NCBI GenBank assembly: GCA_016841205.1
Contig: JAENZP010000002.1
Span: forward strand, 62,001 to 126,000
Length of the DNA: 64,000 bases
Reading direction: 5' to 3'
From: Desulfoscipio geothermicus
GTDB lineage: Bacteria; Bacillota; Desulfotomaculia; Desulfotomaculales; Desulfallaceae
Shown: positions 1 to 64,000 of the stretch, piece by piece
Numbering within the stretch: the stretch's first letter is position 1
Layout: the number at the start of each line of letters is the position of its first letter
Notes under the pieces: model-generated
Database searches by the model: none
What the model saw: only the letters and a program-made list of their open reading frames with translations
What the model was told of the DNA's origin: nothing
Made by a program: the position numbers and the translations under genes

Positions 1-1317
1 CTGGCCAAGCTGTACCTCTATTACTTCCAGCAAAACTTTCCCCGGGTTTTCCAACCGATGCTTATACCCGGATTTAACAAAGGTACTCTCACCGCTGCGG
101 ACAAAGTTTACTGAAGCGTCAACAGTCACCTTGGCCGTGCCTTTGACCACTACCCAATGCTCGCTGCGGTGGTAGTGCAATTGCAAACTTAGCTTCTTCT
201 TAGGCAAAACACTAATCCGCTTTATCTTGTAAAAAAAACCTTCCTCCAAAATTGTATAGGATCCCCACGGCCTGTAAGTGGTTATATGATAATCCACCTT
301 GGGATCGTTGTTTGACTTTAATTTATTAACTACATCTTTTACTCTCTCCGAGTATCCCTTTTTACATATAAGCAAGGCGTCTTTCTCATCTACGACGATT
401 AAATCCTCAGCACCTATGACTGCAACCGCTTTATCTTTATTGGTGTATAACAGATTATTACCGGAGTTGATTAATGTAACATCATTAAAAGTTATGTTTC
501 CGTTTTCATCGCCCGGGAACTTTTCATAAAAAGCATCAAAACTCCCAAGGTCACTCCATATGATATCCACTGGAATGACAGCCGTTCTGCCGGACTTCTC
601 CATGATTCCATAATCAATTGAAATATTTATTGTATTATTGTAAACCTCATTAATATCCATTAGCTGAAAAGCGTTGTAAACCTCGAGACAATGCCGCCTG
701 ACCTCTTCCAGGAAAACATCCGTTTTAAACATGAACATGCCGCTGTTCCACAGGTACCCCTTTTCTACATAAACTTTAGCAGTTTCCAAATCCGGTTTTT
801 CTTTAAAATCCTCGATTGAATAGCCAAATGTCAAAGGCTCCTTGGGTCTGATATAACCATACCCCGTATGTGGTTTTTCCGGATGTATGCCAAAGGCAAT
901 TATATGCTCACCCGCCAGCTGCTCACTCTGTTTTATAGCCCTGATTAGCCCATCATCGTCTTCTATCAGGTGGTCGGAAGGAAAGACCGCAACTATATCA
1001 TCGCCATTTTTCTGTATCTCAATTACCCCATAATATATTGCCGGCAAAGTATTTTTACCCGACGGTTCCAAAAGGATATGATCTTCATTAAATTTATAGC
1101 CAAGTTCCTCGATCTGCCCCAAAACCCAGAACTTATAATTCATGTTGGTTACAATATAAATTTCATGTAAGTTGACTAACTTAAGACACCTTTCAAATGA
1201 CATTTGAAATATAGATTTGTCCATATTCTTTAGTTTTAAGAATTGTTTGGGAAAGTTATCCCTACTTAGGGGCCACAACCTGGTTCCACTGCCACCGGCC
1301 AGTATAATTGTTTTCAT
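1..1317 (-). CDS. manC: Mannose-1-phosphate guanylyltransferase / mannose-6-phosphate isomerase, 3' end cut by window
   Basis: Bifunctional cytoplasmic enzyme for GDP-mannose, a donor for polysaccharide synthesis. The N-terminus has the pyrophosphorylase signature GGSGTRLWPLSR (about residues 8-19), followed by FKEKPD and YLWNSGMF. The C-terminal part has the type II isomerase cupin with RPWGSY and LHYHRSEHW, which supplies metal-binding His and Glu. 439 codons are visible and the frame is still open at base 1; the family is usually 450-480 aa, so only a short tail is missing. The ATG at 1317 lies 7 bp after the stop of the preceding glycosyltransferase gene, so it is very probably co-transcribed as the last visible gene of the leftward exopolysaccharide operon. 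Assignment is firm from both domains. Confidence 0.93.
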   Translation of the reverse strand, partial: MKTIILAGGSGTRLWPLSRDNFPKQFLKLKNMDKSIFQMSFERCLKLVNLHEIYIVTNMNYKFWVLGQIEELGYKFNEDHILLEPSGKNTLPAIYYGVIEIQKNGDDIVAVFPSDHLIEDDDGLIRAIKQSEQLAGEHIIAFGIHPEKPHTGYGYIRPKEPLTFGYSIEDFKEKPDLETAKVYVEKGYLWNSGMFMFKTDVFLEEVRRHCLEVYNAFQLMDINEVYNNTINISIDYGIMEKSGRTAVIPVDIIWSDLGSFDAFYEKFPGDENGNITFNDVTLINSGNNLLYTNKDKAVAVIGAEDLIVVDEKDALLICKKGYSERVKDVVNKLKSNNDPKVDYHITTYRPWGSYTILEEGFFYKIKRISVLPKKKLSLQLHYHRSEHWVVVKGTAKVTVDASVNFVRSGESTFVKSGYKHRLENPGKVLLEVIEVQLGQ

Positions 1318-1324
1318 TGCCTCC

Positions 1325-2563
1325 TCAATTCCTTCCAATGCCAGAATGTACTATTTCATCATAATATTGTATTATTCTATCTATAATTAAGTTCTTGCTA
1401 TACTTCTCTAAAACATATTTACAATTCTCGCTTAACTCTACTCTTAGCTGACTATTATCATATAGTAATTTTATTTTTTCATTTAGAACTTTTATATTCC
1501 CTCTGGGGAAAACCAAGCCCGCATTGCCAACTACTTCAGGCGGAGCGCCGATATTTGAAACAATGCAGGGCAATCCATAACTGATTGCTTCCAGTAATGT
1601 CCTTCCAAATGGTTCATTCCAATGACCGGGGTGTACAAACACGCTGGATTGCCGGTAATATTTCCATACCTCGGAATGGGGAACCTTGCCGGTAAAAGTA
1701 ACATGATCGGCAACTCCTGTTTGAATCGTTAAATTTTCAAGGTCTGATCTTAATGGTCCATCACCAACTATCAATAATTTGCAATCCGGTCTCTGTGTTA
1801 TAAGTATAGAAAAAGCACTTATTAAATCTTGTACTCCTTTGTTTTCCGATAACGACCCAACGTATAATATGGTAAATGCCGTATCATTATTCATAAAAGA
1901 TTGATAGGCGCCTTCATAAATGTTTGGTATTACCCTTATCTTATTGCCTCTATACCCATTAGCCACGTAAATACTTTTTACGGCTTCACTTAAAGCAATA
2001 TAACCATCTAATGATTTCATCATTTTAATAATTTTGGGATACACAACCGAATAAGGCATCCCTAACATACCCATTAAAAAGTTCATTTCATTTTTAAGAC
2101 ATGAATATCTATTTAAGTAATTACATTTATTTACACCATTGCAAATATAATTTCCAACCGGGCATATACCACCGTAGTTATTTAGTTGACCTATTGTTTT
2201 ACAACGCCCACCAAAATTCTTATAAAGACTTACAGCCGACATAGGATACACATTATATAAATGAATAATTTCAACACCCAGTTTTTCTAGTTGCCTCATA
2301 AGAAACAAAATGCGAAGAATTAAAGTAACAGGTTGTGCATGTAATTCTATAGGAAAAATTGAACCGCTATCATTTAAAATAGTAATGTTGGAACTTTTAT
2401 CCAACCCCTGAAGATTCATAGGATAAGACGCAACATAAACATTTATTCCTCTCGCTGCCAGCAAGTTGATAAGAATACCAACTGAAACTTCACTGCCACC
2501 TGTAATACCACCCGGCGATGAAGATATTATCCCGACACTACTAACCAATTTGATACACCTCAT
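1325..2563 (-). CDS. Glycosyltransferase family 4
   Basis: GT-B fold glycosyltransferase, 412 aa, presumably cytoplasmic or membrane-associated, adding a sugar to a lipid-linked intermediate. It has the N-terminal acceptor-side glycine loop (PGGITGGSEV), the hinge strand ILYVGSLSENKG and the donor-binding EPFGRTLLEA (the E-x7-E motif of GT4), preceded by HPGHW. A Cys-rich central insertion (about residues 125-155) is unusual for the family. The ATG is preceded by AAGGAAG, although the spacing is short. The donor could be GDP-mannose because manC follows immediately, but that is inference. Confidence 0.88.
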   Translation of the reverse strand: MRCIKLVSSVGIISSSPGGITGGSEVSVGILINLLAARGINVYVASYPMNLQGLDKSSNITILNDSGSIFPIELHAQPVTLILRILFLMRQLEKLGVEIIHLYNVYPMSAVSLYKNFGGRCKTIGQLNNYGGICPVGNYICNGVNKCNYLNRYSCLKNEMNFLMGMLGMPYSVVYPKIIKMMKSLDGYIALSEAVKSIYVANGYRGNKIRVIPNIYEGAYQSFMNNDTAFTILYVGSLSENKGVQDLISAFSILITQRPDCKLLIVGDGPLRSDLENLTIQTGVADHVTFTGKVPHSEVWKYYRQSSVFVHPGHWNEPFGRTLLEAISYGLPCIVSNIGAPPEVVGNAGLVFPRGNIKVLNEKIKLLYDNSQLRVELSENCKYVLEKYSKNLIIDRIIQYYDEIVHSGIGRN

Positions 2564-2573
2564 TAAACTTCCT

Positions 2574-2978
2574 TAAATAGTTTTAGCTGGAATACCTATA
2601 ACAGTGGTGTTTGGAGATAGGTCCGTATTCATTTGGCCGCGGAGGGTCATTACGGCCGATAGTTACTTGTTGAAAAATTTTTGCTGATTTTCCAATCACG
2701 ACATCAGCATGGATCATTACACCCTGACCGCCGTGCTCCAGACGGACACCTGATCCAATTATCGCTTTCGCCGGAATACTTGAGCCGATTAAAACCGATA
2801 CGGGATACTTTATTAATTGATATATCCACCAAAGATGAAAACGTATAATTAGATTTTTGACCGAGTAAAATACCCAATTCCCATAACGGTATAAAATTAA
2901 TATTGTTCGGCTCATTATCCAGGGGCTGGCCGCAAAATCCTACGCCATATCGCGAAACATGTTTTTAATAAGTTTCAT
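2574..2978 (-). pseudogene. Serine acetyltransferase-like (left-handed beta-helix) gene, broken
   Basis: Remnant of a LbH acetyltransferase of the serine O-acetyltransferase / capsular acetyltransferase type. Reading from an ATG at 2978, which overlaps the upstream gene's stop, the frame gives MKLIKNMFRDMA, an amber codon (2940-2942), then DFAASPWIMSRT and so on, including the hexapeptide-type IGSGVRLEHGGQGV and VTIGRNDPPRPNEYGPI. At that point the normal coil region is missing and the frame changes: the usual C-terminal end PNTTVIGIPAKTI is present one frame over and ends at 2574. So there is one nonsense codon plus one internal, frame-shifting deletion. The fragment 2583-2915 stays open as a 110-aa ORF but lacks most coils. 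A recently inactivated O-acetylation step is the simplest reading. Confidence 0.85.
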
Positions 2979-4716
2979 ATCCTTCCTCTCGCTTATTTAT
3001 TTGTGTTCCCATAATGTTATTACCGTCATCATAAATAACATTTAAATTTTTTATTTGTTCACTTGAGTTTTTATATACTTCGGGTTTTACGTATAATGAT
3101 GGTAATACTAAGCCGTTCTTGTTATAGGCAATTATGTCCCACTTTTCTTGCCTTGAAAGAAAAACAGATTTAATATTGGAATTTGAACGCAGCATTGCAC
3201 GGTTAACCGGGTAATCACTAATTATCACCTTATCTTCAGATGCTTTATCAATTAAAAAGCCTGCTGCCCAATAGCTGCTCTCACTGCCGCAACGCAAATC
3301 TTCTACAACGTTAACAGGATCATATATTGATTTTGGGTAAAACCTAAATTGGTCTTTTATACTTCCAATTACCAAAAGCAAACAAAGCGCAGAAAGGAAT
3401 ATTTTTGCATTCCTGGTTCGGTTAAATGGAAGTAACATTAATACCGGCGGCAGCAAAATAGCTACGAATTGAATTACTATTGTTCTAATATCCGAACTGG
3501 TATCTTCACTTAAAGTCGAAGCCCCGATATATGTGAATACAGTGACAGCCAATAAAAGAAACATTAATATAAAAGCAGTTACCCAAACCTTTTTATTTCT
3601 TTCTTTTTTAAATGTACATAAAGCCCATCCCAAATAAAACATGCATACTGCTGCCGCTAAAAGATTGCTCAAGTAAGAAATGCTAAGCACAACTGAATCA
3701 ATCGGTATCCATGTAGTAATTCTATGCACCGGAATAACCCTTTTTTCAAATTCCAAGTTGATTAGGGATTGCAAAAATAAAATCATTCCATACAGAGCAT
3801 TATTGATGTAAATTTTTAGAGAAATAAGGTACGAAGTGCCGGCATATATCAAATACGATAAAGGTATAACTAGATATACCCTTAATTGTTTTGTTAATAA
3901 TGAATAAATCCCAAATAATAACGCCAGAAAGATGCACGCCGTCGGGGAACCCAACGCAGCTCCCGATACTAGCAGTACCAGGACTAAGGCAGCCTTCCAT
4001 GTCTGTTTTCCCGTAAGCTGGTCCTCTTTAAAAAAATATAAAATACTAAATACAACCAACATAGTGCCAAACAACCTGTAACTTAAACCACCGCTCAACC
4101 CCCCGTTGTCCACAATGAAGGCAAGTGCTATCAAAGCGTATGCGCCCAAAGGAATAATTGCCTTTAGGGGAATATTTTCTTTCAATAGTTTAAACGCGTA
4201 CACATAATAAACAGAAACAATTCCCATAAACAATAGCCCATAATGAAGTATAATCTTATAGCTGTTTTCAGTAGTAATATTACAGATCCGGCTCAATGTA
4301 TACACTAAATACGGCGCTTGAAAAAAATAAGAATGGGAACCATCAGTAAAAACAATTTTACCTTCTCTTTTGTAAAGTTCTGAAAATGACAGCACTTGCG
4401 CGAAAGACTTTCCATTAATCTGCACCGGCAAATCGGGTGAAATAATATAGTAAGCAAGAAAAGGCATTGCTATTAAAATAAGACCTATTAAATATTTTTG
4501 TTTAAAGTAATATGAAACAACCAATAGCATTGCCGCCATAAAGCCCGATAAAATTATATATATCCTAGCCGTCATTAATTTTGTGTAATACAGGGCATCT
4601 AAACCCACTGCCAGCAGCATAACATTTAAAAACATAATCACTATAATGCTATTAACTAACTTAATTGTATTTATTCCCAATCTAAACACTCCAAAATATT
4701 TAAACAATATAGTCAT
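2965..4716 (-). CDS. Multi-pass membrane protein of the exopolysaccharide cluster
   Basis: 583-aa integral membrane protein with roughly ten hydrophobic helices and a soluble C-terminal tail of about 120 residues. A short periplasmic-type loop (about residues 95-135) follows the third or fourth helix. The topology resembles GT-C glycosyltransferases or O-antigen polymerase-like proteins, but I see no diagnostic motif and do not assign a reaction. Since no separate Wzy polymerase is visible in this operon, it is a candidate for that role (inference). The ATG overlaps the 3' end of the pyruvyl transferase gene by 17 bp, which indicates translational coupling. Confidence 0.7.
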   Translation of the reverse strand: MTILFKYFGVFRLGINTIKLVNSIIVIMFLNVMLLAVGLDALYYTKLMTARIYIILSGFMAAMLLVVSYYFKQKYLIGLILIAMPFLAYYIISPDLPVQINGKSFAQVLSFSELYKREGKIVFTDGSHSYFFQAPYLVYTLSRICNITTENSYKIILHYGLLFMGIVSVYYVYAFKLLKENIPLKAIIPLGAYALIALAFIVDNGGLSGGLSYRLFGTMLVVFSILYFFKEDQLTGKQTWKAALVLVLLVSGAALGSPTACIFLALLFGIYSLLTKQLRVYLVIPLSYLIYAGTSYLISLKIYINNALYGMILFLQSLINLEFEKRVIPVHRITTWIPIDSVVLSISYLSNLLAAAVCMFYLGWALCTFKKERNKKVWVTAFILMFLLLAVTVFTYIGASTLSEDTSSDIRTIVIQFVAILLPPVLMLLPFNRTRNAKIFLSALCLLLVIGSIKDQFRFYPKSIYDPVNVVEDLRCGSESSYWAAGFLIDKASEDKVIISDYPVNRAMLRSNSNIKSVFLSRQEKWDIIAYNKNGLVLPSLYVKPEVYKNSSEQIKNLNVIYDDGNNIMGTQINKREEGYETY

Positions 4717-5887
4717 TAAAAAATTTGCTTAAGACATTGTTATTCATTAACCTACTTAAATGAAATGATATTTTCTCACTTTCAATATCATTTATACTTA
4801 TCAGATCATTAAAGCATCTCAATAATGCTTCATTGTCAATTTTATTTCTTATATCAAAATAGTATTTAGACTGATCGAATATTTTCATTAATTCATCATA
4901 TTTTTGCGCCCAACCGATAACAAATGCCGGAACACCTGATTTATATGCGTGGACTAGAGCATGATATCTCGAGACAACAACAAATTTCATCTCAGATATT
5001 ATTTCATATAAGGTTATGCAATCATAATCTTCACCCAGCAAGGTGACTGTGGATATATTTTTATATCTTGCATAAATTTCTTCACATATATCTATATCTT
5101 CATATGAATGCCTCAGTATATAAATATAAAAACCTTTATTGATCAGGTAATCAATTATGGTGCAATAAATGCTGCAGGCGTTATTTAATTGATTCCATTG
5201 TACAATTCTAGTATTCGGAACTATGGCCACACATTTTTTATTTTTTAAAATACTTATTTTAGCATTATCGCACTCCTGCATAATTATTTCTCTATTAGGT
5301 TTTCGTGTTTGCAGTACAATATCTATCGTTTTTACCAAATTATTAACGGTAAATTTTTTAAGGTCGTTATATCCTTGCTGTTCCCTAACAAAAATTTGTT
5401 CAGGGTATTTTAAATAATATTTCATAAGAAAAAAGAGAATTAAATCGTGAAAGAAATATTTATATTTAAAAGGACCAAAGGACTGGGGCAATAGCACTAC
5501 CTTACAATTATATTTTTTAAATATAGCAATTTTAATTATATATAATAGCGAGACTAAAAAACCAAATTGAGAAGTTAATGAATACCCACTGATATCTAAA
5601 ACCAAATCCGCTTTTTCTATTACTTTTTGTATATATTTTTCATTCTCTATATTTTTACCGGGTGGTATAAACATTTTTGACTTTCCCATAAGCAATCTAA
5701 CTCTCATCATATTATCCCAGAAAACATGATTGAATTTTAAGCCGTTTTTTGTAATCGGCTTATCAGTAAAAGCATATATTGAAATATCTTTGTTTCTATT
5801 ATAAATTTCCTGTACCACTGCCAGCAGCATTGCTTGAGCACCTTTATTATCAAAATGACCTCCGGTTATTACCACATTCCTTATCAT
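4700..5887 (-). CDS. Polysaccharide pyruvyl transferase family protein
   Basis: 395 aa, CsaB/EpsO-like family (PF04230), whose members transfer a ketal pyruvate from PEP to a sugar of a surface polysaccharide. The start MIRNVVITGGHFDNKGAQAM carries the typical nucleotide-type loop with G-N-x-G-A. The C-terminal half has VSRYHALVHAYKSGVPAFVIGW, matching the family's conserved R-x-H-x-x-x-x-A segment. The start codon overlaps the stop of the upstream Fe-S protein gene (TAATG), so the two are translationally coupled. The same gene pairing occurs in the second polysaccharide locus. Confidence 0.88.
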   Translation of the reverse strand: MIRNVVITGGHFDNKGAQAMLLAVVQEIYNRNKDISIYAFTDKPITKNGLKFNHVFWDNMMRVRLLMGKSKMFIPPGKNIENEKYIQKVIEKADLVLDISGYSLTSQFGFLVSLLYIIKIAIFKKYNCKVVLLPQSFGPFKYKYFFHDLILFFLMKYYLKYPEQIFVREQQGYNDLKKFTVNNLVKTIDIVLQTRKPNREIIMQECDNAKISILKNKKCVAIVPNTRIVQWNQLNNACSIYCTIIDYLINKGFYIYILRHSYEDIDICEEIYARYKNISTVTLLGEDYDCITLYEIISEMKFVVVSRYHALVHAYKSGVPAFVIGWAQKYDELMKIFDQSKYYFDIRNKIDNEALLRCFNDLISINDIESEKISFHLSRLMNNNVLSKFFNDYIV

Positions 5888-7152
5888 TATTTAGCTCCAA
5901 TCATTTTATTAACTATATGACCACTGAAATTTCTCAAATTATCATATATCAGCAACATGTTTATAATATTAAAGTTTTCCAAATTTTTTCCGTATGATAA
6001 TTTTTCTCTCATTATTTTATATTCAATCTTTATACGAGTATCAATATGCAAATTTTTTATTTCTAAATTAGGGTAAATGTAATGCCCGGTTTTTCTTGCT
6101 AGTAGACAAGCGTTTAAATAATTGACTTTTTTCTTTTTAATTTCTTGTGATGAAAAAATTTGCAATGGATTAACTTCTTCAATATTAAGAATATCGCTAT
6201 GATTTTTGATTACATTAAGACCCTTTTCCGTTCTAACAATTATGTTTGAATTTCCCAGATTTGATTTTTTTTCAGGTATATAGCAATCGCCAAATGATAT
6301 ATCGGCTAATTTATTTAACTTATCCAAACAAAATAAGCACCTGTTTAATTGAAAGTATTTTTTTAAGGTCATTCTTATGTTACGATTAACAATAAGCTCT
6401 TCTCCACTTGTAAAAGTTATTTTTGTATCACCGGGCCATTCACTTTTATCTTTGTCTCTAAAATTAAACTTAAATATCTTTCTGCCTTTACCTTCGTATT
6501 TATATTTATAATACTGAAGAATATTATAATTTAATACTTTATCGCAGAATAAGCCAAAATATAAAATATGCGAGTCGTTTAATTTGAAGTGGTTAAAATA
6601 TTTTTTTATACCGTAAATCTGGCAGGGTGTTCCGACAACAATTACAGGATTCTGTTCACATGTACCGCTCTTAATCACATTTTCCACAGATGCCGGAATA
6701 TATTTGGATTTTGCAGCAGCCATTACTTCAGCCGGATTATTTGCATAAGAAAGTTTGGCCGGAGATATATCATTGCCATCATAATTTAAAATAAACGCTC
6801 CTGAATAATCTCCACACTCTAGCAATGCGACAATAAGAGCGCTTACCACACCGCCGCTAGTTGATATGCTCCTGATATATGTATCTTTTGCACTGCACAC
6901 ATAAGACTTTATGACATTTCCAGTTATGTAATCCTTTTTTACACCATTGAGAAAATTATAATTAACCTCAATTCCCGGACAGACAGCAACACATACCCCA
7001 CAATTCGAACAATTATCTGAAATGCTGGGATGATATTGACCATTGGAAAAGACTAAATCAATCGCCCCTTTAGGGCATGATGCTTTACAAATACCACATG
7101 AAACACATAAATCCAATTCCACAGTCTTGCTAACATTTCTGATTTTTTTCAT
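5887..7152 (-). CDS. Fe-S flavoprotein, coenzyme F420 hydrogenase/dehydrogenase beta-subunit family
   Basis: 421 aa. Two N-terminal 4Fe-4S ferredoxin motifs (CVSCGICKASCP and CSNCGVCVAVCP) are followed by an FrhB N/C-type domain with the segment VVGTPCQIYGIKK and further Cys (LFCDK, NRCLFCLDK). Proteins of this family occur widely in surface polysaccharide loci of bacteria that lack F420, where their substrate is unknown. Here the gene is coupled to a pyruvyl transferase gene, which suggests a redox step on the pyruvylated glycan or its precursor (inference). It overlaps the Wzx gene by 23 bp. Confidence 0.85.
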   Translation of the reverse strand: MKKIRNVSKTVELDLCVSCGICKASCPKGAIDLVFSNGQYHPSISDNCSNCGVCVAVCPGIEVNYNFLNGVKKDYITGNVIKSYVCSAKDTYIRSISTSGGVVSALIVALLECGDYSGAFILNYDGNDISPAKLSYANNPAEVMAAAKSKYIPASVENVIKSGTCEQNPVIVVGTPCQIYGIKKYFNHFKLNDSHILYFGLFCDKVLNYNILQYYKYKYEGKGRKIFKFNFRDKDKSEWPGDTKITFTSGEELIVNRNIRMTLKKYFQLNRCLFCLDKLNKLADISFGDCYIPEKKSNLGNSNIIVRTEKGLNVIKNHSDILNIEEVNPLQIFSSQEIKKKKVNYLNACLLARKTGHYIYPNLEIKNLHIDTRIKIEYKIMREKLSYGKNLENFNIINMLLIYDNLRNFSGHIVNKMIGAK

Positions 7153-8623
7153 ACATCAAACCCCTATTTTTTAAAAAAATTAATAACATATATGACTTTA
7201 TCTCTAAAACAATATTACGTTCCAGAAACCATTCCATCGTAATATAACTTAGCATGCCAATAAGAATTGATCCCAAAAGAAGAATTAAAGAAGTAAACCC
7301 GCTTGCAATTTTTTGAAAAACTATAACCATAAAAACCATTAGCAAGGACGATATTAAAATGTTTTTTAAAAAGCCCACTTTTATTTTTTTCGCCGATAAC
7401 ATTTTACTTGCAAAGTACTGCAAACTTATTGTTTTATATATTACAAAAAGCGAATACGACACAACTATGGCAGTTAATCCTTTTGAAATTACACAATACA
7501 AAGTGGCAAAATATATAAAGTTAGTTACTATCTCAATATAAAATACAACCTTTGGTTTATTAACGCTGTATAATAATGATGTAGCCATATTTGCGGTAAG
7601 CAGTTTAAATATAAGCGACAGTGATACAATTTGAAACACAATTACACTGGGCTTCCACTCATCTCCAAAAATTAAAGGTACAAATAGATGTGCCGTAACA
7701 GCAATACCTATAAATACGGGAAATGCCAACACCGCTATATACTTAGACATTTTATTGTATGTAACCGTTAACAACTCCGGATTGTTTTTTATTTTTGATA
7801 GCATTGGGAAAACAATACCGGTAAAAGATGCCGTAATAAGTTCTCTTAATTTTTCCAACAGGTTTTTACCGAAGTAGTAAACACCCAGGATTTCAGGAGA
7901 TAAAAACCGTCCAACAATAATTATGTCTAAACGTTCCGCTATTACTGTTAACACTTGCTTGCCGGATACATACAATCCAAAGCTTAAAAACACATGGATT
8001 TCTTTAATACTGAAATGAAAAAGTAAACTTATAAGCCTTTTTTTTAAACATATATATATAATTACAGTTGAGCCTACCAGGACAGAAAGTATCATGGCAA
8101 AAATAACGCCGTTAACACCGTAATTCAAAAATAATAACACGCTTGATACTATAACAATTAATAGGTTTTTAATAATTTCCACCAAGGCTAATTCCTTAAA
8201 TAACAACTCCTTTTGCAGCAGCGCGACAAATAATTGAACCGGCCCATTTACAATTGCATACATAGCAACATACCTTAGGGATACAATCAATTCCGGCAGC
8301 GAAAAATAAGCGGATAGCGCCGGAGCTAAAAAATACACTGCCCCTCCTGTAAGAAGAGAAAAAATGATATTAAAGAATAATAAAGATGAAGCCTCTTTAT
8401 TGCTTATTGAATCTCTTTGAATTATTGCTTGACTAATTCCAAAACTACTTATTGTATTAAACACACTAATAAACATCATTACTATAGCTAAACTTGCAAA
8501 TTCCCTGGCATTTAGCAGTCTTGCCTGTATAATCTGAAGTACCGGTGTACACAGCGCCATGGAAATTGTCTGCATAGTTGTCCATTTTATACCGTTCATG
8601 GCCCGGTTTCGTAAACTATTCAA
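7130..8623 (-). CDS. Wzx-type oligosaccharide flippase
   Basis: 497-aa MATE/MOP superfamily polysaccharide transporter with about 14 predicted helices. The N-terminal pattern (MNGIKWTTMQTI, then QIIQARLL) is typical of the RfbX/Wzx/MviN-like family. It presumably flips an undecaprenyl-linked repeat unit across the cytoplasmic membrane. The longest frame starts with TTG at 8623, overlapping the upstream GT stop. An ATG eight codons inside (8599) is also possible, and neither has a strong ribosome-binding site. Confidence 0.88.
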   Translation of the reverse strand: MNSLRNRAMNGIKWTTMQTISMALCTPVLQIIQARLLNAREFASLAIVMMFISVFNTISSFGISQAIIQRDSISNKEASSLLFFNIIFSLLTGGAVYFLAPALSAYFSLPELIVSLRYVAMYAIVNGPVQLFVALLQKELLFKELALVEIIKNLLIVIVSSVLLFLNYGVNGVIFAMILSVLVGSTVIIYICLKKRLISLLFHFSIKEIHVFLSFGLYVSGKQVLTVIAERLDIIIVGRFLSPEILGVYYFGKNLLEKLRELITASFTGIVFPMLSKIKNNPELLTVTYNKMSKYIAVLAFPVFIGIAVTAHLFVPLIFGDEWKPSVIVFQIVSLSLIFKLLTANMATSLLYSVNKPKVVFYIEIVTNFIYFATLYCVISKGLTAIVVSYSLFVIYKTISLQYFASKMLSAKKIKVGFLKNILISSLLMVFMVIVFQKIASGFTSLILLLGSILIGMLSYITMEWFLERNIVLEIKSYMLLIFLKNRGLMYEKNQKC

Positions 8624-9708
8624 CTATTAACAACCATCCATTGATAAAAATTGCAATATTGAAGTGAAATATTGTTCCATTGATACTCGCTCAAATTTTG
8701 TTTTGCACAGGGCATTTTAACTGATTGAGCTATATAGTTTGCTATTTCTTTCGGAGAGATTCGATCAGCTTCAACAGCTTTAACATTTTTCAAAAGTTCG
8801 GCTAATTCACTTAACGCGGTAGAACTATTAATTAAAACCGGCTTTCCTGCTACCAGACCCTCAATAACGGTTAAACCAAATGACTCCAGCCTGGAAAAAT
8901 TTAAAACCAAATCACATGTTTTATACCACCGGTAAACTTCCTCATTTTTTAGCCGGCCAAGAAAGTTCACTCTATTACCTAAATTAAGTTTCGCGGCAAT
9001 TTTCTCCAATTGATGCCGGTATGGCCCTTCCCCGATTATCAGCAGGCGAAAATCCGCGGGGAGATAAGGCATGGCCTGAATAACCAGGTGAATGTTTTTA
9101 TATTTTTCCTGCCTGCTAACTATAAGCAGACAGATCCCTGTTTTATCATAAGGTTCGGCATTTATCAGATCGTCATATGAAACACCGTTTGGAATCACAG
9201 TTATTTTTTGGGCAGGGACGCCAAAATGCTTATTTATTAAGTCTGCTTCAAAATGACTAACAGAAGTAACCGCATGCGCTTTCGCTAGGAAATTTTTAAT
9301 AAACGGCCTGTACAGCCGTAACAGCAAAGAAGATAAACGTGTTTTACCACGCCCGTGATAATGACCGGTCATTACCAATTTACATCCTTTGATTTGCTTA
9401 GCTGAACTTAACGCCATGTGAGGTACAAATGTATGCAGGTTATGGGCGTGAACTATATCATAACGGTGGAAATTATTTTTGAGATAATTCACTAGTGATC
9501 GAGAAAAGTAAAATACCCCATTTTGAGAAAATCTTTTAACAGTAACACCATTTACATCTTCAATAACAGGAGAGTTATTTAACGGGTCAACGGTAAGAAC
9601 ATCTACTTGATGTCCTTGTTTTATCATTTCTTCACTAATTTGTTTTACAACAGTTTCCACACCGCCTATATAGGGGTGATACCTAGGTGTTACCTGTGCT
9701 ATATACAT
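8620..9708 (-). CDS. Glycosyltransferase family 4
   Basis: 362-aa GT-B retaining glycosyltransferase. It starts MYIAQVTPRYHPYIGGVET, a classic GT4 N-terminus with the glycine-rich acceptor loop, and has LLIVSRQEKYKN in the hinge and ESFGLTVIEG as the donor-binding E-x7-E. It overlaps neighbours on both sides (10 bp upstream, 4 bp downstream), so it is part of a tightly packed operon. The donor and acceptor sugars cannot be read from sequence. Confidence 0.9.
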   Translation of the reverse strand: MYIAQVTPRYHPYIGGVETVVKQISEEMIKQGHQVDVLTVDPLNNSPVIEDVNGVTVKRFSQNGVFYFSRSLVNYLKNNFHRYDIVHAHNLHTFVPHMALSSAKQIKGCKLVMTGHYHGRGKTRLSSLLLRLYRPFIKNFLAKAHAVTSVSHFEADLINKHFGVPAQKITVIPNGVSYDDLINAEPYDKTGICLLIVSRQEKYKNIHLVIQAMPYLPADFRLLIIGEGPYRHQLEKIAAKLNLGNRVNFLGRLKNEEVYRWYKTCDLVLNFSRLESFGLTVIEGLVAGKPVLINSSTALSELAELLKNVKAVEADRISPKEIANYIAQSVKMPCAKQNLSEYQWNNISLQYCNFYQWMVVNS

Positions 9709-10889
9709 TTTGCACTCGCCATTCCTTTATCCATTTCAGCTATTATATGCTCATATTTTTTAACTATAGATTCCCAGGATGCGCCTGTATACCGGTACGC
9801 CCGTACTCCATTTATGAACCAACTGTCATACGCTTTAATGAGCCTGTCGCAAAGGGCGTCTACGTCACCTGCCGGAAAGAACTCCGCCCCGCCGTAACCG
9901 TTGAGATACTCACTCATCGTATCAAGATCTGACGTAATTACCGGTTTACCCTGAGCCACCGCAATATTGATTACCCCGCTGCCGCAGGTGCGCAGGTATG
10001 GCAATACGACCACGTCTGAAGCGGCAAAGTATTTCGGGACACTTTCGTCAGGGATGAACTCCGGCCTGAAGATAACCCTGTCACGGTAGGGCGAGTTCTC
10101 CAAAACCGGTATGAGCTCCGTATCGTCCCCCCAGTCTTCGCCGGCTATAATCAAATGCATATTGCCCGCAGTTTCCGGGGGAATTTTATTGAATGCCCTG
10201 ACCAACAGAGACACTCCTTTGTACTGGCGAATCATTCCGAAATACAGAATGGTAAAACCATACAGGTCCATTTCCTCTCTGGCAAGCCCTCTGTTCAATT
10301 TTCCATACGTATTGAACGGTCCGAGGGGAACAACATCGATCTTGGCCTCAGCTAACTTATAAGTATTGATAATGGCTCGCCTGGCTTCCTCCGAGTGGGC
10401 CGTGTAAGAGTCGCACAGCTTCAGTATTGCTTTTCCCCCCAACCTGGAGTAAAGCCTAATGGGTAGTATCTTTTCCTCCAGGGTATCAACCACTTCATGC
10501 ATCTCAAGAATCAAGCGAAACTTATTTCCGCTCATCTGCTTACTCATAGCCAAAAGAAACTGCATATGCGCAACAGAAGAAGTCCACCAGTGCATTATTA
10601 CCACTTCCGGTTTTTGATTTTGCAGAAAGCGGTATGCCCCGTACCATGATCCGGGTGAATTCCAATCCATACCGTTATATACTGTTATGTCAGGATGAAA
10701 ATCTATCCGGCATTCCTCTTTGCCTACACGTGCTCTCCCGGGGTAAAGGAACAACGGCACCAGGTTACGCAATAAAATAACAGATACTTTATACCCCTGT
10801 TCGGCAAATGCATTAGCCATGACAATTGTATAAGCGGATATTCCACTAAAAAACTTTTTTGAAGATCCAACCAGACAAATCCTCATCAT
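9699..10889 (-). CDS. Glycosyltransferase family 4
   Basis: About 397 aa, GT-B fold. MRICLVGSSKKFFSGISAYT forms the N-terminal loop, ILYFGMIRQYKGVSLLVRAF the hinge, and the C-terminal half has FIPDESVPKYFAASDVVVLP with a late Gly-Ser-Gly (RTCGSGVINIAVAQG) replacing the commoner EPFG sequence, as in several GT4 subgroups. I prefer the ATG at 10889 (after TAGGTGGGG) to the upstream GTG at 10895. The start overlaps the stop of the GT2 gene. Confidence 0.87.
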   Translation of the reverse strand: MMRICLVGSSKKFFSGISAYTIVMANAFAEQGYKVSVILLRNLVPLFLYPGRARVGKEECRIDFHPDITVYNGMDWNSPGSWYGAYRFLQNQKPEVVIMHWWTSSVAHMQFLLAMSKQMSGNKFRLILEMHEVVDTLEEKILPIRLYSRLGGKAILKLCDSYTAHSEEARRAIINTYKLAEAKIDVVPLGPFNTYGKLNRGLAREEMDLYGFTILYFGMIRQYKGVSLLVRAFNKIPPETAGNMHLIIAGEDWGDDTELIPVLENSPYRDRVIFRPEFIPDESVPKYFAASDVVVLPYLRTCGSGVINIAVAQGKPVITSDLDTMSEYLNGYGGAEFFPAGDVDALCDRLIKAYDSWFINGVRAYRYTGASWESIVKKYEHIIAEMDKGMASAKCI

Positions 10890-11602
10890 CCCCACCTATT
10901 TAAACTTGGCTTTTCCAGCCGCTGAAATAAAAGTGGGAAATGCCTTAGTATAGTTAGGCAAATCCTATATCCGTCCCGTAATCCGTTTAGTTTGGCTTCG
11001 CCCAGCCTATCTCTATATATGATGTGAATATCCTTGACCCGTAATCCCATTCTCGCGGCTTTTATACAAATCTCCGATTCTATACCAAAACCCTTGGACT
11101 CCAGACTCATGACTTCGAGAAATTTTTTCTTCAATCCATACAGGCCTGTTAACGGATCATATCCTTTAAACCCGAATATATATCTAATGCTGTTTCTAAA
11201 AATGGCATTTCCGATTCGATTAAAAGCCGGAATATTTTTCTTCCCCATTTTCCGGGACGCCAAAGCCATATCAAACCATTCCAGTGCTTTTGCTATCTCA
11301 ATTATTCCTTCCGGGGGATAGGTGTTATCCGCATCAATAAAAATTACGTTTTCCCCCTTGGCTTCTTTAATGCCGGTTTTCATTGCCTCACCTTTACCTG
11401 AATTCCGAACATGAGAAACCAATCGGCAGGGAAATTGCTCCGCAACTTCCCGCGTCCTATCTGTTGAGCCGTCATCCACAACAATAACTTCAAAGCTATT
11501 ATCAATTAACTGAAAAACATCTTTAAGCACTACCGGAAGTCCTGCTTCTTCGTTGTACGCAGGTATAATAATGCTATTCCTTATCTCAAAATGAGAACTC
11601 AT
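10886..11602 (-). CDS. Glycosyltransferase family 2, dolichol-phosphate mannosyltransferase-like
   Basis: 238-aa GT-A fold enzyme. It has IIPAYNEE at the start of the Rossmann half, the nucleotide-binding VVDDGSTD, and the metal-binding DADNTYP. The later SRKMGKKNIPAFNRIGN and DPLTGLYGLKK resemble DPM1/polyprenyl-phosphate hexosyltransferases rather than processive enzymes. No membrane helices are present. Because a polyprenyl-reductase-like gene precedes it, a role in loading a polyprenyl phosphate is attractive (inference). An AGGAG-type site precedes the ATG. Confidence 0.88.
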   Translation of the reverse strand: MSSHFEIRNSIIIPAYNEEAGLPVVLKDVFQLIDNSFEVIVVDDGSTDRTREVAEQFPCRLVSHVRNSGKGEAMKTGIKEAKGENVIFIDADNTYPPEGIIEIAKALEWFDMALASRKMGKKNIPAFNRIGNAIFRNSIRYIFGFKGYDPLTGLYGLKKKFLEVMSLESKGFGIESEICIKAARMGLRVKDIHIIYRDRLGEAKLNGLRDGYRICLTILRHFPLLFQRLEKPSLNRWG

Positions 11603-11633
11603 AAAACCACTCCTTCTATAGTTGAGGGCCGGT

Positions 11634-12824
11634 CTAGCAGTAGTTCAGTATCTTTTTGAAACCGGCTATAAAAAACCTCTCCGCCCAAGGCCTGGCGATA
11701 GATAATCTGCCTGCCAACCACGATGGATAGTCGATATCGCCATACCTGGATATGATACTTTGCCATAAGGGACGGTTAAAAAAATGGATTAATGTGTCTA
11801 TTTCCTTGTCGGACATACTTAAAAAAATACGTCTGTGCTCGAGGGCTGTCTGTATCTCATCCGCCATCTCCCTTTCCCATAACCACTGGTACTCTGCAAG
11901 AAACTCTGAGGATAGATTTCCTTTGGAGAGCGCTTTAGCTGCCACTTTAGCGCAAAGTTTTGCGCCCAACAGCCCAAGATACAGCCCCCCCCCTGATATG
12001 GGCTTGGTCTGGCAGGCAGCATCCCCTACCAGCAAGGTTCTCTCACCGTAAATTCCGGGAAACATACCGATGGGGACAACGCCACCCGTGCTGTAGAGAA
12101 TCTTCACGCCCTTAAAAATATCGGGATAGGCCTCCAGCATTCTATTAAAGTAATATTTCGAATGCTTGTCCCCCCCGCTTACACCGACCCCTACCCTTGC
12201 ATGCTTTTCGTCAACCGGTATAACCCAGCCGAACCAGCCCGGCGCAATCTCCCTGCCCAGGAATATGTGCACCATATCTTTTTCCGAGCACTTCAGCTCC
12301 ACTTCGGCCGCACACATGCGGATTACTTCATGCGGCGCGGAAGTATTGATCCGGCGGGCAACGCGTGAGTTGGCCCCGTCGGCACCGATCAGTAAACGGG
12401 CTCCGGCTGTAAACTCTCCACCGGAAGATTTAAACTTTACGCCGGTCACACCGGGAAAAAAATCACCTACTTCTGCCCTGACCCCGGTCAGTATTTCCGC
12501 TCCGGCAGACTGAGCCCTTTTCGACAAGTTACGATCAAATTCCGGGCGGTCGATCACCAGAGCATATGGCTCTTTATCTCTAATATAAAGCACTTCCCCG
12601 CCTGGAGAGTGGACAAAAGCGCCATGAATCCGGTTAATGATTATAGCATCCGGCATAGCAGCGGCTTTCAAGGTTCTGGGACTAACGAGCCCTGCACACT
12701 GCATGGGCTCGCCAATTTTCCGGTGCTCCTCGGCTACCAGAACCTGATAACCTTTTTCAGCAATAATTCGAGCTGTCTCACAGCCCGCCGGGCCTCCACC
12801 AATTACTATGACATCATAATTCAT
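11634..12824 (-). CDS. Geranylgeranyl reductase family FAD-dependent oxidoreductase
   Basis: 396 aa. The FAD-binding Rossmann start is GGGPAGCETA with an acidic strand end (VAEEH). It has the second FAD motif GADGANSRVARR and the C-terminal LLVGDAACQTKPISGGG characteristic of the ChlP/geranylgeranyl reductase group. The family reduces double bonds of prenyl chains (chlorophyll tail, archaeal lipids, menaquinone, dolichol). In a glycan operon next to a DPM-like GT2, saturation of the lipid carrier is a reasonable but unproven job. It lies 43 bp after the 85-aa peptide gene, with no convincing terminator between them. Confidence 0.88.
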   Translation of the reverse strand: MNYDVIVIGGGPAGCETARIIAEKGYQVLVAEEHRKIGEPMQCAGLVSPRTLKAAAMPDAIIINRIHGAFVHSPGGEVLYIRDKEPYALVIDRPEFDRNLSKRAQSAGAEILTGVRAEVGDFFPGVTGVKFKSSGGEFTAGARLLIGADGANSRVARRINTSAPHEVIRMCAAEVELKCSEKDMVHIFLGREIAPGWFGWVIPVDEKHARVGVGVSGGDKHSKYYFNRMLEAYPDIFKGVKILYSTGGVVPIGMFPGIYGERTLLVGDAACQTKPISGGGLYLGLLGAKLCAKVAAKALSKGNLSSEFLAEYQWLWEREMADEIQTALEHRRIFLSMSDKEIDTLIHFFNRPLWQSIISRYGDIDYPSWLAGRLSIARPWAERFFIAGFKKILNYC

Positions 12825-12867
12825 AAAGAACAGTTTCCTTTCTACACCGCTTTTAAAAACCGGCTTC

Positions 12868-13125
12868 TTAAAGGATATTTGCTATTTGTGCAAAAACAAC
12901 GGACACAAAAACCATTGACAATGGAACGATACCAACATTTAAGGCCCTATCCAATGCGCCAGGCAGAGTAAACTCCGGAGCGGATGAGTTCCCCGAGACT
13001 GCCCCCGCCAATTCCTTTGCGGTAAGGAGCGCAATCAAGGCTAATGCGGCAATCAGACCGAACCCGGCCACTGTGGCAGCCGTACTTGCGGCAGTTGTAG
13101 TTACGGTGGTTACTGTCGAAATCAT
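12868..13125 (-). CDS. Small hydrophobic two-helix protein, first gene of the exopolysaccharide operon
   Basis: 85 aa. The N-terminal 18 residues are almost all Thr, Ala, Val and Ser. A first helix (about residues 19-38) is followed by a short polar loop with Asn, Ser, Pro and Glu, then a second helix (about residues 62-84). There is no cleavable signal with a polar C-region. The gene is preceded by a GGGGGGAG-type ribosome-binding site and the box-array promoter at 13216-13299. I do not recognise a named family. Direct membership of the agr regulon is inferred from the promoter, and the protein is a candidate membrane scaffold or regulator for the following glycosyltransferases. Confidence 0.72.
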   Translation of the reverse strand: MISTVTTVTTTAASTAATVAGFGLIAALALIALLTAKELAGAVSGNSSAPEFTLPGALDRALNVGIVPLSMVFVSVVFAQIANIL

Positions 13126-13193
13126 TGTTTCTCCCCCCTTTTACAATTCATCGCTCATCTCATCGCTCATTAACCTATTAGTTCTATAGAATC

Positions 13194-13207
13194 CCTCCTT
13201 TCGGAGG
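13194..13207 (-). promoter_or_regulatory. GAAA-tetraloop hairpin at the predicted mRNA 5' end
   Basis: On the minus strand CCTCC-GAAA-GGAGG forms a perfect 5-bp stem with a GNRA loop. It begins only a few bases after the start site predicted from the -10 at 13216-13221. It could protect the 5' end or hide the internal GGAGG. Further down the leader GAGCGATGA is repeated twice (13147-13170). Confidence 0.5.
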
Positions 13208-13215
13208 CCAACATG

Positions 13216-13299
13216 AAGATAACAAATATAGCCATAATCGTCTATATTTATTGTCTAAAAGACCTAATATCTTGTCCGCTTCTAGCGAAATTTGGTCTG
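13216..13299 (-). promoter_or_regulatory. Predicted LytTR-box array and promoter (locus 1)
   Basis: Read on the plus strand, four GTCYA/GTCTG boxes start at 13240, 13253, 13274 and 13295, so the spacings are 13, 21 and 21 bp. On the transcribed (minus) strand the box nearest the gene is the -35 (TAGACG, 13239-13244). It is followed by a 17-bp spacer and a -10 (TATCTT, 13216-13221). The 21-bp period equals the centre spacing of the two direct repeats known for AgrA/ComE-type LytTR regulators. The same geometry occurs at 14512 and 19598. Direct binding by the RR at 14620-15387 is inference. Confidence 0.72.
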
Positions 13300-13329
13300 G
13301 ATCTGCATTGATTCAAAGGCATTAACAAA

Positions 13330-13360
13330 AAATAAAGGGTTCACTAAGAACCCTTTATTT
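13330..13360 (-). terminator. Rho-independent terminator
   Basis: A 13-bp perfect stem (AAATAAAGGGTTC / GAACCCTTTATTT) with a 5-nt loop. On the minus strand it is followed by a T run, placing it 25 bp after the stop of the 339-aa secreted protein gene. It also separates that gene from the locus 1 promoter. Confidence 0.85.
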
Positions 13361-13385
13361 TCCAAGCATAATGTTGCCGTTAATA

Positions 13386-14405
13386 TCATTTGCCCCCGGT
13401 AACATGAACAGTTCCCTGGTAAACCCAATTTGTATCAGGGTCGCCTATATATGCCCGGAACGTTGTTTTACCCTTGGTTACCCCCGTTAAAGTTTTTGTT
13501 AAATCATTAGCCGCTGCCACACCGGCGTCATCTACTTGCCAATGAAATACATATCCGGCCAGGGAGAAGCCCAGAACCGATAATTCTAACGGCATCGTGT
13601 CTCCGGCTTTCAGATTAATGTTGTGATCCCACTCATTCCCTTCTTTAAGGAAGTGGGATTCCGACCGGACGTATGCTTTCAAAAGAGCAATTTCACCGGC
13701 ATAGCCCGGATCCACTTGGGCGCTGATAAGGTCTTTTGCTTCTACCAGTTTGTCGATGCTCCATCCTATAGCGCCGAGTTTGTCCGGGAAAGAACTGTAC
13801 CGGCCGGTGGCGGCTATCGTTAAGGCATCCCGGCTCCATCCCACCATAGCGCTGCGTACCTGCACGTAGTCTCCGGAAGCAAGGGCAATTAAACCCGAAA
13901 TATTATTTGTAATTACGTTCGGAATCTCCCCTTTGGCTGCCAGTAAATAGCCATACAGATCGTCGATGGTAAAATCGTTTCCAAACAGCGCCGTGATCGT
14001 ACTAACATGCTGCCTCTTAAATTCCTCCATACTTTTCCTCAGCCGGCTTGGTTCGTCGGAATAATAGACATCCGCAAGATCACAGACAAAATCGATTATT
14101 TTTTCCTTGGCCGCGGCCTCTCCACCCAGTCTGGCCATTACCTGGTTAGTCAGTAATACAGCAAAAATATCCGGCCACGGAGCGCTGTCAGGATCCCTGC
14201 TTAGATTGGCAAGCTTTGCTTTAACCGAAACCACGTCGCTCACTCCATCAGGATCAAGGACCAACTGTTCATAAACATTCACTAATTGTTTTTCCAGATC
14301 ATTAAACTCTCCGGCCTGAGCCAGGGGCGGTGTCAGGCTAAAAGCCAAACTGAAAACCGTAAGCGCGCACAGCATAAGCACAGTTATCCGCTTTCTCAAT
14401 ACCAT
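13386..14405 (-). CDS. Secreted protein of unknown function with C-terminal Ig-like region
   Basis: 339 aa. A clear Sec signal peptide (MVLRKRITVLML... to AQAG, cleavage near residue 31) is followed by a mostly alpha-helical region of about 220 residues. The C-terminal segment (about 255-337) is beta-rich with alternating Thr/Val (DAGVAAAND, LTGVTKGKTTF, TVHVTG) and reads like a bacterial Ig-like domain. I recognise no catalytic motif. An AAAGGAGG site precedes the ATG. The gene stands alone between a terminator and its own box-array promoter (14488-14550), so it is a probable target of the agr system. Confidence 0.8.
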   Translation of the reverse strand: MVLRKRITVLMLCALTVFSLAFSLTPPLAQAGEFNDLEKQLVNVYEQLVLDPDGVSDVVSVKAKLANLSRDPDSAPWPDIFAVLLTNQVMARLGGEAAAKEKIIDFVCDLADVYYSDEPSRLRKSMEEFKRQHVSTITALFGNDFTIDDLYGYLLAAKGEIPNVITNNISGLIALASGDYVQVRSAMVGWSRDALTIAATGRYSSFPDKLGAIGWSIDKLVEAKDLISAQVDPGYAGEIALLKAYVRSESHFLKEGNEWDHNINLKAGDTMPLELSVLGFSLAGYVFHWQVDDAGVAAANDLTKTLTGVTKGKTTFRAYIGDPDTNWVYQGTVHVTGGK

Positions 14406-14487
14406 TTACCTCCTTTTAAGCACTATCAGCTCTTGCAGCAATAATTTTGGCTTCACCTCCAGAAACATTTTTACAAATTGCAAATTC

Positions 14488-14550
14488 AAGTTAGCAATAT
14501 TGACACTAATTGTCTATATTTATTGTCTAGATGTAGCAATATAGTGTCTA
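14488..14550 (-). promoter_or_regulatory. Predicted LytTR-box array and promoter (locus 2)
   Basis: GTCTA boxes start at 14512, 14525 and 14546 (plus-strand reading), spaced 13 and 21 bp. A fourth at the expected 14567 is not recognisable. The gene-proximal box forms the -35 TAGACA (14511-14516), then 17 bp and a weak -10 TAACTT (14488-14493). It drives the 339-aa secreted protein. The first two boxes plus spacer (GTCTATATTTATTGTCTA) are identical to locus 1. Confidence 0.72.
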
Positions 14551-14587
14551 ATTCCAGTGATATATCATTTAAATTTGCATTGACTTT

Positions 14588-14621
14588 AAAAAAAAAAGAA
14601 GGATTCAATTTAGAACCCTTC
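14588..14621 (-). terminator. Rho-independent terminator of the agr operon
   Basis: On the minus strand GAAGGGTTC...GAATCCTTC (one mismatch) is followed by a run of about ten T. It overlaps the last codons and stop of the response regulator gene and ends transcription before the locus 2 box array. Confidence 0.8.
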
Positions 14622-15387
14622 AGCTACTCTTTAGAACTTTACTATTTGTCAATTCTTCAAGCTCCTTAAATTTTTCAACTGTTATTAAAGGCCTGTTCTT
14701 TGTATTTTCCATAACCAGTTCATAGCTGCTTCTGCTTGCCGGAACGAGTTCCTTGACCATCTTTAAATTCACAATGAACCCGCTATGGCTTCTGAAAAAT
14801 GGATATCCTTCCAGCTGCTTTTCAAGAGCGGATAGTTTGTCGTTTGTTTGAATTCGGCCACCGATAAAATAAATCGTGGTCTTGCGACCTTCCTTGGTGA
14901 CGTAGATGATGTCATCTAGATTCAAATAAACAAATTTACCGTTATTTCTAAATAGCTGTTTTCTACCAACATTGCCATCGGGATTTTTTAAGTAAGCATT
15001 TGGCCTGTCGGCAAATTTCCCGGACAGCACCAGTCTGATCCTATCCATTGTCTGCCTGATCCGGTTCATTTTAAAAGGCTTGACAAGATAGTCAAAAGCA
15101 TAAACATCAATAGCTTCACCCCTGAACTCGCTAAAAGCCGTGGCAAATACAATAAAAGTCCAAGGGTTAATATCAAATATTTCCCGGGCCAATTCAACAC
15201 CGTTTTTTCCCGGAAGGTCGATATCCAAAAAAGCCACTTGAGGCGATAATTCTTTAATCAACTTTATTGCTTCCAGCCCATCCCCGGCTTCGCCAATGAC
15301 GCTTACACCTTCAACTTCTTCAACCACCTTCCTGATCACCAAACGCATATCCGGATCGTCTTCTGCAATAAAGACAGTTATTTTCAC
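14620..15387 (-). CDS. agrA: LytTR-family response regulator of the agr system
   Basis: 255 aa. The receiver domain (1-125) has the acidic pocket AEDD, the phosphoacceptor in FLDIDLPG (Asp55 by count) and the switch Lys in DYLVKPF. A linker follows, then a LytTR DNA-binding domain (about 150-250) with YVTKEGRKTTIYF and FFRSHSGFIVNL. GTG start with GGGGAGG six bases upstream, 14 bp after the agrD stop. It is the obvious partner of the AgrC-like kinase. LytTR proteins bind pairs of direct repeats about 21 bp apart, which matches the three box arrays found nearby. Confidence 0.92.
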   Translation of the reverse strand: MKITVFIAEDDPDMRLVIRKVVEEVEGVSVIGEAGDGLEAIKLIKELSPQVAFLDIDLPGKNGVELAREIFDINPWTFIVFATAFSEFRGEAIDVYAFDYLVKPFKMNRIRQTMDRIRLVLSGKFADRPNAYLKNPDGNVGRKQLFRNNGKFVYLNLDDIIYVTKEGRKTTIYFIGGRIQTNDKLSALEKQLEGYPFFRSHSGFIVNLKMVKELVPASRSSYELVMENTKNRPLITVEKFKELEELTNSKVLKSS

Positions 15388-15401
15388 GGGTAACCTCCCC
15401 T

Positions 15402-15542
15402 TTATTCACATTTATCAGGAGGAGCCGGCTGGTAAAACCAAAAAAAACAGACCGGCTTTATGCCGATAACAGCGACAAAAAGGGCCAACGTAACGACAGG
15501 TGTAAACATTAATCTCTTAATTATTTTAACGGTCAGCTTCAT
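15402..15542 (-). CDS. agrD: AgrD-like cyclic autoinducer peptide precursor
   Basis: 46 aa, missed by a length cut-off. It has the three parts of AgrD: an amphipathic/hydrophobic N-terminal leader (MKLTVKIIKR then a Leu/Val/Ala-rich stretch ending VIGIKP), a core beginning with Cys (CFFWF), and a charged Pro-rich tail (YQPAPPDKCE) comparable to the YQP/HQPE-P tails of clostridial AgrD. By analogy with clostridial precursors the thiolactone ring would be the five residues CFFWF; this is inferred. A second Cys (residue 45) in the tail is unusual. It overlaps the agrB 3' end by 17 bp and has GGAGG ten bases before its ATG. Confidence 0.88.
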   Translation of the reverse strand: MKLTVKIIKRLMFTPVVTLALFVAVIGIKPVCFFWFYQPAPPDKCE

Positions 15543-16194
15543 TGGCTTGATACCTCCTTTCCATAAATAATCCTGTTAAGCCTGCCAAGAGATTATCTAA
15601 TTGATGTACGATTTTATATCCCGGGGGTGAGAAACTGATTGTCTGAGTCATGACGGCAATAAGGCCCGCCAGAGCAAGGGATGAGCCGGCATAGCGCAGA
15701 ACAATTATACTGACCCCTAACCATAAACTAAGATAGACCACTGAAAGAACTTTAAACATATTTCTTTCAGTAATATTTGTAATCTTTTTATAAGGCACTT
15801 CCCCCGGCACCAAGGCCAAAACACAAAGGAAGGATAATAAATATCCCGCCAGCAGTAAAAATACCGGTAAATTAATTGATAAATAACGTCCCAGGTATAT
15901 TCCCAGTTCTCCGGCACCAAGATAAGTAAAAACCCCCAGGGTAAGGCATCTCCAATACCCACTGCAGTGGGCTCCGCCGCTTAGAAGCCGGTAAACAGCT
16001 CCGCAAACCATGGCAAACGCCACTTCGGGAAGTATCCCAAGCAAGCGGGCCAGACTCAGAAGGATAATCCCCTTAATTAAAGCGGCAAAAATAATTTCCA
16101 AGCCAAAGCGCAGAGTATCGATTTTATTAGTATCCAGCGCCAGTTCCCTGGACAGGTAGTTAGCAGTTCTTCCGGCCAGTTGATTTAGATTCAT
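15526..16194 (-). CDS. agrB: AgrB-like peptide-processing membrane endopeptidase
   Basis: 222-aa integral membrane protein with about five to six helices (PF04647 type). The catalytic pair is visible in SGGAHCSGYWRC: His76 and Cys83 by count, almost the same positions as His77/Cys84 of Staphylococcus AgrB. It cleaves the AgrD tail and closes the thiolactone before export. It lies 11 bp after agrC and overlaps agrD. The length fits the family (about 190-225). Confidence 0.92.
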   Translation of the reverse strand: MNLNQLAGRTANYLSRELALDTNKIDTLRFGLEIIFAALIKGIILLSLARLLGILPEVAFAMVCGAVYRLLSGGAHCSGYWRCLTLGVFTYLGAGELGIYLGRYLSINLPVFLLLAGYLLSFLCVLALVPGEVPYKKITNITERNMFKVLSVVYLSLWLGVSIIVLRYAGSSLALAGLIAVMTQTISFSPPGYKIVHQLDNLLAGLTGLFMERRYQANEADR

Positions 16195-16205
16195 TTAACT
16201 CCACC

Positions 16206-17579
16206 TCATTTTATTACAGGTATTATAACGGTAAAGGTTGTTTCTTCAGCGCTGCTGCTAATGCTAATGTCACCCCGGTATTTGCTTACGATATCCTGGA
16301 CAATTGACAGGCCCAGACCGGAATGCCCTTCTTTAGTAGTAAAACCGGCTTTGAATATATCTTCTCTAACTTCGGGGACGATAGGGTCCCCTGTATTGCC
16401 GACTATGATTAAATATAACCCTTGCTCGCAGGTTATTTTTACTTTTACCCGCGTGCCCGCACCGGTTTTACCTTCCACGGCTCCCAGGGCGTTATCAATC
16501 AAGTTTCCAAGCAAGGAGCTTGCCTCATGAGGCGTTAAAGGCAATTCTCTGAGGCTGCATTCAACGGCTACTTCCATTTCTATATTTTTAGCTTCGGCCA
16601 GTCCCATTTTAGTGTAGAGAAGAGCGCTAATACTAAAATTATCGGTTCTTATCAACTCCCCGGTTTTGGATATTTCGCCGAATAACCCGCTTATATAATC
16701 CCGCGCTCTCTCATATAAGCCGGCCTCAAGCAGTCCGTAAATGGTCTGCAGCTGGTGATGAAAATCATGTCTCTGCTTTCTGGAAGAGTTAATCAATTGT
16801 TTGATCTGTTGTAAGTTTTCCTCCGCTCTCTTGGCCTCGTATTCCTTTTCCACATACTGTCCTATTTTTTTAACGGCGACAGTGGATAGGACAGTTAAAA
16901 AAATAATGAATATTCCAAAGATCCCGTTAAAGAGATCAAAACGTTCCCCTGGAAAAACATTCAACCTGGCAGCTTCAAAAGCCATGTTTAAGAGCGCCAG
17001 TAATAGTACGGGCAGGAGAACGACTATAAAGATCACCAAACTATGATTGTTAACAATGTCCGCATTCAAATTATCATGAATTTCTTTTCTTGATAAGTGT
17101 CTTAAAGTCCCATAATTTTGGGAATAACCGATCAAGGAAATATTAAAAAATTTACAGGCCACGATAAATATCAGCATAACCAAGGCCTGCGGAAGAAAGT
17201 AAAGAATTCTTATAAATGAATAATTCCAAACCTCGGCCAGTGAAAAACCTTCGATTTGCAGCATGAACTGTATTGCTACCGTTTCCACCGAGCCGTAAAA
17301 AATCAGGCCAAATAAAGATGCAAGTATAACTATCTTATATGGCAAGCGAGTAACCAGGCGAATATTTATAACAAATAAAATTATTCCAAGGATTGAGTGA
17401 AGCCCGAAAGGCACCGGCAAGAGCCGGATAATATAATCAAAACCCACCTGTAAAATTCCAATGATAATTAAGTCGGACCACCATGGCTTAAGTCCTACCA
17501 GCAAAAATCCCAGGGCGGCTACCAAGACCGCTTCAGGAAACGTAACCATTAACAGGGAAACGAGAGTCAATGTATTCAA
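16206..17579 (-). CDS. agrC: AgrC-like sensor histidine kinase
   Basis: 457 aa. The N-terminal half (about residues 5-225) has six or seven hydrophobic helices. A coiled segment follows, then a SpoOB-type DHp box RKQRHDFHHQL with phospho-His, an N box NLIDNALGAVEG and a G box GHSGLGLSIV (HATPase_c_5 type). This architecture is that of peptide-sensing AgrC/ComD kinases. It is the first gene of the four-gene agr operon, preceded by a very T-rich stretch on the plus strand and not by the GTCYA boxes, so no autoregulation is visible. Confidence 0.92.
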   Translation of the reverse strand: MNTLTLVSLLMVTFPEAVLVAALGFLLVGLKPWWSDLIIIGILQVGFDYIIRLLPVPFGLHSILGIILFVINIRLVTRLPYKIVILASLFGLIFYGSVETVAIQFMLQIEGFSLAEVWNYSFIRILYFLPQALVMLIFIVACKFFNISLIGYSQNYGTLRHLSRKEIHDNLNADIVNNHSLVIFIVVLLPVLLLALLNMAFEAARLNVFPGERFDLFNGIFGIFIIFLTVLSTVAVKKIGQYVEKEYEAKRAEENLQQIKQLINSSRKQRHDFHHQLQTIYGLLEAGLYERARDYISGLFGEISKTGELIRTDNFSISALLYTKMGLAEAKNIEMEVAVECSLRELPLTPHEASSLLGNLIDNALGAVEGKTGAGTRVKVKITCEQGLYLIIVGNTGDPIVPEVREDIFKAGFTTKEGHSGLGLSIVQDIVSKYRGDISISSSAEETTFTVIIPVIK

Positions 17580-17932
17580 AAACGGTAACCTTCTTTATTT
17601 CCTTATTTTAATTTTTACCTATTTTATATTATTTTTTGGTTTTTTTGTATTAATTTATTGTATATTTTACTTTAATTTTTATCTATTGAATATTAATTTT
17701 TTATTTTTTGCATTATTTTTCGACTTTTTTTTATATTATTTTTATATTAACTGAAAGTTATATTAATTAAAAAGCAGCCGGTTCCTGCTTACCATGTTTA
17801 AAAATTACTTTTTTTTGCCTAAAAATTTCTTTTTTTTATCTATATTTGCATAGGACATATAAAGAAGCACAAAAAAAACCGCTCCCAGGTCACTGGCAGC
17901 GTTGGCATAACCCGTCCTATATCTTAACATTT
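17580..17932. other. Gene-free AT-rich leader region upstream of agrC
   Basis: 353 bp without a convincing gene. Bases 17590-17760 are almost pure A/T with repeated T runs of 5-8 (plus strand), so agrC would be transcribed out of an A-tract-rich, probably curved segment. No GTCYA box array is seen here. The part nearer 17933 contains two further long T runs, which could act as the end signal of the CPBP gene, but I find no good hairpin. Confidence 0.5.
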
Positions 17933-18697
17933 TTATCTCAAAAGAAACGGCCATATAATGTATAAACCGATATTCGTTAACCCGTGAGCCAATGAGACAC
18001 CCAAAAGGGATCTAAAAAAGCCGGCAGCCATGGAAAAAAGCAGCGCAACGGTAAAAACGAAAATCAAGTCCACCGGTGAAAGGTGGGTGATGTGCAGCAC
18101 CCCGAATATGAAGCTGATATAAATAATGCCGTACCACTTGCCTAATGTCTCTACAGCCGCGCGATACATAACCCCGCGAAAGATAAATTCTTCCAAAAAC
18201 CCGGTGCTGACAAGCAGGATCAGCGCGGGAAGCCAAACATGCTGGAAAGTAAACTCCGTTACCAGAGGAGCGGGTTTTAGAATCAGATACTCCATCAAGC
18301 CCAGCGGCACACCAATAAGGGCCAGCGGCAACTGAAGGGGCAGATTGCCCAATGTCAGCCCGATTTCACGGGGCTTAAAGCCGGCAAATCTCATCACGGT
18401 AGCGGCAGCGGCAAAAAGCGGAAGACTAATGATCAGGTACCAATACATGATCGGAATGCCGTTCAGGGGTATAGACAGGCTCATAATTCGGATTAACGGG
18501 GCCAGGGACAAAGACAGATAGACCAGGTTTATTGCTTGCTTGTAAGCCAGGGAAGCATGTACAAGCAAGGCTATCAGCACAACCACATGACAGACGATCC
18601 CGTACAGCGGGTTGTAATAGGCTGTGATAATCTCCGCGGCAGTTATAACAGCCGCATACAACCAGATAAAAAAATGATCTTTATTATTCACGGACAT
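17933..18697 (-). CDS. CPBP-family intramembrane metalloprotease (Abi/CAAX-type)
   Basis: About 254 aa, polytopic. It has the three conserved CPBP motifs: EEFIFRG (E-E-x-x-x-R), FGVLH (F-x-x-x-H) and HGLTN (H-x-x-x-N). Family members cleave prenylated or bacteriocin-type substrates in the membrane; the substrate here is unknown. The open frame extends to 18823, but that extension would overlap the upstream gene by 140 bp, so I choose ATG 18697 (GGGTGG just before it), which leaves a 14-bp overlap. It is co-transcribed with the DUF1616 gene and so is probably part of the agr regulon. Confidence 0.87.
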   Translation of the reverse strand: MSVNNKDHFFIWLYAAVITAAEIITAYYNPLYGIVCHVVVLIALLVHASLAYKQAINLVYLSLSLAPLIRIMSLSIPLNGIPIMYWYLIISLPLFAAAATVMRFAGFKPREIGLTLGNLPLQLPLALIGVPLGLMEYLILKPAPLVTEFTFQHVWLPALILLVSTGFLEEFIFRGVMYRAAVETLGKWYGIIYISFIFGVLHITHLSPVDLIFVFTVALLFSMAAGFFRSLLGVSLAHGLTNIGLYIIWPFLLR

Positions 18698-19523
18698 CCA
18701 CCCACAAATGCAGAGAGCGATAGGGATCGCTCTCCCTGTTTTTAAATAGTAAAAACTCCACCTCCATATTTTCATGGGGCCTGTTAACGCTAAAGCTAAC
18801 GGGCTCTTCCCATTTTTCTTCATGGTTTAATTCAAAAGGACCCAACCGCTTTTTCAAATACCCGTTCATGCGCACCTCGGCTGTGTAAGAAACCGGACAA
18901 TATTCGTGGTTAACGGTTCCCAGGATAACTTCCTTTTCTTCACCCGCATTCATATCCCAGGGATAACCCTCTATCTTCCCTCCAGGCCCCAAAATATAAA
19001 ATTCCGTGAACTTCTCACCAACACTTGGTGAGGTTGCAACATAATAAAGGCTTCCCACCGCAAAAATAATAGACCCCACCAGTACTACCGAAAGAATTTT
19101 ATCCAGCCTGGAAAGGCTGCCCCATTTAACAATTTCTAAGTTTAAATCAACTACAAAACGTTTCTCGAAGGACAGCTTATTTCTTCGGTAGACTGTGATA
19201 ACGGACAGCAGGATTGTGAAAACCAACAACGTTAGCAATACGGGGTAAAGTCTTATTCCCCACGGGGTGTAGTTCAGGATGAGGCCAAGAAGCGGTACCA
19301 CGGCAATACTTAGACCGAAACTCAAGGCAGCCCGCTCAATGCCATCAATATCGCCCCTGGCCGGAAACAAAGCCGCTATTAAGGAATACCCGGGGAAAAA
19401 CAAGACAAAAGGCAATCCCAAGGCAACCGGCAAAGTTCCGCTCACATTAAAAACAATTAATACCAACAGGACAACAGAAATAAATAATATGAAGAAACAC
19501 TCGTTTTTTATTTTTATCCTCAA
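18684..19523 (-). CDS. DUF1616-family membrane protein
   Basis: 279 aa. Four to five N-terminal helices contain the family's PGYSLIAALFP and ERAALSFGLSIAVVPLLGL, followed after about residue 155 by an extracytoplasmic beta-rich domain (KFTEFYILGPGGKIEGYP and so on). DUF1616 proteins occur in envelope and glycosylation loci of Firmicutes and archaea; their biochemical role is not established. It is the first gene behind box-array promoter locus 3, with a short leader of about 45 nt. Confidence 0.85.
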   Translation of the reverse strand: MRIKIKNECFFILFISVVLLVLIVFNVSGTLPVALGLPFVLFFPGYSLIAALFPARGDIDGIERAALSFGLSIAVVPLLGLILNYTPWGIRLYPVLLTLLVFTILLSVITVYRRNKLSFEKRFVVDLNLEIVKWGSLSRLDKILSVVLVGSIIFAVGSLYYVATSPSVGEKFTEFYILGPGGKIEGYPWDMNAGEEKEVILGTVNHEYCPVSYTAEVRMNGYLKKRLGPFELNHEEKWEEPVSFSVNRPHENMEVEFLLFKNRESDPYRSLHLWVDVRE

Positions 19524-19573
19524 AAAAATTCAATCCCTTAAGCAGATTAAGGCGAAAAGATGTGGCATGTACT

Positions 19574-19657
19574 AAAATAACAACATTAAAGCCGGTTGTC
19601 CATGTTTATTGTCTAAAAACAGCAAAACTATGTCCAATTAATACATAATCTCGTCCA
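19574..19657 (-). promoter_or_regulatory. Predicted LytTR-box array and promoter (locus 3)
   Basis: Four GTCYA boxes start at 19598, 19611, 19632 and 19653 (13, 21, 21 bp), exactly as in locus 1. The gene-proximal box is the -35 TGGACA (19597-19602), then 17 bp and -10 TATTTT (19574-19579). The sequences between boxes differ from loci 1 and 2, so only spacing and boxes are conserved, which argues for function. It serves the DUF1616-CPBP pair. Confidence 0.72.
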
Positions 19658-19658
19658 G

Positions 19659-19734
19659 AAAGCTGAAGGGGTCAGACCTTGACATTTGACACGAAGTTAA
19701 GTGTCAAATGTCAAGGTCTGACCCCTTCAGCTTT
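19659..19734. repeat. GGGGTCAGACCTTGACA-type palindromic repeat, copy 1
   Basis: Perfect 34-bp inverted repeat with an 8-nt loop (19693-19700). The core GGGGTCAGACCTTGACA continues as TTTGACAC here and ATTGACAC at 50.6 and 62.3 kb. A T run follows, so it may double as a terminator for the symporter gene, but its sequence recurs at distant sites and it is best seen as a dispersed REP-like element. It abuts the fourth box of locus 3. Confidence 0.9.
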
Positions 19735-19756
19735 TTAACGAAAACATGCGTTACTG

Positions 19757-21061
19757 CTAATTCCGATTTCCCAGCCACCGGTTCATCACCATAGATGCAG
19801 CCAAGTCCCCGGTGACATTCAATGCCGTCCTGCTCATATCCAGGATCCTGTCAACACCAAGTATGATAGCAATTCCAGCAGTTGGTATTCCAACGCTTGT
19901 AAGTATTGTGGCCAGGATCACAATGCCCATTCCCGGGGTTGCCGGTGAACCGATTGATGCGCCTACTGATGTAAGCAAAATTAAAAGTAACGCTGTAGAA
20001 CTTAAATCCACACCAAAGACCTGGGCCAGAAAAACTGCCGCAGCACCTTGATAAAGGGCAGTTCCATCCATATTTATTGTGGTACCCAGGGGGATCATAA
20101 ACTGAGAAATAGCGGGCCGGACACCCAGTTGTTCCTGAGCAGTTTGAAGCGTTAAGGGCATAACTGCCGCCGAACTTGAGGTGGAAAAGGCCAGTACCTG
20201 GGCAGAGCGTATCTTTCTTAGAAAATCCACAGGAGACATTTTGGATGCCAAAAAAACAATCGTACAATACACGCATAACAGCAGCAGCAAGCCCAGAATT
20301 ACTGTAGACACGTAGGCCGCCACGCCCAACAGGGCTTCCCAGCCTACCTGGATCATAATCTGGGCCAGCAGGCCGAATACGGCCAGCGGCGCTATAAGCA
20401 TAGCCCACCGTACTACCGTCATACAGACGGACTGTATGGAATTCATAAGTTCGAGCAGCGGCCGGGAATATTTTGATTCCGTGCTGACCAGAGCAACTCC
20501 TACGATTACCGCAAATATCACCACCTGCAGCATCTGCGTATTTACCATGGCCTGTAAGGGATTACTTGGCAGCAGGTTCACAAAATACTCCGGTATATTG
20601 GTAATGCCCGGATCAGGCAAGGTTTGATCTGCTCCCGAAGGTAGGGAATCCTCCCGGTATGAATTAAACGTGGTTTTATCCAGGTAATGTCCAGGGTTTA
20701 TGATCATTGCCACAGAAATGCCAATGGTTACCGCCAGGCCGGTGGTGACAATATAATACAGTACCACACGCAGACCCATCTTTTTCAGGAATTCAATATC
20801 TTCGTTGCTGGCAATTCCTCGAATGATAGATGCAAAAACCAGGGGAACGACAATCATCTGAAGCAGACTCAAAAACAATTTACCCGGTAAAGCCAGCCAG
20901 TTGCCAATAAGCGTGCCAATTTCCTGCGAAATCAAACCTGCCGAAGGATTTACCGCGAGACCTGTAAGGACTCCCAGGATCATTGCAAACAGCATTTTAG
21001 CCCACAGATTCTGTTTAAGCATTTCCTTGATAGGACCCATACCCATTAACAATCGTCTCAC
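19757..21061 (-). CDS. Dicarboxylate/amino acid:cation symporter (DctA/GltP family)
   Basis: 434-aa polytopic transporter. Family signatures are all present: SLLQMIVVPLVFASI, the serine-rich reentrant loop FSTSSSAAVMPLT, NMDGTALYQG (cation/substrate site) and GSPATPGMGIV (second hairpin). It probably takes up C4-dicarboxylates or glutamate with Na+ or H+. It does not belong functionally to the polysaccharide genes around it. An ATG a few codons inside (MGMGPIKE) is an alternative start. Confidence 0.92.
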   Translation of the reverse strand: MRRLLMGMGPIKEMLKQNLWAKMLFAMILGVLTGLAVNPSAGLISQEIGTLIGNWLALPGKLFLSLLQMIVVPLVFASIIRGIASNEDIEFLKKMGLRVVLYYIVTTGLAVTIGISVAMIINPGHYLDKTTFNSYREDSLPSGADQTLPDPGITNIPEYFVNLLPSNPLQAMVNTQMLQVVIFAVIVGVALVSTESKYSRPLLELMNSIQSVCMTVVRWAMLIAPLAVFGLLAQIMIQVGWEALLGVAAYVSTVILGLLLLLCVYCTIVFLASKMSPVDFLRKIRSAQVLAFSTSSSAAVMPLTLQTAQEQLGVRPAISQFMIPLGTTINMDGTALYQGAAAVFLAQVFGVDLSSTALLLILLTSVGASIGSPATPGMGIVILATILTSVGIPTAGIAIILGVDRILDMSRTALNVTGDLAASMVMNRWLGNRN

Positions 21062-21121
21062 CCCCGGGTAATCCTGTTCTTAAGTTATATGCCTGATAAC
21101 ATATCCTTGTTTCTTAATTTT

Positions 21122-22162
21122 TCAATACCCGTAGTACCCCTTAAACCACTCCGCAAACTTCGCTAACCCATCCTCAATACTCGTGCCGGGCTTGAAATCA
21201 AAATCCCGCTCCAGCTCGGCAGTGGAAGCGTAAGTCCTGGGGACATCCCCAGGCTGCATGGGCAAAAATTCTTTCTCGGCCACTATGTTCTTCCCGGTGA
21301 CCTTGCTCAGCGCCTTTTCCAGCGTTTCAATGAAATACATCAGCTGCTCCGGGTTGTTGTTACCGATATTATACACCTTGTGCCGCACGCCATCATTTAC
21401 GGGCGGGTTGCATAATATCCTCTCTACCCCGGTGATGATATCGTCAATGTAGGTGAAATCCCGGTACATATCACCGTGATTAAATATTTTAATGGGCTCT
21501 CCCTTCATTATCTTTTGGCTGAATGAAAAATAAGCCATATCTGGGCGGCCCATAGACCCGTAAACAGTGAAGAACCTTAGACCGGTAGCCGGTATATTAT
21601 AAAGATGGCTGTAAGTATAGGCCATCAGTTCGTTTGATTTTTTGGTGGCGGCATAAAGAGAGACAGGGTTGTCCACGAAATCGCCCTCCGAGAAGGGGAC
21701 TTTTTTATTAGCGCCATAGACCGAGCTGGATGAAGCGTAAACGAGGTGCTCGACGCCTGCTTGAGTATAAGAATGGCGGCAGGCTTCCAGTATGTTAAAG
21801 AACCCGATAATATTGCTCCGGATATAAGCCTCGGGGTTTTCAATACTATAACGCACTCCCGCCTGGGCAGCCAGGTTTACTACAATATGGGGCTTGTACT
21901 TGCTAAATACGGTATTAACCATATCCTTATCAGAGATATCGCCCTTGAGGAAGGTAAAAACGCCATCACCTTCTGTTTGCATTAGCTCTTCAAGCCTGGC
22001 TTGCTTTAAGGACACATCATAGTAATCATTTAGATTATCTATGCCAATGACCCGGCAGCCCTGTTCCAGCAGCCGTTTGGCCATAAAATAGCCGATAAAC
22101 CCCGCTGCCCCGGTGATTAGATAGGTCTTTGTTTTATCCAGTTCTTTGTAATCCGCTCTCAT
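21122..22162 (-). CDS. UDP-glucuronate 4-epimerase (NAD-dependent epimerase/dehydratase)
   Basis: 346-aa extended SDR. Rossmann motif ITGAAGFIG, catalytic SSSSVYG and YAATKK (Y-x-x-x-K), and RFFTVYGSMGRPDMA, which is typical of the GalE-like group acting on UDP-glucuronate (LspL/Cap1J type). It would supply UDP-galacturonate to the capsule. The precursor enzyme UDP-glucose dehydrogenase is present only as a stub just upstream (22194-22337). Confidence 0.9.
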   Translation of the reverse strand: MRADYKELDKTKTYLITGAAGFIGYFMAKRLLEQGCRVIGIDNLNDYYDVSLKQARLEELMQTEGDGVFTFLKGDISDKDMVNTVFSKYKPHIVVNLAAQAGVRYSIENPEAYIRSNIIGFFNILEACRHSYTQAGVEHLVYASSSSVYGANKKVPFSEGDFVDNPVSLYAATKKSNELMAYTYSHLYNIPATGLRFFTVYGSMGRPDMAYFSFSQKIMKGEPIKIFNHGDMYRDFTYIDDIITGVERILCNPPVNDGVRHKVYNIGNNNPEQLMYFIETLEKALSKVTGKNIVAEKEFLPMQPGDVPRTYASTAELERDFDFKPGTSIEDGLAKFAEWFKGYYGY

Positions 22163-22193
22163 GTGAATAGCTGCTCCTTACGAATATATTTCT

Positions 22194-22337
22194 TTATGAG
22201 AAAATGGCAGCCAATCTCAGCATATTAATTTTTTGTTCTTCAATATCGACACAGGTAACCTGGTGGCCCACTTCAGCAAAGCATACGCCTGTAACCAGGC
22301 CTACATAGTCGGTTCCGGCTACTGAGATTTTGTACAT
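22194..22337 (-). pseudogene. 5' stub of UDP-glucose 6-dehydrogenase
   Basis: 47-codon ORF starting [20 protein letters not shown] and continuing with the acidic strand end CVDIEEQK, i.e. the NAD-binding start of Ugd. It then diverges and stops (LAAIFS). GGAAG is kept before its ATG. The second Gly of the usual GTGYVG is Asp here. It is clearly the truncated front of a roughly 440-aa gene, left when the rest was deleted. Confidence 0.85.
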
Positions 22338-22341
22338 AATA

Positions 22342-23481
22342 TCACTTCCTCCAAACCATTCTATCAACAATCCCTGTATAACTCTGTATAATTTTTACCA
22401 CCTTCACGCTCACGTTTTCATCTGCATAGTCAGGTGTCGTAACGCCGAGGTCGCCATTTTTATACATAGCAACAGCCAGGTCAACTGCCTGTAGCACCTG
22501 CTCGGTGGTGATACTTCCAATGATGAAATTACCTTTATCCATAGATTCCGGCCGCTCGGTGCTGGTTCGTACAGATACAGCCGGGAATTTGAAATAGGAG
22601 GCTTCCTCCGGTATCGTACCACTGTCTGATACTACACAGAAGGCATTTAACTGCAAATTGTTATAATCTGAAAATCCGAAGGGCTTTAAACTGCGCACAT
22701 GGGGGTGAAATTTAAAGCTCCTTTGCTCAATAAACTTGGCGCTGCGGGGATGCATACTGTAGATGATGGGCATGTCATAATGCTCGGCCAGGCTATTTAC
22801 CGCGTTCATCAAGGCTAAAAAGTTCTCCTTAATGTCAATATTCTCCTCACGATGGGCGGAGAGCAAAATATATCTCCCTTTTTCCAAACCCAAATACTCA
22901 ACTACTTTGCTGCTTTTAATTTTGTCAATATTGGCAGTCAGCACTTCAGCCATTGGGGATCCTGTTACATAAGTACGCTCTTTACCTACACCTTCATAGT
23001 TCAAATAGCGCCTGGCATGTTCGCTGTAGCACAAATTAACGTCCGCGATATGGTCAACAATTCGACGATTGGTTTCTTCGGGTAGATTCTCATCAAAACA
23101 GCGGTTGCCAGCTTCCATATGGAAGATAGGCACTTTCAGTCTTTTGGCTGAAATGGACGACAGAGCTGAGTTTGTATCGCCCAGGATCAAGAGCGCATCT
23201 GGTTTTACTTCTGAAAGCACCTTATAACTTTTCGCTATAATATTGCCGATGGTTTCACCCAAATCTCCGCCAACTGCCTCCAGATAGTAATCTGGCTCCC
23301 TTAAGTCTAAGTCCTCAAAGAATATCTGGTTCAGCGTGTAATCCCAATTCTGGCCGGTATGCACCAAGAGATGGTCAAAGTAAAGATCGCATTTTTTGAT
23401 CACTTCGGACAGCCGTATTATCTCCGGTCTCGTGCCCAGGATGGTCATTAGTTTTAGTTTACTCACTGCTGAATTAGCCAC
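22342..23481 (-). CDS. capG: UDP-N-acetylglucosamine 2-epimerase family, CapG/FnlC type
   Basis: 379 aa. It starts near [20 protein letters not shown] with the epimerase LVHTGQN and LGDTNSAL motifs and the conserved [19 protein letters not shown] region. The version seen (RLSEV, NRCFD) matches CapG/FnlC, the last enzyme of UDP-N-acetyl-L-fucosamine synthesis, better than WecB. I choose GTG 23481 (GGAGG five bases before); the longer open frame to 23628 would only read the preceding gene out of frame. One base separates it from the capF stop, consistent with capE-capF-capG co-transcription. Confidence 0.88.
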
Positions 23482-23482
23482 G

Positions 23483-24592
23483 TTACACCTCCAAATAATA
23501 CGTGTCTGGCTTCTCCGGATTAAAGCTTTCATTGGCCCACATAATGGTGACCATGTCTGTATCTCCGAGGTTCTCGATGTTATGGGTATAGCCGGTGGGT
23601 ATATCAATGACTTCCAGCTTATCACCACTAACGTAATATGCTATAACTTCATCAGACCCAACTTTCCGGAAGCGGATGACGCCGGTTCCACTGACTACCA
23701 GGAACTTTTCATTTTTACTATGGTGCCAGTGGTTGCCTTTGGTAATACCAGGCTTAGAAATGTTAACGGATACCTGTCCTCTATCCGGGGTTTTAATAAA
23801 CTCTGTAAAAGATCCACGGTTATCCACATTCATGGTTAGTGGATAGCCGAACTTATCTTTGGGCAGATAGCTTAAATATGTACTATATAATTTGCTGGTA
23901 AACTCGTCAGACATCTTGGGAAAAGAACGCTCCTCACGGCTTTTTTTAAATGAATATAGTAAATCAACTATTTCACCGAGAGTAATGGTGTGCACTACCG
24001 GAACCGCGCAAAAATCTCCAACGGAGTTTTCTTTACCTTGTAGGGCATTGATAAGTTCCTCTACTACATCATCTATATAGACTAGACTCAGAACTACACT
24101 GGGATCATTTACAGTGATAGGCAGGCCATGGGCAATATTGTGGCAGAAAGTAACCACTGCACTATTGTAATTAGGCCGACACCATTTTCCGAACACATTG
24201 GGGAAACGATAGATGAGTACCCTGGCCCCTGTTTCCCGACCATAGGCAACCAACAAATCCTCCCCGGCTTTTTTGCTCTTTCCATAGGGATTATCAAGAG
24301 CGGCCTGGGTTGATGAGGCAACCAGCACAGGGCAGGTGTTGCCGTGCTTTTTCAAGGTATCCAGCAAGGTTTTAGTAAAGCCAAAATTGCCCTCCATAAA
24401 CTCCGACTGTTCCTGGGGACGATTTACACCGGCCAGGTGAAAGACGAAGTCTGCTTCTTGGCAATAGCTATCTAGCAGTGCCGGGTTAGTATCCTTGTCA
24501 TACTCAAGGATACCGGTATATTTCTGATTAGATAGCTCCGCGATAAGATTTTTTCCAATAAAACCTTGCGCACCGGTTACAAGTATTTTCAT
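23483..24592 (-). CDS. capF: CapF-type bifunctional UDP-sugar reductase/epimerase
   Basis: 369 aa. An N-terminal SDR domain (VTGAQGFIGKNL, YGKSKKAGE, catalytic Y-x-x-x-K) is fused to a C-terminal cupin domain (about 250-369) with GITKGNHWHHSKNEKF, where the metal-binding His and Glu are visible. This fusion is diagnostic of CapF, which works between CapE and CapG in UDP-L-FucNAc synthesis. It overlaps capE by 4 bp. The length equals that of Staphylococcus CapF (about 369). Confidence 0.92.
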   Translation of the reverse strand: MKILVTGAQGFIGKNLIAELSNQKYTGILEYDKDTNPALLDSYCQEADFVFHLAGVNRPQEQSEFMEGNFGFTKTLLDTLKKHGNTCPVLVASSTQAALDNPYGKSKKAGEDLLVAYGRETGARVLIYRFPNVFGKWCRPNYNSAVVTFCHNIAHGLPITVNDPSVVLSLVYIDDVVEELINALQGKENSVGDFCAVPVVHTITLGEIVDLLYSFKKSREERSFPKMSDEFTSKLYSTYLSYLPKDKFGYPLTMNVDNRGSFTEFIKTPDRGQVSVNISKPGITKGNHWHHSKNEKFLVVSGTGVIRFRKVGSDEVIAYYVSGDKLEVIDIPTGYTHNIENLGDTDMVTIMWANESFNPEKPDTYYLEV

Positions 24593-25611
24593 GACTTACT
24601 CCAGCCTTCCAACTCTTTTTGTACATAGTCAAGGGACAGTAATTTATCTTTGATCTGCTCTATATTAAGCCTGTATGTATTATGTGAGTTATACTCTTCT
24701 TCTGAAGATAACTGCTGGTCTCCTTCTATGAAATACTTATCATAGTTAAGGTCTCTTTTATCAGCGGGTACTCTAAAATATCGGCCTAAATCCCGGGCTA
24801 CTATATATTCTTCTTTGGTAAGCAGTGTTTCATAGAGCTTTTCTCCGTGGCGAGTACCGATTATTTTAATCTCGTTATCAACGTTAAATAGTTCTTTAAT
24901 TGCTTGAGCTAAGTCACCGATTGTGGAGGCAGGGGATTTTTGCACTAAAATATCGCCCGCCTGGGCATTTTCAAAGGCAAATATTACAAGTTCCACTGCT
25001 TCTTCAAGGCTCATTAAAAACCTGGTCATATTAGGGTCTGTTACCGTTAAAGGTTGTCCACTTTTTAATTGATCAATAAATAAAGGTATTACAGAACCTC
25101 TCGAGGCCATAACGTTTCCGTATCGTGTGCCGCAGATAAGGGTTTTACCCGGATCAACGGTTTTTGATTTGGCTACTAAGACTTTCTCCATCATGGCTTT
25201 TGAGATACCCATTGCATTAATCGGATAAGCAGCTTTGTCGGTAGACAGGCAAATTACTTTTTTAACACCATATTCGATAGCGGCTGTAAGTACGTTATCA
25301 GTGCCGATAATATTTGTTTTAACTGCTTCCAGTGGGAAAAATTCGCAGGATGGCACTTGTTTAAGTGCCGCCGCATGGAAGATATAGTCTACACCATGCA
25401 TTGCGTTTTTTACACTGGAAATGTCTCTAACATCACCGATATAAAATTTGATTTTTGCATTTTTATAGAGTTTGCGCATATCATCCTGCTTTTTCTCGTC
25501 TCGGGAGAAAATGCGTATTTCAGCGATGTCTGTATCCAAGAACCGGTTTAATACGGCGTTACCGAAACTGCCGGTGCCACCTGTTATTAGTAGGGTACTG
25601 TATATGAACAT
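24589..25611 (-). CDS. capE: UDP-N-acetylglucosamine 4,6-dehydratase (inverting), CapE type
   Basis: 340 aa. Rossmann motif ITGGTGSFGN, then FSRDEKKQDDMRK, the catalytic Lys region STDKAAYPINAMG, which replaces the usual Y-x-x-x-K (M-x-x-x-K in this family), and the C-terminal HGEKLYETLLTKEE. First step of the UDP-FucNAc branch. AGGA eight bases before ATG 25611 decides the start; a GTG five codons earlier is less likely. First gene of the capEFG set. Confidence 0.92.
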   Translation of the reverse strand: MFIYSTLLITGGTGSFGNAVLNRFLDTDIAEIRIFSRDEKKQDDMRKLYKNAKIKFYIGDVRDISSVKNAMHGVDYIFHAAALKQVPSCEFFPLEAVKTNIIGTDNVLTAAIEYGVKKVICLSTDKAAYPINAMGISKAMMEKVLVAKSKTVDPGKTLICGTRYGNVMASRGSVIPLFIDQLKSGQPLTVTDPNMTRFLMSLEEAVELVIFAFENAQAGDILVQKSPASTIGDLAQAIKELFNVDNEIKIIGTRHGEKLYETLLTKEEYIVARDLGRYFRVPADKRDLNYDKYFIEGDQQLSSEEEYNSHNTYRLNIEQIKDKLLSLDYVQKELEGWSKS

Positions 25612-25717
25612 ATTATTTTTCCTCACATGTAGTAAAAATCTAGTCTTTTTATTTCATCGGTGAGAAAATCGATGTGTCGCAGCTGAGTTTCTAATACCAG
25701 CTTTTGATGGGAGCCGA

Positions 25718-26325
25718 TTAACCTTTAAGCGCTCGTTGCAATTCAAATTTTTTGCTTTTTAGCTTGCCTATAGCTAGTTCGGATAGAACTTCTGGATCAT
25801 CTTCTCCGGCAATCGGTGTTTCGATCATGGCACGACTAGACTTTCCCAATACATCGCTAGCTACCGATGATAGTTTAATGCTGGCTCCTTTTTGAATGCG
25901 ATTAATTTCCCTGGCACGCTCTTCTACTAGACTCCAGCGATAACGAATAAGCTCTTTTAATTCCCTTTGATCGCAGGAAGGAATATAGCTACTTCGTAGA
26001 AGTCCGTGACGTACTAATCCGGCAATCCATTCCGCATCTTCAACGTCCGTCTTGCGCCCAGGAACATTCTTAATGTGCTTTGCATTTATAACTAAAGTCT
26101 CAATCTCATTCAACTCCAGCAGATTATAAATTGGCGTCCAAAAAGAACCTGTGCTTTCATTGCTACATGAGTGCAACCTCTGTTTTTGATCTAATTTGCC
26201 ATTAATATTGGGTCATCAGTCATGGTTGAAAATGTGCGAATCTCTTTTCCGTATGGAGTTATGAATGCTACCACATTCTTTTTATGAACATCGAGTCCAC
26301 AGCAATGGCTATAAAGAACTTCCAT
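25718..26325 (-). pseudogene. IS110-family transposase, broken and C-terminally truncated
   Basis: MEVLYSHCCGLDVHKKNVV opens the DEDD RuvC-like domain. The frame is interrupted by an amber codon after ILMAN (near 26191) and then by a 1-nt deletion at the expected AMESTG (near 26177). It continues with ESTGSFWTPIYNLLE and KTDVEDAEWIAGLVRHGLL (the D-x-x-D of the site) and ends at 25718 without the Transposase_20 domain that carries the catalytic Ser. Not functional. Confidence 0.88.
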
Positions 26326-26698
26326 TTTAATCCTTCTACGGTGGTGATATTGAAGGGCCGGTGCAACAACCAATTGGATTATCCTATCCTGCGCGCTCAC
26401 CATAAAAGGGGCAACAATCTGTGATGCACCAGGTCGTTAGGGTCTGTCTTTTAGACAGGCTCGAAGCGCCAAGATAATACGACCTCCCTTCGCCAGCCTT
26501 AAATAATAATTCGATGTTGTCAATTTTCATCCTTCTGTTGGTACCGCGTTAGCAGCATGGATGTCTTTTAGTTATTAACATAATAACGTTCAGTCCCTTT
26601 TAAGAAAATTATACTAGTCTGATTAGACCTACGGAATTTTTCGATAATTAATAATATAAATTATCCCCCCTTTACAGTGACAACTTTTAAAGCGTAGC
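26326..26698. other. Non-coding end of the IS110 remnant and intergenic DNA
   Basis: No gene seen. About 310 bp next to the transposase start (26326-26640) is probably the element's non-coding end. In IS110 elements this region can encode the bridge RNA; GGTCTGTCTTTTAGACAGGC near 26440 can form a hairpin. Bases 26640-26698 are plain AT-rich intergenic DNA. Confidence 0.45.
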
Positions 26699-27892
26699 TT
26701 AACCCTTACCAATCTTACCAATAATCACATTAATTAAAAACTTAAGAGGTTGCGGTATTATCATTTTCAATTTATATACTATAATTTGGTTTTTCATTTC
26801 CTTATAATATTTATCGGCCACGGTTTTGAAACTACCATCTCTAAAAAGTTTTAGAATTTCATCTCTTCTGTCACTCTTATGGGTTGAATGATTTAACTGA
26901 CCGTTCTGGTTTCTTGCTTTATTCAAGTTCGATTTAATCAATTTCAAATCAATTTTATCAATTATACCCATGCCCTTTTTACTATTGACTAATATTAGTG
27001 AAACACCATCTTTATTATCAACCTCAGGATGAGCTTTTTCAATTCCCCAATAATCACCTATAGTAAAGTCACCAGTTCTGTTGGAGGATGCATACGGACA
27101 TATATAGCAACTTTTCCTGTAGATGTCACCAGTTAAGAAATAATGATAATAATAGGAAACAATCGGTGGTATTAGTTTTTCTCTTATCTTACCTTTTTTT
27201 TGGTATGTAACTTTACCAATAAGACCCCAGCCTTTTGATTTATCCCTAAATTGAAAATCTATTACTTTGGAATTTAACTTATCCTCAAGAAAATTTATAT
27301 AACCCTTAAAAAAAGCGGGACTTGGAACGCCGTGGCATATTATATCTACAGTTAACAAGTTGTCGTAATTCTTACCGAGATATGATAATAATCCAACTAT
27401 TTGGCATGGGGTACCGGTAAATAAAACCTGACGTCCAGATCTTATGTAATTCTTTATTTCAGAAAAAGTAGAGTTAAGATTACTCTGTACATATTTTGAA
27501 CCTTGAAGCTTTTTAATGTCTGATATATTTTCAATACAAATATGTTCGGGTTGAATCTGGCTATTCCACGCACACCCAAAAACGACACCATTCTTCTTTA
27601 ATACATATGTTGCTATTGCAACAAACGCGCCTCCTGACGAACTATTTTTAAGAGTTAATTTGTCGTTAAGCACGGCGGCGTATGTATTCAAAGGTCTATT
27701 TTGACTTATGATTTTACTTTGAAAAGCACAAACTTTTTGGCATAAACCACATTTCACACATAATTGGTTGTTAATTAATGGATACAAAAAACCATCTTCA
27801 TCCGGTTGCATTATAATGGCTTTTGAAAGACAGATATTAAAACAAGCTGTACAGCCACAGCAATTCTCTTTACTTTTATATAATCCATCCAT
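26699..27892 (-). CDS. Fe-S flavoprotein, coenzyme F420 hydrogenase/dehydrogenase beta-subunit family
   Basis: 397 aa. Ferredoxin motifs CCGCTACFNICLSKA and CVKCGLCQKVCAF are followed by the FrhB-like body with SGGAFVAIATYVL, FTGTPCQIVGLLSYLG, a third Cys cluster (KSCYICPYASSNRTGDFTIGD) and GDYWG. A second family member is in the first polysaccharide operon (5887-7152), also with pyruvyl transferases in the locus. The reaction is unknown. The upstream spacer 27893-28229 shows no gene. Confidence 0.87.
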   Translation of the reverse strand: MDGLYKSKENCCGCTACFNICLSKAIIMQPDEDGFLYPLINNQLCVKCGLCQKVCAFQSKIISQNRPLNTYAAVLNDKLTLKNSSSGGAFVAIATYVLKKNGVVFGCAWNSQIQPEHICIENISDIKKLQGSKYVQSNLNSTFSEIKNYIRSGRQVLFTGTPCQIVGLLSYLGKNYDNLLTVDIICHGVPSPAFFKGYINFLEDKLNSKVIDFQFRDKSKGWGLIGKVTYQKKGKIREKLIPPIVSYYYHYFLTGDIYRKSCYICPYASSNRTGDFTIGDYWGIEKAHPEVDNKDGVSLILVNSKKGMGIIDKIDLKLIKSNLNKARNQNGQLNHSTHKSDRRDEILKLFRDGSFKTVADKYYKEMKNQIIVYKLKMIIPQPLKFLINVIIGKIGKG

Positions 27893-28229
27893 ATTTTACT
27901 TCTCCTATTGCTAGACTATATTTTGATAATATATGGTATATAAATTTAAAACAAATAAATATCTTTAAAAGCTTGTTCGAAAAGACCGAATTTTGAAACA
28001 GTAATAAAGTAATATTTACCATAAATATCAACCTATTCTGACATTTATGTTAATTTTTAACAAGACCACGGTTTTTTTAAGATAGTTGTCGCATAAAAGT
28101 GTTAAAATTGTGTTTTACGACCGCCGGTCTTGCCCCATGTGCTAATTATAGGGTACCCGACCGACGGATATACGCCAATGAATAAATTGGATATACGGTC
28201 TTTTAACTCTTCAACGATGGTGTTGCATG

Positions 28230-28568
28230 TTATTTTCTTTCAGCACTATGTAAAATGTTGACTCGGAAGCCAGGAAAATGCCTTGATCGGCCAAACGTGA
28301 ACAATCTGACTTGCGGCAAACTCTTGATTTCAGGTCTATTTGCGTTTTCTATAATGGCTTGTCTTTCCTCTATGCTAAGTTTGTTTATCGGCGCCGGGCG
28401 TTTGGCATGTTTTCGTTGGTCTTCTATGGGTAATAGTTTGCTTCTCCAACGCTGCAAGGTACGCTGAGTAATTCCAAGTTCCCTACAAGCCGTTGCTTCT
28501 ATGGCCCCTCTTCTTACAACTATGTAGCGTGCCTTCAGAAAGACCTGTTTCTCTTGATATGGCACCAA
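28230..28568 (-). pseudogene. IS3-type transposase remnant (helix-turn-helix part)
   Basis: VVRRGAIEATACRELGITQRTLQRW is a transposase HTH, followed by IEERQAIIENANRPEIKSLP, the usual linker before the rve integrase domain. After SLP the true frame shifts: one frame over reads RLADQGIFLASESTFY, as in IS3-group OrfB proteins, then it decays into stops within about 60 bp. The catalytic DDE domain is absent. 28569-28812 has no gene. Confidence 0.8.
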
Positions 28569-28812
28569 CTGATTCGTTATTGAGTGGCATCATTCTTTTA
28601 ATAATTGTATACTTAAATTCTTTACTGTATATTGTCATAGTATTTCCTCCTCTGCCTACTTATCTAACTATATTTTATTTAGAGGTCTATGACGGCTATT
28701 CTAATACAGGGGGGGAATCTTAATAATATAGAATTGCGAAGCAATTATTTGTGTGTAAAATAAATTGAACAGCTAGCATATTAATCTTTACTAATGCTTT
28801 TATATATAATTA

Positions 28813-30345
28813 TCACATATGCACAATCTTCAAGAGTTTTAAAATCATACCTTTTATTTGACCTCTTTCGTATCTATTTGCACCAAATACCCATATTCCA
28901 ATAAAGTATACTATTGTTATTAATAAAATATCTATAAATATATATACCCAAGATCCAAATAAAACATTGTTTAACAATAAACCAATTAATGTTGCAATTA
29001 ATACCGCAGGGATCGTATCAAGATATACTTCTCTTAGAAAGCGTATCATATTAACTCCCATTCCTCGTTGATAATACAACTGTATAAACACACCATACCC
29101 TATCACCATAGTAACACAAGTTGAGATAGCAACTCCAATAGCACCACTATATTCTACTAAATTAATCATAACAATAATATTAGCAAGCGCAGTAGCCCCG
29201 TACAAACAATTTCTAAGCTTATGTTTATTCATTACTTGAGATAGAGTATTCAATGTGGTTTGCGTATATGGCAAAAAATAAGCTAGCATTATAAGTATAA
29301 CTACGTAATATGTTTTTTGATATTCATATCCTACCCATAACACAATAAATTGTTTACCGACAGTCATAAATCCTACAATTATCAAAGAAAGCAATTTAAC
29401 TTGAAACCTGCTAACCTTAATAATTAAATCTTCTGCTCCACCAATTCCAAAGTCTTTATTGGTTAACAACGTTAATTTATGCATAAACATACCCGCAAAT
29501 GCATCTGAGAACTGTATATAATATGTTATTAAACTAACACCCAAAGCCAAAACAGCAATTTCTATTGTATCCGAATAGATACCTAAAATAACAACACCCA
29601 CTCTAAAATTGACCTGGTTTATTAGTGTGGATAAAAAAACATATAATGAAAAACCATACACATCTTTAACTATATCCTTTTTAAACCTTAGAGGTAAAGT
29701 GCCAAGTCTGAGATAAAATTGAACATATATAAATTGAATTATGCTTATCATAATATTCAATAATGCGTCAACGATTACTATAGCCAGAGAATCATAACCC
29801 ACGTAGAGTAACACAAAAACGGCTAAAGTTCGAATTAGATGCTTGCATATTTCAATTCCCTTAACAAATACGAACTTCTCATAAGCCTTTATTACTGCTG
29901 GATATAAGTGTCCTATAAAAGAAACCGCTAGGCTTACTATAAGTATACCAAACATTAATCTTGCTTTATCTACTTGAAACTCATCTAATGAACTTGAGAA
30001 TATCTTATCCAAATTCATATAAATTATAAAACCTAATACTAAAACAACAACACCAATTATAGCATATATAACAAAAACAGTGGCAATAAAACTTTCTAGT
30101 TTTTTATTATTACCCTCAACACGATAGCGAGATGCGAACCTTAAAACCGTTGCACCAACACCAAGATCAAAAAGTGATATATAACCAATAAAGGCACCAA
30201 TGAGTGAATATAATCCATATTCACTTTGGCCAAGCATTTTTAATATATATGGGGTGAACATTATTCCCAGTATAACGCTTATACCCATTGATGCATATGA
30301 TAAAAAAAAGCCTATTTTTATCTCGTTTCTCTCTTTTGTTATCAT
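28813..30345 (-). CDS. Wzx-type oligosaccharide flippase
   Basis: 510-aa polytopic MOP-superfamily protein with about 14 helices, beginning with KIGFFLSYASMGISVILGI then FTPYILKMLGQSEYGLYSL, a characteristic N-terminal signature of the RfbX/CpsU group. It would export the repeat unit made by the second locus. It is more AT-rich than the capEFG genes, as is the whole 28.8-38.6 kb block, which suggests separate acquisition. Confidence 0.9.
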   Translation of the reverse strand: MITKERNEIKIGFFLSYASMGISVILGIMFTPYILKMLGQSEYGLYSLIGAFIGYISLFDLGVGATVLRFASRYRVEGNNKKLESFIATVFVIYAIIGVVVLVLGFIIYMNLDKIFSSSLDEFQVDKARLMFGILIVSLAVSFIGHLYPAVIKAYEKFVFVKGIEICKHLIRTLAVFVLLYVGYDSLAIVIVDALLNIMISIIQFIYVQFYLRLGTLPLRFKKDIVKDVYGFSLYVFLSTLINQVNFRVGVVILGIYSDTIEIAVLALGVSLITYYIQFSDAFAGMFMHKLTLLTNKDFGIGGAEDLIIKVSRFQVKLLSLIIVGFMTVGKQFIVLWVGYEYQKTYYVVILIMLAYFLPYTQTTLNTLSQVMNKHKLRNCLYGATALANIIVMINLVEYSGAIGVAISTCVTMVIGYGVFIQLYYQRGMGVNMIRFLREVYLDTIPAVLIATLIGLLLNNVLFGSWVYIFIDILLITIVYFIGIWVFGANRYERGQIKGMILKLLKIVHM

Positions 30346-30404
30346 TTATTTTTCACCTTAATTATAAGCAGAGGTAAATTTTCTCACATATCAAAATATT
30401 ATAT

Positions 30405-31457
30405 TTAAATACTATTTATAAAATTTTTTAGGATTTCTAAATTTTTATTTGCTTTGACTAAAACATCCTCCCCAATAATAATATTTTTATTGGCATATTT
30501 TATTATCATCTCTTTTGCTTTCTCTTTATTTAGATCTTCAATTGGTAGACATCTTTCAGGATACCCAATATCACGGTAATAACGTATTATTTTCTCAGCG
30601 TGTCTTGGAAAAGACAGAACCGATTTACCAAAAGTACATCCCATTATACCTACGTGTAACTTTGCTGTTATAATTACATTTGACAATGAAATAACCTTAA
30701 GCAGGCTCTCTGGCTCATCATATTTATATACAGTTGTTCTATCTTTTGGAAATAAATCGACTATCTCGTCAATTCTATTTGAAAAACCAACCTGATCAGC
30801 TGCAAGTATGTATTCAAACTTATCATCAAGAAATAAAGTCTCCTGCAATGCGGCAACAATTTTATCTTTATAGGCTTCTCTACCGATACCAGAAAAATGT
30901 ACAAGAACCTTAATTTTATTAAGATTATCGTTATTGCAATTTCCCTCATAAGTTTTTTTTCTTATAACCTGTGCCGTATCAGAGGTAACAAGCATATCTT
31001 TTTTAACCCCATATTTAACCAAGTAATCATAAGACTCAATATCACGTACTGCTATGACACTAGCTCTATTTAGAATATATACTACTGCTCTTCGCAAAAA
31101 CCAACGATCTAATGGCCCTGCTCCTGTTCCGATTATGGCTATAGGTTTATGTCTAAGTGCTGTAATTATACCACTAATATAATATATTTTGAATCCAATC
31201 ATTGACTCCTTTAAGCTTTCATTTGGCGATTGCCCGAAAAACCCCCCTGACATATATATCAATGCATCCATTTTAAAAAGTTCTTTCCATGTAGCTACTC
31301 GTAGTTTTAATTTGTTTTCAAAAAAATCTGAAGCATGTGTAAAATATAACTTAACATCCTTATTCTCTTTTTTTATGGTTTCTTCAAATAATTTTGCAAA
31401 TAAAAAATCTCCAAAGTTCGTACCATGCGTTGCTCCACATATTAAAATTTTTTTCAT
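30405..31457 (-). CDS. Polysaccharide pyruvyl transferase family protein
   Basis: 350 aa. Start KKILICGATHGTNFGDFLFA with the family's N-x-G-D loop; IGTGAGPLD and RDIESYDYL in the middle; VIITAKLHVGIMGCTFGKSV near the C-terminus, matching the conserved R/K-x-H-x-x-x segment. It presumably adds a pyruvate ketal to a sugar. One of two such genes in this locus, the other at 34064-35158. Confidence 0.87.
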   Translation of the reverse strand: MKKILICGATHGTNFGDFLFAKLFEETIKKENKDVKLYFTHASDFFENKLKLRVATWKELFKMDALIYMSGGFFGQSPNESLKESMIGFKIYYISGIITALRHKPIAIIGTGAGPLDRWFLRRAVVYILNRASVIAVRDIESYDYLVKYGVKKDMLVTSDTAQVIRKKTYEGNCNNDNLNKIKVLVHFSGIGREAYKDKIVAALQETLFLDDKFEYILAADQVGFSNRIDEIVDLFPKDRTTVYKYDEPESLLKVISLSNVIITAKLHVGIMGCTFGKSVLSFPRHAEKIIRYYRDIGYPERCLPIEDLNKEKAKEMIIKYANKNIIIGEDVLVKANKNLEILKNFINSI

Positions 31458-31547
31458 ACGCCTTATCTCCCTTTGGCTAAGCCAATCTGCATTGTAATTT
31501 TCAATTCTACCTCAATACAATACAGATTATATCATTTAATTAATTAT

Positions 31548-32726
31548 TCATATTTTATGGTTTTTATAAGGCAGCATCCATAAAGTTGTTATAGCCATAT
31601 TTAACCAGAAGTACCGTTCTGTAGTAATAGATACCGACATAATTTGAACAGCATATCCAATATATACAGCAAGCGCTGCTTTGTTTTTATATTTCCAAGC
31701 CGTTAACATTAATCTTACCATCAAATAAATAAAAATAATTCCACCAATGATCCCTAGTTCATAAATACATGTTAATATCTGATTATGCGTGGAACCATAT
31801 GCAATAACCGTAGAACCTACCCCATGACCAAAAATAATTTCATAAAAGTCAGAATTAAATATCATTGCAATGTAATCAATCCAAATTTCCAATCTTCCAG
31901 ACCCTTTGTCAGTAAACACACGGGACAATGAATATCTCCCCAATAGATCTGCTGGTAAATAATTTGAAAATAAATATATAAACATAACAAAGGATAAGCT
32001 CAACATAATGATATACAATGCTTTTTTACCGATAGAGTTAGCGCAAACGATTGTCATTACGATAATGGCTATACATATGGATATCACGCCACCTCTTGAC
32101 CCAGTCGATATCACTAGGTAAAGCATTATTCCAATCGATATTATTGACAAAAACTGCACCCTACGCTTTTTGCTGCTAATAACCATTTGAAACGCTATAA
32201 TCGTGGGAAGTATAAAAAATGAGGTGAAATAATTAGGGTCTTGAACAACACCAAAAAAATCTATATATAGCCTACTTTCATAGGCATAGTATGGGTTGTT
32301 AATTGCATATAGAGCAACTACCATGCCTGTAAGACAAATGAACCAATTCAGCAATGTTCTCTCTTTATAATTTAATGTACAAAAAGATATTATCGTAATT
32401 AATAATACATAACGTAAAAGTTGTGGAATTAATTCATCCCCTTCAACTAAATAAGCGATAATCATACAGTAACCAAAAAACAACATAAAGTATTTCCAGG
32501 TTTCCGCGATTCGTAGACCATTACTAAATATAATTGTCATAAAAGTAGTCCCGGCAAATATCATACTACTAAGCATCAATATGCCTACTCCACTAAATTT
32601 TAACGGCATAATTGGTATACTAACAAATAATATACATATACCAAATATAGACAACCTAAAATGTTCTTCCTTCTTTAAACGATTATTCAAGGGTGATCCT
32701 CGCATATAACCAATGTTATTGAGCAC
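31548..32726 (-). CDS. O-antigen/capsule polymerase (Wzy / O-antigen ligase family)
   Basis: 392 aa with about eleven helices. The large extracytoplasmic loop and the motifs ISTGSRGGVIS and HGVGSTVIAYGSTHNQIL (conserved Arg and His) are those of the Wzy_C/WaaL family. Together with the Wzx gene it indicates a Wzx/Wzy-dependent pathway. The start at 32726 is the longest open frame; no strong site distinguishes alternatives. Confidence 0.85.
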   Translation of the reverse strand: MLNNIGYMRGSPLNNRLKKEEHFRLSIFGICILFVSIPIMPLKFSGVGILMLSSMIFAGTTFMTIIFSNGLRIAETWKYFMLFFGYCMIIAYLVEGDELIPQLLRYVLLITIISFCTLNYKERTLLNWFICLTGMVVALYAINNPYYAYESRLYIDFFGVVQDPNYFTSFFILPTIIAFQMVISSKKRRVQFLSIISIGIMLYLVISTGSRGGVISICIAIIVMTIVCANSIGKKALYIIMLSLSFVMFIYLFSNYLPADLLGRYSLSRVFTDKGSGRLEIWIDYIAMIFNSDFYEIIFGHGVGSTVIAYGSTHNQILTCIYELGIIGGIIFIYLMVRLMLTAWKYKNKAALAVYIGYAVQIMSVSITTERYFWLNMAITTLWMLPYKNHKI

Positions 32727-32820
32727 TCTAACTCTCCCTATATCTTATGCTAATGAATTCAGTAATACTTAATCTATACGCAATAAGCCCCATTTTATCT
32801 TAACATTTAATTTAACCACA

Positions 32821-34023
32821 TTATCCATTAAGTAGTTTTATAATTTGTTTTTTTACATTTAATTGATTATGCCAAGGCTTATTCCAGGAATTATCAGAAA
32901 AATCCTTCCTTAGATCCATACGATTTGCTAGAAGCATTATTGCATCAGCAATAGCACTTGGAGTTTTTTCTACTACTAAACCGTCTACATTATGTTTAAC
33001 CTGTTCATGTGCTGACAAATAGTCACAAACAATAACTGGTTTGGCGAGTACCTGAGCCTCAGATATAACAATTGGTTTACCTTCATAGTTTGAAGGAAGA
33101 ATAAAAACATCAGCCAATTTTATGTATGGATATGGATTACTTTTTACCCCTTCAATTAAAAAATAGTCTTTTAATCCATACCTCTCAACCATGTTACGAA
33201 TCTTTATTTCATCTTCTCCATAACCAATCAAAAACCACTTAAAATTCAGACCACGCTCCACAAGTTTTTTACTTGCCAAAATTGCTCTATCTATTGCTTT
33301 TTGTTTAAAATTTAGACGGCTAACAGTAGTAATATAAAAACAGTTCTCCTCTCTCTCAGGTAGAACCTCATATTCTGTTGCCATTTTTCGAATAACCTCG
33401 ACAGGAATTAAATTTTCCACTAAATGAATTTTATTTTGTAATATGGGAAACGTATCTACCAACACTTGCCTACAGTCCTTTGAAACAGCGCATATAGCAT
33501 CTACCTTTTTAAAGTAAGGCAAGTCAATATTAGGATCTTTTTTCATTTCATAATAATTCATATGATGCCAAGCTATTTTACGTTTTGCTTTTACACAATT
33601 AGCTAGTATATATATAAAATGATCCATCCATGATATTGCCACATCATACTTTTTGTCAGGCAATTTTTCTAAATTTGCCATACGTATTTGCATTTTTTGT
33701 ACATCATGTGCGAATTCCCTACGTAATGCTTTTTTGATAGCTATTTTGATTCGCAGCCGAATTGCTCCAGCACTAACGTACAAGTTTAACTTAGACAAAA
33801 TTTTTGCATAGCCTTTTTGGTAATATTGTTCGTATGTTGTTAAACGTTCAGATGTAAATACATTAATCTCTCTCGGTAGGTAATTATATAATGGCCCCTT
33901 GAACGTGCTAATCCATAAATCAATGTTGTATTCGTCTTTTAGGACATCAATAAAAGATAACAAACTTTTAGCAGTACCTCCAGCCCCAAAAGTAGAAACA
34001 ATAATAAGCATGCTTTTCTTCAT
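32821..34023 (-). CDS. Glycosyltransferase family 4
   Basis: 400-aa GT-B enzyme. FGAGGTAKSLLSFID is the N-terminal loop, ITTVSRLNFKQKAIDRAI the hinge, and NYEGKPIVISEAQVLAKPVI carries the C-terminal E-x7-E donor-binding motif. Basic patches in the N-terminal half may mediate membrane contact. Specificity not predictable. Confidence 0.9.
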   Translation of the reverse strand: MKKSMLIIVSTFGAGGTAKSLLSFIDVLKDEYNIDLWISTFKGPLYNYLPREINVFTSERLTTYEQYYQKGYAKILSKLNLYVSAGAIRLRIKIAIKKALRREFAHDVQKMQIRMANLEKLPDKKYDVAISWMDHFIYILANCVKAKRKIAWHHMNYYEMKKDPNIDLPYFKKVDAICAVSKDCRQVLVDTFPILQNKIHLVENLIPVEVIRKMATEYEVLPEREENCFYITTVSRLNFKQKAIDRAILASKKLVERGLNFKWFLIGYGEDEIKIRNMVERYGLKDYFLIEGVKSNPYPYIKLADVFILPSNYEGKPIVISEAQVLAKPVIVCDYLSAHEQVKHNVDGLVVEKTPSAIADAIMLLANRMDLRKDFSDNSWNKPWHNQLNVKKQIIKLLNG

Positions 34024-34063
34024 AGCGCCGTATCCTCTTTTCTATGAGTATTAGCATAATTTA

Positions 34064-35158
34064 TTAGTGAGTGTTTAAATTTTCTTCGAAGTATTTATAA
34101 GTTAACTCTTTCTGACGTTCAATTATTTTACAAATATCGTTATAGTAAATAGGAGTTAATAAAATTTGTTCAATGCTTGATAAAGAGGAAACTAGGCGTT
34201 TGTTCAAGTTAAAACGGTTTAAAATATCTAAAACCTTTTGCTTATTACTATCACGAACGATAGTAGCAAACTGTTTGTTATACTTAATAGAAAATACTGT
34301 TCCATGAAAGGTGTCTGTAACAATATAATCAGCGCCCATAAAATATGACAATAACTCAAATGGATTGCATAATATGTTCTTATTACACCAACTTTGGTAG
34401 CCAATGCAGATTACATTCATCTTTTCTTTTTCTGCAAACTCTTTGATTTTTGTAATAGTCTCCTTATCGTTTAATCTCCCATCATATGAGTATACTAATA
34501 AATACCTTTTTTTAAAAACTAAATCTGGTAATAATGGTTTAAAGTCATATAATAAAGTCGGATCTAAATGCTCATATATCACTTTGTCTGTTAATCTATT
34601 AGCAAATTGTTTAGTGTTAGAATCGCGCACAGAAATTACTTTTAAATTACTCATGGCAACCTTGGCTTCCTTATAAATATTATATTCTTCAAGATTTTCC
34701 AAGGTTGTGTGTCCACATGAGGCAGCGTATGTAATGATTAACTCGGAGTCTAAGCCTTCACCAAGTAAAGTTTTTGCAAAACCCCACGATACGTTTTGAG
34801 TACAATTAAATACCTCATCGCTTCCTATAACTATGGCATCATAACTACTTTTGTAATTTGGTTCTTTATTTAACCCCAATATAGGGAAAAACTCATTATG
34901 GTACCTTTTTTTTCTAGCTTTAATAAAGAATTGATGTTTAATGCGGTTAAGAAAATTCTTATCCAACCTCTTGGCTATAAATGTAAATATAGTTATTATG
35001 TTTGTTTTTTTATAGTTTTTTATAATTTTTTTGCCTGGTTCGATATCAATAAAACTACATTCATGCCCCATATCTTCTAGTATTGCTTTCAAAGCGAATG
35101 CCTGCAAAAAAGAACCGTAGTTGATTACTCTTTGCATAGTTAAAATTCCTATTTTCAT
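34064..35158 (-). CDS. Polysaccharide pyruvyl transferase family protein
   Basis: 364 aa. MKIGILTMQRVINYGSFLQA is the start typical of the PF04230 subgroup often found beside F420H-beta-like genes. The middle has AIVIGSDEVFNCTQNVSWG, and the C-terminal half has YIVTDTFHGTVFSIKYNKQF with the conserved D-T/S-F-H-G. Only about 40 bp from the preceding GT4 gene, so same transcript. Confidence 0.87.
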   Translation of the reverse strand: MKIGILTMQRVINYGSFLQAFALKAILEDMGHECSFIDIEPGKKIIKNYKKTNIITIFTFIAKRLDKNFLNRIKHQFFIKARKKRYHNEFFPILGLNKEPNYKSSYDAIVIGSDEVFNCTQNVSWGFAKTLLGEGLDSELIITYAASCGHTTLENLEEYNIYKEAKVAMSNLKVISVRDSNTKQFANRLTDKVIYEHLDPTLLYDFKPLLPDLVFKKRYLLVYSYDGRLNDKETITKIKEFAEKEKMNVICIGYQSWCNKNILCNPFELLSYFMGADYIVTDTFHGTVFSIKYNKQFATIVRDSNKQKVLDILNRFNLNKRLVSSLSSIEQILLTPIYYNDICKIIERQKELTYKYFEENLNTH

Positions 35159-35384
35159 GGATTTTGTATCGTCCCCCTTAAAAATTAATATCTTTTATCA
35201 TTATTAATTATCACTTTATTTTTTGGATAACCTACCTTTAGTTATTTATATAATAAATATTCCAATGTATAACTTTCATTTAAATTAATTTTGTTTTATA
35301 CCATAGTTAATGGGGCTTGTATCTTGTTTTGCCGGTTAAGATTTGTATCTTGTTTATGTACCTCGCTACATTTAATTGGCCATC

Positions 35385-36341
35385 TCAACGCATAATTATC
35401 TTATCTTTTATTATTAGCTTTATAACTGTATTGTAAGCTAATATTCGATACTTAACCTTTAATCTTTTGACTTCGTCTTTTACGAAGTGTATTGCTACCA
35501 GGTCGTATAAATTTGATAAAAAATATTTAATCAATCTTAAAAGTCTCTGTAAAAAGTAATTCTTTTTCATCGATATATATACATAAGAATCTGCAGCTAA
35601 GCCTTTTATTAACTTATTTATATATTCATCTTCAAGTCTATTAATTGGAATAACATGGTGCATTACCATTCTTTTATTAAAGATATATTTATAACCTTGG
35701 TTAAGCACCTTATATGACAATTCTCCATCTTCTCCTGAAGATAGCACATCCCCTTGTCTCCCTATTAAAGACAACCATCCATCATCATTAACTTTTTGCA
35801 AGGCTTTTGTTAAAACACATAATCCAGCCCCAAATGGTTTTTTTACTCTAGGATTTTTTTCCATCAAATCTTTCTCTGATAGATGTGTGCACGCAAGATT
35901 ATTATACATTGACTTTAGCTTATTCACATGATCTTTTGTATACTCACAAGTTGTTCTAGGCAGGACGGCACCATTAATAACCCCTACATTTGCATTATTT
36001 ATAATCGTTTTTTCTAGCTCTATTAACCATCCAGGTAGAATGATATTATCATCATCAAGATATGCAACCCAAGGAGTCCGCGCAAGTACCGCATTTCTTC
36101 TTGCGTTTGATAACCCGGGTTTTGATTCATAGACATATTTAATAATTGGGCACCTATTCCTCATTTCTAAAACCAACTGTTTTGTATTGTCCGTAGAACA
36201 GTTGTCTACAACCATTATACTCTCAACTAATTCATTATACCCATCCTGTGTTAATATTGCTTCCAAAACGTCTATAATGTTCTTTGCACCGTTATATGTA
36301 CATATAACAATAGTAATCAACTTGGGATATTCTAAATTCAC
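35385..36341 (-). CDS. Glycosyltransferase family 2
   Basis: 318-aa GT-A enzyme. TIVICTYNGAKNI, MVVDNCSTDNT, and the metal site AYLDDDNIILPGWL (D-D-D) are followed by GAGLCVLTKAL and SSGEDGELSYKVL. The last is the acceptor-side E-D motif. An amphipathic, basic C-terminus (about 255-318) could bind the membrane. The donor is unknown. AT-rich like its neighbours. Confidence 0.9.
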   Translation of the reverse strand: MNLEYPKLITIVICTYNGAKNIIDVLEAILTQDGYNELVESIMVVDNCSTDNTKQLVLEMRNRCPIIKYVYESKPGLSNARRNAVLARTPWVAYLDDDNIILPGWLIELEKTIINNANVGVINGAVLPRTTCEYTKDHVNKLKSMYNNLACTHLSEKDLMEKNPRVKKPFGAGLCVLTKALQKVNDDGWLSLIGRQGDVLSSGEDGELSYKVLNQGYKYIFNKRMVMHHVIPINRLEDEYINKLIKGLAADSYVYISMKKNYFLQRLLRLIKYFLSNLYDLVAIHFVKDEVKRLKVKYRILAYNTVIKLIIKDKIIMR

Positions 36342-36849
36342 AATACTACCTCTCTTAAATTACATAGATCTCTATACAACTACAGGTAAATCAAAATATA
36401 ATGGACCCAAGCTTAGACACCAAAACAGGGGCCCTAAAAAAAATTATGTTATAAAAATAAACTAAAATTACGTTTGCCACAACTATTTACTGATAAACAC
36501 AAGTGCCTAGATGTCATGAGAAGCCGTTATAAAAACGATATAGGACCCTTTGTAGAAGTTGAATGGCTAACTACATAGAATCAAACTGATTAATAAATAT
36601 GGCCTCTAATTCAACCCTAGATAAAAATAACCTATTGAGCAAGTTCGAGATAACGCTAAAAGCCCTGGTCTATTCTCCTTATATCATTAGTTGAACAATA
36701 TAATTCAAACCTTAGGGATAGAATTTATTTAAGAGCCATTGAACAAATGCTAATACAACAATATTGGTTATTAAATAGTTTCCAAGAAATTTATAAACCC
36801 TCAGTATATCCAGTTTATCCACGATTCCAGTATTAAAATTCGTAGGGGG
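36342..36849. other. Intergenic, no gene recognised
   Basis: About 500 bp with many stops in all frames and no recognisable protein similarity on inspection. It adjoins the decayed insertion sequence at 36850-37100 and is likely part of the same decayed insertion. Confidence 0.4.
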
Positions 36850-37060
36850 GTAAAGGGCCCGGCACTATTGATAATATTATCACCGAACGATATGCAGAGT
36901 TTAAGGTACGAAGATATGTATCTGAACGAATAAACAAGACCATAGTAAAATCTACTAAAGGCTTGTAATTACCTTAATTTTTATAACCACCTACGCCCTT
37001 ATCAAGCCCTGGACCACCAGACACAAATGGGAACATATCAAGTTGCACAAGGATTTAGCC
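36850..37060 (+). pseudogene. IS3-family transposase C-terminal remnant
   Basis: Plus strand, opposite to all neighbours. Fragments spread over frames: a TIDNIITER-like piece, LRYEDMYLNE, then after several stops NYLNFYNHLRPYQALD, which is the hallmark end of IS3/IS150-type OrfB (YFxFYNxxRPHQALG). At least three in-frame stops and a frame change. 37061-37345 shows nothing I can support. Confidence 0.8.
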
Positions 37061-37345
37061 ACCTTTGGCATGAAGCATCTCTACCTATTATCCGGGAGGC
37101 GAGAGGCAACGCTACGCTTAGGTCTCTCCAGACTAAAAAGAACTGCTTAAATGTTGGATTCTATTTAATAATTGTTTTCTTGGCACATCACTATAATAAT
37201 CAATGGGAGACCTTTCATTGCTTTATACATCTTCTTAGAAACTTTGACTTGACATTTTAATCTGTCTTAAATACTTTGTAAAGTTATTCTTTCACAAATC
37301 CATAATGCTTCATTAGCTTTTTTTAATATAAAAAATTTATTTTTA

Positions 37346-38569
37346 TTAACAATTTAGAAGTTCCATTATTTTTTGGGCTTGTTTATACTTGTTCTTTTCT
37401 TCTAAAACAAATCTTTTCGCTTTTTCACCATGCTGTTTTAATACATAAGAACTCATATTGCATACTTCAAGTATCTTAGCCTGCAAAGCTTCTACTTTAT
37501 TATCAGCCACATAAAATATATGTTCATCATATTCATTAGGTATTCCGTCAAGTTTATATGCTATAACCGGTGTCCCGGAGGATAAATATTCAAGGTTCTT
37601 TGAGGGAAAACTATATCTCGTGTATTCACCACTATTCTGCCTTGGGTTAACAAGAACAGTTGCATCCCTTTGCAACTTAAGTATATCTTTATGATTAACC
37701 TGTCCCATATAAACAATTCTTTTATCTAATTGAGCTGCATCAATAACATATTTTTCAGCCTCACCAGACCCGCAAATATTCAATCTATAGTTTTCATTAT
37801 TAATTCTTTTGAAAGCTTCCAATAAATTAATAATGCCGTTTGTTTCAATTAATTTTCCAGTGTAAAGAATGCGAATTATTCCATCATCCATTTTATTAAA
37901 TTTCATATTAAAAAACACATCTGTAGCTATACCTTCAACTACTACATATTTGTTATGACCTAACCGTAAGGCTTCTTTCATATGTTCAGTTAGGAGGACA
38001 AAATAATCAATATGTTTAAGGTTCTTGTAAATAAAATGCATATCAATTTTTTTTAAACCTCTATGTATCGAAAATCCATTTCCAGTCCTATTCATATATT
38101 GTGGCAGGTCTGGCACAACAATGCAGGTCTTTATAGTTGGGTCTATTTTCTTAAGAAAAATTAGACTTTTAACGAACGGACTTGTTAGTGCGTACGCAAT
38201 AATTACTTTATTCTTGCTTGGCTCTTTAGCCCATTTCTTTAGATGACTTTTTAATGATAAAAACCTAAAAATTTGTTTTAGTGCATATAAGTTTATATAA
38301 CCCACATTAATATCATCTGCATTATGACAATGTTTAAATCTATATGTTTTCACAACGAATTTTTTATATTTAAATGGATAAGCACCAATAAATAGAGAAT
38401 TAATAATTTTCACTTGTTTGTGGTTTATTGCGTCTAATCCCTCTACAATATTCCATTGCAATGAATTTGAACCGGCTTCATAAAGGCCAATCGAGTTTTG
38501 ATAAATTTCATCCTCATGTCCATTTGGAAATAGACCTCCTAAAAACGCAATATTAGTTTTATACTCCAT
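37346..38569 (-). CDS. Glycosyltransferase family 4-like
   Basis: About 407 aa. GT-B with a long N-terminal domain lacking the usual glycine loop at the very start, hinge RILYTGKLIETNGIINLLEA, IYMGQVNHKDIL, and NPRQNSGEYTRYSFPSKNLEYLSSG in place of E-x7-E, as in some GT4 capsule enzymes. ATG 38569 with GTGGGGG five bases upstream is chosen over the upstream TTG (38584). Confidence 0.85.
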   Translation of the reverse strand: MEYKTNIAFLGGLFPNGHEDEIYQNSIGLYEAGSNSLQWNIVEGLDAINHKQVKIINSLFIGAYPFKYKKFVVKTYRFKHCHNADDINVGYINLYALKQIFRFLSLKSHLKKWAKEPSKNKVIIAYALTSPFVKSLIFLKKIDPTIKTCIVVPDLPQYMNRTGNGFSIHRGLKKIDMHFIYKNLKHIDYFVLLTEHMKEALRLGHNKYVVVEGIATDVFFNMKFNKMDDGIIRILYTGKLIETNGIINLLEAFKRINNENYRLNICGSGEAEKYVIDAAQLDKRIVYMGQVNHKDILKLQRDATVLVNPRQNSGEYTRYSFPSKNLEYLSSGTPVIAYKLDGIPNEYDEHIFYVADNKVEALQAKILEVCNMSSYVLKQHGEKAKRFVLEEKNKYKQAQKIMELLNC

Positions 38570-38793
38570 GTTTTTCCCCCACAATGTAATATCAACACGT
38601 TTAATAGATTTCTATTTAGCTGTGGCATGGATATATAATTAACTCCGTGTGTGTGGTTTTAATGCTCTGATAGTCTCTCACATCTCCTAATTTAAACGAA
38701 ATTTTAACACCATTATACTCCTTCCGCATATGTCACGTTCTTTTTAATTAAAAGAGAAGATATAAATTTTACTTGTTGTGTTAAAAGTGATAA

Positions 38794-38856
38794 TTAAAAA
38801 TTGTAACTGCTAGTGCCACCTGTAATTAATAATATTTTGTTATTAAAACCTCCTCC
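38794..38856 (-). pseudogene. 5' stub of a CapE-like/SDR nucleotide-sugar gene
   Basis: Minus strand: a GGAGGAGG ribosome-binding site is followed by codons reading FNNKILLITGGTSSYNF and a stop. ILLITGGT-S is the NAD-binding start of CapE-type dehydratases (compare LLITGGTGSFGN of capE at 25.6 kb). The start codon itself is gone. Only this front end remains, so a gene once followed wecC here. Confidence 0.6.
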
Positions 38857-38891
38857 GCGGAAAAACAATCTAATATAGTTTATATTGTATT

Positions 38892-40112
38892 TTATAATTT
38901 ATAAACCACATCACATTTACAAATATTTCTAGTATCTAGCACAACCTTCTCATCCAGCTTGTCCATGTGCTCCTTAATCTCATCATGTGCAACCATAATT
39001 ACCACCAAGTCTAAGTCATCTATAAACTTATCAAAGTCGTGGTACTGATTTTCCACGACATCGCTTCTCACAAATGGATCATATACTTTTAGCGGAGGAG
39101 CTAGATGCTTCTTCATGACCTCCAATAGCTGCAACGTTGGGCTTTCCCTTATATCATCAACATTCTCTTTATATGCAAGACCGTATAACCCAATTTTTGT
39201 TAAGTCTGTCATTCCCTTTTCTTTCATAATTTCATGAACTCTTTCTAAAACAAACTCCGGCATAGAATCATTAATCTTCCTAGCTGCTAGAATAATATTG
39301 GCAAGTCCAGGGTAATCGCCCACCAAGAACCAGGGATCGACGGAAATGCAATGTCCGCCAACACCTGGACCTGGTTGGAGAATATTGACTCTGGGATGCA
39401 TATTTGCAATGCGAATTATTTCGTAAACGTCCAAGTTATCCAAACGACATATCTTAGCCAGTTCGTTAGCAAAGGCAATATTAATATCACGGTATGTATT
39501 TTCTACAACTTTGGTCATTTCTGCTGTGCGGATATCGGTAACAATAATGTCACCCTGACAAAATGAACTGTACAATTCTTTGACTATCTCACCAGTTGTC
39601 ATATCATCTGCTCCGATAGTACGGGGATTGTACTTCAACTCATGCAACATATTGCCGGGAATAATGCGCTCCGGTGCATGAACCAGATTAATATCTTCAC
39701 CTATAATGAAACCGTTTGCTTCAATGATCGGACGGACGAACTTATCAATCGTGCCCGGTGATACCGTGGATTCAATAACAACTGTTGCCCCTTTCGAGCA
39801 GACATCCATAATATTCTTAACCGCTGTAATAACATAGCATGGGTCAATCTTCTTGCTGAATTTATCATACGGGGTGGGTACCGCTACTATATATATTTCT
39901 GTAGCTATATATTCAGATGAAAACTGGATACCATTGGCTAATGCATCAGCGAACAACTCGTCCAAGCCATCCTCTTTAAAGGTAGTTTTACCTTGACATA
40001 GATTATTTACAATCTCTTGATTGTAATCTGTTCCTACCACATTCACTCCATTGGATGCTAACATCAATGCTGTTGGTAGGCCAATATAGCCAAGGCCTAT
40101 TACGTTAACCAT
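38892..40112 (-). CDS. wecC: UDP-N-acetyl-D-mannosamine dehydrogenase (WecC-type nucleotide-sugar dehydrogenase)
   Basis: 406 aa, oxidises UDP-ManNAc to UDP-ManNAcA with two NAD+. NAD site VIGLGYIGLP, IVAVPTPYD, catalytic Lys region AEMTKVVENTYRDINIA, catalytic Cys in GVGGHCISVDPWFL, and the C-terminal GLAYKENVDDIRESP. The sequence around Cys (HCISVDPWF) is that of WecC rather than Ugd. A cognate UDP-GlcNAc 2-epimerase is not obvious unless capG serves both routes. Confidence 0.9.
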   Translation of the reverse strand: MVNVIGLGYIGLPTALMLASNGVNVVGTDYNQEIVNNLCQGKTTFKEDGLDELFADALANGIQFSSEYIATEIYIVAVPTPYDKFSKKIDPCYVITAVKNIMDVCSKGATVVIESTVSPGTIDKFVRPIIEANGFIIGEDINLVHAPERIIPGNMLHELKYNPRTIGADDMTTGEIVKELYSSFCQGDIIVTDIRTAEMTKVVENTYRDINIAFANELAKICRLDNLDVYEIIRIANMHPRVNILQPGPGVGGHCISVDPWFLVGDYPGLANIILAARKINDSMPEFVLERVHEIMKEKGMTDLTKIGLYGLAYKENVDDIRESPTLQLLEVMKKHLAPPLKVYDPFVRSDVVENQYHDFDKFIDDLDLVVIMVAHDEIKEHMDKLDEKVVLDTRNICKCDVVYKL

Positions 40113-40155
40113 ATGATTCCTTCTTTCATAATTAATTATATTTATTTATTAGTTG

Positions 40156-42021
40156 TTAATTTGTTTCTAAAAGCTTTATATTAAAGTTAATAGTACATTT
40201 TTTATCAATCATATTACATCTAACAGAAACACAGTTGATTTGTTCTTTTTTCAAGTAGTACAAGCTCCTGTAAGCTTTTTTTGTAACTATATTTCCATAG
40301 TTCGCCCCTACGGTGCAAATCACAGCATCTTCATCAAGCAGCTTAAATCCTCCCGGAACTACTTTCACCTCACATGGAGTGTGGAAATAAAACTCACAAA
40401 ACTTGTAATCACCGTTTACCTCATCCTCTACTACATACCCCTGCTCTGTATTACTTATCTTTCTCTTATGGGTATAGCCATTCTTGGAAACCATCGTCCC
40501 TGAAAAGCTATCCTTTGTATGTTTCACATTCCTAGCAATCGTCCAATCATAGATCATGAATGCACCAAGCTTATTCATCTGTTCTTTATTGTCAACCCGC
40601 ACCGTATTATGAGCTGCCGTAAAAGCCATCTCTTTGCCAATATTACTCGCATATGAATAAGTACCGCAATCGCAGAAAATGTTCTTTCCGTTATGCCATA
40701 AGTCAATATGCAGCTCATCCATCTGTGCCGGGCGGGTTTTATAGTCCTGCAACACTATCATCAAAAAACCACCATTATGACGCAATGAGTAAAAGCCAGA
40801 CTCATGGAATGACGATGGTTCTCTTTTAATTTCGGCAAAAAGTGCTTTACCCAAATTCTTATTACCAAACCATAGCAGTTCTTCGTCATAATCCCCTTGC
40901 TGATATAACCGTCTACCTTCAATCAAAGCATAAACAGTGTTTAATACCGGACGGTAATCTTGATATCCGCAAACCGTAACCGGGAATATCAATGCGCCAT
41001 CATTGGAGCCATAGTTTGGCATATCACCGCTTTCATCTTGCATTTGATACATAAGAAGGGCACTGTTCTTAATACGGCCTTTCGTATTTTCCGATACAAA
41101 TTTGCCGGTTTTCTCGCTCAATTTAAAGATACATTCCATTATCTGGAGAGCAAATCTCTGATAGTTAAATGAAAGCTGAATGTATCCCCCATCGGGAAGA
41201 AACTGTTGCTGTACCTCTTTATCAAGCAAATCATATGCTTTCCTTAGCCGCTCTTCATCCTCACAACACCAGGCACCGATGATAAGACCGCATATCTCCG
41301 AAAGTGTATGGTTATTTTTAATACATCTATGAGCATAAAAAAAGTTAGCCAGAATCTTTTTATAGCATACCTCTACCAGTTTGCTTACATTTTTTTTATC
41401 CTCTACTGTAGTCAACCCATTGGATTGAAATACTTCATAAGCCATCAATGCATTTATCATTCGAAGAGTACATTCCTGCCCACACTTATAGTTAGCACCG
41501 TATGGATATGGATTGTCCTGCAACCATTGCTCAAGTTGCTCCGAAAAAGCGTTGTAGTATTTCTTATCACCGCTTATCAAAAACGCTCTGGTAAAATAGT
41601 ATAAATGTGTAAACCTTGACGCTTCCCAAACAACCTTTATATCTCCTCGTTCTGCATCAAAATCTGGTATACGGTACCACTTGAGAAAACGATTAATTTC
41701 AACTTTTTTGAGAGGGCTATAGTGCCAGTTAATTGGGTTGCCATAATTAAGATCAATTGATGAGAAACCCACTATAACGCCCTTAACGGCTTTATCAGCC
41801 AAAAACAATAGTTCAATCTGTTTTTCCCTTGGCAATCTCCCTAAGAAGTCTTTTATACCTGCAACAGTAATATTAAAAATATCTATCCGTTTTACATCTG
41901 CTTTTTTCTCAAACAGTTTCTCGGTAGCTGGTATTGTCGCCAACACCTTAAGCTTTGCTGCATACAGGGAGCGATTAATTAACCAGGGTAATCCGTATTC
42001 AGTCAAGAGCGATTTAATCAT
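40156..42021 (-). CDS. Heparinase II/III family protein
   Basis: 621 aa. An N-terminal alpha/alpha toroid (about 100-350; SRFTHLYYFTRAF, CIKNNHTLSEICGLIIGAW) is followed by a C-terminal beta-sandwich (HIDLWHNGKNIFCDCGTYSY, TAAHNTVRVDN). No signal peptide is visible, which is common for homologues encoded in capsule loci. The family acts on uronic-acid polysaccharides; here it may trim or edit the glycan or assist synthesis. Its neighbour wecC makes an aminouronic acid, which fits. Confidence 0.87.
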   Translation of the reverse strand: MIKSLLTEYGLPWLINRSLYAAKLKVLATIPATEKLFEKKADVKRIDIFNITVAGIKDFLGRLPREKQIELLFLADKAVKGVIVGFSSIDLNYGNPINWHYSPLKKVEINRFLKWYRIPDFDAERGDIKVVWEASRFTHLYYFTRAFLISGDKKYYNAFSEQLEQWLQDNPYPYGANYKCGQECTLRMINALMAYEVFQSNGLTTVEDKKNVSKLVEVCYKKILANFFYAHRCIKNNHTLSEICGLIIGAWCCEDEERLRKAYDLLDKEVQQQFLPDGGYIQLSFNYQRFALQIMECIFKLSEKTGKFVSENTKGRIKNSALLMYQMQDESGDMPNYGSNDGALIFPVTVCGYQDYRPVLNTVYALIEGRRLYQQGDYDEELLWFGNKNLGKALFAEIKREPSSFHESGFYSLRHNGGFLMIVLQDYKTRPAQMDELHIDLWHNGKNIFCDCGTYSYASNIGKEMAFTAAHNTVRVDNKEQMNKLGAFMIYDWTIARNVKHTKDSFSGTMVSKNGYTHKRKISNTEQGYVVEDEVNGDYKFCEFYFHTPCEVKVVPGGFKLLDEDAVICTVGANYGNIVTKKAYRSLYYLKKEQINCVSVRCNMIDKKCTINFNIKLLETN

Positions 42022-42047
42022 TATAATACCCGTCTTTGTTGTTTTAT

Positions 42048-43334
42048 TTATAGACTTTCTATTACATCAATCAATTTAATAGTTAGAACATTAAAATCGA
42101 AATCCTTTGCCCCGTTCCTTGCATTTTGCCCCATATCTTTATAATGTTTTTGGGGCATGTTTTTAATTTGCAAAATAGTTTTAACCAATTCTTCCGGTTC
42201 GATATTTTCCAAAGAAAGCCCACATTTGTATTTATCCAAAATACAATAGCCCATCTTAACTGTTGATATAATTGGTTTACCAGATGCCATATATTCAAAC
42301 AGCTTATTAGAGCTATTCCCTCTTGCCCAGTTGTATTGCGATTGCGAGTAATTCAGTATATTAACTGACGACTTGCTTAGAATATATGGAATGTATTGCT
42401 TATTAATATAACCTTTCATCTTTACATTGGTGAGCCTTTCATTAATAACCCGCTGTTTTAACATCTCCTGCTGATTACCATCACCATAAATTAAGAACTT
42501 AATATCAGAATGCTCTTTTAGTAACGCAGCGGCATCCAGAATAAAACCAACATTATTCACCGGTCGAATAGATCCGGCATATACTACATTGAATTTATTT
42601 TCAGCCAAATCCTTATCATCAAATACATTCTCTTTAGACGATTTTATAAAGGCATCCAAATCTATGCCGTTGTTGATATAATGGCATTTTTTTAAATCGA
42701 TATTACCACCTTGATCTTTATCCCACATCTTCTCTTTTATGTAATCCGTATCACCTTCCTTAGTAAAAATCAGTGCATCAGCTTTCTTGTAGATCCAGTG
42801 TTCTCCGGCTGTCAAAATTTTGCCTAGAAAACTTTTCTCTTTTACTTTGTTAAATGAGAAGATAGCTTCAGGCCATAAATCCCTTACCTCACAGATACAG
42901 GGGACTTGAAACTTTTTTGCTATCTGTATACCCGCCACCATAGTTAGCGGATGGACGCTTGAGGCCAGAATAACATCAGGCTTACCATTAATTTTTGCGT
43001 ATGTCTTTGCGACAGGGAATAAATTTAAGTAAAACAAGCCCATATTCTTGACTCTATCGGTTCCATTGCCTAAAGCGGATGTTGTTTTCACAAAAACGAA
43101 TGGGACATTATTGATAGTGTCTGTTGCATATTTTTCATCTCCGGTATCTATTCCGATATCTGTTATGTTTTTCATATATTTAGCTGTATTATGATATGTA
43201 CTTGCACCAAATACCGTGGCTTTATAACCTTGTTTCATGAGGTTCTCGGCAAACCAGAAATGCCGCCCACCACGATTTTTATACATATCTGTTGCATAGT
43301 GATTCCATAACCAGATGTTCTTCTTCATTCCCAA
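42048..43334 (-). CDS. Glycosyltransferase family 4, WbuB-like
   Basis: 428 aa. IWLWNHYATDMYKNRGGRHFW and FAENLMKQGYKATVFGAS form the N-terminal half of the WbuB-like group (second sugar, often L-FucNAc transfer). Hinge VVYAGSIRPVNNVGFILDAA; donor site ARGNSSNKLFEYMASGKPII with a single conserved Glu. Use of UDP-FucNAc from CapEFG is plausible. It lies between the phosphoglycosyltransferase group and the heparinase gene. Confidence 0.88.
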   Translation of the reverse strand: MGMKKNIWLWNHYATDMYKNRGGRHFWFAENLMKQGYKATVFGASTYHNTAKYMKNITDIGIDTGDEKYATDTINNVPFVFVKTTSALGNGTDRVKNMGLFYLNLFPVAKTYAKINGKPDVILASSVHPLTMVAGIQIAKKFQVPCICEVRDLWPEAIFSFNKVKEKSFLGKILTAGEHWIYKKADALIFTKEGDTDYIKEKMWDKDQGGNIDLKKCHYINNGIDLDAFIKSSKENVFDDKDLAENKFNVVYAGSIRPVNNVGFILDAAALLKEHSDIKFLIYGDGNQQEMLKQRVINERLTNVKMKGYINKQYIPYILSKSSVNILNYSQSQYNWARGNSSNKLFEYMASGKPIISTVKMGYCILDKYKCGLSLENIEPEELVKTILQIKNMPQKHYKDMGQNARNGAKDFDFNVLTIKLIDVIESL

Positions 43335-43347
43335 ACGCTCCTCGAAG

Positions 43348-44010
43348 TTACGCTTTCTTTCTTAGCATTGCATTTTGATCTATCTTTCTCGCAGGAACCC
43401 CAACATAAGTCCCTGCCTCTGTTATATCCCTAACCACTACTGCACCTGCCCCAACCATACATTCACTGATGATATATACGTTATTGGTCACCACACTACC
43501 AATACCTATCCATGACCTCTTGCCAACTCTTACCGTTCCTGCTAAACGAGCTCCGGGAGATATATGTACATAATTCTCAATAACATTGTCATGATCTATC
43601 GTTACTCCGGTGTTAATTATGCAACCCTTGCCTATACTGCTACAGCAATTAATTACTACCCCGGCCATCACTACTGTCCCTACTCCCAATTCAACCTTCT
43701 CCCCTATGATTGCACTTGGGTGTATTAATCTAGGCATGCTGGCCTCTGCTATTTCAAGCTCGCTTTGTATTTTCTCTCTGGTATTATTGTTTCCGATTGC
43801 CACGAAGATATCGTAATCATTAAGGTATGAAAAAGCATCATTTGAGTTACCAATTACGTTTATACCCATTGATGATTTAACATTTTTATCGTCGTCTAGA
43901 AAAGCTATCTGTTGCCATTTATTCATTTTTAATGCTATATCTGCGACTACTTTTCCATGACCACTGGCACCTATTATGAGAAGTTTATCTTTGTTTATCA
44001 TAATTTTCAT
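43348..44010 (-). CDS. PglD/NeuD-type sugar O/N-acetyltransferase
   Basis: 220 aa. N-terminal UDP-sugar-binding Rossmann-like part [17 protein letters not shown], then a left-handed beta helix with many I-G-x-x hexapeptides. The catalytic His is in [18 protein letters not shown], and GVPARKI ends the fold. In bacillosamine routes PglD acetylates the 4-amino group made by PglE; the gene order here (aminotransferase, phosphoglycosyltransferase, acetyltransferase) is the same trio. Overlaps the upstream gene by 4 bp. Confidence 0.9.
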
Positions 44011-44690
44011 ATATTCACTCTTTCATCTATGCTTCCCTTAAACACTTCCATTGTCACAGCAGTCTCACTACTAATACCTTCTCGTTTAACAGCTTTCCAA
44101 ATTGTTTTAAATATCAATTTCCAGTCACCAATAAAAGAAACGTTATTTACATAATGAACATCAATATCAAACTTATCTTCCCAACTAATGGCATTCCTAC
44201 CGCTAACTTGCGCTAAACCTGAAAGACCTGGTTTTACTTCATGACGTCTTTTTTGATGTTCATTATAGAGAGGTAGATACTGAACCAATAAAGGCCTCGG
44301 TCCTATAATGGACATATCTCCTTTTAAAATGTTGAAGAGTTCAGGAAGTTCGTCCAATGATGTAGACCTCAAAAAATTACCAAACTGAGTAAGACGAACA
44401 CCATCGGGTAATAGCTCTCCGTTCTTATCTCTTTCATCAGTCATGGTCCTAAACTTATATATTGTAAAAATCTTCTCATTCAATCCCGGGCGTTTCTGTT
44501 TGTATATCACCGGGTTGCCAAGCTTTACTTTTACTAGCATAGCAACAACTAATAAAACAGGGCTCAAAACGACTATTGAAATCAAAGATAATGCAAAGTC
44601 TATTATCCTCTTAATATATTTTCTATATAATCCGCACTGGGTTGGCTGCCGGGAGTATGATTGCACATTGGATTTAATGTTAGTTTGCAT
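44007..44690 (-). CDS. Undecaprenyl-phosphate sugar phosphotransferase (PglC-like initiating enzyme)
   Basis: About 227 aa, monotopic phosphoglycosyltransferase. One N-terminal hydrophobic helix ([20 protein letters not shown]), then [12 protein letters not shown], the catalytic Asp-Glu in [27 protein letters not shown] and [14 protein letters not shown]. It transfers a sugar-1-phosphate from UDP-sugar to undecaprenyl phosphate, starting the repeat unit. I use ATG 44690 (GGAG six bases before) over ATG 44702. Either way its start lies about 90-100 bp inside the aminotransferase 3' end, unusually deep. Confidence 0.92.
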
Positions 44691-45814
44691 TTGTATCTCC
44701 ATAACCCCTTAATTATCTCTACAACTCTTTCCAAGTCCTCATCCATCATCTTTGTATCTGATGGCAAGCACACACCATTTTCAAACAGTTTTTCAGATAC
44801 ATCACTGCCAACATAGTCATATCTCTTAAAGAAAGGCTGCATATGCATTGGCTTCCAGACAGGCCTGCTTTCTATATTTTCAGCCTCCAATTCATTCATA
44901 ATATCTGAGGGCCTAACCTTACCACTTAGGGTTATACAACTTAACCAATAGTTTGGTTCATTCCACTCATTGATAGGCATGAACTGAACACCATCTAGCT
45001 GCTCTAATTCTCTTTTATAAAACTCACATATATATTTCTTCTTCTCAACCCTTTGATCTAAGACTTTAAGCTGTCCTCTACCAATACCAGCAACAATATT
45101 GCTCATGCGGTAATTAAATCCTAATTCGCTATGCTGGTAGTGCCTTGCCGGGTCTCTACTTTGACTCGCCCAAAATCTAACCTTGGCTATCCTCTCTTCA
45201 TTATCAGATACAAGCATACCACCACCTGAAGTGGTAATGATTTTGTTCCCGTTAAAAGAAAAAACACCATAGTCTCCAAAAGTGCCTGTATGTTTTCCTT
45301 TATAATAGGTCCCTAAAGACTCAGCAGCATCTTCTATCAGTGGCACATTGTATTTCTTGCAATTTTCAACTATTTTATCCATATCTGCTGAAAGGCCATA
45401 AAGATGAACAACTATAACAGCCTTTGGGGTATATTTCTCAAAAGCTTCCTCTAAAGCCTTAGGACTCATGTTCCAAGTCTCGTAATCACTATCTATAAAA
45501 ACAGGTATTGCATTCTGGTAAATAATTGGGTTAGCTGTAGCAGAGAACGTAAGGCTTGAACAAAAGACAATGTCACCTTCTCCTACTCCTGCAGCCTTAA
45601 GTGCCATGTGAATGGCAGCAGTACCGGAGGATAAGGCCGCTGCTGCTTTTGCTCCTATCTTCGCAGCAAATTCTCGTTCAAACTCATCGACATTCTTCCC
45701 AAGCGGTGCAATCCAATTTGTATCAAAGGCTTCCTTTATGAATTGCATTTCATAACCTTCATCACTCATGTGGGGAGATGAGAGGTAGATTTTTTTTCCA
45801 TTCTGGGTTGCCAT
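44603..45814 (-). CDS. DegT/DnrJ/EryC1/StrS-family PLP aminotransferase (PglE-like)
   Basis: 403 aa. [17 protein letters not shown] start, [23 protein letters not shown] and the PLP lysine in [16 protein letters not shown]. It probably makes a 4-amino-4,6-dideoxy UDP-sugar. Family members normally end close to VEIIKGLW; here about 30 extra residues ([10 protein letters not shown] and so on) are read in the zone overlapping the next gene, which suggests loss of the old stop. First gene of the second capsule operon. Confidence 0.9.
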
Positions 45815-46127
45815 ACTGCTTGACTTCCTCTCTCAAAAAAAATCATCCAATATAAAACCCTTTAAACTAAAAAAAGACATCACCTAATTGTGTCTTACCC
45901 CCAAATTCGGCGTGTCCAACACGTATATAATTAATAATTGAAAAGACCTCGTTAACTATGTAAAAAAAGACCCCCACTATACATAACGTTTGCTCCAGAA
46001 TTTGGCAAAAAGACACACCACTCATCAATAAATTTACATTATTCAATTGTCAAAGAAAATAATGTTTGACACTCTGGATAAATACCATTTATGTGAGTTA
46101 TTTCAACAAATTATTTAATTTTCCTGC
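45815..46127. other. Regulatory spacer with imperfect 19-bp inverted repeat
   Basis: 313 bp between recombinase and first capsule gene, no ORF. GTGTCTT-N4-CCAAATTC (45890-45908) and GAATTTGG-N4-AAGACAC (45998-46016) form an inverted repeat (15 of 19 pairs) around an 89-bp segment. The segment contains TATAAT (plus strand, 45926 region) and an ACACG/CGTGT mini-palindrome. AAAAGAC occurs four times here. The promoter of the capsule operon must lie in this spacer. Confidence 0.5.
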
Positions 46128-47036
46128 TCATTCCTCAAGAAAAATTTCATCAATTAGTAAATTATATATAGCCTTGGTTTCCTCGACCCGGTCAGCCTTC
46201 GCAGCCAGTTCAAGAATGGCTCCCTGAGCAGTTCTGGCATAACGCCTGGTGGTTGATATATTCTCGTGCCCCAAAACTTCTTGAACCTTATCTATGGCAA
46301 CTCCTTTTTGCAGCAACTGGGTAGCTACAGTATGCCGGCAGCGGTGCGGTTGAAAATCAAGACCTGTTTGTTTTTTGCATTCCCTCGCCCAGTGACCATA
46401 TTCTCTGGCAGTTATGCCTAAAAGCAGGTCATTCAACGGCCTGTCTTGTCTTAACTTTACCAATTTCCTTGCTACATCAGCATCCATGACCGGAACATAC
46501 CGTTCTTTATTTCCTTTGCCATGCTTTACTCTAAGTATATATCCACTAGTATCAAGCCTAATTAGGTCTCCGCATGTTAAGGCAGTCATTTCACTCAAAC
46601 GCAAGCCGGTAGCCAGCATGGTGAGAAAGCCTAAAGCCACCAGTTCAGGAATGGTAGTTAACCATTCCTGAAATATCTCAAGCTCCTTAGCTGTCATATA
46701 TCTTGGTAGAGTTTGTCCTTCTTTAACTCGTAGTCTTCGGGTATTCACAGGATTACCCGTTATTTCACCTTCCTCAATTACAAAGTCATAAAAGCATTTA
46801 ACAACCGACACAGTATTATTGACAGTTTTTGGCTTAAGGCCCTCTTCTATATTATCGTTCCTAAATAACCTGATCTGTGAAGGAGTAACTTTGGTAAAAT
46901 CCAGATTATTGACTTCAATAAAGTGGATAAATTTGCTCAAGGAATGTGAGTGGTGTAAAATCGTGGACTTTGCATTATTTTGCATTTTTAAATCTAATAA
47001 ATAGTCCTTAACTAATTCTCTTAATTTGGATTCCAT
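46128..47036 (-). CDS. Tyrosine recombinase (XerC/D-like), module copy 1
   Basis: 302 aa. SAM-like N-terminal core-binding domain, then the catalytic domain with Arg in ATGLRLSEM, Lys in HGKGNKERY, H-x-x-R in PHRCRHTVAT, His in LGHENIST and nucleophile Tyr in TTRRYART. All active residues are present. Very similar to the recombinases at 48325 and 49705. Followed downstream by the capsule promoter region with an inverted repeat. Confidence 0.92.
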   Translation of the reverse strand: MESKLRELVKDYLLDLKMQNNAKSTILHHSHSLSKFIHFIEVNNLDFTKVTPSQIRLFRNDNIEEGLKPKTVNNTVSVVKCFYDFVIEEGEITGNPVNTRRLRVKEGQTLPRYMTAKELEIFQEWLTTIPELVALGFLTMLATGLRLSEMTALTCGDLIRLDTSGYILRVKHGKGNKERYVPVMDADVARKLVKLRQDRPLNDLLLGITAREYGHWARECKKQTGLDFQPHRCRHTVATQLLQKGVAIDKVQEVLGHENISTTRRYARTAQGAILELAAKADRVEETKAIYNLLIDEIFLEE

Positions 47037-47271
47037 TTTTTATTCCTATGTAGGTTTTAGCCAAAATCGCTCCATCGTGTCCAATTAACCAACAAACCAA
47101 CTAACTTTATAATCCATTCTTACACCAATTGCTTAACTATTGTAAATTTTAACTTATAACAAATTTGTTAATAAAAGTAATTAATCTATTTAAATATTGG
47201 CTTATTGGAAAAAGGATTGGAAAAATTTCATGTTAATTTTATTGCTCCCTTTCCCTATGGTCAATGAGTCA

Positions 47272-47318
47272 TCATTTCAAGTATTTAGCTTCCTATTAAT
47301 TCGTTAATCATTTTCCAA
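47272..47318. repeat. Relic of MarR-gene upstream sequence (module copy 1)
   Basis: 47 bp resembling 51261-51307 (about four in five bases equal; both end GTTAATCATTTTCCAA), the region just upstream of the intact MarR gene. Since the MarR gene is absent here and recombinase-upstream sequence (CAATTGCTTAACTATTG, 47129-47146) follows, module copy 1 has lost its regulator by deletion. The rest of the 332-bp gap holds no gene. Confidence 0.6.
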
Positions 47319-47368
47319 TCTGACATCTTTAAAACACTGCTGTACTTATGTTCATCTTATGTTCATTA

Positions 47369-48268
47369 TTATTTAACTGCTTCCTTTACTATTGCAAATG
47401 CCTCGTCCAAGCTATTGGCGGTATAAATTTTATTGATGATTTTATCTAATATAACTACGTCATTGATTTTCTTTACCTCTGCTTGTAGGCTAAGGGATGC
47501 ATCTGTGAATTTAATATCAAGGTATTTACAGATAGCATCTACCATACCCTCAGCTTTTGCACCAACTACCATTGAGATTTCATCCCTGGCAGCTTTTTCT
47601 CGAAGTTCGTATAGTCTGCGTTCCTTCTTATTCTTGAAGAAGATCTGTTCAATGGTCATTGCTTTGCGAATTCCGGGGTTTCCCATAGCGATTTCCTCCA
47701 TTTCTTCTCCCTGAATGTTATTAAGATAAAGTAGCCATTCCTCCAAACCATTCTGTGGCTTACGCTTTATCTTTGTAATCTTCTCCAGCTCTAGGAAATG
47801 AATTTCCAGATCGTCGTTCAACAACTCCCCTGTCTGATCCTCTCTAATGTGAAAGGTGTGGTGGTATAATTTATTCGTACCTTCGAACCAGTTAAAACCA
47901 AGGATGTTTATGGTGATGGTCTTTCTAATGTAAATAAAGTTCTCCCCACTGGCCAATTGTCCGTAATACAGTCCTGCCCAATAAAACATTGTGCGTTTAT
48001 CAATATTATATTTGTTCGCTATCTGGACTTCTATATTCACTAATGCCCCGGAGGATGCTTTGGCCAGAATATCAAGTCTAGCGGCTTTGTCCAATAGGTA
48101 TTGGGGATCTATTTCTCGATCAAGCAACTCAATTGTAGTAAGTTCCTGCCCCGGTAACGGCTTCAACACTGCGTTCAAAAAGCTAATTAGTGCTTCTTTG
48201 CCCTCTTCCGATCCGAATATTCTCTTAAAGGCATAGTCATTTGTGCGGTTTATAGTTTTAAATTCCAC
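47369..48268 (-). CDS. Rpn/PD-(D/E)XK nuclease family protein (transposase-like)
   Basis: 299 aa. TNDYAFKRIFGSEEGKE start typical of the YhgA/Rpn family; the nuclease core is RLDILAKASSGALVNIEVQ (Asp, then E-x-Q). The C-terminal half is helical with a charged ERRLYELREKAARDE stretch. Rpn proteins promote RecA-independent recombination, and some act as toxins in defence. Inserted between two recombinase copies; 56 bp from copy 2. Confidence 0.87.
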   Translation of the reverse strand: MEFKTINRTNDYAFKRIFGSEEGKEALISFLNAVLKPLPGQELTTIELLDREIDPQYLLDKAARLDILAKASSGALVNIEVQIANKYNIDKRTMFYWAGLYYGQLASGENFIYIRKTITINILGFNWFEGTNKLYHHTFHIREDQTGELLNDDLEIHFLELEKITKIKRKPQNGLEEWLLYLNNIQGEEMEEIAMGNPGIRKAMTIEQIFFKNKKERRLYELREKAARDEISMVVGAKAEGMVDAICKYLDIKFTDASLSLQAEVKKINDVVILDKIINKIYTANSLDEAFAIVKEAVK

Positions 48269-48324
48269 CCAAAACGCACCTCTTTCCGCACTACTTGGAT
48301 GCCTATATTATACCAGATTCTTAG

Positions 48325-49125
48325 TTACTTATCAGCCTTCGCAGCCAGTTCAAGTATGGCTTCCTGAGCTGTTCTGGCATAACGCCTGGTGGTCGATATA
48401 TTCTCATGCCCCAAGACTTCCTGCACCTTATCTATGGCAATTCCTTTTTGCAACAACTGGGTACCTACAGTATGCCTGCAGCGGTGTGGGTAAAAATCAA
48501 GACCAGTTTGTCTTTTACATTTCAACGACCAGTAATCATACTGCCTGACGGTTATTTCTAAAAGCGGTTCATTACCCGGTCGGTCTTGTCTTAACCTGAC
48601 CAATCTTCTGGCAACATCTGCAACCATTACCGGCACATACCGTTCTTTATTTCCTTTACCATGCCTAACCCTAATCACATACCCACCATTATCAATTCTG
48701 ATTAGGTCAACACACAATAATGCAGTTAGCTCACTCAAACGCAAACCGGTCACCAGCATGGTAAGAAAACCCAAAGCCACCATCTCCGGAATGGTAGTTA
48801 ACCATTCCTTGAATATCTCAAGCTCTTTAACGGTCATGAATCTTGGTAAGGTTTGTCCTTCTTTAACCCGCAGTCTTCGGGTATTAACAGGATTACCTAT
48901 TATTTCGTCTTCTTCAATTAAAAAATCATAAAATACTTTCAAAACTGATAAGGTTTTATTTACAGTCCTGGGCTTGAGACCCTCTTCTATAATATGGTTT
49001 CTAAATAACCTAACCTGTGAGGGATTTAGTTTAGAGAAATCCAAATTATTGCCTTCAATGAATTGTATGAATTTGCTCAAATTGTACATATAGTTTTTTA
49101 TAGTAGACTTTGAGTTGTTTTGCAT
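48325..49125 (-). CDS. Tyrosine recombinase, module copy 2, N-terminally frameshifted and C-terminally shortened
   Basis: 266 aa in the open frame starting MQNNSKSTI. Copy 1 has 17 more N-terminal codons; the same DNA exists here (ATGGAATCC at about 49178) but one base is missing, so that start runs into TAA after four codons. The C-terminus stops at AAKADK, about 18 residues earlier than copy 1. Catalytic Arg, Lys, H-x-x-R, His and Tyr are all kept, so activity from the internal ATG is possible. Confidence 0.85.
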   Translation of the reverse strand: MQNNSKSTIKNYMYNLSKFIQFIEGNNLDFSKLNPSQVRLFRNHIIEEGLKPRTVNKTLSVLKVFYDFLIEEDEIIGNPVNTRRLRVKEGQTLPRFMTVKELEIFKEWLTTIPEMVALGFLTMLVTGLRLSELTALLCVDLIRIDNGGYVIRVRHGKGNKERYVPVMVADVARRLVRLRQDRPGNEPLLEITVRQYDYWSLKCKRQTGLDFYPHRCRHTVGTQLLQKGIAIDKVQEVLGHENISTTRRYARTAQEAILELAAKADK

Positions 49126-49311
49126 TTTTAAATCTAATAAATAATCTTTAACTAATTCTCTTAATTGGATTCCATTTTTTATTCCTATGTTGGTTTTACA
49201 TATTCTTTCTTAACCAATTGCTCAACTATTGAACATTTTAATTTATACCAATAATTTTGTCAATATAAATAAGTTATTCAATAAATATCCTTTAATTGAA
49301 TTGACTAAATA

Positions 49312-49690
49312 ACTATAATACCTCCAGTATATTAACAACGCTATACCCACTGTTAACCTGTTCCGCCTTGACATCATCCCAGGTGATCACGAGAGCGTTT
49401 TCCATAACTCGCCCATCAAATCATTAATCGTCCCAACTTCCCTGTAATTCATGCCAAGGTCATGCACAGCTATTTTAAGTATAGCCAACACTTCGCCGGG
49501 AGGTCCGCATAATATTATTTCTTTTACGGGTCCACGGGCAGCCTGGTGTGCGGCTATAACCTCGCCTACCGCCCGGCTTATTTTGATAATCTGCTTGTAT
49601 GGGCCATGCCCCCAGGGGTAAGGATGTAGCGCAAGGTCCTGCCGTTGATCCTTTCCAGCTTGACCAGCCCCTTATTCACGAGCTTCACCC
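49312..49690 (-). pseudogene. MarR-type EPS-associated regulator, decayed copy
   Basis: Clear but broken copy of the regulator at 50708-51232. Its 5' third (the HTH start) is missing. NKGLVKLERINGRTLRYILTP and PGGMA are intact, then the piece equivalent to EKARLAYQYLKASYRQ is deleted and the frame shifts; the remaining GPPGEVLAILKIAVHDLGMN part follows in another frame to the stop near 49312. It sits between recombinase copies 2 and 3, as expected for a duplicated module. Confidence 0.87.
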
Positions 49691-49704
49691 TAGACTCTAC
49701 CCTA

Positions 49705-50586
49705 CTAAAGCAACCAAAACCTATACAATACCCGGTGCTCTTTGATTTCATCCACCTGGGCCGCCAGTTCATAGATGGCATCCGGGGCGGTTCTGGCGTA
49801 GAGCCGGGTGGTGGAGATGTCGGCGTGCCCCAGTACGTCCTGCACTTTGTCTATGGATACCCCTTTTTGCAAAAGCTGCGTACCCGTGGTATGCCGGCAC
49901 CTGTGGGAGTGGAAGTTGACCCCGGTTTCCAGGCGGCATTTGCGGGCCCACCATTTGAAGTTATGACTGGTCACCCCGAATAATGGCTCATCATCCCGGC
50001 GGTCTCCTACATAATCAATTAAATCATTAACTACCCGGGAATCAATAACCGGTACATACCTTTCCTTGTCTCCTTTGCCGTGGCGCACCCGAAAGACATA
50101 GCCGCCATTGTCCAGCACAATAATATCATTGGGGGTGACGGAGGAGACTTCGCTCACCCGCATGCCGGTAGCCAGCATGGTGCGATAGCCGAGGGCCATG
50201 TGAGGGGGGATGGTGTTTAGCCATTGGTAAAATATTTCAAGTTCTTCCGGCGTCATGAAATGGGGCAGCGTTTGGCCATCCTTAACTCGTAGGCGGCGGG
50301 TAATAATGGGGTTGCCCTGTACCTCCCGCTCGTCTACCAGAAAATCGTAGAAGCTTTTCAAGGCAGCCAGCACCGCGTTAATAGTGGCTGGCTTTAAACC
50401 TTGTTTCACCAGGTGATTGCGAAATAACTTAACCTGTTTTAAAGTCAGAGTGGTATAATCCAATGCCTGGCTTTCGCTAAAAGAGACAAATTTGTCCAGG
50501 TGAAAACCGTAATTGCTTAATGTATGTACCGAGCTGCCTTTCATTTTCAGTTCGATAAGGTAATTTTTAACTTGTAAACGTAGCAT
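49705..50586 (-). CDS. Tyrosine recombinase (XerC/D-like), module copy 3
   Basis: 293 aa. Same family as copies 1 and 2 but more diverged and more GC-rich. Catalytic Arg in ATGMRVSEV, Lys in HGKGDKERY, H-x-x-R in SHRCRHTTGT, His in LGHADIST, Tyr in TTRLYART. It follows the intact MarR regulator gene, separated by a palindromic repeat (50631-50688). No phage or ICE genes accompany it. Confidence 0.92.
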   Translation of the reverse strand: MLRLQVKNYLIELKMKGSSVHTLSNYGFHLDKFVSFSESQALDYTTLTLKQVKLFRNHLVKQGLKPATINAVLAALKSFYDFLVDEREVQGNPIITRRLRVKDGQTLPHFMTPEELEIFYQWLNTIPPHMALGYRTMLATGMRVSEVSSVTPNDIIVLDNGGYVFRVRHGKGDKERYVPVIDSRVVNDLIDYVGDRRDDEPLFGVTSHNFKWWARKCRLETGVNFHSHRCRHTTGTQLLQKGVSIDKVQDVLGHADISTTRLYARTAPDAIYELAAQVDEIKEHRVLYRFWLL

Positions 50587-50630
50587 GGTTTACCTCATTG
50601 CCAAAAATATTCTAATCCTTGCTTGTAGTT

Positions 50631-50688
50631 GGGGTCAGACCTTGACAATTGACACTGGACTACGTGTCAATTGTCAAGGTCTGACCCC
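50631..50688. repeat. GGGGTCAGACCTTGACA-type palindromic repeat, copy 2
   Basis: Perfect 25-bp inverted repeat (GGGGTCAGACCTTGAC AATTGACAC arms) with an 8-nt loop, between the MarR and recombinase genes. Arms equal those at 62267-62324; the loop differs. Confidence 0.92.
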
Positions 50689-50707
50689 ATAGGCATTAGC
50701 TAAAAAC

Positions 50708-51232
50708 CTATAATATTTCCAGTATATTTACAACATTATACTTGCTTTTAACCTGCTCCGCCCGGTTATCATCCCAGGTAATCACCAAAGCGTTCTCCCA
50801 AATATCACCCGTTAAATCATTAATTGTTTCAACTTCTCTGTAATTCATTCCAAGATCATGCACAGCTATTTTAAGTATGGCCAAAACCTCGCCGGGAGGT
50901 CCGCACAATATTATTTCTTTTGCGGGGCCATTGGCGGCCTGGTGTGTGGCCACAATCTCCTCCACCGCCCGGCTTATTTTGATGATCTGTCTGTATGATG
51001 CTTTAAGATATTGGTAAGCCAGCCGGGCTTTTTCGGCCATGCCCCCGGGGGTTAGGATATAACGCAGCGTCCTGCCGTTGGCTCTTTCCAGCTTGACCAG
51101 CCCTTTATGCACCATTTTTTTCAGCAGCAGGTTTACGGTGCCTACCGAAAGGCCGGTCCTGCTGGCGATTTGGCGCTGGGATATGTCTTCGTTTTTTTCC
51201 AAGTGACTTAATATTTCATATTCATGATTCAA
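50708..51232 (-). CDS. MarR/winged-helix transcriptional regulator of the EPS-associated type
   Basis: 174 aa. N-terminal winged helix (EILSHLEKNEDISQRQIASR, TGLSVGTVNLLLKKM, then wing LERANGRTLRYILTPGG) resembles the MarR-like regulators often encoded at the head of exopolysaccharide loci. The C-terminal part has an unusual GPPGEVLAILKIAVHDLGM segment with a nucleotide-loop look. TTG start with a weak GGTGA site. Probable regulator of the capsule locus downstream, but separated from it by 5 kb of module copies. Confidence 0.82.
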   Translation of the reverse strand: MNHEYEILSHLEKNEDISQRQIASRTGLSVGTVNLLLKKMVHKGLVKLERANGRTLRYILTPGGMAEKARLAYQYLKASYRQIIKISRAVEEIVATHQAANGPAKEIILCGPPGEVLAILKIAVHDLGMNYREVETINDLTGDIWENALVITWDDNRAEQVKSKYNVVNILEIL

Positions 51233-51398
51233 TGTATTTCACCAGCTTAGTTGGATATGGTCATTTCAGGTATCCAGCTTCCTTATTTATTGTTAATCAT
51301 TTTCCAACATATATTTTATCCTTGCATGTCAGTCAATAGATCAAGAAAACTCTCCAGATTATCTTTAAACTTCTTGAAAGTTGGCACTAATTCATTCA

Positions 51399-51791
51399 CT
51401 AAAGGTCCATTCTGGCCCATTCAAGTTCATACCCGTAAAGATTGCGAAAACGGTGCCTAAAAGCCAGGTATTGCTGAAGCTGTTCCGCCAGTTGGCTATT
51501 AATTACAGAAGGCCTTTTAGAAGGGATATCCAACATCATTTGCTCCAATAGGTCACGGTGCCATCCCTCCGATTTAGGTACCACTTGATCAACCTCACGG
51601 GCTATACTCGTAAAAATTTTCTCTATTCCGGAGTAAAAGTCGTGCAATATTGATGCGTAAGCTCTCAGTTTGATGCTCTTTAAATTATGTTCTTTGAGTT
51701 TAGTTAGCGTTTTTAATTCATCCTGTAGTTTTTCTAATTGCTGCAACTCTTTTCTAACGCGTGCTTCCAGCAAAATCAAGTTTGGCGTCAT
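51399..51791 (-). CDS. HepT-like (HEPN) toxin
   Basis: 130 aa, all-helical. The C-terminal YLAFRHRFRNLYGYEL carries the R-x(4-6)-H/Y region of HEPN RNase toxins of the HepT-like group. It overlaps the nucleotidyltransferase gene by 4 bp, the standard HEPN/MNT operon, though here MNT comes first. In known pairs the MNT protein AMPylates the HEPN Tyr to silence it. Confidence 0.82.
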   Translation of the reverse strand: MTPNLILLEARVRKELQQLEKLQDELKTLTKLKEHNLKSIKLRAYASILHDFYSGIEKIFTSIAREVDQVVPKSEGWHRDLLEQMMLDIPSKRPSVINSQLAEQLQQYLAFRHRFRNLYGYELEWARMDL

Positions 51792-52153
51792 AGTTCCAAC
51801 CCCTTTTGCAGAATATACTCCCGCACTTCAGGGTCGATTCGCTCCAGTTCGATCAAGTCAAAATCAAATGGATGCAATATACTCATCACTTCTGCGTATA
51901 CTCGCCAGAAGTTTATTTCGCTGTCTAGGTTTGCTATGGCTATGTCTATATCAGAGTGTTCCATGAACTTTTCTTTTTCCAGCAAGGAACCGAAAAGGAA
52001 CACCCGGCACCGGTAATTTTGCTTTAAATGCTCCGCAGCCTTGTGGGCGAGGGTTATGGCTTTTTGGTAACGAGCTTTTAGTTCCTGTTCTTTTTTCTTT
52101 TTTTCCTCAAGCCACCCGGCACGGTAACCTGCCAGTTGTTTTGGCGTTAACAT
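51788..52153 (-). CDS. MNT-type nucleotidyltransferase antitoxin
   Basis: 121 aa. Pol-beta fold with FLFGSLLEKEKFMEHSDIDI, i.e. G-S-x(n)-S-D-x-D active site. ATG 52153 is chosen because GGGGTGG precedes it and a TATAAT (-10, 52172-52177) lies just upstream; the longer open frame to 52201 would start before the promoter. Partner of the HepT-like toxin. Confidence 0.87.
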   Translation of the reverse strand: MLTPKQLAGYRAGWLEEKKKKEQELKARYQKAITLAHKAAEHLKQNYRCRVFLFGSLLEKEKFMEHSDIDIAIANLDSEINFWRVYAEVMSILHPFDFDLIELERIDPEVREYILQKGLEL

Positions 52154-52205
52154 ATTTTCCACCCCAAGTATATTATACCAAACTACCGCAGCTAAAACCA
52201 CAGCA

Positions 52206-52219
52206 GGGGTCAGACCTTG
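52206..52219 (+). repeat. Half copy of the GGGGTCAGACCTTG repeat
   Basis: GGGGTCAGACCTTG directly after the higA stop, without the second arm; a degenerate or truncated copy of the dispersed palindrome. Confidence 0.6.
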
Positions 52220-52220
52220 G

Positions 52221-52505
52221 TTATTTCAATATGACCTGTACCTCTTTCCCAAGGGAGCGGGCAACCTTAGACAAAAAGTCCAGAGATGGATTGTACGTTC
52301 CGCTTTCCAAGCGGCTGATATTGGATTTCTGGGTCCCAACCCGAAACGCCAATTCTTCCTGGGTAATATTTTGGCTGATTCGAGCTTCAATGATTTGAGA
52401 AATCACATCATAGCGCGGTTTCAGCTTTTCGTATTCCTCTTTAAATTCTTCGTCCTTCATTAAAAGCTCTTTTACTTCGGAAAACTTTGCTCCCGCTTTA
52501 CTCAT
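52221..52505 (-). CDS. higA: HigA-type XRE antitoxin
   Basis: 94 aa. C-terminal HTH: SQNITQEELAFRVGTQKSNISRLESG, then NPSLDFLSKVARSLG. ATG 52505 (AGGTGTGATA before it) is chosen; upstream codons only read the toxin gene out of frame. It overlaps the toxin 3' end by 8 bp, toxin first, as in HigBA. Intact although its toxin gene appears frameshifted. Confidence 0.88.
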   Translation of the reverse strand: MSKAGAKFSEVKELLMKDEEFKEEYEKLKPRYDVISQIIEARISQNITQEELAFRVGTQKSNISRLESGTYNPSLDFLSKVARSLGKEVQVILK

Positions 52506-52856
52506 TATCACACCTACTTTCATAATCTTCTTTATAACGCAATGCCCGCTCAATCTCTCTTTGCGGCGTCTTTTCAGTTTTTTTGGTGAAACCATGAAGC
52601 AGCACAAAGGTCTTCCGGCGGTATGTGAAATAAAATATCCTGCTGATGTCCGACGCAAATTTGATCCTCAGTTCAAAAAGGCCTTTGCCTTTTATGGGCT
52701 TGACATAAGGTTCCCTTAATTCCGGTCCGTGTTTTTCCAACAGTTCTATTTCGCTAAAGGCTTTCGCGCCCGCATTTTTACATCCAACGATAGTAGAAAA
52801 TCCAGCACAGGAATACTTCCATTTTCCTTTTTATAGTATTCCACTTGCCAATCCAT
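52498..52856 (-). pseudogene. HigB/RelE-type (Gp49-like) toxin, frameshifted
   Basis: The full-length gene would start MDWQVEYYKKENGSIPVLDF at 52856. After KMRAR (near 52765) the frame is off by one step and meets TAG at 52746. One frame over, AFSEIELLEKHGPELREP, KPIKGKGLFELRIKF, ISRIFYFTYRRKTFVLLHGF and KTPQREIERA complete a normal Gp49-like toxin. So a single indel separates the first third from the catalytic part. Either the toxin is dead, or the 80-aa part is made from an internal TTG. Confidence 0.82.
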
Positions 52857-52896
52857 AATTCACCTCTAATCTCAGCATATGCTCCACTTCACTATT

Positions 52897-52918
52897 ATGT
52901 TATCATATACGATAACAT
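52897..52918. promoter_or_regulatory. Operator-like palindrome of the higBA operon
   Basis: ATGTTATC-N6-GATAACAT, perfect 8-bp arms, 41-62 bp upstream of the toxin start and within its likely promoter. HigA-type antitoxins usually repress their operon through such palindromes, so this is the probable autoregulatory site. Confidence 0.6.
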
Positions 52919-53039
52919 AAATCAATAAAAGCGTCTGATCCCTTGGTATGTTTTACCAATAGGCATCCGACCGTCGTGCCCCCCGAAAAAATTCCCTGCT
53001 TGCGAATTAATTAGTAAAAGAACAAAGGAGGTATGACGT

Positions 53040-54722
53040 TTGAAAAAGTTCTTGATTTTAATGATGACAGGGCTTTTGGTAATAGCCCTGTCGGCCGGTA
53101 CAGCTTGGGCCAAGCCGGACAATGGTAAAAGCGCAATGAAAATGTACAAGACCCAGTACAAGGCTATGGTGAACGGTAAGATTTCGGTTAAGGGCAATCA
53201 GTTTAAGGACACTGCAAATCATTGGGGCAGCGCTTCAATACAACGGATGACAAATTTGGGATTGTTCGCCGGTTACAATGACGGCACTTTTAAGCCCAAC
53301 AACCAACTTAGCCAGGCCGAAATGATTGCTCTGGTGATGAGATTGGTAGACTACAATAGCAATGACGACGAAGAAGATAGCGTAAGCGACAATGAAAAGT
53401 ATAAGGCGGTTCCTGTCTGGGCTAGAAATTCGGTTAAACAAGCCGTTAATTTAAGAATAATGAGCCTTAACCGGTTCCATTCCGCACAGCAGGCTTCCCG
53501 GGCTGTAACATGTGTGGCATTTGCCAAAGCGTTGGGTTTAGATCCGATTGATATCGATGACGTAAATTTTTCTGATAAGTTACTGATTAATAAAGAGGAT
53601 CTTGGTTACATTCTGGCTATGTATAAGGAAGGTTATATCAAGGGTACGCCGGGTAATTACTTCTTGCCCCAAAACTGCATAACCAGGGCTGAAATGGCTA
53701 CTATCCTGGAAAGAATTCTGGCCAACCTCAGAGAAGATGATGTTGACTTTTCCGACCTGGAAACTGATCTGTTAGACGATTACGACGAAATTGAAGCTGT
53801 GCCTGTAGATAACATCAACCTGGACGGCGACGAGGACGAAGTTGACGTTGAGGTTGAGGTTGACCTGGACGACTACGAAGATGAGTGGGCCGATTTAGAT
53901 GAAAGTGATATTGAGGACTGGTTGGAAGACTTGGTGGAAGATATCCAGGACGAACTTTCTGAGGATACCATAGTTAACGGCGAGATTATCAACATTGATA
54001 ACGACGACGTGCTGGTTAGCTTTAGCAAAGATGGGCCCGATGACCTTTCTGTAAGTTATTATGACGTTGATCTTTCCGACCTGGAAACTGATCTGTTAGA
54101 CGATTATGACGAAATTGAAGCTGTGCCTGTAGATAACATCAACCTGGACGGCGACGAGGACGAAGTTGACGTTGAGGTTGAGGTTGACCTGGACGACTAC
54201 GAAGATGAGTGGGCCGATTTAGATGAAAGTGATATTGAGGACTGGTTGGAAGACTTGGTGGAAGATATCCAGGACGAACTTTCTGAGGATACCATAGTTA
54301 ACGGCGAGATTATCAACATTGATAACGACGACGTGCTGGTTAGCTTTAGCAAAGATGGGACCGATGACCTTTCTGTAAGTTATTATGACAAAGACGATGT
54401 GAACGATGTGGAAGATGAACTAAAAGGTGATGAATTTGATATAGCCGGCATCGAATTCCAGATTACTTCGATTAATTACCACAGCAATGATATGATCACG
54501 GTTATTTTAGAGGCTCAAGAAAATGTTTCCTCAAGTGAATGGGAGGATTTGGACAGCAGCGACGTTGAGAATGACGTGGAAAATATCTGTGAAGATATTG
54601 CACAAGCATTTCAAGACGATGCTGACGCTGAGCCGGTAATGATTTACATCAGCTTGCATGATGATGATTCATATTTGCTGGAAAGTTATAATTATGACGT
54701 AGAAGAAGAATCACTGGATTAA
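53040..54722 (+). CDS. SLH-domain cell-surface protein with duplicated acidic domain
   Basis: 560 aa. Signal peptide MKKFLILMMTGLLVIALS to AWA, then three SLH domains (about 54-105, 118-175, 178-234; FKDTANHWGSASIQRM, GYNDGTFKPNNQLSQAEM, PQNCITRAEMATILERIL) that tether it to pyruvylated cell-wall polymer. A 108-residue, extremely Asp/Glu-rich unit follows twice (235-342 and 343-450), then a related third acidic region. TTG start with AAAGGAGG seven bases upstream. The acidity suggests cation binding, not shown. Pyruvylated polymer binding links it to the pyruvyl transferases of the window, inference only. Confidence 0.92.
   Translation: MKKFLILMMTGLLVIALSAGTAWAKPDNGKSAMKMYKTQYKAMVNGKISVKGNQFKDTANHWGSASIQRMTNLGLFAGYNDGTFKPNNQLSQAEMIALVMRLVDYNSNDDEEDSVSDNEKYKAVPVWARNSVKQAVNLRIMSLNRFHSAQQASRAVTCVAFAKALGLDPIDIDDVNFSDKLLINKEDLGYILAMYKEGYIKGTPGNYFLPQNCITRAEMATILERILANLREDDVDFSDLETDLLDDYDEIEAVPVDNINLDGDEDEVDVEVEVDLDDYEDEWADLDESDIEDWLEDLVEDIQDELSEDTIVNGEIINIDNDDVLVSFSKDGPDDLSVSYYDVDLSDLETDLLDDYDEIEAVPVDNINLDGDEDEVDVEVEVDLDDYEDEWADLDESDIEDWLEDLVEDIQDELSEDTIVNGEIINIDNDDVLVSFSKDGTDDLSVSYYDKDDVNDVEDELKGDEFDIAGIEFQITSINYHSNDMITVILEAQENVSSSEWEDLDSSDVENDVENICEDIAQAFQDDADAEPVMIYISLHDDDSYLLESYNYDVEEESLD
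53742..54389 (+). repeat. 324-bp in-frame tandem duplication
   Basis: Two consecutive 324-bp units (53742-54065, 54066-54389) inside the SLH protein gene. By eye only four bases differ, so the duplication is recent or kept uniform by gene conversion. It encodes two 108-aa acidic units that differ at one or two residues. Confidence 0.95.
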
Positions 54723-54728
54723 ATTTAG

Positions 54729-54771
54729 GAGAAGAGGGCCGGGCCTAATAATCGCCCGGCTCTCTTCTTGT
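54729..54771 (+). terminator. Rho-independent terminator
   Basis: GAAGAGGGCCGGGC / GCCCGGCTCTCTTC stem, 9-nt loop, then TTGTTT; just after the SLH gene stop. Confidence 0.85.
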
Positions 54772-54952
54772 TTCGAAAGAAAATATAATTGAGGGTTAAA
54801 ATAAGGGATTATTTACTATATTTATATAATTTATAAGTAAATTGTAAAATTATTAGATTTATATTTAATTTTTAAGTTAAATGAATAATTATGTTAGGAT
54901 AGGAGTTTTGTACTATAAATTTATATAAGGTATGATTACTTTGTAACAGAAT

Positions 54953-55088
54953 AGCAATTTTGCCTAATCTCAGTAAATCTAATGCGCTGAGAGCGGGGGA
55001 ACCAAGCATTTGGGGTGAATCCTGAAAGATTTCAGGTAGGGTATCTTTTACCGAACCCGACAGCTAACCTCGTAGGTATCAAAAGAAA
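54953..55088 (+). promoter_or_regulatory. Cyclic-di-AMP riboswitch (ydaO/yuaA type)
   Basis: The conserved blocks occur in order: GCTGAGAGCGGGGGAACC, TTGGGGTGAATC, AGGGTATC, and CCGAACCCGACAGCTAACCT with CGTAGG at the 3' end. This is the ydaO consensus, which senses c-di-AMP and usually turns off cell-wall, osmotic and ion-transport genes. It precedes the CAP-domain secreted protein by about 120 bp. Boundaries are approximate. The preceding 54772-54952 is AT-rich promoter DNA without a gene. Confidence 0.93.
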
Positions 55089-55094
55089 GGAGAA

Positions 55095-55190
55095 ATGCCT
55101 GTTTTATTGATATTGAGTGCTTCCTTAACGAGTGCTTTCCTTAACAGTTTCTTGTTTACTGATACCATATTTTCCGGACAAACTATTTGA
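55095..55190 (+). CDS. Possible 31-aa hydrophobic leader peptide
   Basis: ATG with AAAGGAG just before it (spacing rather short), reading MPVLLILSASLTSAFLNSFL and ending at TGA 17 bp before the CAP gene ATG. It contains an imperfect 15/16-bp direct repeat (GAGTGCTTCCTTAAC, GAGTGCTTTCCTTAAC). It could be a leader between riboswitch and gene, or chance. Confidence 0.25.
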   Translation: MPVLLILSASLTSAFLNSFLFTDTIFSGQTI

Positions 55191-55207
55191 GCAAAAGGAG
55201 AAGATGT

Positions 55208-55930
55208 ATGATTAAGCACAAAAAAATAATTTCGCAGCTCCTATTTACCTTCATGATTGCAGCGTCTTTACTTATGTTGAGTGGATTTAAAGCAGAAGCT
55301 TCCACCAGCTGTACCCAAAACTATTCCCGTGTATTAAATTACCAATACCAATACTTAATCCCCTATGGTAGCCATACAAATTACTATAATGACAGCCGTA
55401 CAAATTACTATATAAGATACAATGGTAAACTTTACCCTATCCAGTGGCAAGAATCAGTACCCACAGTGCCAACAGTACCAACAACGCCGGCTACACCGGA
55501 TACATCAGATACATCAAAACCGGATACATCTACAACTCCTACCTCCGGACTGACTGCTGAAGAACAGCAAATGGTTAATCTTGTCAATCAAGAGCGGGTA
55601 AAGGTAGGGTTACAACCGTTAGAAGTTGACATGCGGCTTGTGAAGGTAGCCCGCATGAAATCACAAGACATGATTGATAATAATTATTTCAGTCATCAGT
55701 CGCCAACTTACGGTTCTCCATTTGATATGATGAAGGCACAGGGCATTTCTTACGGTTACGCCGGTGAAAACCTTGCCGGTAACCAATCCGTTCAGGCGGC
55801 CCACACATCCCTGATGAATTCGTCCGGTCACAGGGCAAATATCCTGAACACCAATTTTAAACACGTGGGCATCGGTATTGTACACGGCGGGCCTTACGGG
55901 ATAATGTTTACACAAGAATTTACCGACTGA
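55208..55930 (+). CDS. Secreted CAP/SCP-domain protein
   Basis: 240 aa. Signal peptide (IKHKKIISQLLFTFMIAASL to KAEA), a Tyr/Asn-rich stretch, a Thr/Pro/Asp linker, then a CAP domain (about 118-240): LVNQERVKVGLQPLEVD, ARMKSQDMIDNNYFSHQSP, GENLAG and SSGHRANILN, with the conserved His and Glu cavity residues. YkwD-like proteins of spore formers have this layout. ATG 55208 with AAAAGGAG upstream is chosen over the TTG at 55187. Controlled by the c-di-AMP riboswitch. Confidence 0.92.
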   Translation: MIKHKKIISQLLFTFMIAASLLMLSGFKAEASTSCTQNYSRVLNYQYQYLIPYGSHTNYYNDSRTNYYIRYNGKLYPIQWQESVPTVPTVPTTPATPDTSDTSKPDTSTTPTSGLTAEEQQMVNLVNQERVKVGLQPLEVDMRLVKVARMKSQDMIDNNYFSHQSPTYGSPFDMMKAQGISYGYAGENLAGNQSVQAAHTSLMNSSGHRANILNTNFKHVGIGIVHGGPYGIMFTQEFTD

Positions 55931-56027
55931 TTGTCGGAAACAAAAAGTGGTTAGATACATTCGGATCAGCGGTGGACCGGCTGGAAATTGCGATGGTACC
56001 AAGGTCCATTTAGCATTTGTTTTACAC

Positions 56028-56067
56028 AAAGAGGCTGTTGACTAACCTCAAGTCAACAGCCTCTTTT
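56028..56067 (+). terminator. Rho-independent terminator
   Basis: AAAGAGGCTGTTGAC / GTCAACAGCCTCTTT, a perfect 15-bp stem with 9-nt loop followed by TTAAA; about 100 bp after the CAP gene. Confidence 0.85.
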
Positions 56068-56167
56068 AAATTAGCTTATAAGTTACTAACGATCGGACAT
56101 TAAATTTTAACGAGATCAGCGATAAAGAGTGGGAAATAATGCCGAATGTTAACATTATGACTTATTG

Positions 56168-56674
56168 CTATTGCCGTTGGCTACGCTTTCCCCAGGGTTT
56201 AAATACAGAAAGAAACACTAAAAGTATTAACAATAGTATTTGTATATAACTTAAATTAATGTTCATCTGTGTAAAATTTAAAAATTCGCTGTTATTTAAT
56301 GCTTGAGCCCGTTCTGTATCAACTATTGCTGTCGCCCCGTTAAGCCAGGGGCCAAGAAAAAACGTACCCAAAAGTATTTGCCCTATACATACTACCCATT
56401 TTATAATCACCCATTTGTATTTCAAAAAACCCCAGTTGGTAAGCCAACAAATTAATGCCCCGGTAATAAGTGTACCAAAAGCAGATGGGATAATTATATA
56501 ATCATCTAAAAGCTTAATACTGGAATAAACACCGAAAAGTTCGTCTCCATTAATAACGCGCCCTTTAATTAAACTGAGTATTAACATAGAAATGCCTGTG
56601 CCGATCCAGACACTGGCAAGGAAAATGTGAAAGCTCTTGAGCCACGCTATTTTTTTCACGCTTATTTTTTTCAC
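56168..56674 (-). CDS. DUF2269-type integral membrane protein
   Basis: 168 aa, four helices. WLKSFHIFLASVWIGTGISM, with His and Trp-x-Gly in helix 1, and GTLITGALICW, LLGTFFLGPWLN match the DUF2269/CopD-like group of small membrane proteins, some of which may bind haem. No link to neighbours is visible. ATG at 56674 lies 77 bp downstream (in minus direction) of the kinase gene. Confidence 0.8.
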   Translation of the reverse strand: MKKISVKKIAWLKSFHIFLASVWIGTGISMLILSLIKGRVINGDELFGVYSSIKLLDDYIIIPSAFGTLITGALICWLTNWGFLKYKWVIIKWVVCIGQILLGTFFLGPWLNGATAIVDTERAQALNNSEFLNFTQMNINLSYIQILLLILLVFLSVFKPWGKRSQRQ

Positions 56675-56750
56675 CAGAACACCCCTTCTTTAACTATTAC
56701 CTTATATTCTTATATTAACAGATCCACGGCCATAAGCAACACCCGGGCTT

Positions 56751-58118
56751 TTAGATTGGCATGGGAAGCATGACCGTGAAGGTACTACCTTTGCCCGGTT
56801 TACTGGAAACCTGAATCGTTCCATGATGCGCTTCTACTATCCACTTGGCTATCGCCAAACCAAGCCCTGTCCCGCCTACTTGTCTGGACCTGTTTTTATC
56901 TACCCTGTAAAACCTGTCAAATATTCGAACCTGTTCTTCGGGCGAGATACCCACACCTGTGTCTTGAACCACGATACGCAAAGCATTTTGTTTTTTAACC
57001 GTCTCAAAAGATATGCCAAGGTTTACTTCCCCTCCGCTAGGGGTGTACTTAATCGCATTATCCAGAAGAATATACAGCAGCTGTTTTAACCTCTCATTGT
57101 CACCGTGAATCTTAGCTGTAGGAGGAGCTTGTAAATTTAAAGTGATATTTTTCGATTGAGCAAGAGTTTGTGTTGAGCGAACCAACTGCTCGACAGCGGG
57201 AATAAAATCAAAATTATCGACGTTAAGCTCCGGTGAACCGGAATCAGAGCGAGCAAGTGTTAACATATCACCGACCAAATTGTTCATTCGCTTGACCTCG
57301 TCCTTCATATTAAACAAAACGTTTCGGGAATAATCTGAAATCTGTTCGCCTTCTTCCATTTCTAAAACATCCAGTGATGAGTTTAATATACTGAGGGGAG
57401 TCCTAAGTTCATGGGAAGCGTCGGCAACGAATTCCTGCTGGCGGCGGAAAGATATTCTAATGGGGATCATTGCTCGTTTGGACATGTAGTGACTAAGCAG
57501 CATGGCAATGCCCAAAAATATAATGCCTATTGTAACCAGTATAATTAATAAACGCTGCATGAGACTAAAAATAAATGATATATCTTTTCCGGTATAAAGT
57601 AGGGCTGCTAATTGATCTCCCTGGTAAAAAGCTCGTCCCGTCGTCATTAGCCGTATTTGACGGCTTTTCTGTGAGACGGGTAAAAGTGGCAGCTTAATTG
57701 TAAGTTCCCGTATTTCACCGGGGCGTGGTATCCACCCCTTAACTTGTTCCATGATCTGAGGTTGTAATCTTAAAATGCTTGCTTCTCCGGAAAGCAGCTC
57801 GCCATCTTGATTTATCACCAGGTAGAAAAATTGATTTCCGCTTTCCCGGTGCGAGTTTAAATTATCTATCTCACCCCGGCTAAGTTTCTGGTGTCTCAGG
57901 GCACGGCTGATTATCATGGCCTGTTGGTCGGTGGTCGATAGCAATTGCCCTCTTTGTTCATAAGAAATAATTGTATTTACCAGAAAGTAAATAATAGTTA
58001 CGAATAAGGCAAGAAATATTGTTATTATTGCACTATATTGTAGAGTTAAAAGATTTTGAGTATGTTTGAACAAATCCTTTTGCCAGTTTTGAAAGCGTAA
58101 CAGTAAGTTAAATCTCAA
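56751..58118 (-). CDS. Two-component sensor histidine kinase
   Basis: 455 aa. TM helix at 33-53, extracytoplasmic sensor to about 185, second TM 186-210, then HisKA with FVADASHELRTPLSILNSSL and HATPase with LLDNAIKYTPSGG, VQDTGVGISPEEQ, GGTGLGLAIAKWI. Orthodox BaeS/VanS-like kinase. It overlaps the response regulator gene by 11 bp. Likely senses an envelope signal. Confidence 0.93.
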   Translation of the reverse strand: MRFNLLLRFQNWQKDLFKHTQNLLTLQYSAIITIFLALFVTIIYFLVNTIISYEQRGQLLSTTDQQAMIISRALRHQKLSRGEIDNLNSHRESGNQFFYLVINQDGELLSGEASILRLQPQIMEQVKGWIPRPGEIRELTIKLPLLPVSQKSRQIRLMTTGRAFYQGDQLAALLYTGKDISFIFSLMQRLLIILVTIGIIFLGIAMLLSHYMSKRAMIPIRISFRRQQEFVADASHELRTPLSILNSSLDVLEMEEGEQISDYSRNVLFNMKDEVKRMNNLVGDMLTLARSDSGSPELNVDNFDFIPAVEQLVRSTQTLAQSKNITLNLQAPPTAKIHGDNERLKQLLYILLDNAIKYTPSGGEVNLGISFETVKKQNALRIVVQDTGVGISPEEQVRIFDRFYRVDKNRSRQVGGTGLGLAIAKWIVEAHHGTIQVSSKPGKGSTFTVMLPMPI

Positions 58119-58788
58119 GCTTATATCCCACCCCGCGAATACTCTGGATGAATTTGTGTTTACCTTCCAAGTTTAGCTTTTTTCGCAGCAATTTTACAGT
58201 TGCATCTATTGTTTTTATAGAAACATCCGCATCATAACCCCAAATGCGGTCATAAATAACATCACGTGATAATACTTGTCCTTTATTTCTGATCAGTAAG
58301 TCCAGTAATTGAAACTCACGTGGTGTTAACTGAATTTCTTTTTCTTTATTAAATACCGCACGATTTGTGATATTTACCTTTACATCTTGAATTTGGATGA
58401 TTTGCTCTTGAATAGGGGCAAAATTACGGCGGGATAACGCACGTATTCTTGCCAAAAGCTCACCCACCTCAAACGGTTTGACCATATAATCATCGGCTCC
58501 GGCATCTAATCCCATAATCCGGTTTTGAACAGCGTCCTTGGCGGTTAGCATAATTATAGCATTTGGATAACCCTGTTTGCGCAGCCGGCTGCAAATGTTT
58601 ATTCCTTCTTCGCCCGGCAGCATCCAGTCTAGAATGAGAACATCATAATGAGATTCAATGGCATAATCATATACTTCACCCCCTTGAGTGACCCATTCTA
58701 CCTGATAGCCTCCCTTTTTCTTCAAAATATGCACAATAAGTTCCCCAAGTCGTATATCATCTTCAGCTAGTAAAATGTTCAAACGCAA
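58108..58788 (-). CDS. OmpR/PhoB-family response regulator
   Basis: 226 aa. Receiver with LLAEDDIRLG, LILDWMLPGEEG (phospho-Asp), TAKDA and DYMVKPF; C-terminal winged helix with LTPREFQLLDLLIRNKGQVLS and VDATVKLLRKKL-like recognition helix (TIDATVKLLRKKL). First gene of the two-gene operon, divergent from the five-repeat secreted protein gene, which is its likely target. Confidence 0.93.
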   Translation of the reverse strand: MRLNILLAEDDIRLGELIVHILKKKGGYQVEWVTQGGEVYDYAIESHYDVLILDWMLPGEEGINICSRLRKQGYPNAIIMLTAKDAVQNRIMGLDAGADDYMVKPFEVGELLARIRALSRRNFAPIQEQIIQIQDVKVNITNRAVFNKEKEIQLTPREFQLLDLLIRNKGQVLSRDVIYDRIWGYDADVSIKTIDATVKLLRKKLNLEGKHKFIQSIRGVGYKLEI

Positions 58789-58976
58789 TCACATCCTTAT
58801 AAAAATAGGGTATAGATATATCCTTAAATTTTATACGATTTTCATGAAAAAAAATGAAAAAAATATTCAAAAGTTATTAAGAGTATTCCAATTTTTCACC
58901 GTTTTTTCATCATCCCCGGCTAGACTATGAACTAGGTGGGAATACAGTACCACAAAAAAAATTGGAGGTATCTTTA
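58789..58976. promoter_or_regulatory. Divergent promoter region with OmpR-type direct repeats
   Basis: Between regulator and secreted repeat protein: ATGAAAAAAA repeated with 10-bp spacing (about 58843-58862) and TTCACC/TTCATC 11 bp apart (about 58897-58913). Such 10-11-bp direct repeats are the usual form of OmpR-family sites. A TTGGAGGT ribosome-binding site serves the plus-strand gene. Confidence 0.45.
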
Positions 58977-59540
58977 ATGAAAACAAAGAGGAAAATGTTG
59001 GTTACAACTTTAACTGCGATGTTTGTACTTAGTGCTTTAGGTTTTGCCTTTGCTGCGGAATTACCTACCCAGGCTAAAGATCAAACCGGTCAATACTGTA
59101 TAAAAGATGGGGGAATGTTCCGCGGGGCTAGCCTTGAAGAATTAGCGGTAGAAAAGGGTATCACAGTTGATGAGCTTAAAGACCAGATGCAGCAGGAACG
59201 TCAAGCTAAACTGGAAAAGATGGCCGAGGAAAAGGGAATTACAGTTGACGAGCTCAAGGCTCAGATGGGACAAAAGCGTGGAATGTTTCGCGGGGCTAAC
59301 CTTGAAGAATTAGCGGCAAAAAAGGGTATCACAGTTGATGAGCTTAAAGCCCAGATGCAGCAAGAACGTCAAGCCAAAATGGAAAAAATAGCCGCGGAAA
59401 AAGGGATCACAGTTGACGAACTAAAGGCTCAGATGGAGCAAGAACGTCAGACCAAAATGGAAAAGATAGCCGCGGAAAAGGGGATCACAGTTGACGAACT
59501 AAAGGCTCAGATGGAGCAAAACTTTGGTAAAATGAAGTAA
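58977..59540 (+). CDS. Secreted protein with five KGITVDELK repeats
   Basis: 187 aa. Signal peptide KRKMLVTTLTAMFVLSALG to AFAAE. After a short linker come five copies of a helical unit around EKGITVDELKAQM; pairs are linked by QERQAK(M/L)EK, and a larger unit beginning MFRGA(S/N)LEELA occurs twice. Strongly helical and rich in Lys, Glu and Gln, probably an extended rod. ATG 58977 (TTGGAGG ten bases before) rather than the TTG at 58962. No known family recognised. Probably controlled by the divergent OmpR-type pair. Confidence 0.85.
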   Translation: MKTKRKMLVTTLTAMFVLSALGFAFAAELPTQAKDQTGQYCIKDGGMFRGASLEELAVEKGITVDELKDQMQQERQAKLEKMAEEKGITVDELKAQMGQKRGMFRGANLEELAAKKGITVDELKAQMQQERQAKMEKIAAEKGITVDELKAQMEQERQTKMEKIAAEKGITVDELKAQMEQNFGKMK

Positions 59541-59553
59541 ATATTATCACACT

Positions 59554-59579
59554 AAAGGGGTTGGTTCGCCGGCCCCTTT
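59554..59579 (+). terminator. Rho-independent terminator with TTCG loop
   Basis: AAAGGGGTTGG-TTCG-CCGGCCCCTTT pairs fully if two G-U pairs are allowed, then TTCTTTT. A related sequence (GGGTTCGCCAGCCCCTTTATTC) recurs 50 bp further on (59625-59646), perhaps a duplicated terminator. Confidence 0.8.
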
Positions 59580-59722
59580 GTTCTTTTGGCGGGTTTTGCC
59601 AACTCTATCTGCCGTGCGTGTAGCTGGGTTCGCCAGCCCCTTTATTCGCTTGGTAGGTGCATTTTTAGCTGAACCCAACTTTCCCCATAAAAATTCACTC
59701 TTAGTAAAAGAAGAGCTTTTAT

Positions 59723-62059
59723 TTATGTTCCAAACCGGACAAATACAGTAGTTCCACTGGGGCCGGTCTCAATATTTATAGTTGCATTGTTTCTTTCAAC
59801 AATCCCATAACAAACCGAAAGCCCTAAACCCGTCCCATTGTCTTTAGTTGTGTAAAATGGGGTGCCTATCTTATCAAGCACTTCAGGTTTTATTCCTGAA
59901 CCTTGATCCGTCACTGCTAAAACAACTTGATTTCCATCTAAAAATGTTCTAATACTTAATTTTTTACCGGATGTCATTGCTTCAAATCCATTTCTAACTA
60001 GGTTTAAGACCAGTTGTATAATCTCTTTTTCGTCTAGAAGCAAGTCAATAGTCTCCGTTAATTCAACTTCGACAAACTTGTCATTATTAATAGCATCGGC
60101 TTGAATCAATGGTAAAAGTTTTTGCAATATTATATTAATATTTTGCCACTTTAAATCTACCTGTTTGTTTCTTGCCAAAGATAGGAACTCAGTAATTATT
60201 GAATTTGCCCTGTCCAGTTCATCAATCATTAGATCAAAGGTTTCTTTATATTGAATAAATAAATCCTTTTTTCTATACATTTGTAGAAACCCACGCACAG
60301 TAGTCATTGGATTCCTAACTTCGTGCCCAATTCCTGCGGCCATTTGTCCAATAAGATTTAATCGGTCCAAACGTGCCATTTCATCTTCTATCTTTTTAAA
60401 ATCGGTAATATCATTTAATGTAATAAGTCTACTTTTTTCGTTATTTAGTTCAATTATCTCACAGGATACTAACACATTACGAATATCACCAAGTTTTGTT
60501 TTTAATAAGACATTTAAATTATGAACATACCCCTGCTCTGTTAAATGTTTTTTAAAAAGTTTAAATTTTTCATTATCATAATATATGCCTATATCTAAAA
60601 CTGTGCGACCGATTATTTCCTCACGATTAAAACCAAAGAAGCGTTCATAACTTTTATTTATTTCAATGTGCACATCATCCCTAATCCTTACAATAACCAT
60701 TGGATTAGGATTGTTATAAAAAGCCTTATAGAATCTTTCTTCAGATAAACGCAACGCTTTCTCAACCTGTTTAAGCTCCGTTATATCACTGATTACGCTT
60801 AGCAGATACTGTTCGCCACCGATAACAATAATATCTGAAGAAAAAAGAACAGTTCGAATCTCTCCTGATTTATTACGATAGTTAATATTAAGGTTTTTAA
60901 TAAATCCCTGCTTTACAATATGATGAATCATCTTAGCACGGTCTTCCGGATTCTCGTATATATTTATATCTGTAGTTGTATGGTTTATAACTTCCTGACG
61001 GGTATAACCGAAAAAGCTAAGAAAATTGGAATTTACATCTATTATTCGCCCGCTCTCAATTGTAGTAATTGCCATTGGGTTAGGACCGGCATTAAAGGCT
61101 GTAGAGAACTTTTCTTCAGACAAGCGCAGCATATTTTCCGCTCGCTTGCGGTCAGTTATGTCGAGAACAACTGCCTGCATTGTAGGTTTACCCTGAATAG
61201 TACAAGGAGCTGTCACCACTTCTATATCTATTACTTTTCCATCGGGTCTAACAATCTTTTCTTCTTTCAATGGTGCAATTTTTATTTCATCCTGCACCTG
61301 CCGCCACTTTTCTGCAACAATATCCTGATAGTCAGGATGAATCAAATCGATCATTGTTATTCCAATAGCTTCTCGGGGGTTTCCCAAGCCGAATAGCTTT
61401 GCCCCTGCTTCGTTTATAAATTCAAGTCTATTTTTGTTATGGAGAAGAATTGGATTTGGTGAATTTTCAACTAGTTGACAGTAACGATCCTCGATCTCTC
61501 TCAATGATTCTTCAGCCAGTTTCCGCTCGGTAATTTCTTGTTTAAGCTGTTCATTAGTTGTTTTTAACTCAATAGTTTGCTTATTTACCAGTTCTTCCAG
61601 ATGGTCACGGTATTTTTTAATTTCCTCTTCTACCTGCTTATATTTAGTAATATCACGGACAAATTCTATAGCTCCAACTATATTCCCTTCGCTGTCAGTA
61701 ATAGATAACGCCTTTAGCCATAAATATACCTCTTTTTGGTTAAACGGTAATTTAACCAAAACCTCACCGTAAATTGCGTCTTCTTCTCTCACAACATTCT
61801 TATATTTCTGTTCGGTCGTAAGGTCATCTGAAAAAATAAGATCCAATAAAATTGGCCTGGCTTTTCCATAGAAAGGTATAGAGTAAGAATATTCGCCCTT
61901 ATCAATTATATCTACCTTGCTAACACCAGTCATTTTTTCAATAGCCCTATTCCAAGCAACTATCTTCTTATTGCGATCAATAACAAGAGTAGGATCCGGT
62001 AGAAAATCAATTATATCCAAAAGTTGCTGATTGGTTTTGTATAGTTGTTCTTCAGTCAA
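59723..62059 (-). CDS. Multi-PAS sensor histidine kinase
   Basis: 778 aa, no TM helix, so cytoplasmic. Four PAS domains (about 10-130, 190-310, 315-435, 440-555; DLLPDPTLVIDRNKKIVAWN-type starts), coiled coil 140-185, then HisKA with AAGIGHEVRNPMTTVRGFL and HATPase with LNLVRNGFEAM, TDQGSGIKPE, GTGLGLSVCYG. The form H-E-V-R-N-P is that of sporulation-type kinases (KinA/KinE). No response regulator is next to it; an orphan kinase feeding Spo0F/Spo0A is possible. Confidence 0.92.
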   Translation of the reverse strand: MTEEQLYKTNQQLLDIIDFLPDPTLVIDRNKKIVAWNRAIEKMTGVSKVDIIDKGEYSYSIPFYGKARPILLDLIFSDDLTTEQKYKNVVREEDAIYGEVLVKLPFNQKEVYLWLKALSITDSEGNIVGAIEFVRDITKYKQVEEEIKKYRDHLEELVNKQTIELKTTNEQLKQEITERKLAEESLREIEDRYCQLVENSPNPILLHNKNRLEFINEAGAKLFGLGNPREAIGITMIDLIHPDYQDIVAEKWRQVQDEIKIAPLKEEKIVRPDGKVIDIEVVTAPCTIQGKPTMQAVVLDITDRKRAENMLRLSEEKFSTAFNAGPNPMAITTIESGRIIDVNSNFLSFFGYTRQEVINHTTTDINIYENPEDRAKMIHHIVKQGFIKNLNINYRNKSGEIRTVLFSSDIIVIGGEQYLLSVISDITELKQVEKALRLSEERFYKAFYNNPNPMVIVRIRDDVHIEINKSYERFFGFNREEIIGRTVLDIGIYYDNEKFKLFKKHLTEQGYVHNLNVLLKTKLGDIRNVLVSCEIIELNNEKSRLITLNDITDFKKIEDEMARLDRLNLIGQMAAGIGHEVRNPMTTVRGFLQMYRKKDLFIQYKETFDLMIDELDRANSIITEFLSLARNKQVDLKWQNINIILQKLLPLIQADAINNDKFVEVELTETIDLLLDEKEIIQLVLNLVRNGFEAMTSGKKLSIRTFLDGNQVVLAVTDQGSGIKPEVLDKIGTPFYTTKDNGTGLGLSVCYGIVERNNATINIETGPSGTTVFVRFGT

Positions 62060-62191
62060 GCTACAGTCCCTCCATCATATAGAGTATAATGGAGTTATTC
62101 TATGTAATTTATTATTTTCCTTTGAAGATATTGTCAAATTAAGATTAATCTGGACCATTATTGCCAAGACAGTCTCAAAATACATGTCAGT

Positions 62192-62236
62192 AAAAAAATT
62201 AAAGTCGCCACAACAAGTGGCGGCTTTAATTTTTCT
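62192..62236. terminator. Bidirectional Rho-independent terminator
   Basis: AAATTAAAG(T)CGCCAC / GTGGCG(G)CTTTAATTT with 5-nt loop, flanked by a T run on the plus side and seven A on the other, so it works in both directions. It would end the leftward transcript of the PEP-synthase-like gene. Confidence 0.85.
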
Positions 62237-62266
62237 AAATCATATGAGAATGGGTAAATGAATTAG

Positions 62267-62367
62267 GGGGTCAGACCTTGACAATTGACACTGAACTGCG
62301 TGTCAATTGTCAAGGTCTGACCCCTGCCTACTCTGAAATGCGTGTCAATTGTCAAGGTCTGACCCCC
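62267..62367. repeat. GGGGTCAGACCTTGACA-type palindromic repeat, copy 3, with an extra half unit
   Basis: Perfect 25-bp inverted repeat (62267-62291 / 62300-62324, 8-nt loop), then a second copy of the right arm at 62342-62367. The right arm with CCCCTGCCTACT is thus present twice with a 42-bp period, showing tandem growth of the element. Confidence 0.92.
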
Positions 62368-62377
62368 TGCCTACTGT

Positions 62378-64000
62378 CTAAGGCAGTATCTCAACGTATC
62401 CTTCCGTTCCGTTTATTCGAATTCGCTGTCCATCCCGGATCAATTTCGTGGCGTTATCCACGCCTACGACCGCGGGAAGGCCGTATTCGCGCGCAATGAC
62501 GGCTCCATGAGTCATCAGTCCGCCTACTTCCGTCACCAGGCCTTTAACGGATACAAACAGCGGCGTCCAACTGGGGTCAGTGAATGAAGTGACCAAAATA
62601 TCGCCTTCTTCTGTTTTAGCATCGGCCATTTTTAAAACGACCCGTGCCCGGCCCTCAATGACGCCGGATGAAACGGGTATACCCGCCAAAGCGCCCCGGG
62701 GAATATTACCGGTGTTGTATTCGCCGGAGATAGCCTCGCCCTCGGACGTCAACAACCGCGGTGGCGAAAGCTTCTCATAAACCGCATATTCCTCTTTTCT
62801 CCTGGTTATGATGCTGTAATCCAGCCGGTTGGTGCGAACAACCTCCCGGAGTTCCCAAAAGGACAGATAATAGATGTCTTCCTTTTCCCGGATGACGCCC
62901 TTTTGCACAAGCCCGGCTGCCTCCCGCAGCAGGGCCTGCTTATAAATCCAGTAGCGTTGAATGAAAGCATACTTGGGATACTCCCTATAACCAATAAAAT
63001 TGCGCAAAACGCTGATCATCTTTTTGGTTTTTTCAGCCTTTTGTTTGCCGCCGGGCAATTGCTCCAAACGGGTTATAAGATCCAGTTCTTTCTGCTCTGC
63101 TTCCAGCCGCCCCTGCTCAAATTTTCTGCTGCGCGCGTCGGGCTCAAAATTTTTGATATTGCTGAGGATCATGGGGATAAGCGCGGTCGGCTGCTCGTTC
63201 CAACGGGGCCTGGTTATATCGATCTCACCGGAACAGCGCATGCCGTACTTTTCCAGATACGCCCGTATTGAGCCGCCGACGGCAGCGCCGCCCGCCAGTT
63301 TGGCAAGGTCCTCAAAGAAAGTCTTATCACTGGCATGGTTAAAATAATCAATCACAGCCGGGTATCGCCGGACCACGTCCGATACATCCAGCAGCGCCAG
63401 CCCCATTTCCGATGTAACGTTATTGGCAACCGATTGGGAAAGCGTGTCGGCCGCGCTCTTCTCGCCCAGCCACTTTTCCATATTTTTATTGATCCAATAC
63501 GCCGCATACAAGCCCGCCATGATCGCTCCCATGCCCTGCGGGTTATACACAACTTCTTTTAATATCTTGTGGTCCTCCGCAATAAAGGCAAACAGTTCGT
63601 CACCGGACACGCCGGCGATCCTTTGCCGCAAATTTTTAATCGACGCCTCGTTGCTGGAAATGAGATCTTTGATTACCGTTACATCGTTATTGCGGTAAAG
63701 CTTGACGGCATGAATAAACATATCCCAGGACAGCTTCTCGCTACGTACGCTGAATAACCTCTTCCCCCGCGGCAATGATTTCATAAAAGCTCTTCGCCGC
63801 ATTAAATTCAAAATAGCGTTCTGCATCAGGGGGTCGTACTTACTCATCGTGCCGAGCATGATCTTACGGCCGACGGTCGAGGCCAGGTCATGCGACATAT
63901 CGACGAACAGTCTTCCGCCGGCTTGCAGTATTGGATATTGGTCAGATAAAAGTTGGAAAAAGGACACCCCCAATGGTTTGATGGCATCCGTCATCATCTG
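62378..64000 (-). CDS. PEP-utilising enzyme C-terminal part (PEP synthase / rifampin phosphotransferase-like), 5' end cut
   Basis: Frame still open at 64000; 540 codons seen. The last about 85 residues form the swivelling phosphohistidine domain: GRARVVLKMADAKTEEGDIL, TSFTDPSWTPLF and GGLMTHGAVIAREYGLPAVVGV with the catalytic His. The preceding 400 residues are mostly helical with no PEP/TIM-barrel domain, so the order (His domain last) is that of rifampin phosphotransferase-type enzymes rather than PpsA/PPDK. The ATP-grasp part would lie outside the window. Role here unknown. Confidence 0.85.
   Translation of the reverse strand, partial: QMMTDAIKPLGVSFFQLLSDQYPILQAGGRLFVDMSHDLASTVGRKIMLGTMSKYDPLMQNAILNLMRRRAFMKSLPRGKRLFSVRSEKLSWDMFIHAVKLYRNNDVTVIKDLISSNEASIKNLRQRIAGVSGDELFAFIAEDHKILKEVVYNPQGMGAIMAGLYAAYWINKNMEKWLGEKSAADTLSQSVANNVTSEMGLALLDVSDVVRRYPAVIDYFNHASDKTFFEDLAKLAGGAAVGGSIRAYLEKYGMRCSGEIDITRPRWNEQPTALIPMILSNIKNFEPDARSRKFEQGRLEAEQKELDLITRLEQLPGGKQKAEKTKKMISVLRNFIGYREYPKYAFIQRYWIYKQALLREAAGLVQKGVIREKEDIYYLSFWELREVVRTNRLDYSIITRRKEEYAVYEKLSPPRLLTSEGEAISGEYNTGNIPRGALAGIPVSSGVIEGRARVVLKMADAKTEEGDILVTSFTDPSWTPLFVSVKGLVTEVGGLMTHGAVIAREYGLPAVVGVDNATKLIRDGQRIRINGTEGYVEILP

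Follow-up and report, generated by a model that had tools for sequence, protein, structure and literature searches.

The window, a stretch of 64,000 nucleotides from Desulfoscipio geothermicus, contains a complete agr locus with contiguous agrB, agrD, agrC and agrA genes. In ascending coordinates, the region holds a GGR/glycosyltransferase operon, genes for an 85-aa and a 339-aa protein, the genes for AgrA, AgrD, AgrB and AgrC, and those for a CPBP protease and a DUF1616 protein. All of these lie on the minus strand, and the agr genes are transcribed in the order agrC-B-D-A. AgrC (16206-17579) is a sensor kinase with HATPase_c, SPOB_a and GHKL matches and a weak match to the Staphylococcus AgrC model, AgrB (15526-16194) matches PF04647 (E=7.5e-34), and AgrA (14620-15387) joins a receiver (Pfam Response_reg, 5.5e-23) to a LytTR DNA-binding domain (3.8e-19). 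The AgrD pro-peptide (15402-15542; TIGR04223, E=3.4e-8) has a likely signal core, CFFWF, followed by YQPAPP, and both are conserved in the alignments.

Upstream of agrC, the DUF1616 membrane protein (18684-19523; PF07760, E=1.8e-93) and the CPBP intramembrane protease (17933-18823; PF02517, E=4.1e-13) are encoded by the first and second genes of one operon. The protease motifs EExxxR, FxxxH and HxxxN are all present (EEFIFR, FGVLH, HGLTN). Downstream of agrA follow the 339-aa protein (13386-14405), which has a signal peptide by eye, and the 85-aa hydrophobic protein (12868-13125), which is conserved in relatives; neither has a family match in Pfam/NCBIfam. The region homologous to the 339-aa protein also occurs as the N-terminal part of larger proteins elsewhere, and an AlphaFold2 model built from two sequences reached a pLDDT of 51. 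The polysaccharide-type operon (7130-12824) encodes a GGR-family reductase, a GT2 and two GT4 glycosyltransferases and a flippase, as judged by family matches and by synteny in relatives.

Three promoters with a shared upstream array, P1, P2 and P3, also on the minus strand, lie within 6.4 kb of one another at this locus, each directly 3′ of the preceding gene and 5′ of the next gene start. P1 (13216-13309) has half-sites at 13294-13299, 13273-13278 and 13252-13257, a -35 element TAGACG (13239-13244) and an extended -10 element TGTTATCTT (hexamer 13216-13221), and presumably serves the 85-aa gene and the downstream GGR/glycosyltransferase operon. P2 (14488-14581), the putative promoter of the secreted 339-aa protein, has half-sites at 14545-14550 and 14524-14529, a -35 element TAGACA (14511-14516) and an extended -10 element TGCTAACTT (hexamer 14488-14493). 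P3 (19573-19660), the putative promoter of the DUF1616-CPBP operon, has half-sites at 19652-19657, 19631-19636 and 19610-19615, a -35 element TGGACA (19597-19602) and an extended -10 element TGTTATTTT (hexamer 19574-19579). The common anatomy is thus two to three LytTR-like half-sites repeated at 21 bp, the proximal core ending 10 bp before a TRGACR -35 element, and 17 bp from there to an extended -10 element (TGNTAACTT; TGNTAnnTT).

The sequence-only reading had described these promoters as GTCYA box arrays with 13-21-21 bp phasing (13-21 in the second), each ending in TRGACR-N17-TANYTT. All of its box positions, the phasing and the terminal promoter elements were found on the minus strand, although the TANYTT is in fact part of the extended -10 element. 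The distal boxes of the first array, however, do not fit GTCYA: they read GTCCG and GTCTG and share only RGAC. Its 21-bp repeats correspond to the half-sites, whereas what it counted as a further box, 13 bp on, is in fact the -35 hexamer. In the second array the three boxes it listed are present, but a degenerate fourth (TAAATG, 14566-14571), kept as CAGAC or CAGAT in relatives, had been missed. Its statement that the intervening bases differ does not hold at the 13-bp step between proximal box and -35 element, where TAGACAATAAAYAT is nearly identical in all three promoters.

The genome-wide scan that had been proposed confirmed that the pattern is confined to agr: TRGAC-N8-TRGACR-N17-TANNTT has exactly three matches in the 3,382,841-bp genome, all at this locus, against an expectation of 0.08 from base composition, and the reversed control pattern has none in the same genome. 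A 98-position array model, trained on these sites and their relatives, scores E=2e-21 to 6e-21 at P1-P3 and only E=0.03 at the next-best place in the genome. The three arrays are therefore real and far beyond chance.

The array is also conserved. Synteny of the locus extends to G012, G008, Desulfocucumis palustris (L007), G029 and others, and in a four-genome alignment of upstream regions conservation at P2 and P3 is centred on array and promoter and drops outside the array. The P1 array is kept in G012, but in G008 none can be recognised at the corresponding position; the GGR operon is preceded by an array in G029, G101 and G097. A P3-type array stands before DUF1616 in seven further genomes, and P2-type arrays in relatives lie directly downstream of agrA. 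Since all three promoters lie so close together and have TAGACAATAAAYAT in common, they might be recent duplications of one promoter, devoid of regulatory meaning. This is highly improbable, however, as each promoter is closer to its own orthologue in other species than to its neighbours, including the bases after the -10 element, P2 and P3 are retained across genera while their flanks have diverged, and relatives have scattered copies in front of unrelated genes. The latter include genes for secreted repeat proteins, an amidase-domain protein, a copper-amine-oxidase N-terminal/SCP2 protein and a prepilin peptidase with pilus ATPases, among others. Many of the genes behind dispersed arrays look secreted; by a simple heuristic, enrichment of signal peptides among array-driven genes was not significant (10/32 versus 19/102, P=0.10).

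The general LytTR consensus is [TA][AC][CA]GTTN[AG][TG]. The half-sites have a 9-bp core of the AACTTTTAG type, in most cases lengthened to ...TAGACA; relatives often carry precisely AACTTTTAG, which by inspection agrees with the consensus at 8/9 positions, and the window copies agree at about 6-7/9. This only partial fit in the window speaks against binding by AgrA. Published LytTR promoters have 9-bp direct repeats separated by a 12-bp gap, mostly 10 bp upstream of the -35 element, with 13-17 bp from there to an often extended -10 element (PMC6193735). If the 9-mer is taken as ending at the G of TAG, the window arrays have exactly this geometry: direct repeats with a 21-bp period upstream of the -35 element, the proximal repeat about 10 bp from it, and about 17 bp to the -10 element (PMC6193735, Table 3). 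As read from sequence, the layout is that of a textbook LytTR activator; the common form of the present arrays has three half-sites, not two.

According to the sequence-only reading, agrC itself lacks such an array, unlike in Staphylococcus. A first model (R1) gave weak matches just upstream of agrC in relatives, and a second (R2), built from six relatives with the window left out, matched the window at 17852-17770 on the minus strand (E=7.5e-17). Here a degenerate array with 21-21-13 phasing (PagrC) has half-sites TAGATA (17837-17842), TAGGCA (17816-17821) and TAAACA (17795-17800), with CAGGAA (17782-17787) in the position of the -35 element of the other promoters, and a lag-21 self-identity of 71%. 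The aligned relatives have a near-perfect 21-bp tandem repeat, (CAGACAAGAAAATGTAACTTT)(TAGACAAGAAAATGTAACTTT)TAGACATGG, followed by a conserved GCAGGA at the -35 place; compared with these, the window copy is degraded and A-rich. Arrays before agrC were also found in G256 and G466 (E=1e-18 and 1e-17), and in G090 and G092 an array lies between agrA and agrB, so that a putative AgrA operator array is present at the agr operon itself. The contrast with Staphylococcus falls because agrC does have an array, and the system looks autoregulated, as it is there. No conserved -10 element follows the agrC array, and the lack of an obvious one makes activation at agrC less certain. The conserved GGCAGGA ahead of agrC was also considered as a sigma-54 promoter; this was rejected, as the GG-GC spacing is 11 or 12 among relatives. 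Terminator-like hairpins lie at 14621-14598, 3′ of agrA and 5′ of P2, and at 17790-17772, where the hairpin overlaps the agrC-array CAGGAA. Stems of a similar kind were seen by inspection ahead of P1 and of the agrC array.

The best-conserved part of the arrays is the -35/-10 block, TRGACA...TGCTAACTT, as would be expected if they represented a promoter class of an alternative sigma factor (TAGACA-N17-TGCTAACTT) and the upstream repeats were incidental. We give this reading very little credence, because conservation of the upstream half-sites extends to their phasing, the 21-bp repeats persist in the agrC arrays without such a -10 element, and the hexamers are within reach of sigma-70 given the extended -10 element. 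The -35 element is TRGACR in nearly all array promoters but TTGACA or TTGACT in two, one of which belongs to the more distant agr locus of G006, where TTGACT-N17-TAAAAT is combined with the same repeats.

The distribution of the arrays points to AgrA as their ligand. Among 113 genomes of the class, arrays were found in 16 (E<=1e-4) and an AgrA orthologue in 14 (E<=1e-90), with two more array genomes in which agrA is split across contigs. Overall, 15 genomes have both, one has AgrA only, one has arrays only and 96 have neither (Fisher P=1.4e-16, not adjusted for common descent or for block-wise travel of the cassette). In G109, the genome with AgrA only, agrA is immediately followed by a weaker site (E=2e-3). 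Two apparent cases of arrays without AgrA (G006, G100) were ruled out, as agrA fragments lie beside the array or at a contig end. The sole real exception is G096, a near-complete genome with three strong arrays, no AgrA orthologue and no DUF1616; agr and DUF1616 were lost or never present there, and its arrays may be used by something else or be remnants. This genome counts against the reading that AgrA is the regulator.

In a blind test, the array model alone was applied to a 398-genome sample of the phylum and matched four (E<=1e-4): the window genome, G006, and two from other families, G256 and G466. The latter two share the gene order of the window, with DUF1616, CPBP, agrCBDA and the GGR operon (the CPBP match is only partial in G466), AgrA proteins that are 78-79% identical, and arrays before DUF1616, before the GGR operon and before agrC. 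Thus, a probe derived from a promoter retrieves the signalling locus. Together with the genome scan and the co-occurrence with AgrA, this strongly supports the earlier proposal that the LytTR-phased array common to promoters around agr marks a candidate agr regulon.

Another LytTR regulator, or a different transcription factor, could nevertheless bind the arrays, agr being merely one target region. The window genome encodes three LytTR proteins, two besides AgrA, and the arrays kept in G096 without an AgrA orthologue would fit as well. Against this, arrays accompany the AgrA orthologue and are absent from 96 of the 97 class genomes without it, LytTR proteins also occur in the congeners G010 and G014, where arrays are missing, and array promoters in the window genome are confined to the agr locus; we therefore regard another regulator as unlikely. 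The arrays track agrA and not LytTR proteins generally, which makes AgrA their most probable ligand.

We propose, with a probability of roughly 0.87, that the arrays are operators of the AgrA encoded between them and that phosphorylated AgrA activates four operons, with autoinduction. As the AgrD peptide processed by AgrB accumulates, AgrC would phosphorylate AgrA, whose dimers would bind the half-sites, placed in tandem at 21 bp on one face of the DNA, and recruit RNA polymerase. One of the four activated operons would be agrCBDA, giving autoinduction through an operator that is weak in this strain. Activation of DUF1616-CPBP would possibly supply an MroQ-like step in AIP maturation, and the secreted 339-aa protein and the operon of the 85-aa protein and glycosyltransferases would also be activated. 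With the same array at all four promoters and at related clusters in other families, joint induction by the signalling system of its own genes, an intramembrane protease, a secreted protein and a polysaccharide-type operon is very probable. The sequences show directly the arrays, with their phasing, conservation and co-occurrence with agr; binding by AgrA, activation as opposed to repression, and the roles of the target genes are inferred from these.

The closest known system is agr of Staphylococcus aureus, which likewise consists of AgrBDCA, has 9-bp direct repeats 12 bp apart at its target promoters (two 9-bp sites, 12 bp apart, at P2; PMC10482373), and has an array at the agr operon too. 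Its operators are pairs and its agr promoter spacers are 18 and 20 bp (PMC4227749), whereas here there are mostly three half-sites, a 17-bp spacer and an extended -10 element. Furthermore, no RNAIII was seen here, the gene order is agrC-B-D-A, and the targets are a protease, a secreted protein and a glycosyltransferase operon. Two DNA-contact residues of S. aureus AgrA, H169 and N201, are not conserved in the window AgrA (alignment, by inspection). In S. aureus, the CPBP protease MroQ removes the AgrD leader (PMC10482373). MroQ and the window protein are both CPBP-family membrane proteases encoded next to agr, with EExxxR and FxxxH motifs, but the latter shares one operon with DUF1616 under an array; by analogy, it could be an MroQ-like candidate for removal of the AgrD leader.

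LytTR regulatory systems of the HdrRM/BrsRM type have the same geometry as the arrays here (PMC6193735), but pair a LytTR protein with a membrane inhibitor, whereas the present system is two-component quorum sensing. In Clostridia, the boxes of C. difficile RgaR and C. perfringens VirR are also of the LytTR family, one regulating agrB1D1, and have a critical G at -51 and -72, 21 bp apart; AgrD1 does not use RgaR as its receptor pathway, and clostridial Agr has been argued to be generally non-autoregulatory (PMC10602386). Unlike in that general picture, agrC (or agrB) itself has an array here.

In sum, four operons of a single agr locus have an AgrA-type LytTR operator array that is both conserved and predictive, with AgrA as its probable ligand. 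This kind of control is known; the three tandem half-sites and this set of targets appear to be undescribed. Open-access literature yielded nothing relevant on agr in Desulfotomaculum or Pelotomaculum, or on triple LytTR half-sites. The result is a candidate agr regulon defined by sequence, including the architecture of its promoters, for strict anaerobes from the environment, a group on whose agr systems next to nothing was found in the literature searched; it also links agr with a polysaccharide-type operon. Whether clostridial agr systems autoinduce has been raised as a question in the literature, and a putative operator directly at agrC or agrB is relevant to it. The array can serve at once as a probe and has already located previously unknown agr loci in other families, and the regulon, its autoregulation and the polysaccharide link are useful and testable for specialists. 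As a more doubtful possibility, agr, protease, secreted protein and glycosyltransferase operon may form a self-contained quorum-sensing cassette, with a three-half-site AgrA operator and an AIP core, CFFWF, shared across at least five families, which would let different species in anaerobic communities co-switch their surface polysaccharide.

The motif GCAGGA is invariant in all agrC arrays, both the degenerate one of the window (motif region 17770-17790) and those of the relatives; in each it lies 13 bp past the last half-site and occupies the -35 position of the other array promoters. In the window, a terminator-like hairpin takes in this motif, which is not so in the others. Beside the array and promoter preceding DUF1616-CPBP, a perfect 34-bp inverted repeat (AAAGCTGAAGGGGTCAGACCTTGACATTTGACAC, loop of 8 bp; 19659-19734) adjoins the distal half-site. 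It looks like a small palindromic element, either mobile or a terminator, and appears to have displaced the TGCAAA flank found in relatives.

In array-less genomes, homologues of the 339-aa secreted protein (13386-14405) form the N-terminal part of bigger proteins, encoded in open frames of 600-940 aa. One compared genome (G006) carries an isolated agrA LytTR fragment (59% identical) that adjoins an array, separate from its more divergent agr locus (coordinates given jointly as G006:C66:16513-16922 and G006:C32:52638-52997); this arrangement suggests a second agr copy, rearranged or degraded. The near-complete genome G096 has three strong arrays (C1:1833373-1833464, C2:795655-795747 and C2:1067130-1067199) and lacks both an AgrA orthologue and DUF1616; its arrays may be an orphaned regulon or be served by a different regulator.

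The signal core [C/S]FFWF-YQPAPP of the AgrD pro-peptide (15402-15542, minus strand) is identical across at least five families (AgrD of the window, Desulfocucumis palustris L007, and relatives L009, L010, L110, L112, L113, L165 and L166), and other relatives carry SFFHW or SFFTL. The signal predicted from these sequences is thus a single pherotype common to several families, in contrast to the agr groups of Staphylococcus.

Follow-up and report, generated by a model that had tools for sequence, protein, structure and literature searches.

Agr quorum-sensing signals have mostly been studied as the private, fast-changing dialects of Gram-positive pathogens. In the 64,000 nucleotides of Desulfoscipio geothermicus DNA analysed here (the window), a preliminary description, made from the letters alone, had pointed to a short frame between agrB and a LytTR regulator gene as an overlooked agrD that completes an agr operon and may specify a new type of autoinducer. 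The locus raises the questions of whether this frame is a gene, which peptide would be cut from its product, and what the resulting signal would control. Very probably, in our reading, the frame is the working agrD of an agrCBDA set, in which the signal is a ring of the sequence CFFWF whose core is constrained, AgrA acts on arrays of TAGACA boxes, and a second cysteine in the tail has no role.

The agrD gene and its operon

The frame (15402-15542, (-) strand) encodes a product of 46 amino acids, MKLTVKIIKRLMFTPVVTLALFVAVIGIKPVCFFWFYQPAPPDKCE, with a hydrophobic leader (residues 1-31), a predicted ring (C32-F36, CFFWF) and a tail (Y37-E46, YQPAPPDKCE), its cysteines being located at positions 32 and 45. 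The features expected of AgrD were found, namely an amphipathic or hydrophobic leader, a Cys or Ser positioned five residues ahead of the cut, a proline-containing tail and a length within the range of 40-50 amino acids given for AgrD in PMC12312760. The NCBIfam model TIGR04223 (AgrD family cyclic lactone autoinducer peptide), a comparison that the preliminary description had called for, scores the product at 33.5 bits, over the curated cut-off of 19 (E 3.4e-8). The same model matches all five members of our AgrD set A1 and finds nothing above the cut-off in 14 control genomes. A putative ribosome-binding site, AAGGAGGT (15559-15552, (-) strand, read from the sequence), is separated from the ATG by 9 nt, and the frame overlaps agrB by 17 nt, so that both of these earlier observations stand.

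A short frame that finds no match in Pfam-A could also be an untranslated chance ORF within the gap between agrB and agrA. The score above the TIGR04223 cut-off, the clean control genomes and the conservation in orthologous loci, where the frame is open in nine orthologues and the substitutions in its core are synonymous, place it far beyond chance, and the ribosome-binding site likewise speaks for translation. The model score and the conservation rule this reading out, and we give it practically no weight. The earlier proposal had been staked on conservation of the frame beside agrB in related genomes, and the frame is indeed conserved in the orthologous agr loci. Judged by its sequence, the 15402-15542 frame is a genuine agrD.

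On one side, agrD adjoins agrB (15526-16194, (-) strand), the gene of the processing peptidase (PF04647, 117.1 bits, cut-off 23), in which H76 and C83 have the spacing of the catalytic dyad His77/Cys84 described for S. aureus AgrB (PMC10482373). On the other side lies the gene of an AgrA-type response regulator with Response_reg and LytTR domains (14620-15387, (-) strand, GTG start; PF00072 and PF04397), and a terminator-like hairpin followed by a T run, detected by a consensus scan only, is located at the agrA stop (14598-14621, (-) strand). Upstream of agrB, a TTG-started gene (16206-17579, (-) strand) encodes an AgrC-type membrane histidine kinase that matches SPOB_a, HATPase_c and HATPase_c_5; against the staphylococcal AgrC model NF046015 it scores 53.8 bits, below the cut-off of 500. 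With the kinase upstream of agrB and the receiver-LytTR regulator downstream of agrD, the operon is complete and has the order agrC-agrB-agrD-agrA. The TIGR04223 score and these Pfam-supported neighbors thus bear out the proposed completion of an agr operon by agrD. The four components, the spacing of the AgrB His/Cys pair and the LytTR regulator are shared with the agrBDCA system of S. aureus, whereas the gene order C-B-D-A is different.

The predicted ring and the tail

AgrD genes are common in this group of bacteria. The genome itself carries four that score above the TIGR04223 cut-off, each with a different ring, and AgrD was found in 55 of 60 relatives and AgrB in 54 of them. The 117 AgrD matches in the genome and its 60 relatives yielded 113 parsed sequences (three were outside the retrieved stretches and one was unparsable), of which at least one, in G031, is probably not an AgrD. 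Among these 113 there are 98 different rings, and the ring starts with Ser in 35 of the 113. At least three aromatic ring residues are present in 15 of the 113 and four in six, five of the six being CFFWF. The unusually aromatic character attributed earlier to the ring is therefore real, because four of five residues are aromatic in only these 6 of 113 parsed AgrD.

The second tail cysteine had also been considered atypical of AgrD; it is present, but a tail Cys occurs in 10 of the 113 parsed AgrD, that of the window included. Among the nine orthologues, it is private to the window genome: the position of Cys45 is occupied by Ser or His in all eight others. For this reason a functional role of the tail Cys, in a disulfide or an alternative ring, was rejected; the residue falls within the segment that would be cut off by AgrB. 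The tail comprises 10 residues including D, K and E, and the tails of the relatives are similar in length. A charged tail of 14-15 residues in the style of S. aureus AgrD (PMC12312760) is absent here; this length holds for staphylococci, and TIGR04223 does not require it.

An aromatic ring and a tail Cys do not set this peptide apart as a new kind. Given that it is one of four AgrD in its genome and that 55 of 60 relatives encode AgrD, the suggestion of a new autoinducer type was overstated; what is new is the sequence of a ring that belongs to the standard five-residue (thio)lactone class. Like the members of the TIGR04223 family, the product scores over the cut-off, combines a hydrophobic leader, a Cys core and a Y-Q-P tail, and is encoded next to agrB; unlike them, it has a short tail in which PAPP replaces the common PExPxxLRK, and a private second Cys. 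Table 1 of PMC12312760 likewise lists short aromatic or hydrophobic five-residue thiolactones, such as [CLWFT] of C. perfringens and A[CFMFV] of Listeria; the window ring differs from these in sequence and in that four of its five residues are aromatic. In the open-licence literature searched, we found no report of the CFFWF ring, the candidate TAGACA operator described below or a c-di-GMP riboswitch upstream of agrC.

The boundaries of the ring deserve separate consideration, because a real AgrD could be cut elsewhere, for instance within YQP, to give a ring other than CFFWF. The AIP-1 of C. botulinum, listed as ACYW[CVYQP] in Table 1 of PMC12312760, provides a precedent, and in the orthologues described below YQPAPP is as invariant as FFWF. 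A comparison with a confirmed product, however, favors a cut before the Tyr: the C. thermocellum AgrD yields a ring S25...F29 that ends before Y30, as confirmed by LC-MS/MS (PMC5322536). In addition, by the pattern used, a Cys or Ser lies five residues before a Y/F-Q/E/K-P motif in 113 of 114 AgrD. A different cut is, in our assessment, very unlikely. The predicted CFFWF ring and the C. thermocellum cyclic pentapeptide would both be five-residue rings closed just before Tyr; the latter is a Ser lactone encoded outside an agr operon (PMC5322536), whereas the window peptide has Cys and a full operon.

Conservation of the signal core

Orthologues were sought in 113 genomes of the order, with five AgrD sequences as queries (the class-wide search covers the same 113 genomes), and in a phylum sample of 398 genomes. 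Within the order, CFFWFYQPAPP is found in seven of the 113 genomes (G000, G005, G012, G034, G064, G036 and G089), which span four families (f1, f5, f8 and f15). Outside the order, the phylum sample contains CFFWF in G466 and SFFWF in G256; in both genomes agrC, agrB, agrD and agrA occur in the same order and are followed by a reductase-like gene. The G256 gene (L314, 1504-1629) carries a natural Cys-to-Ser exchange, the FFWF part of the ring being unchanged, and possibly specifies a lactone version of this signal. The nearest sister systems have Ser together with other rings, such as SFFHW. In a tree of AgrB that includes eight FFWF loci, these cluster together (support 96/97) within a mostly-Ser clade. 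Since nearly all other members of the clade in which the FFWF group is nested have Ser, the Cys of the FFWF ring is probably derived.

Substitutions are distributed unevenly along the gene. Over the nine orthologues, the 11 core codons have accumulated 11 extra synonymous codons and only one replacement (the Cys-to-Ser exchange of G256), and the 24 codons that precede the core 37 extra synonymous codons and 26 replacements. AgrB identity across the loci that share the core falls to 65%. Among pairs of FFWF loci with AgrB 60-89% identical, the ring is the same in 21 of 28 and its last four residues in 28 of 28; among such pairs from other agr lineages, an identical ring was found in five of 67, which indicates that the ring of the FFWF lineage is unusually stable. 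This comparison is based on AgrB recovered for 113 of 122 loci, including eight of nine FFWF loci (G064 is left out), and its pairs are non-independent. The signal core thus appears to be under unusually strong constraint, common to members of several families, and this invariance of the CFFWF-lineage ring across families is a further difference from the TIGR04223 family.

A candidate operator-promoter for AgrA

In the intergenic DNA of the orthologous loci, the same 87-bp stretch precedes the DUF1616-CPBP unit, the gene of a 339-aa protein and an 85-aa gene. It contains TAGACA boxes at spacings of 21, 21 and 13 bp. The last box takes the -35 position and lies 17 bp upstream of a TGnTAnnnT element with invariant T77, G78, T80, A81, T84 and T85. 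In 18 such sites, TAGACA-like boxes start at columns 2, 23, 44 and 57 in 10, 13, 16 and 18 sites, respectively, with 59 box matches observed vs a mean of 10.7 in shuffles. From sites at agr loci, among them the three of the window, we trained a sequence-only model, R1, with one weak site (27 bits) excluded. The candidate operator-promoters of the window, all on the (-) strand, are located upstream of DUF1616-CPBP (19573-19656, R1 72.9 bits), the 339-aa protein gene (14487-14568, 69.3 bits) and the 85-aa gene (13215-13300, 66.0 bits); the first and the last belong to the R1 training set and the second partly trained the model. A search of the genome itself found nothing beyond these three at E<=0.02, the next best match having an E of 0.028. 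Upstream of agrC there is a degenerate array of three TAGACA-like boxes (17795-17842, (-) strand; boxes at 17842, 17821 and 17800), 21 bp apart with one mismatch each, which the R1 search did not detect. In S. aureus, the repeats for AgrA have their centre at around -60 (PMC4227749), whereas the window candidates have three to four boxes with the last at -35.

An AgrA at least 58% identical to that of the window is encoded in 14 of the 113 genomes, and all 14 have an R1 site at E<=0.001; seven of the 14 contributed to the training. In genomes that were not used for training, an R1 site occurs in 7/7 with this AgrA vs 7/99 without it (Fisher 1.4e-7, a value that treats related genomes as independent). 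The threshold of 0.001 was picked after inspection of the list; at E 0.01 the counts are 7/7 vs 13/99. In the non-training loci with this AgrA, the R1 site follows shortly after agrA; the untrained G256 and G466 also have a site after agrA. In G097 and G054, agrBD follow agrA, and the R1 site is found 69 and 36 bp upstream of agrB, respectively, where autoinduction would need it.

The arrays might instead be bound by a regulator other than AgrA, with the agr genes merely among its targets. The argument for this comes from G046, a nearly complete genome (100%, 8 contigs) in which three strong sites (best E 1.6e-20) are present although a search at E<=1e-40 finds no AgrA. The co-occurrence of sites and AgrA subtype in all seven untrained genomes, the position of the sites in the non-training loci, where they directly follow agrA or precede agrB, and a 21-bp period that suits a regulator on one face of the DNA all weigh against another regulator, which we regard as unlikely. 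The agr system was possibly lost in G046, as its genus-mate G101 has both the sites and AgrA. Sites at E<=0.001 also occur in six further genomes that lack this AgrA; of these, G104 carries a fragment of AgrA at the end of a contig and G010 a broken AgrA. On balance, the occurrence of the TAGACA promoter follows that of this AgrA subtype, one clear exception aside, and the promoter is the best candidate for an AgrA operator.

Sites remote from agr precede genes of large secreted repeat-containing proteins (G012 and G046), acyltransferase-like genes (G034) and genes of copper-amine-oxidase-like secreted proteins (G005 and G012), among others, in the relatives, the gene labels being read from the translations with no database match behind them. 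The strong operator sites of G046, at L278, L282 and L283, are either orphan sites or sites of another regulator.

The DUF1616-CPBP unit and other candidate targets

The unit behind the strongest of the window sites starts with a gene of a DUF1616 membrane protein (18684-19523, (-) strand; PF07760, 313.5 bits), for which the literature, as far as it was accessible, offers no function, a DUF1616 protein being merely listed there as a glycoprotein. The second gene (17933-18823, (-) strand; PF02517, 49.9 bits) encodes a CPBP (Rce1-like/MroQ-like) membrane protease with the motifs EEFIFR, FGVLH and HGLTN, the real start of which is probably downstream of 18823. The other candidate targets are the 339-aa protein (13386-14405, (-) strand), which has a signal-like N-terminus and no Pfam match and is syntenic in five of the six CFFWF relatives examined (it is absent in G036), and the 85-aa hydrophobic membrane protein (12868-13125, (-) strand). 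A FAD/geranylgeranyl reductase-like gene (11634-12824, (-) strand) follows this block in the relatives.

The location of the CPBP gene invites the interpretation that its product is an MroQ-like enzyme dedicated to trimming this AgrD. The EExxxR and FxxxH motifs are as described for MroQ (PMC10482373), and S. aureus MroQ likewise lies upstream of agr (PMC12312760). In all six CFFWF loci whose upstream DNA could be read, a CPBP gene is found just before agrC (in G089 the contig starts within agrC, and the stretches read in G256 and G466 do not extend that far). Furthermore, of 71 CPBP matches in the genome and its 60 relatives, five lie about 2 kb upstream of agrB, and these are the five CFFWF loci then known, the positions having been compared by eye. 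A dedicated agr protease was at first the favored interpretation, but it was weakened by DUF1616-CPBP units without agr: in six of six other genomes, the stretch of about 3.7 kb around such a unit contains no agr gene, and AgrB is encoded on other contigs or more than 1 million bases away. Moreover, the Ser-type sister agr loci of G010 and G038 have no CPBP gene nearby. As the MroQ-like protease of the window is tied to DUF1616, unlike MroQ itself, and also occurs without agr, a dedicated processing role is not supported, and we consider it doubtful. The better reading would be that CPBP is part of a surface module brought under agr control.

The recurring arrangement without agr (L308-L313) consists of DUF1616-CPBP, often together with the 85-aa gene and sometimes with the 339-aa gene, corresponding to 12868-14405 and 17933-19523 in the window.

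Proposed signaling and its possible significance

A scheme can be outlined that starts from what is documented in the DNA itself, that is, the gene, the operon, their conservation, the promoter signature and its co-occurrence with AgrA. By analogy with the respective families, AgrB would cut AgrD after Phe36 and close the five-residue thiolactone Cys-Phe-Phe-Trp-Phe, with the cut-site geometry of the LC-MS/MS-confirmed C. thermocellum peptide (PMC5322536), and a second protease would trim the leader before Cys32. Cys45 would depart with the C-terminal tail and play no role in the signal. The exported ring would then activate the AgrC kinase and, through it, the LytTR regulator AgrA, which most likely binds the TAGACA arrays (21, 21 and 13 bp), their last box serving as the -35 element of an extended -10 promoter. 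AgrA would switch on the DUF1616-CPBP unit and the genes of the 339-aa secreted protein and of the 85-aa membrane protein; its targets probably include agrC as well.

This is a known family with a new ring, raised above the routine by the stability of the ring and by an operator that can be read. The TAGACA promoter signature allows the regulon to be read from sequence. The same aromatic core and the same promoter switch have been kept in distant bacteria, which suggests a shared chemical message, and a ring identical across families in which AgrB has diverged to 65% identity points to a language that environmental anaerobes have in common. More tentatively, and short of an even chance in our estimate, the cyclic FFWF pentapeptide could be a shared, near-invariant pheromone, produced and sensed across several families of anaerobic Bacillota. 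It would drive a surface module through a conserved multi-box operator, with gating upstream of agrC by a c-di-GMP riboswitch in some lineages. If so, it would contrast with the usual diversification of agr signals, and the Cys/Ser exchange of G256 would represent thiolactone and lactone forms that serve the same receptor type.

Riboswitches and repeats

A c-di-GMP-I riboswitch above the Rfam gathering score is present between CPBP and agrC in three of six orthologous loci, those of G034, G036 and G064 (L060, 7791-7898; L061, 5662-5768; L190, 11210-11312, (-) strand); the Rfam search found no c-di-GMP-I riboswitch upstream of agrC in the window, G005 or G012. In the lineages of G034, G036 and G064, c-di-GMP may gate the kinase gene. 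PMC3754575 mentions a C. difficile c-di-GMP riboswitch at the flagellar operon, not at agr. The window also contains a c-di-AMP riboswitch (ydaO/yuaA; 54951-55094, (+) strand, 97.9 bits).

A palindromic repeat around GGGGTCAGACCTTGACA occurs in the window at 19668-19725, 50631-50688 and 62267-62366, with seven matches vs none expected in shuffles. It looks like a mobile or REP-like element, and one copy is located just upstream of the DUF1616 operator.
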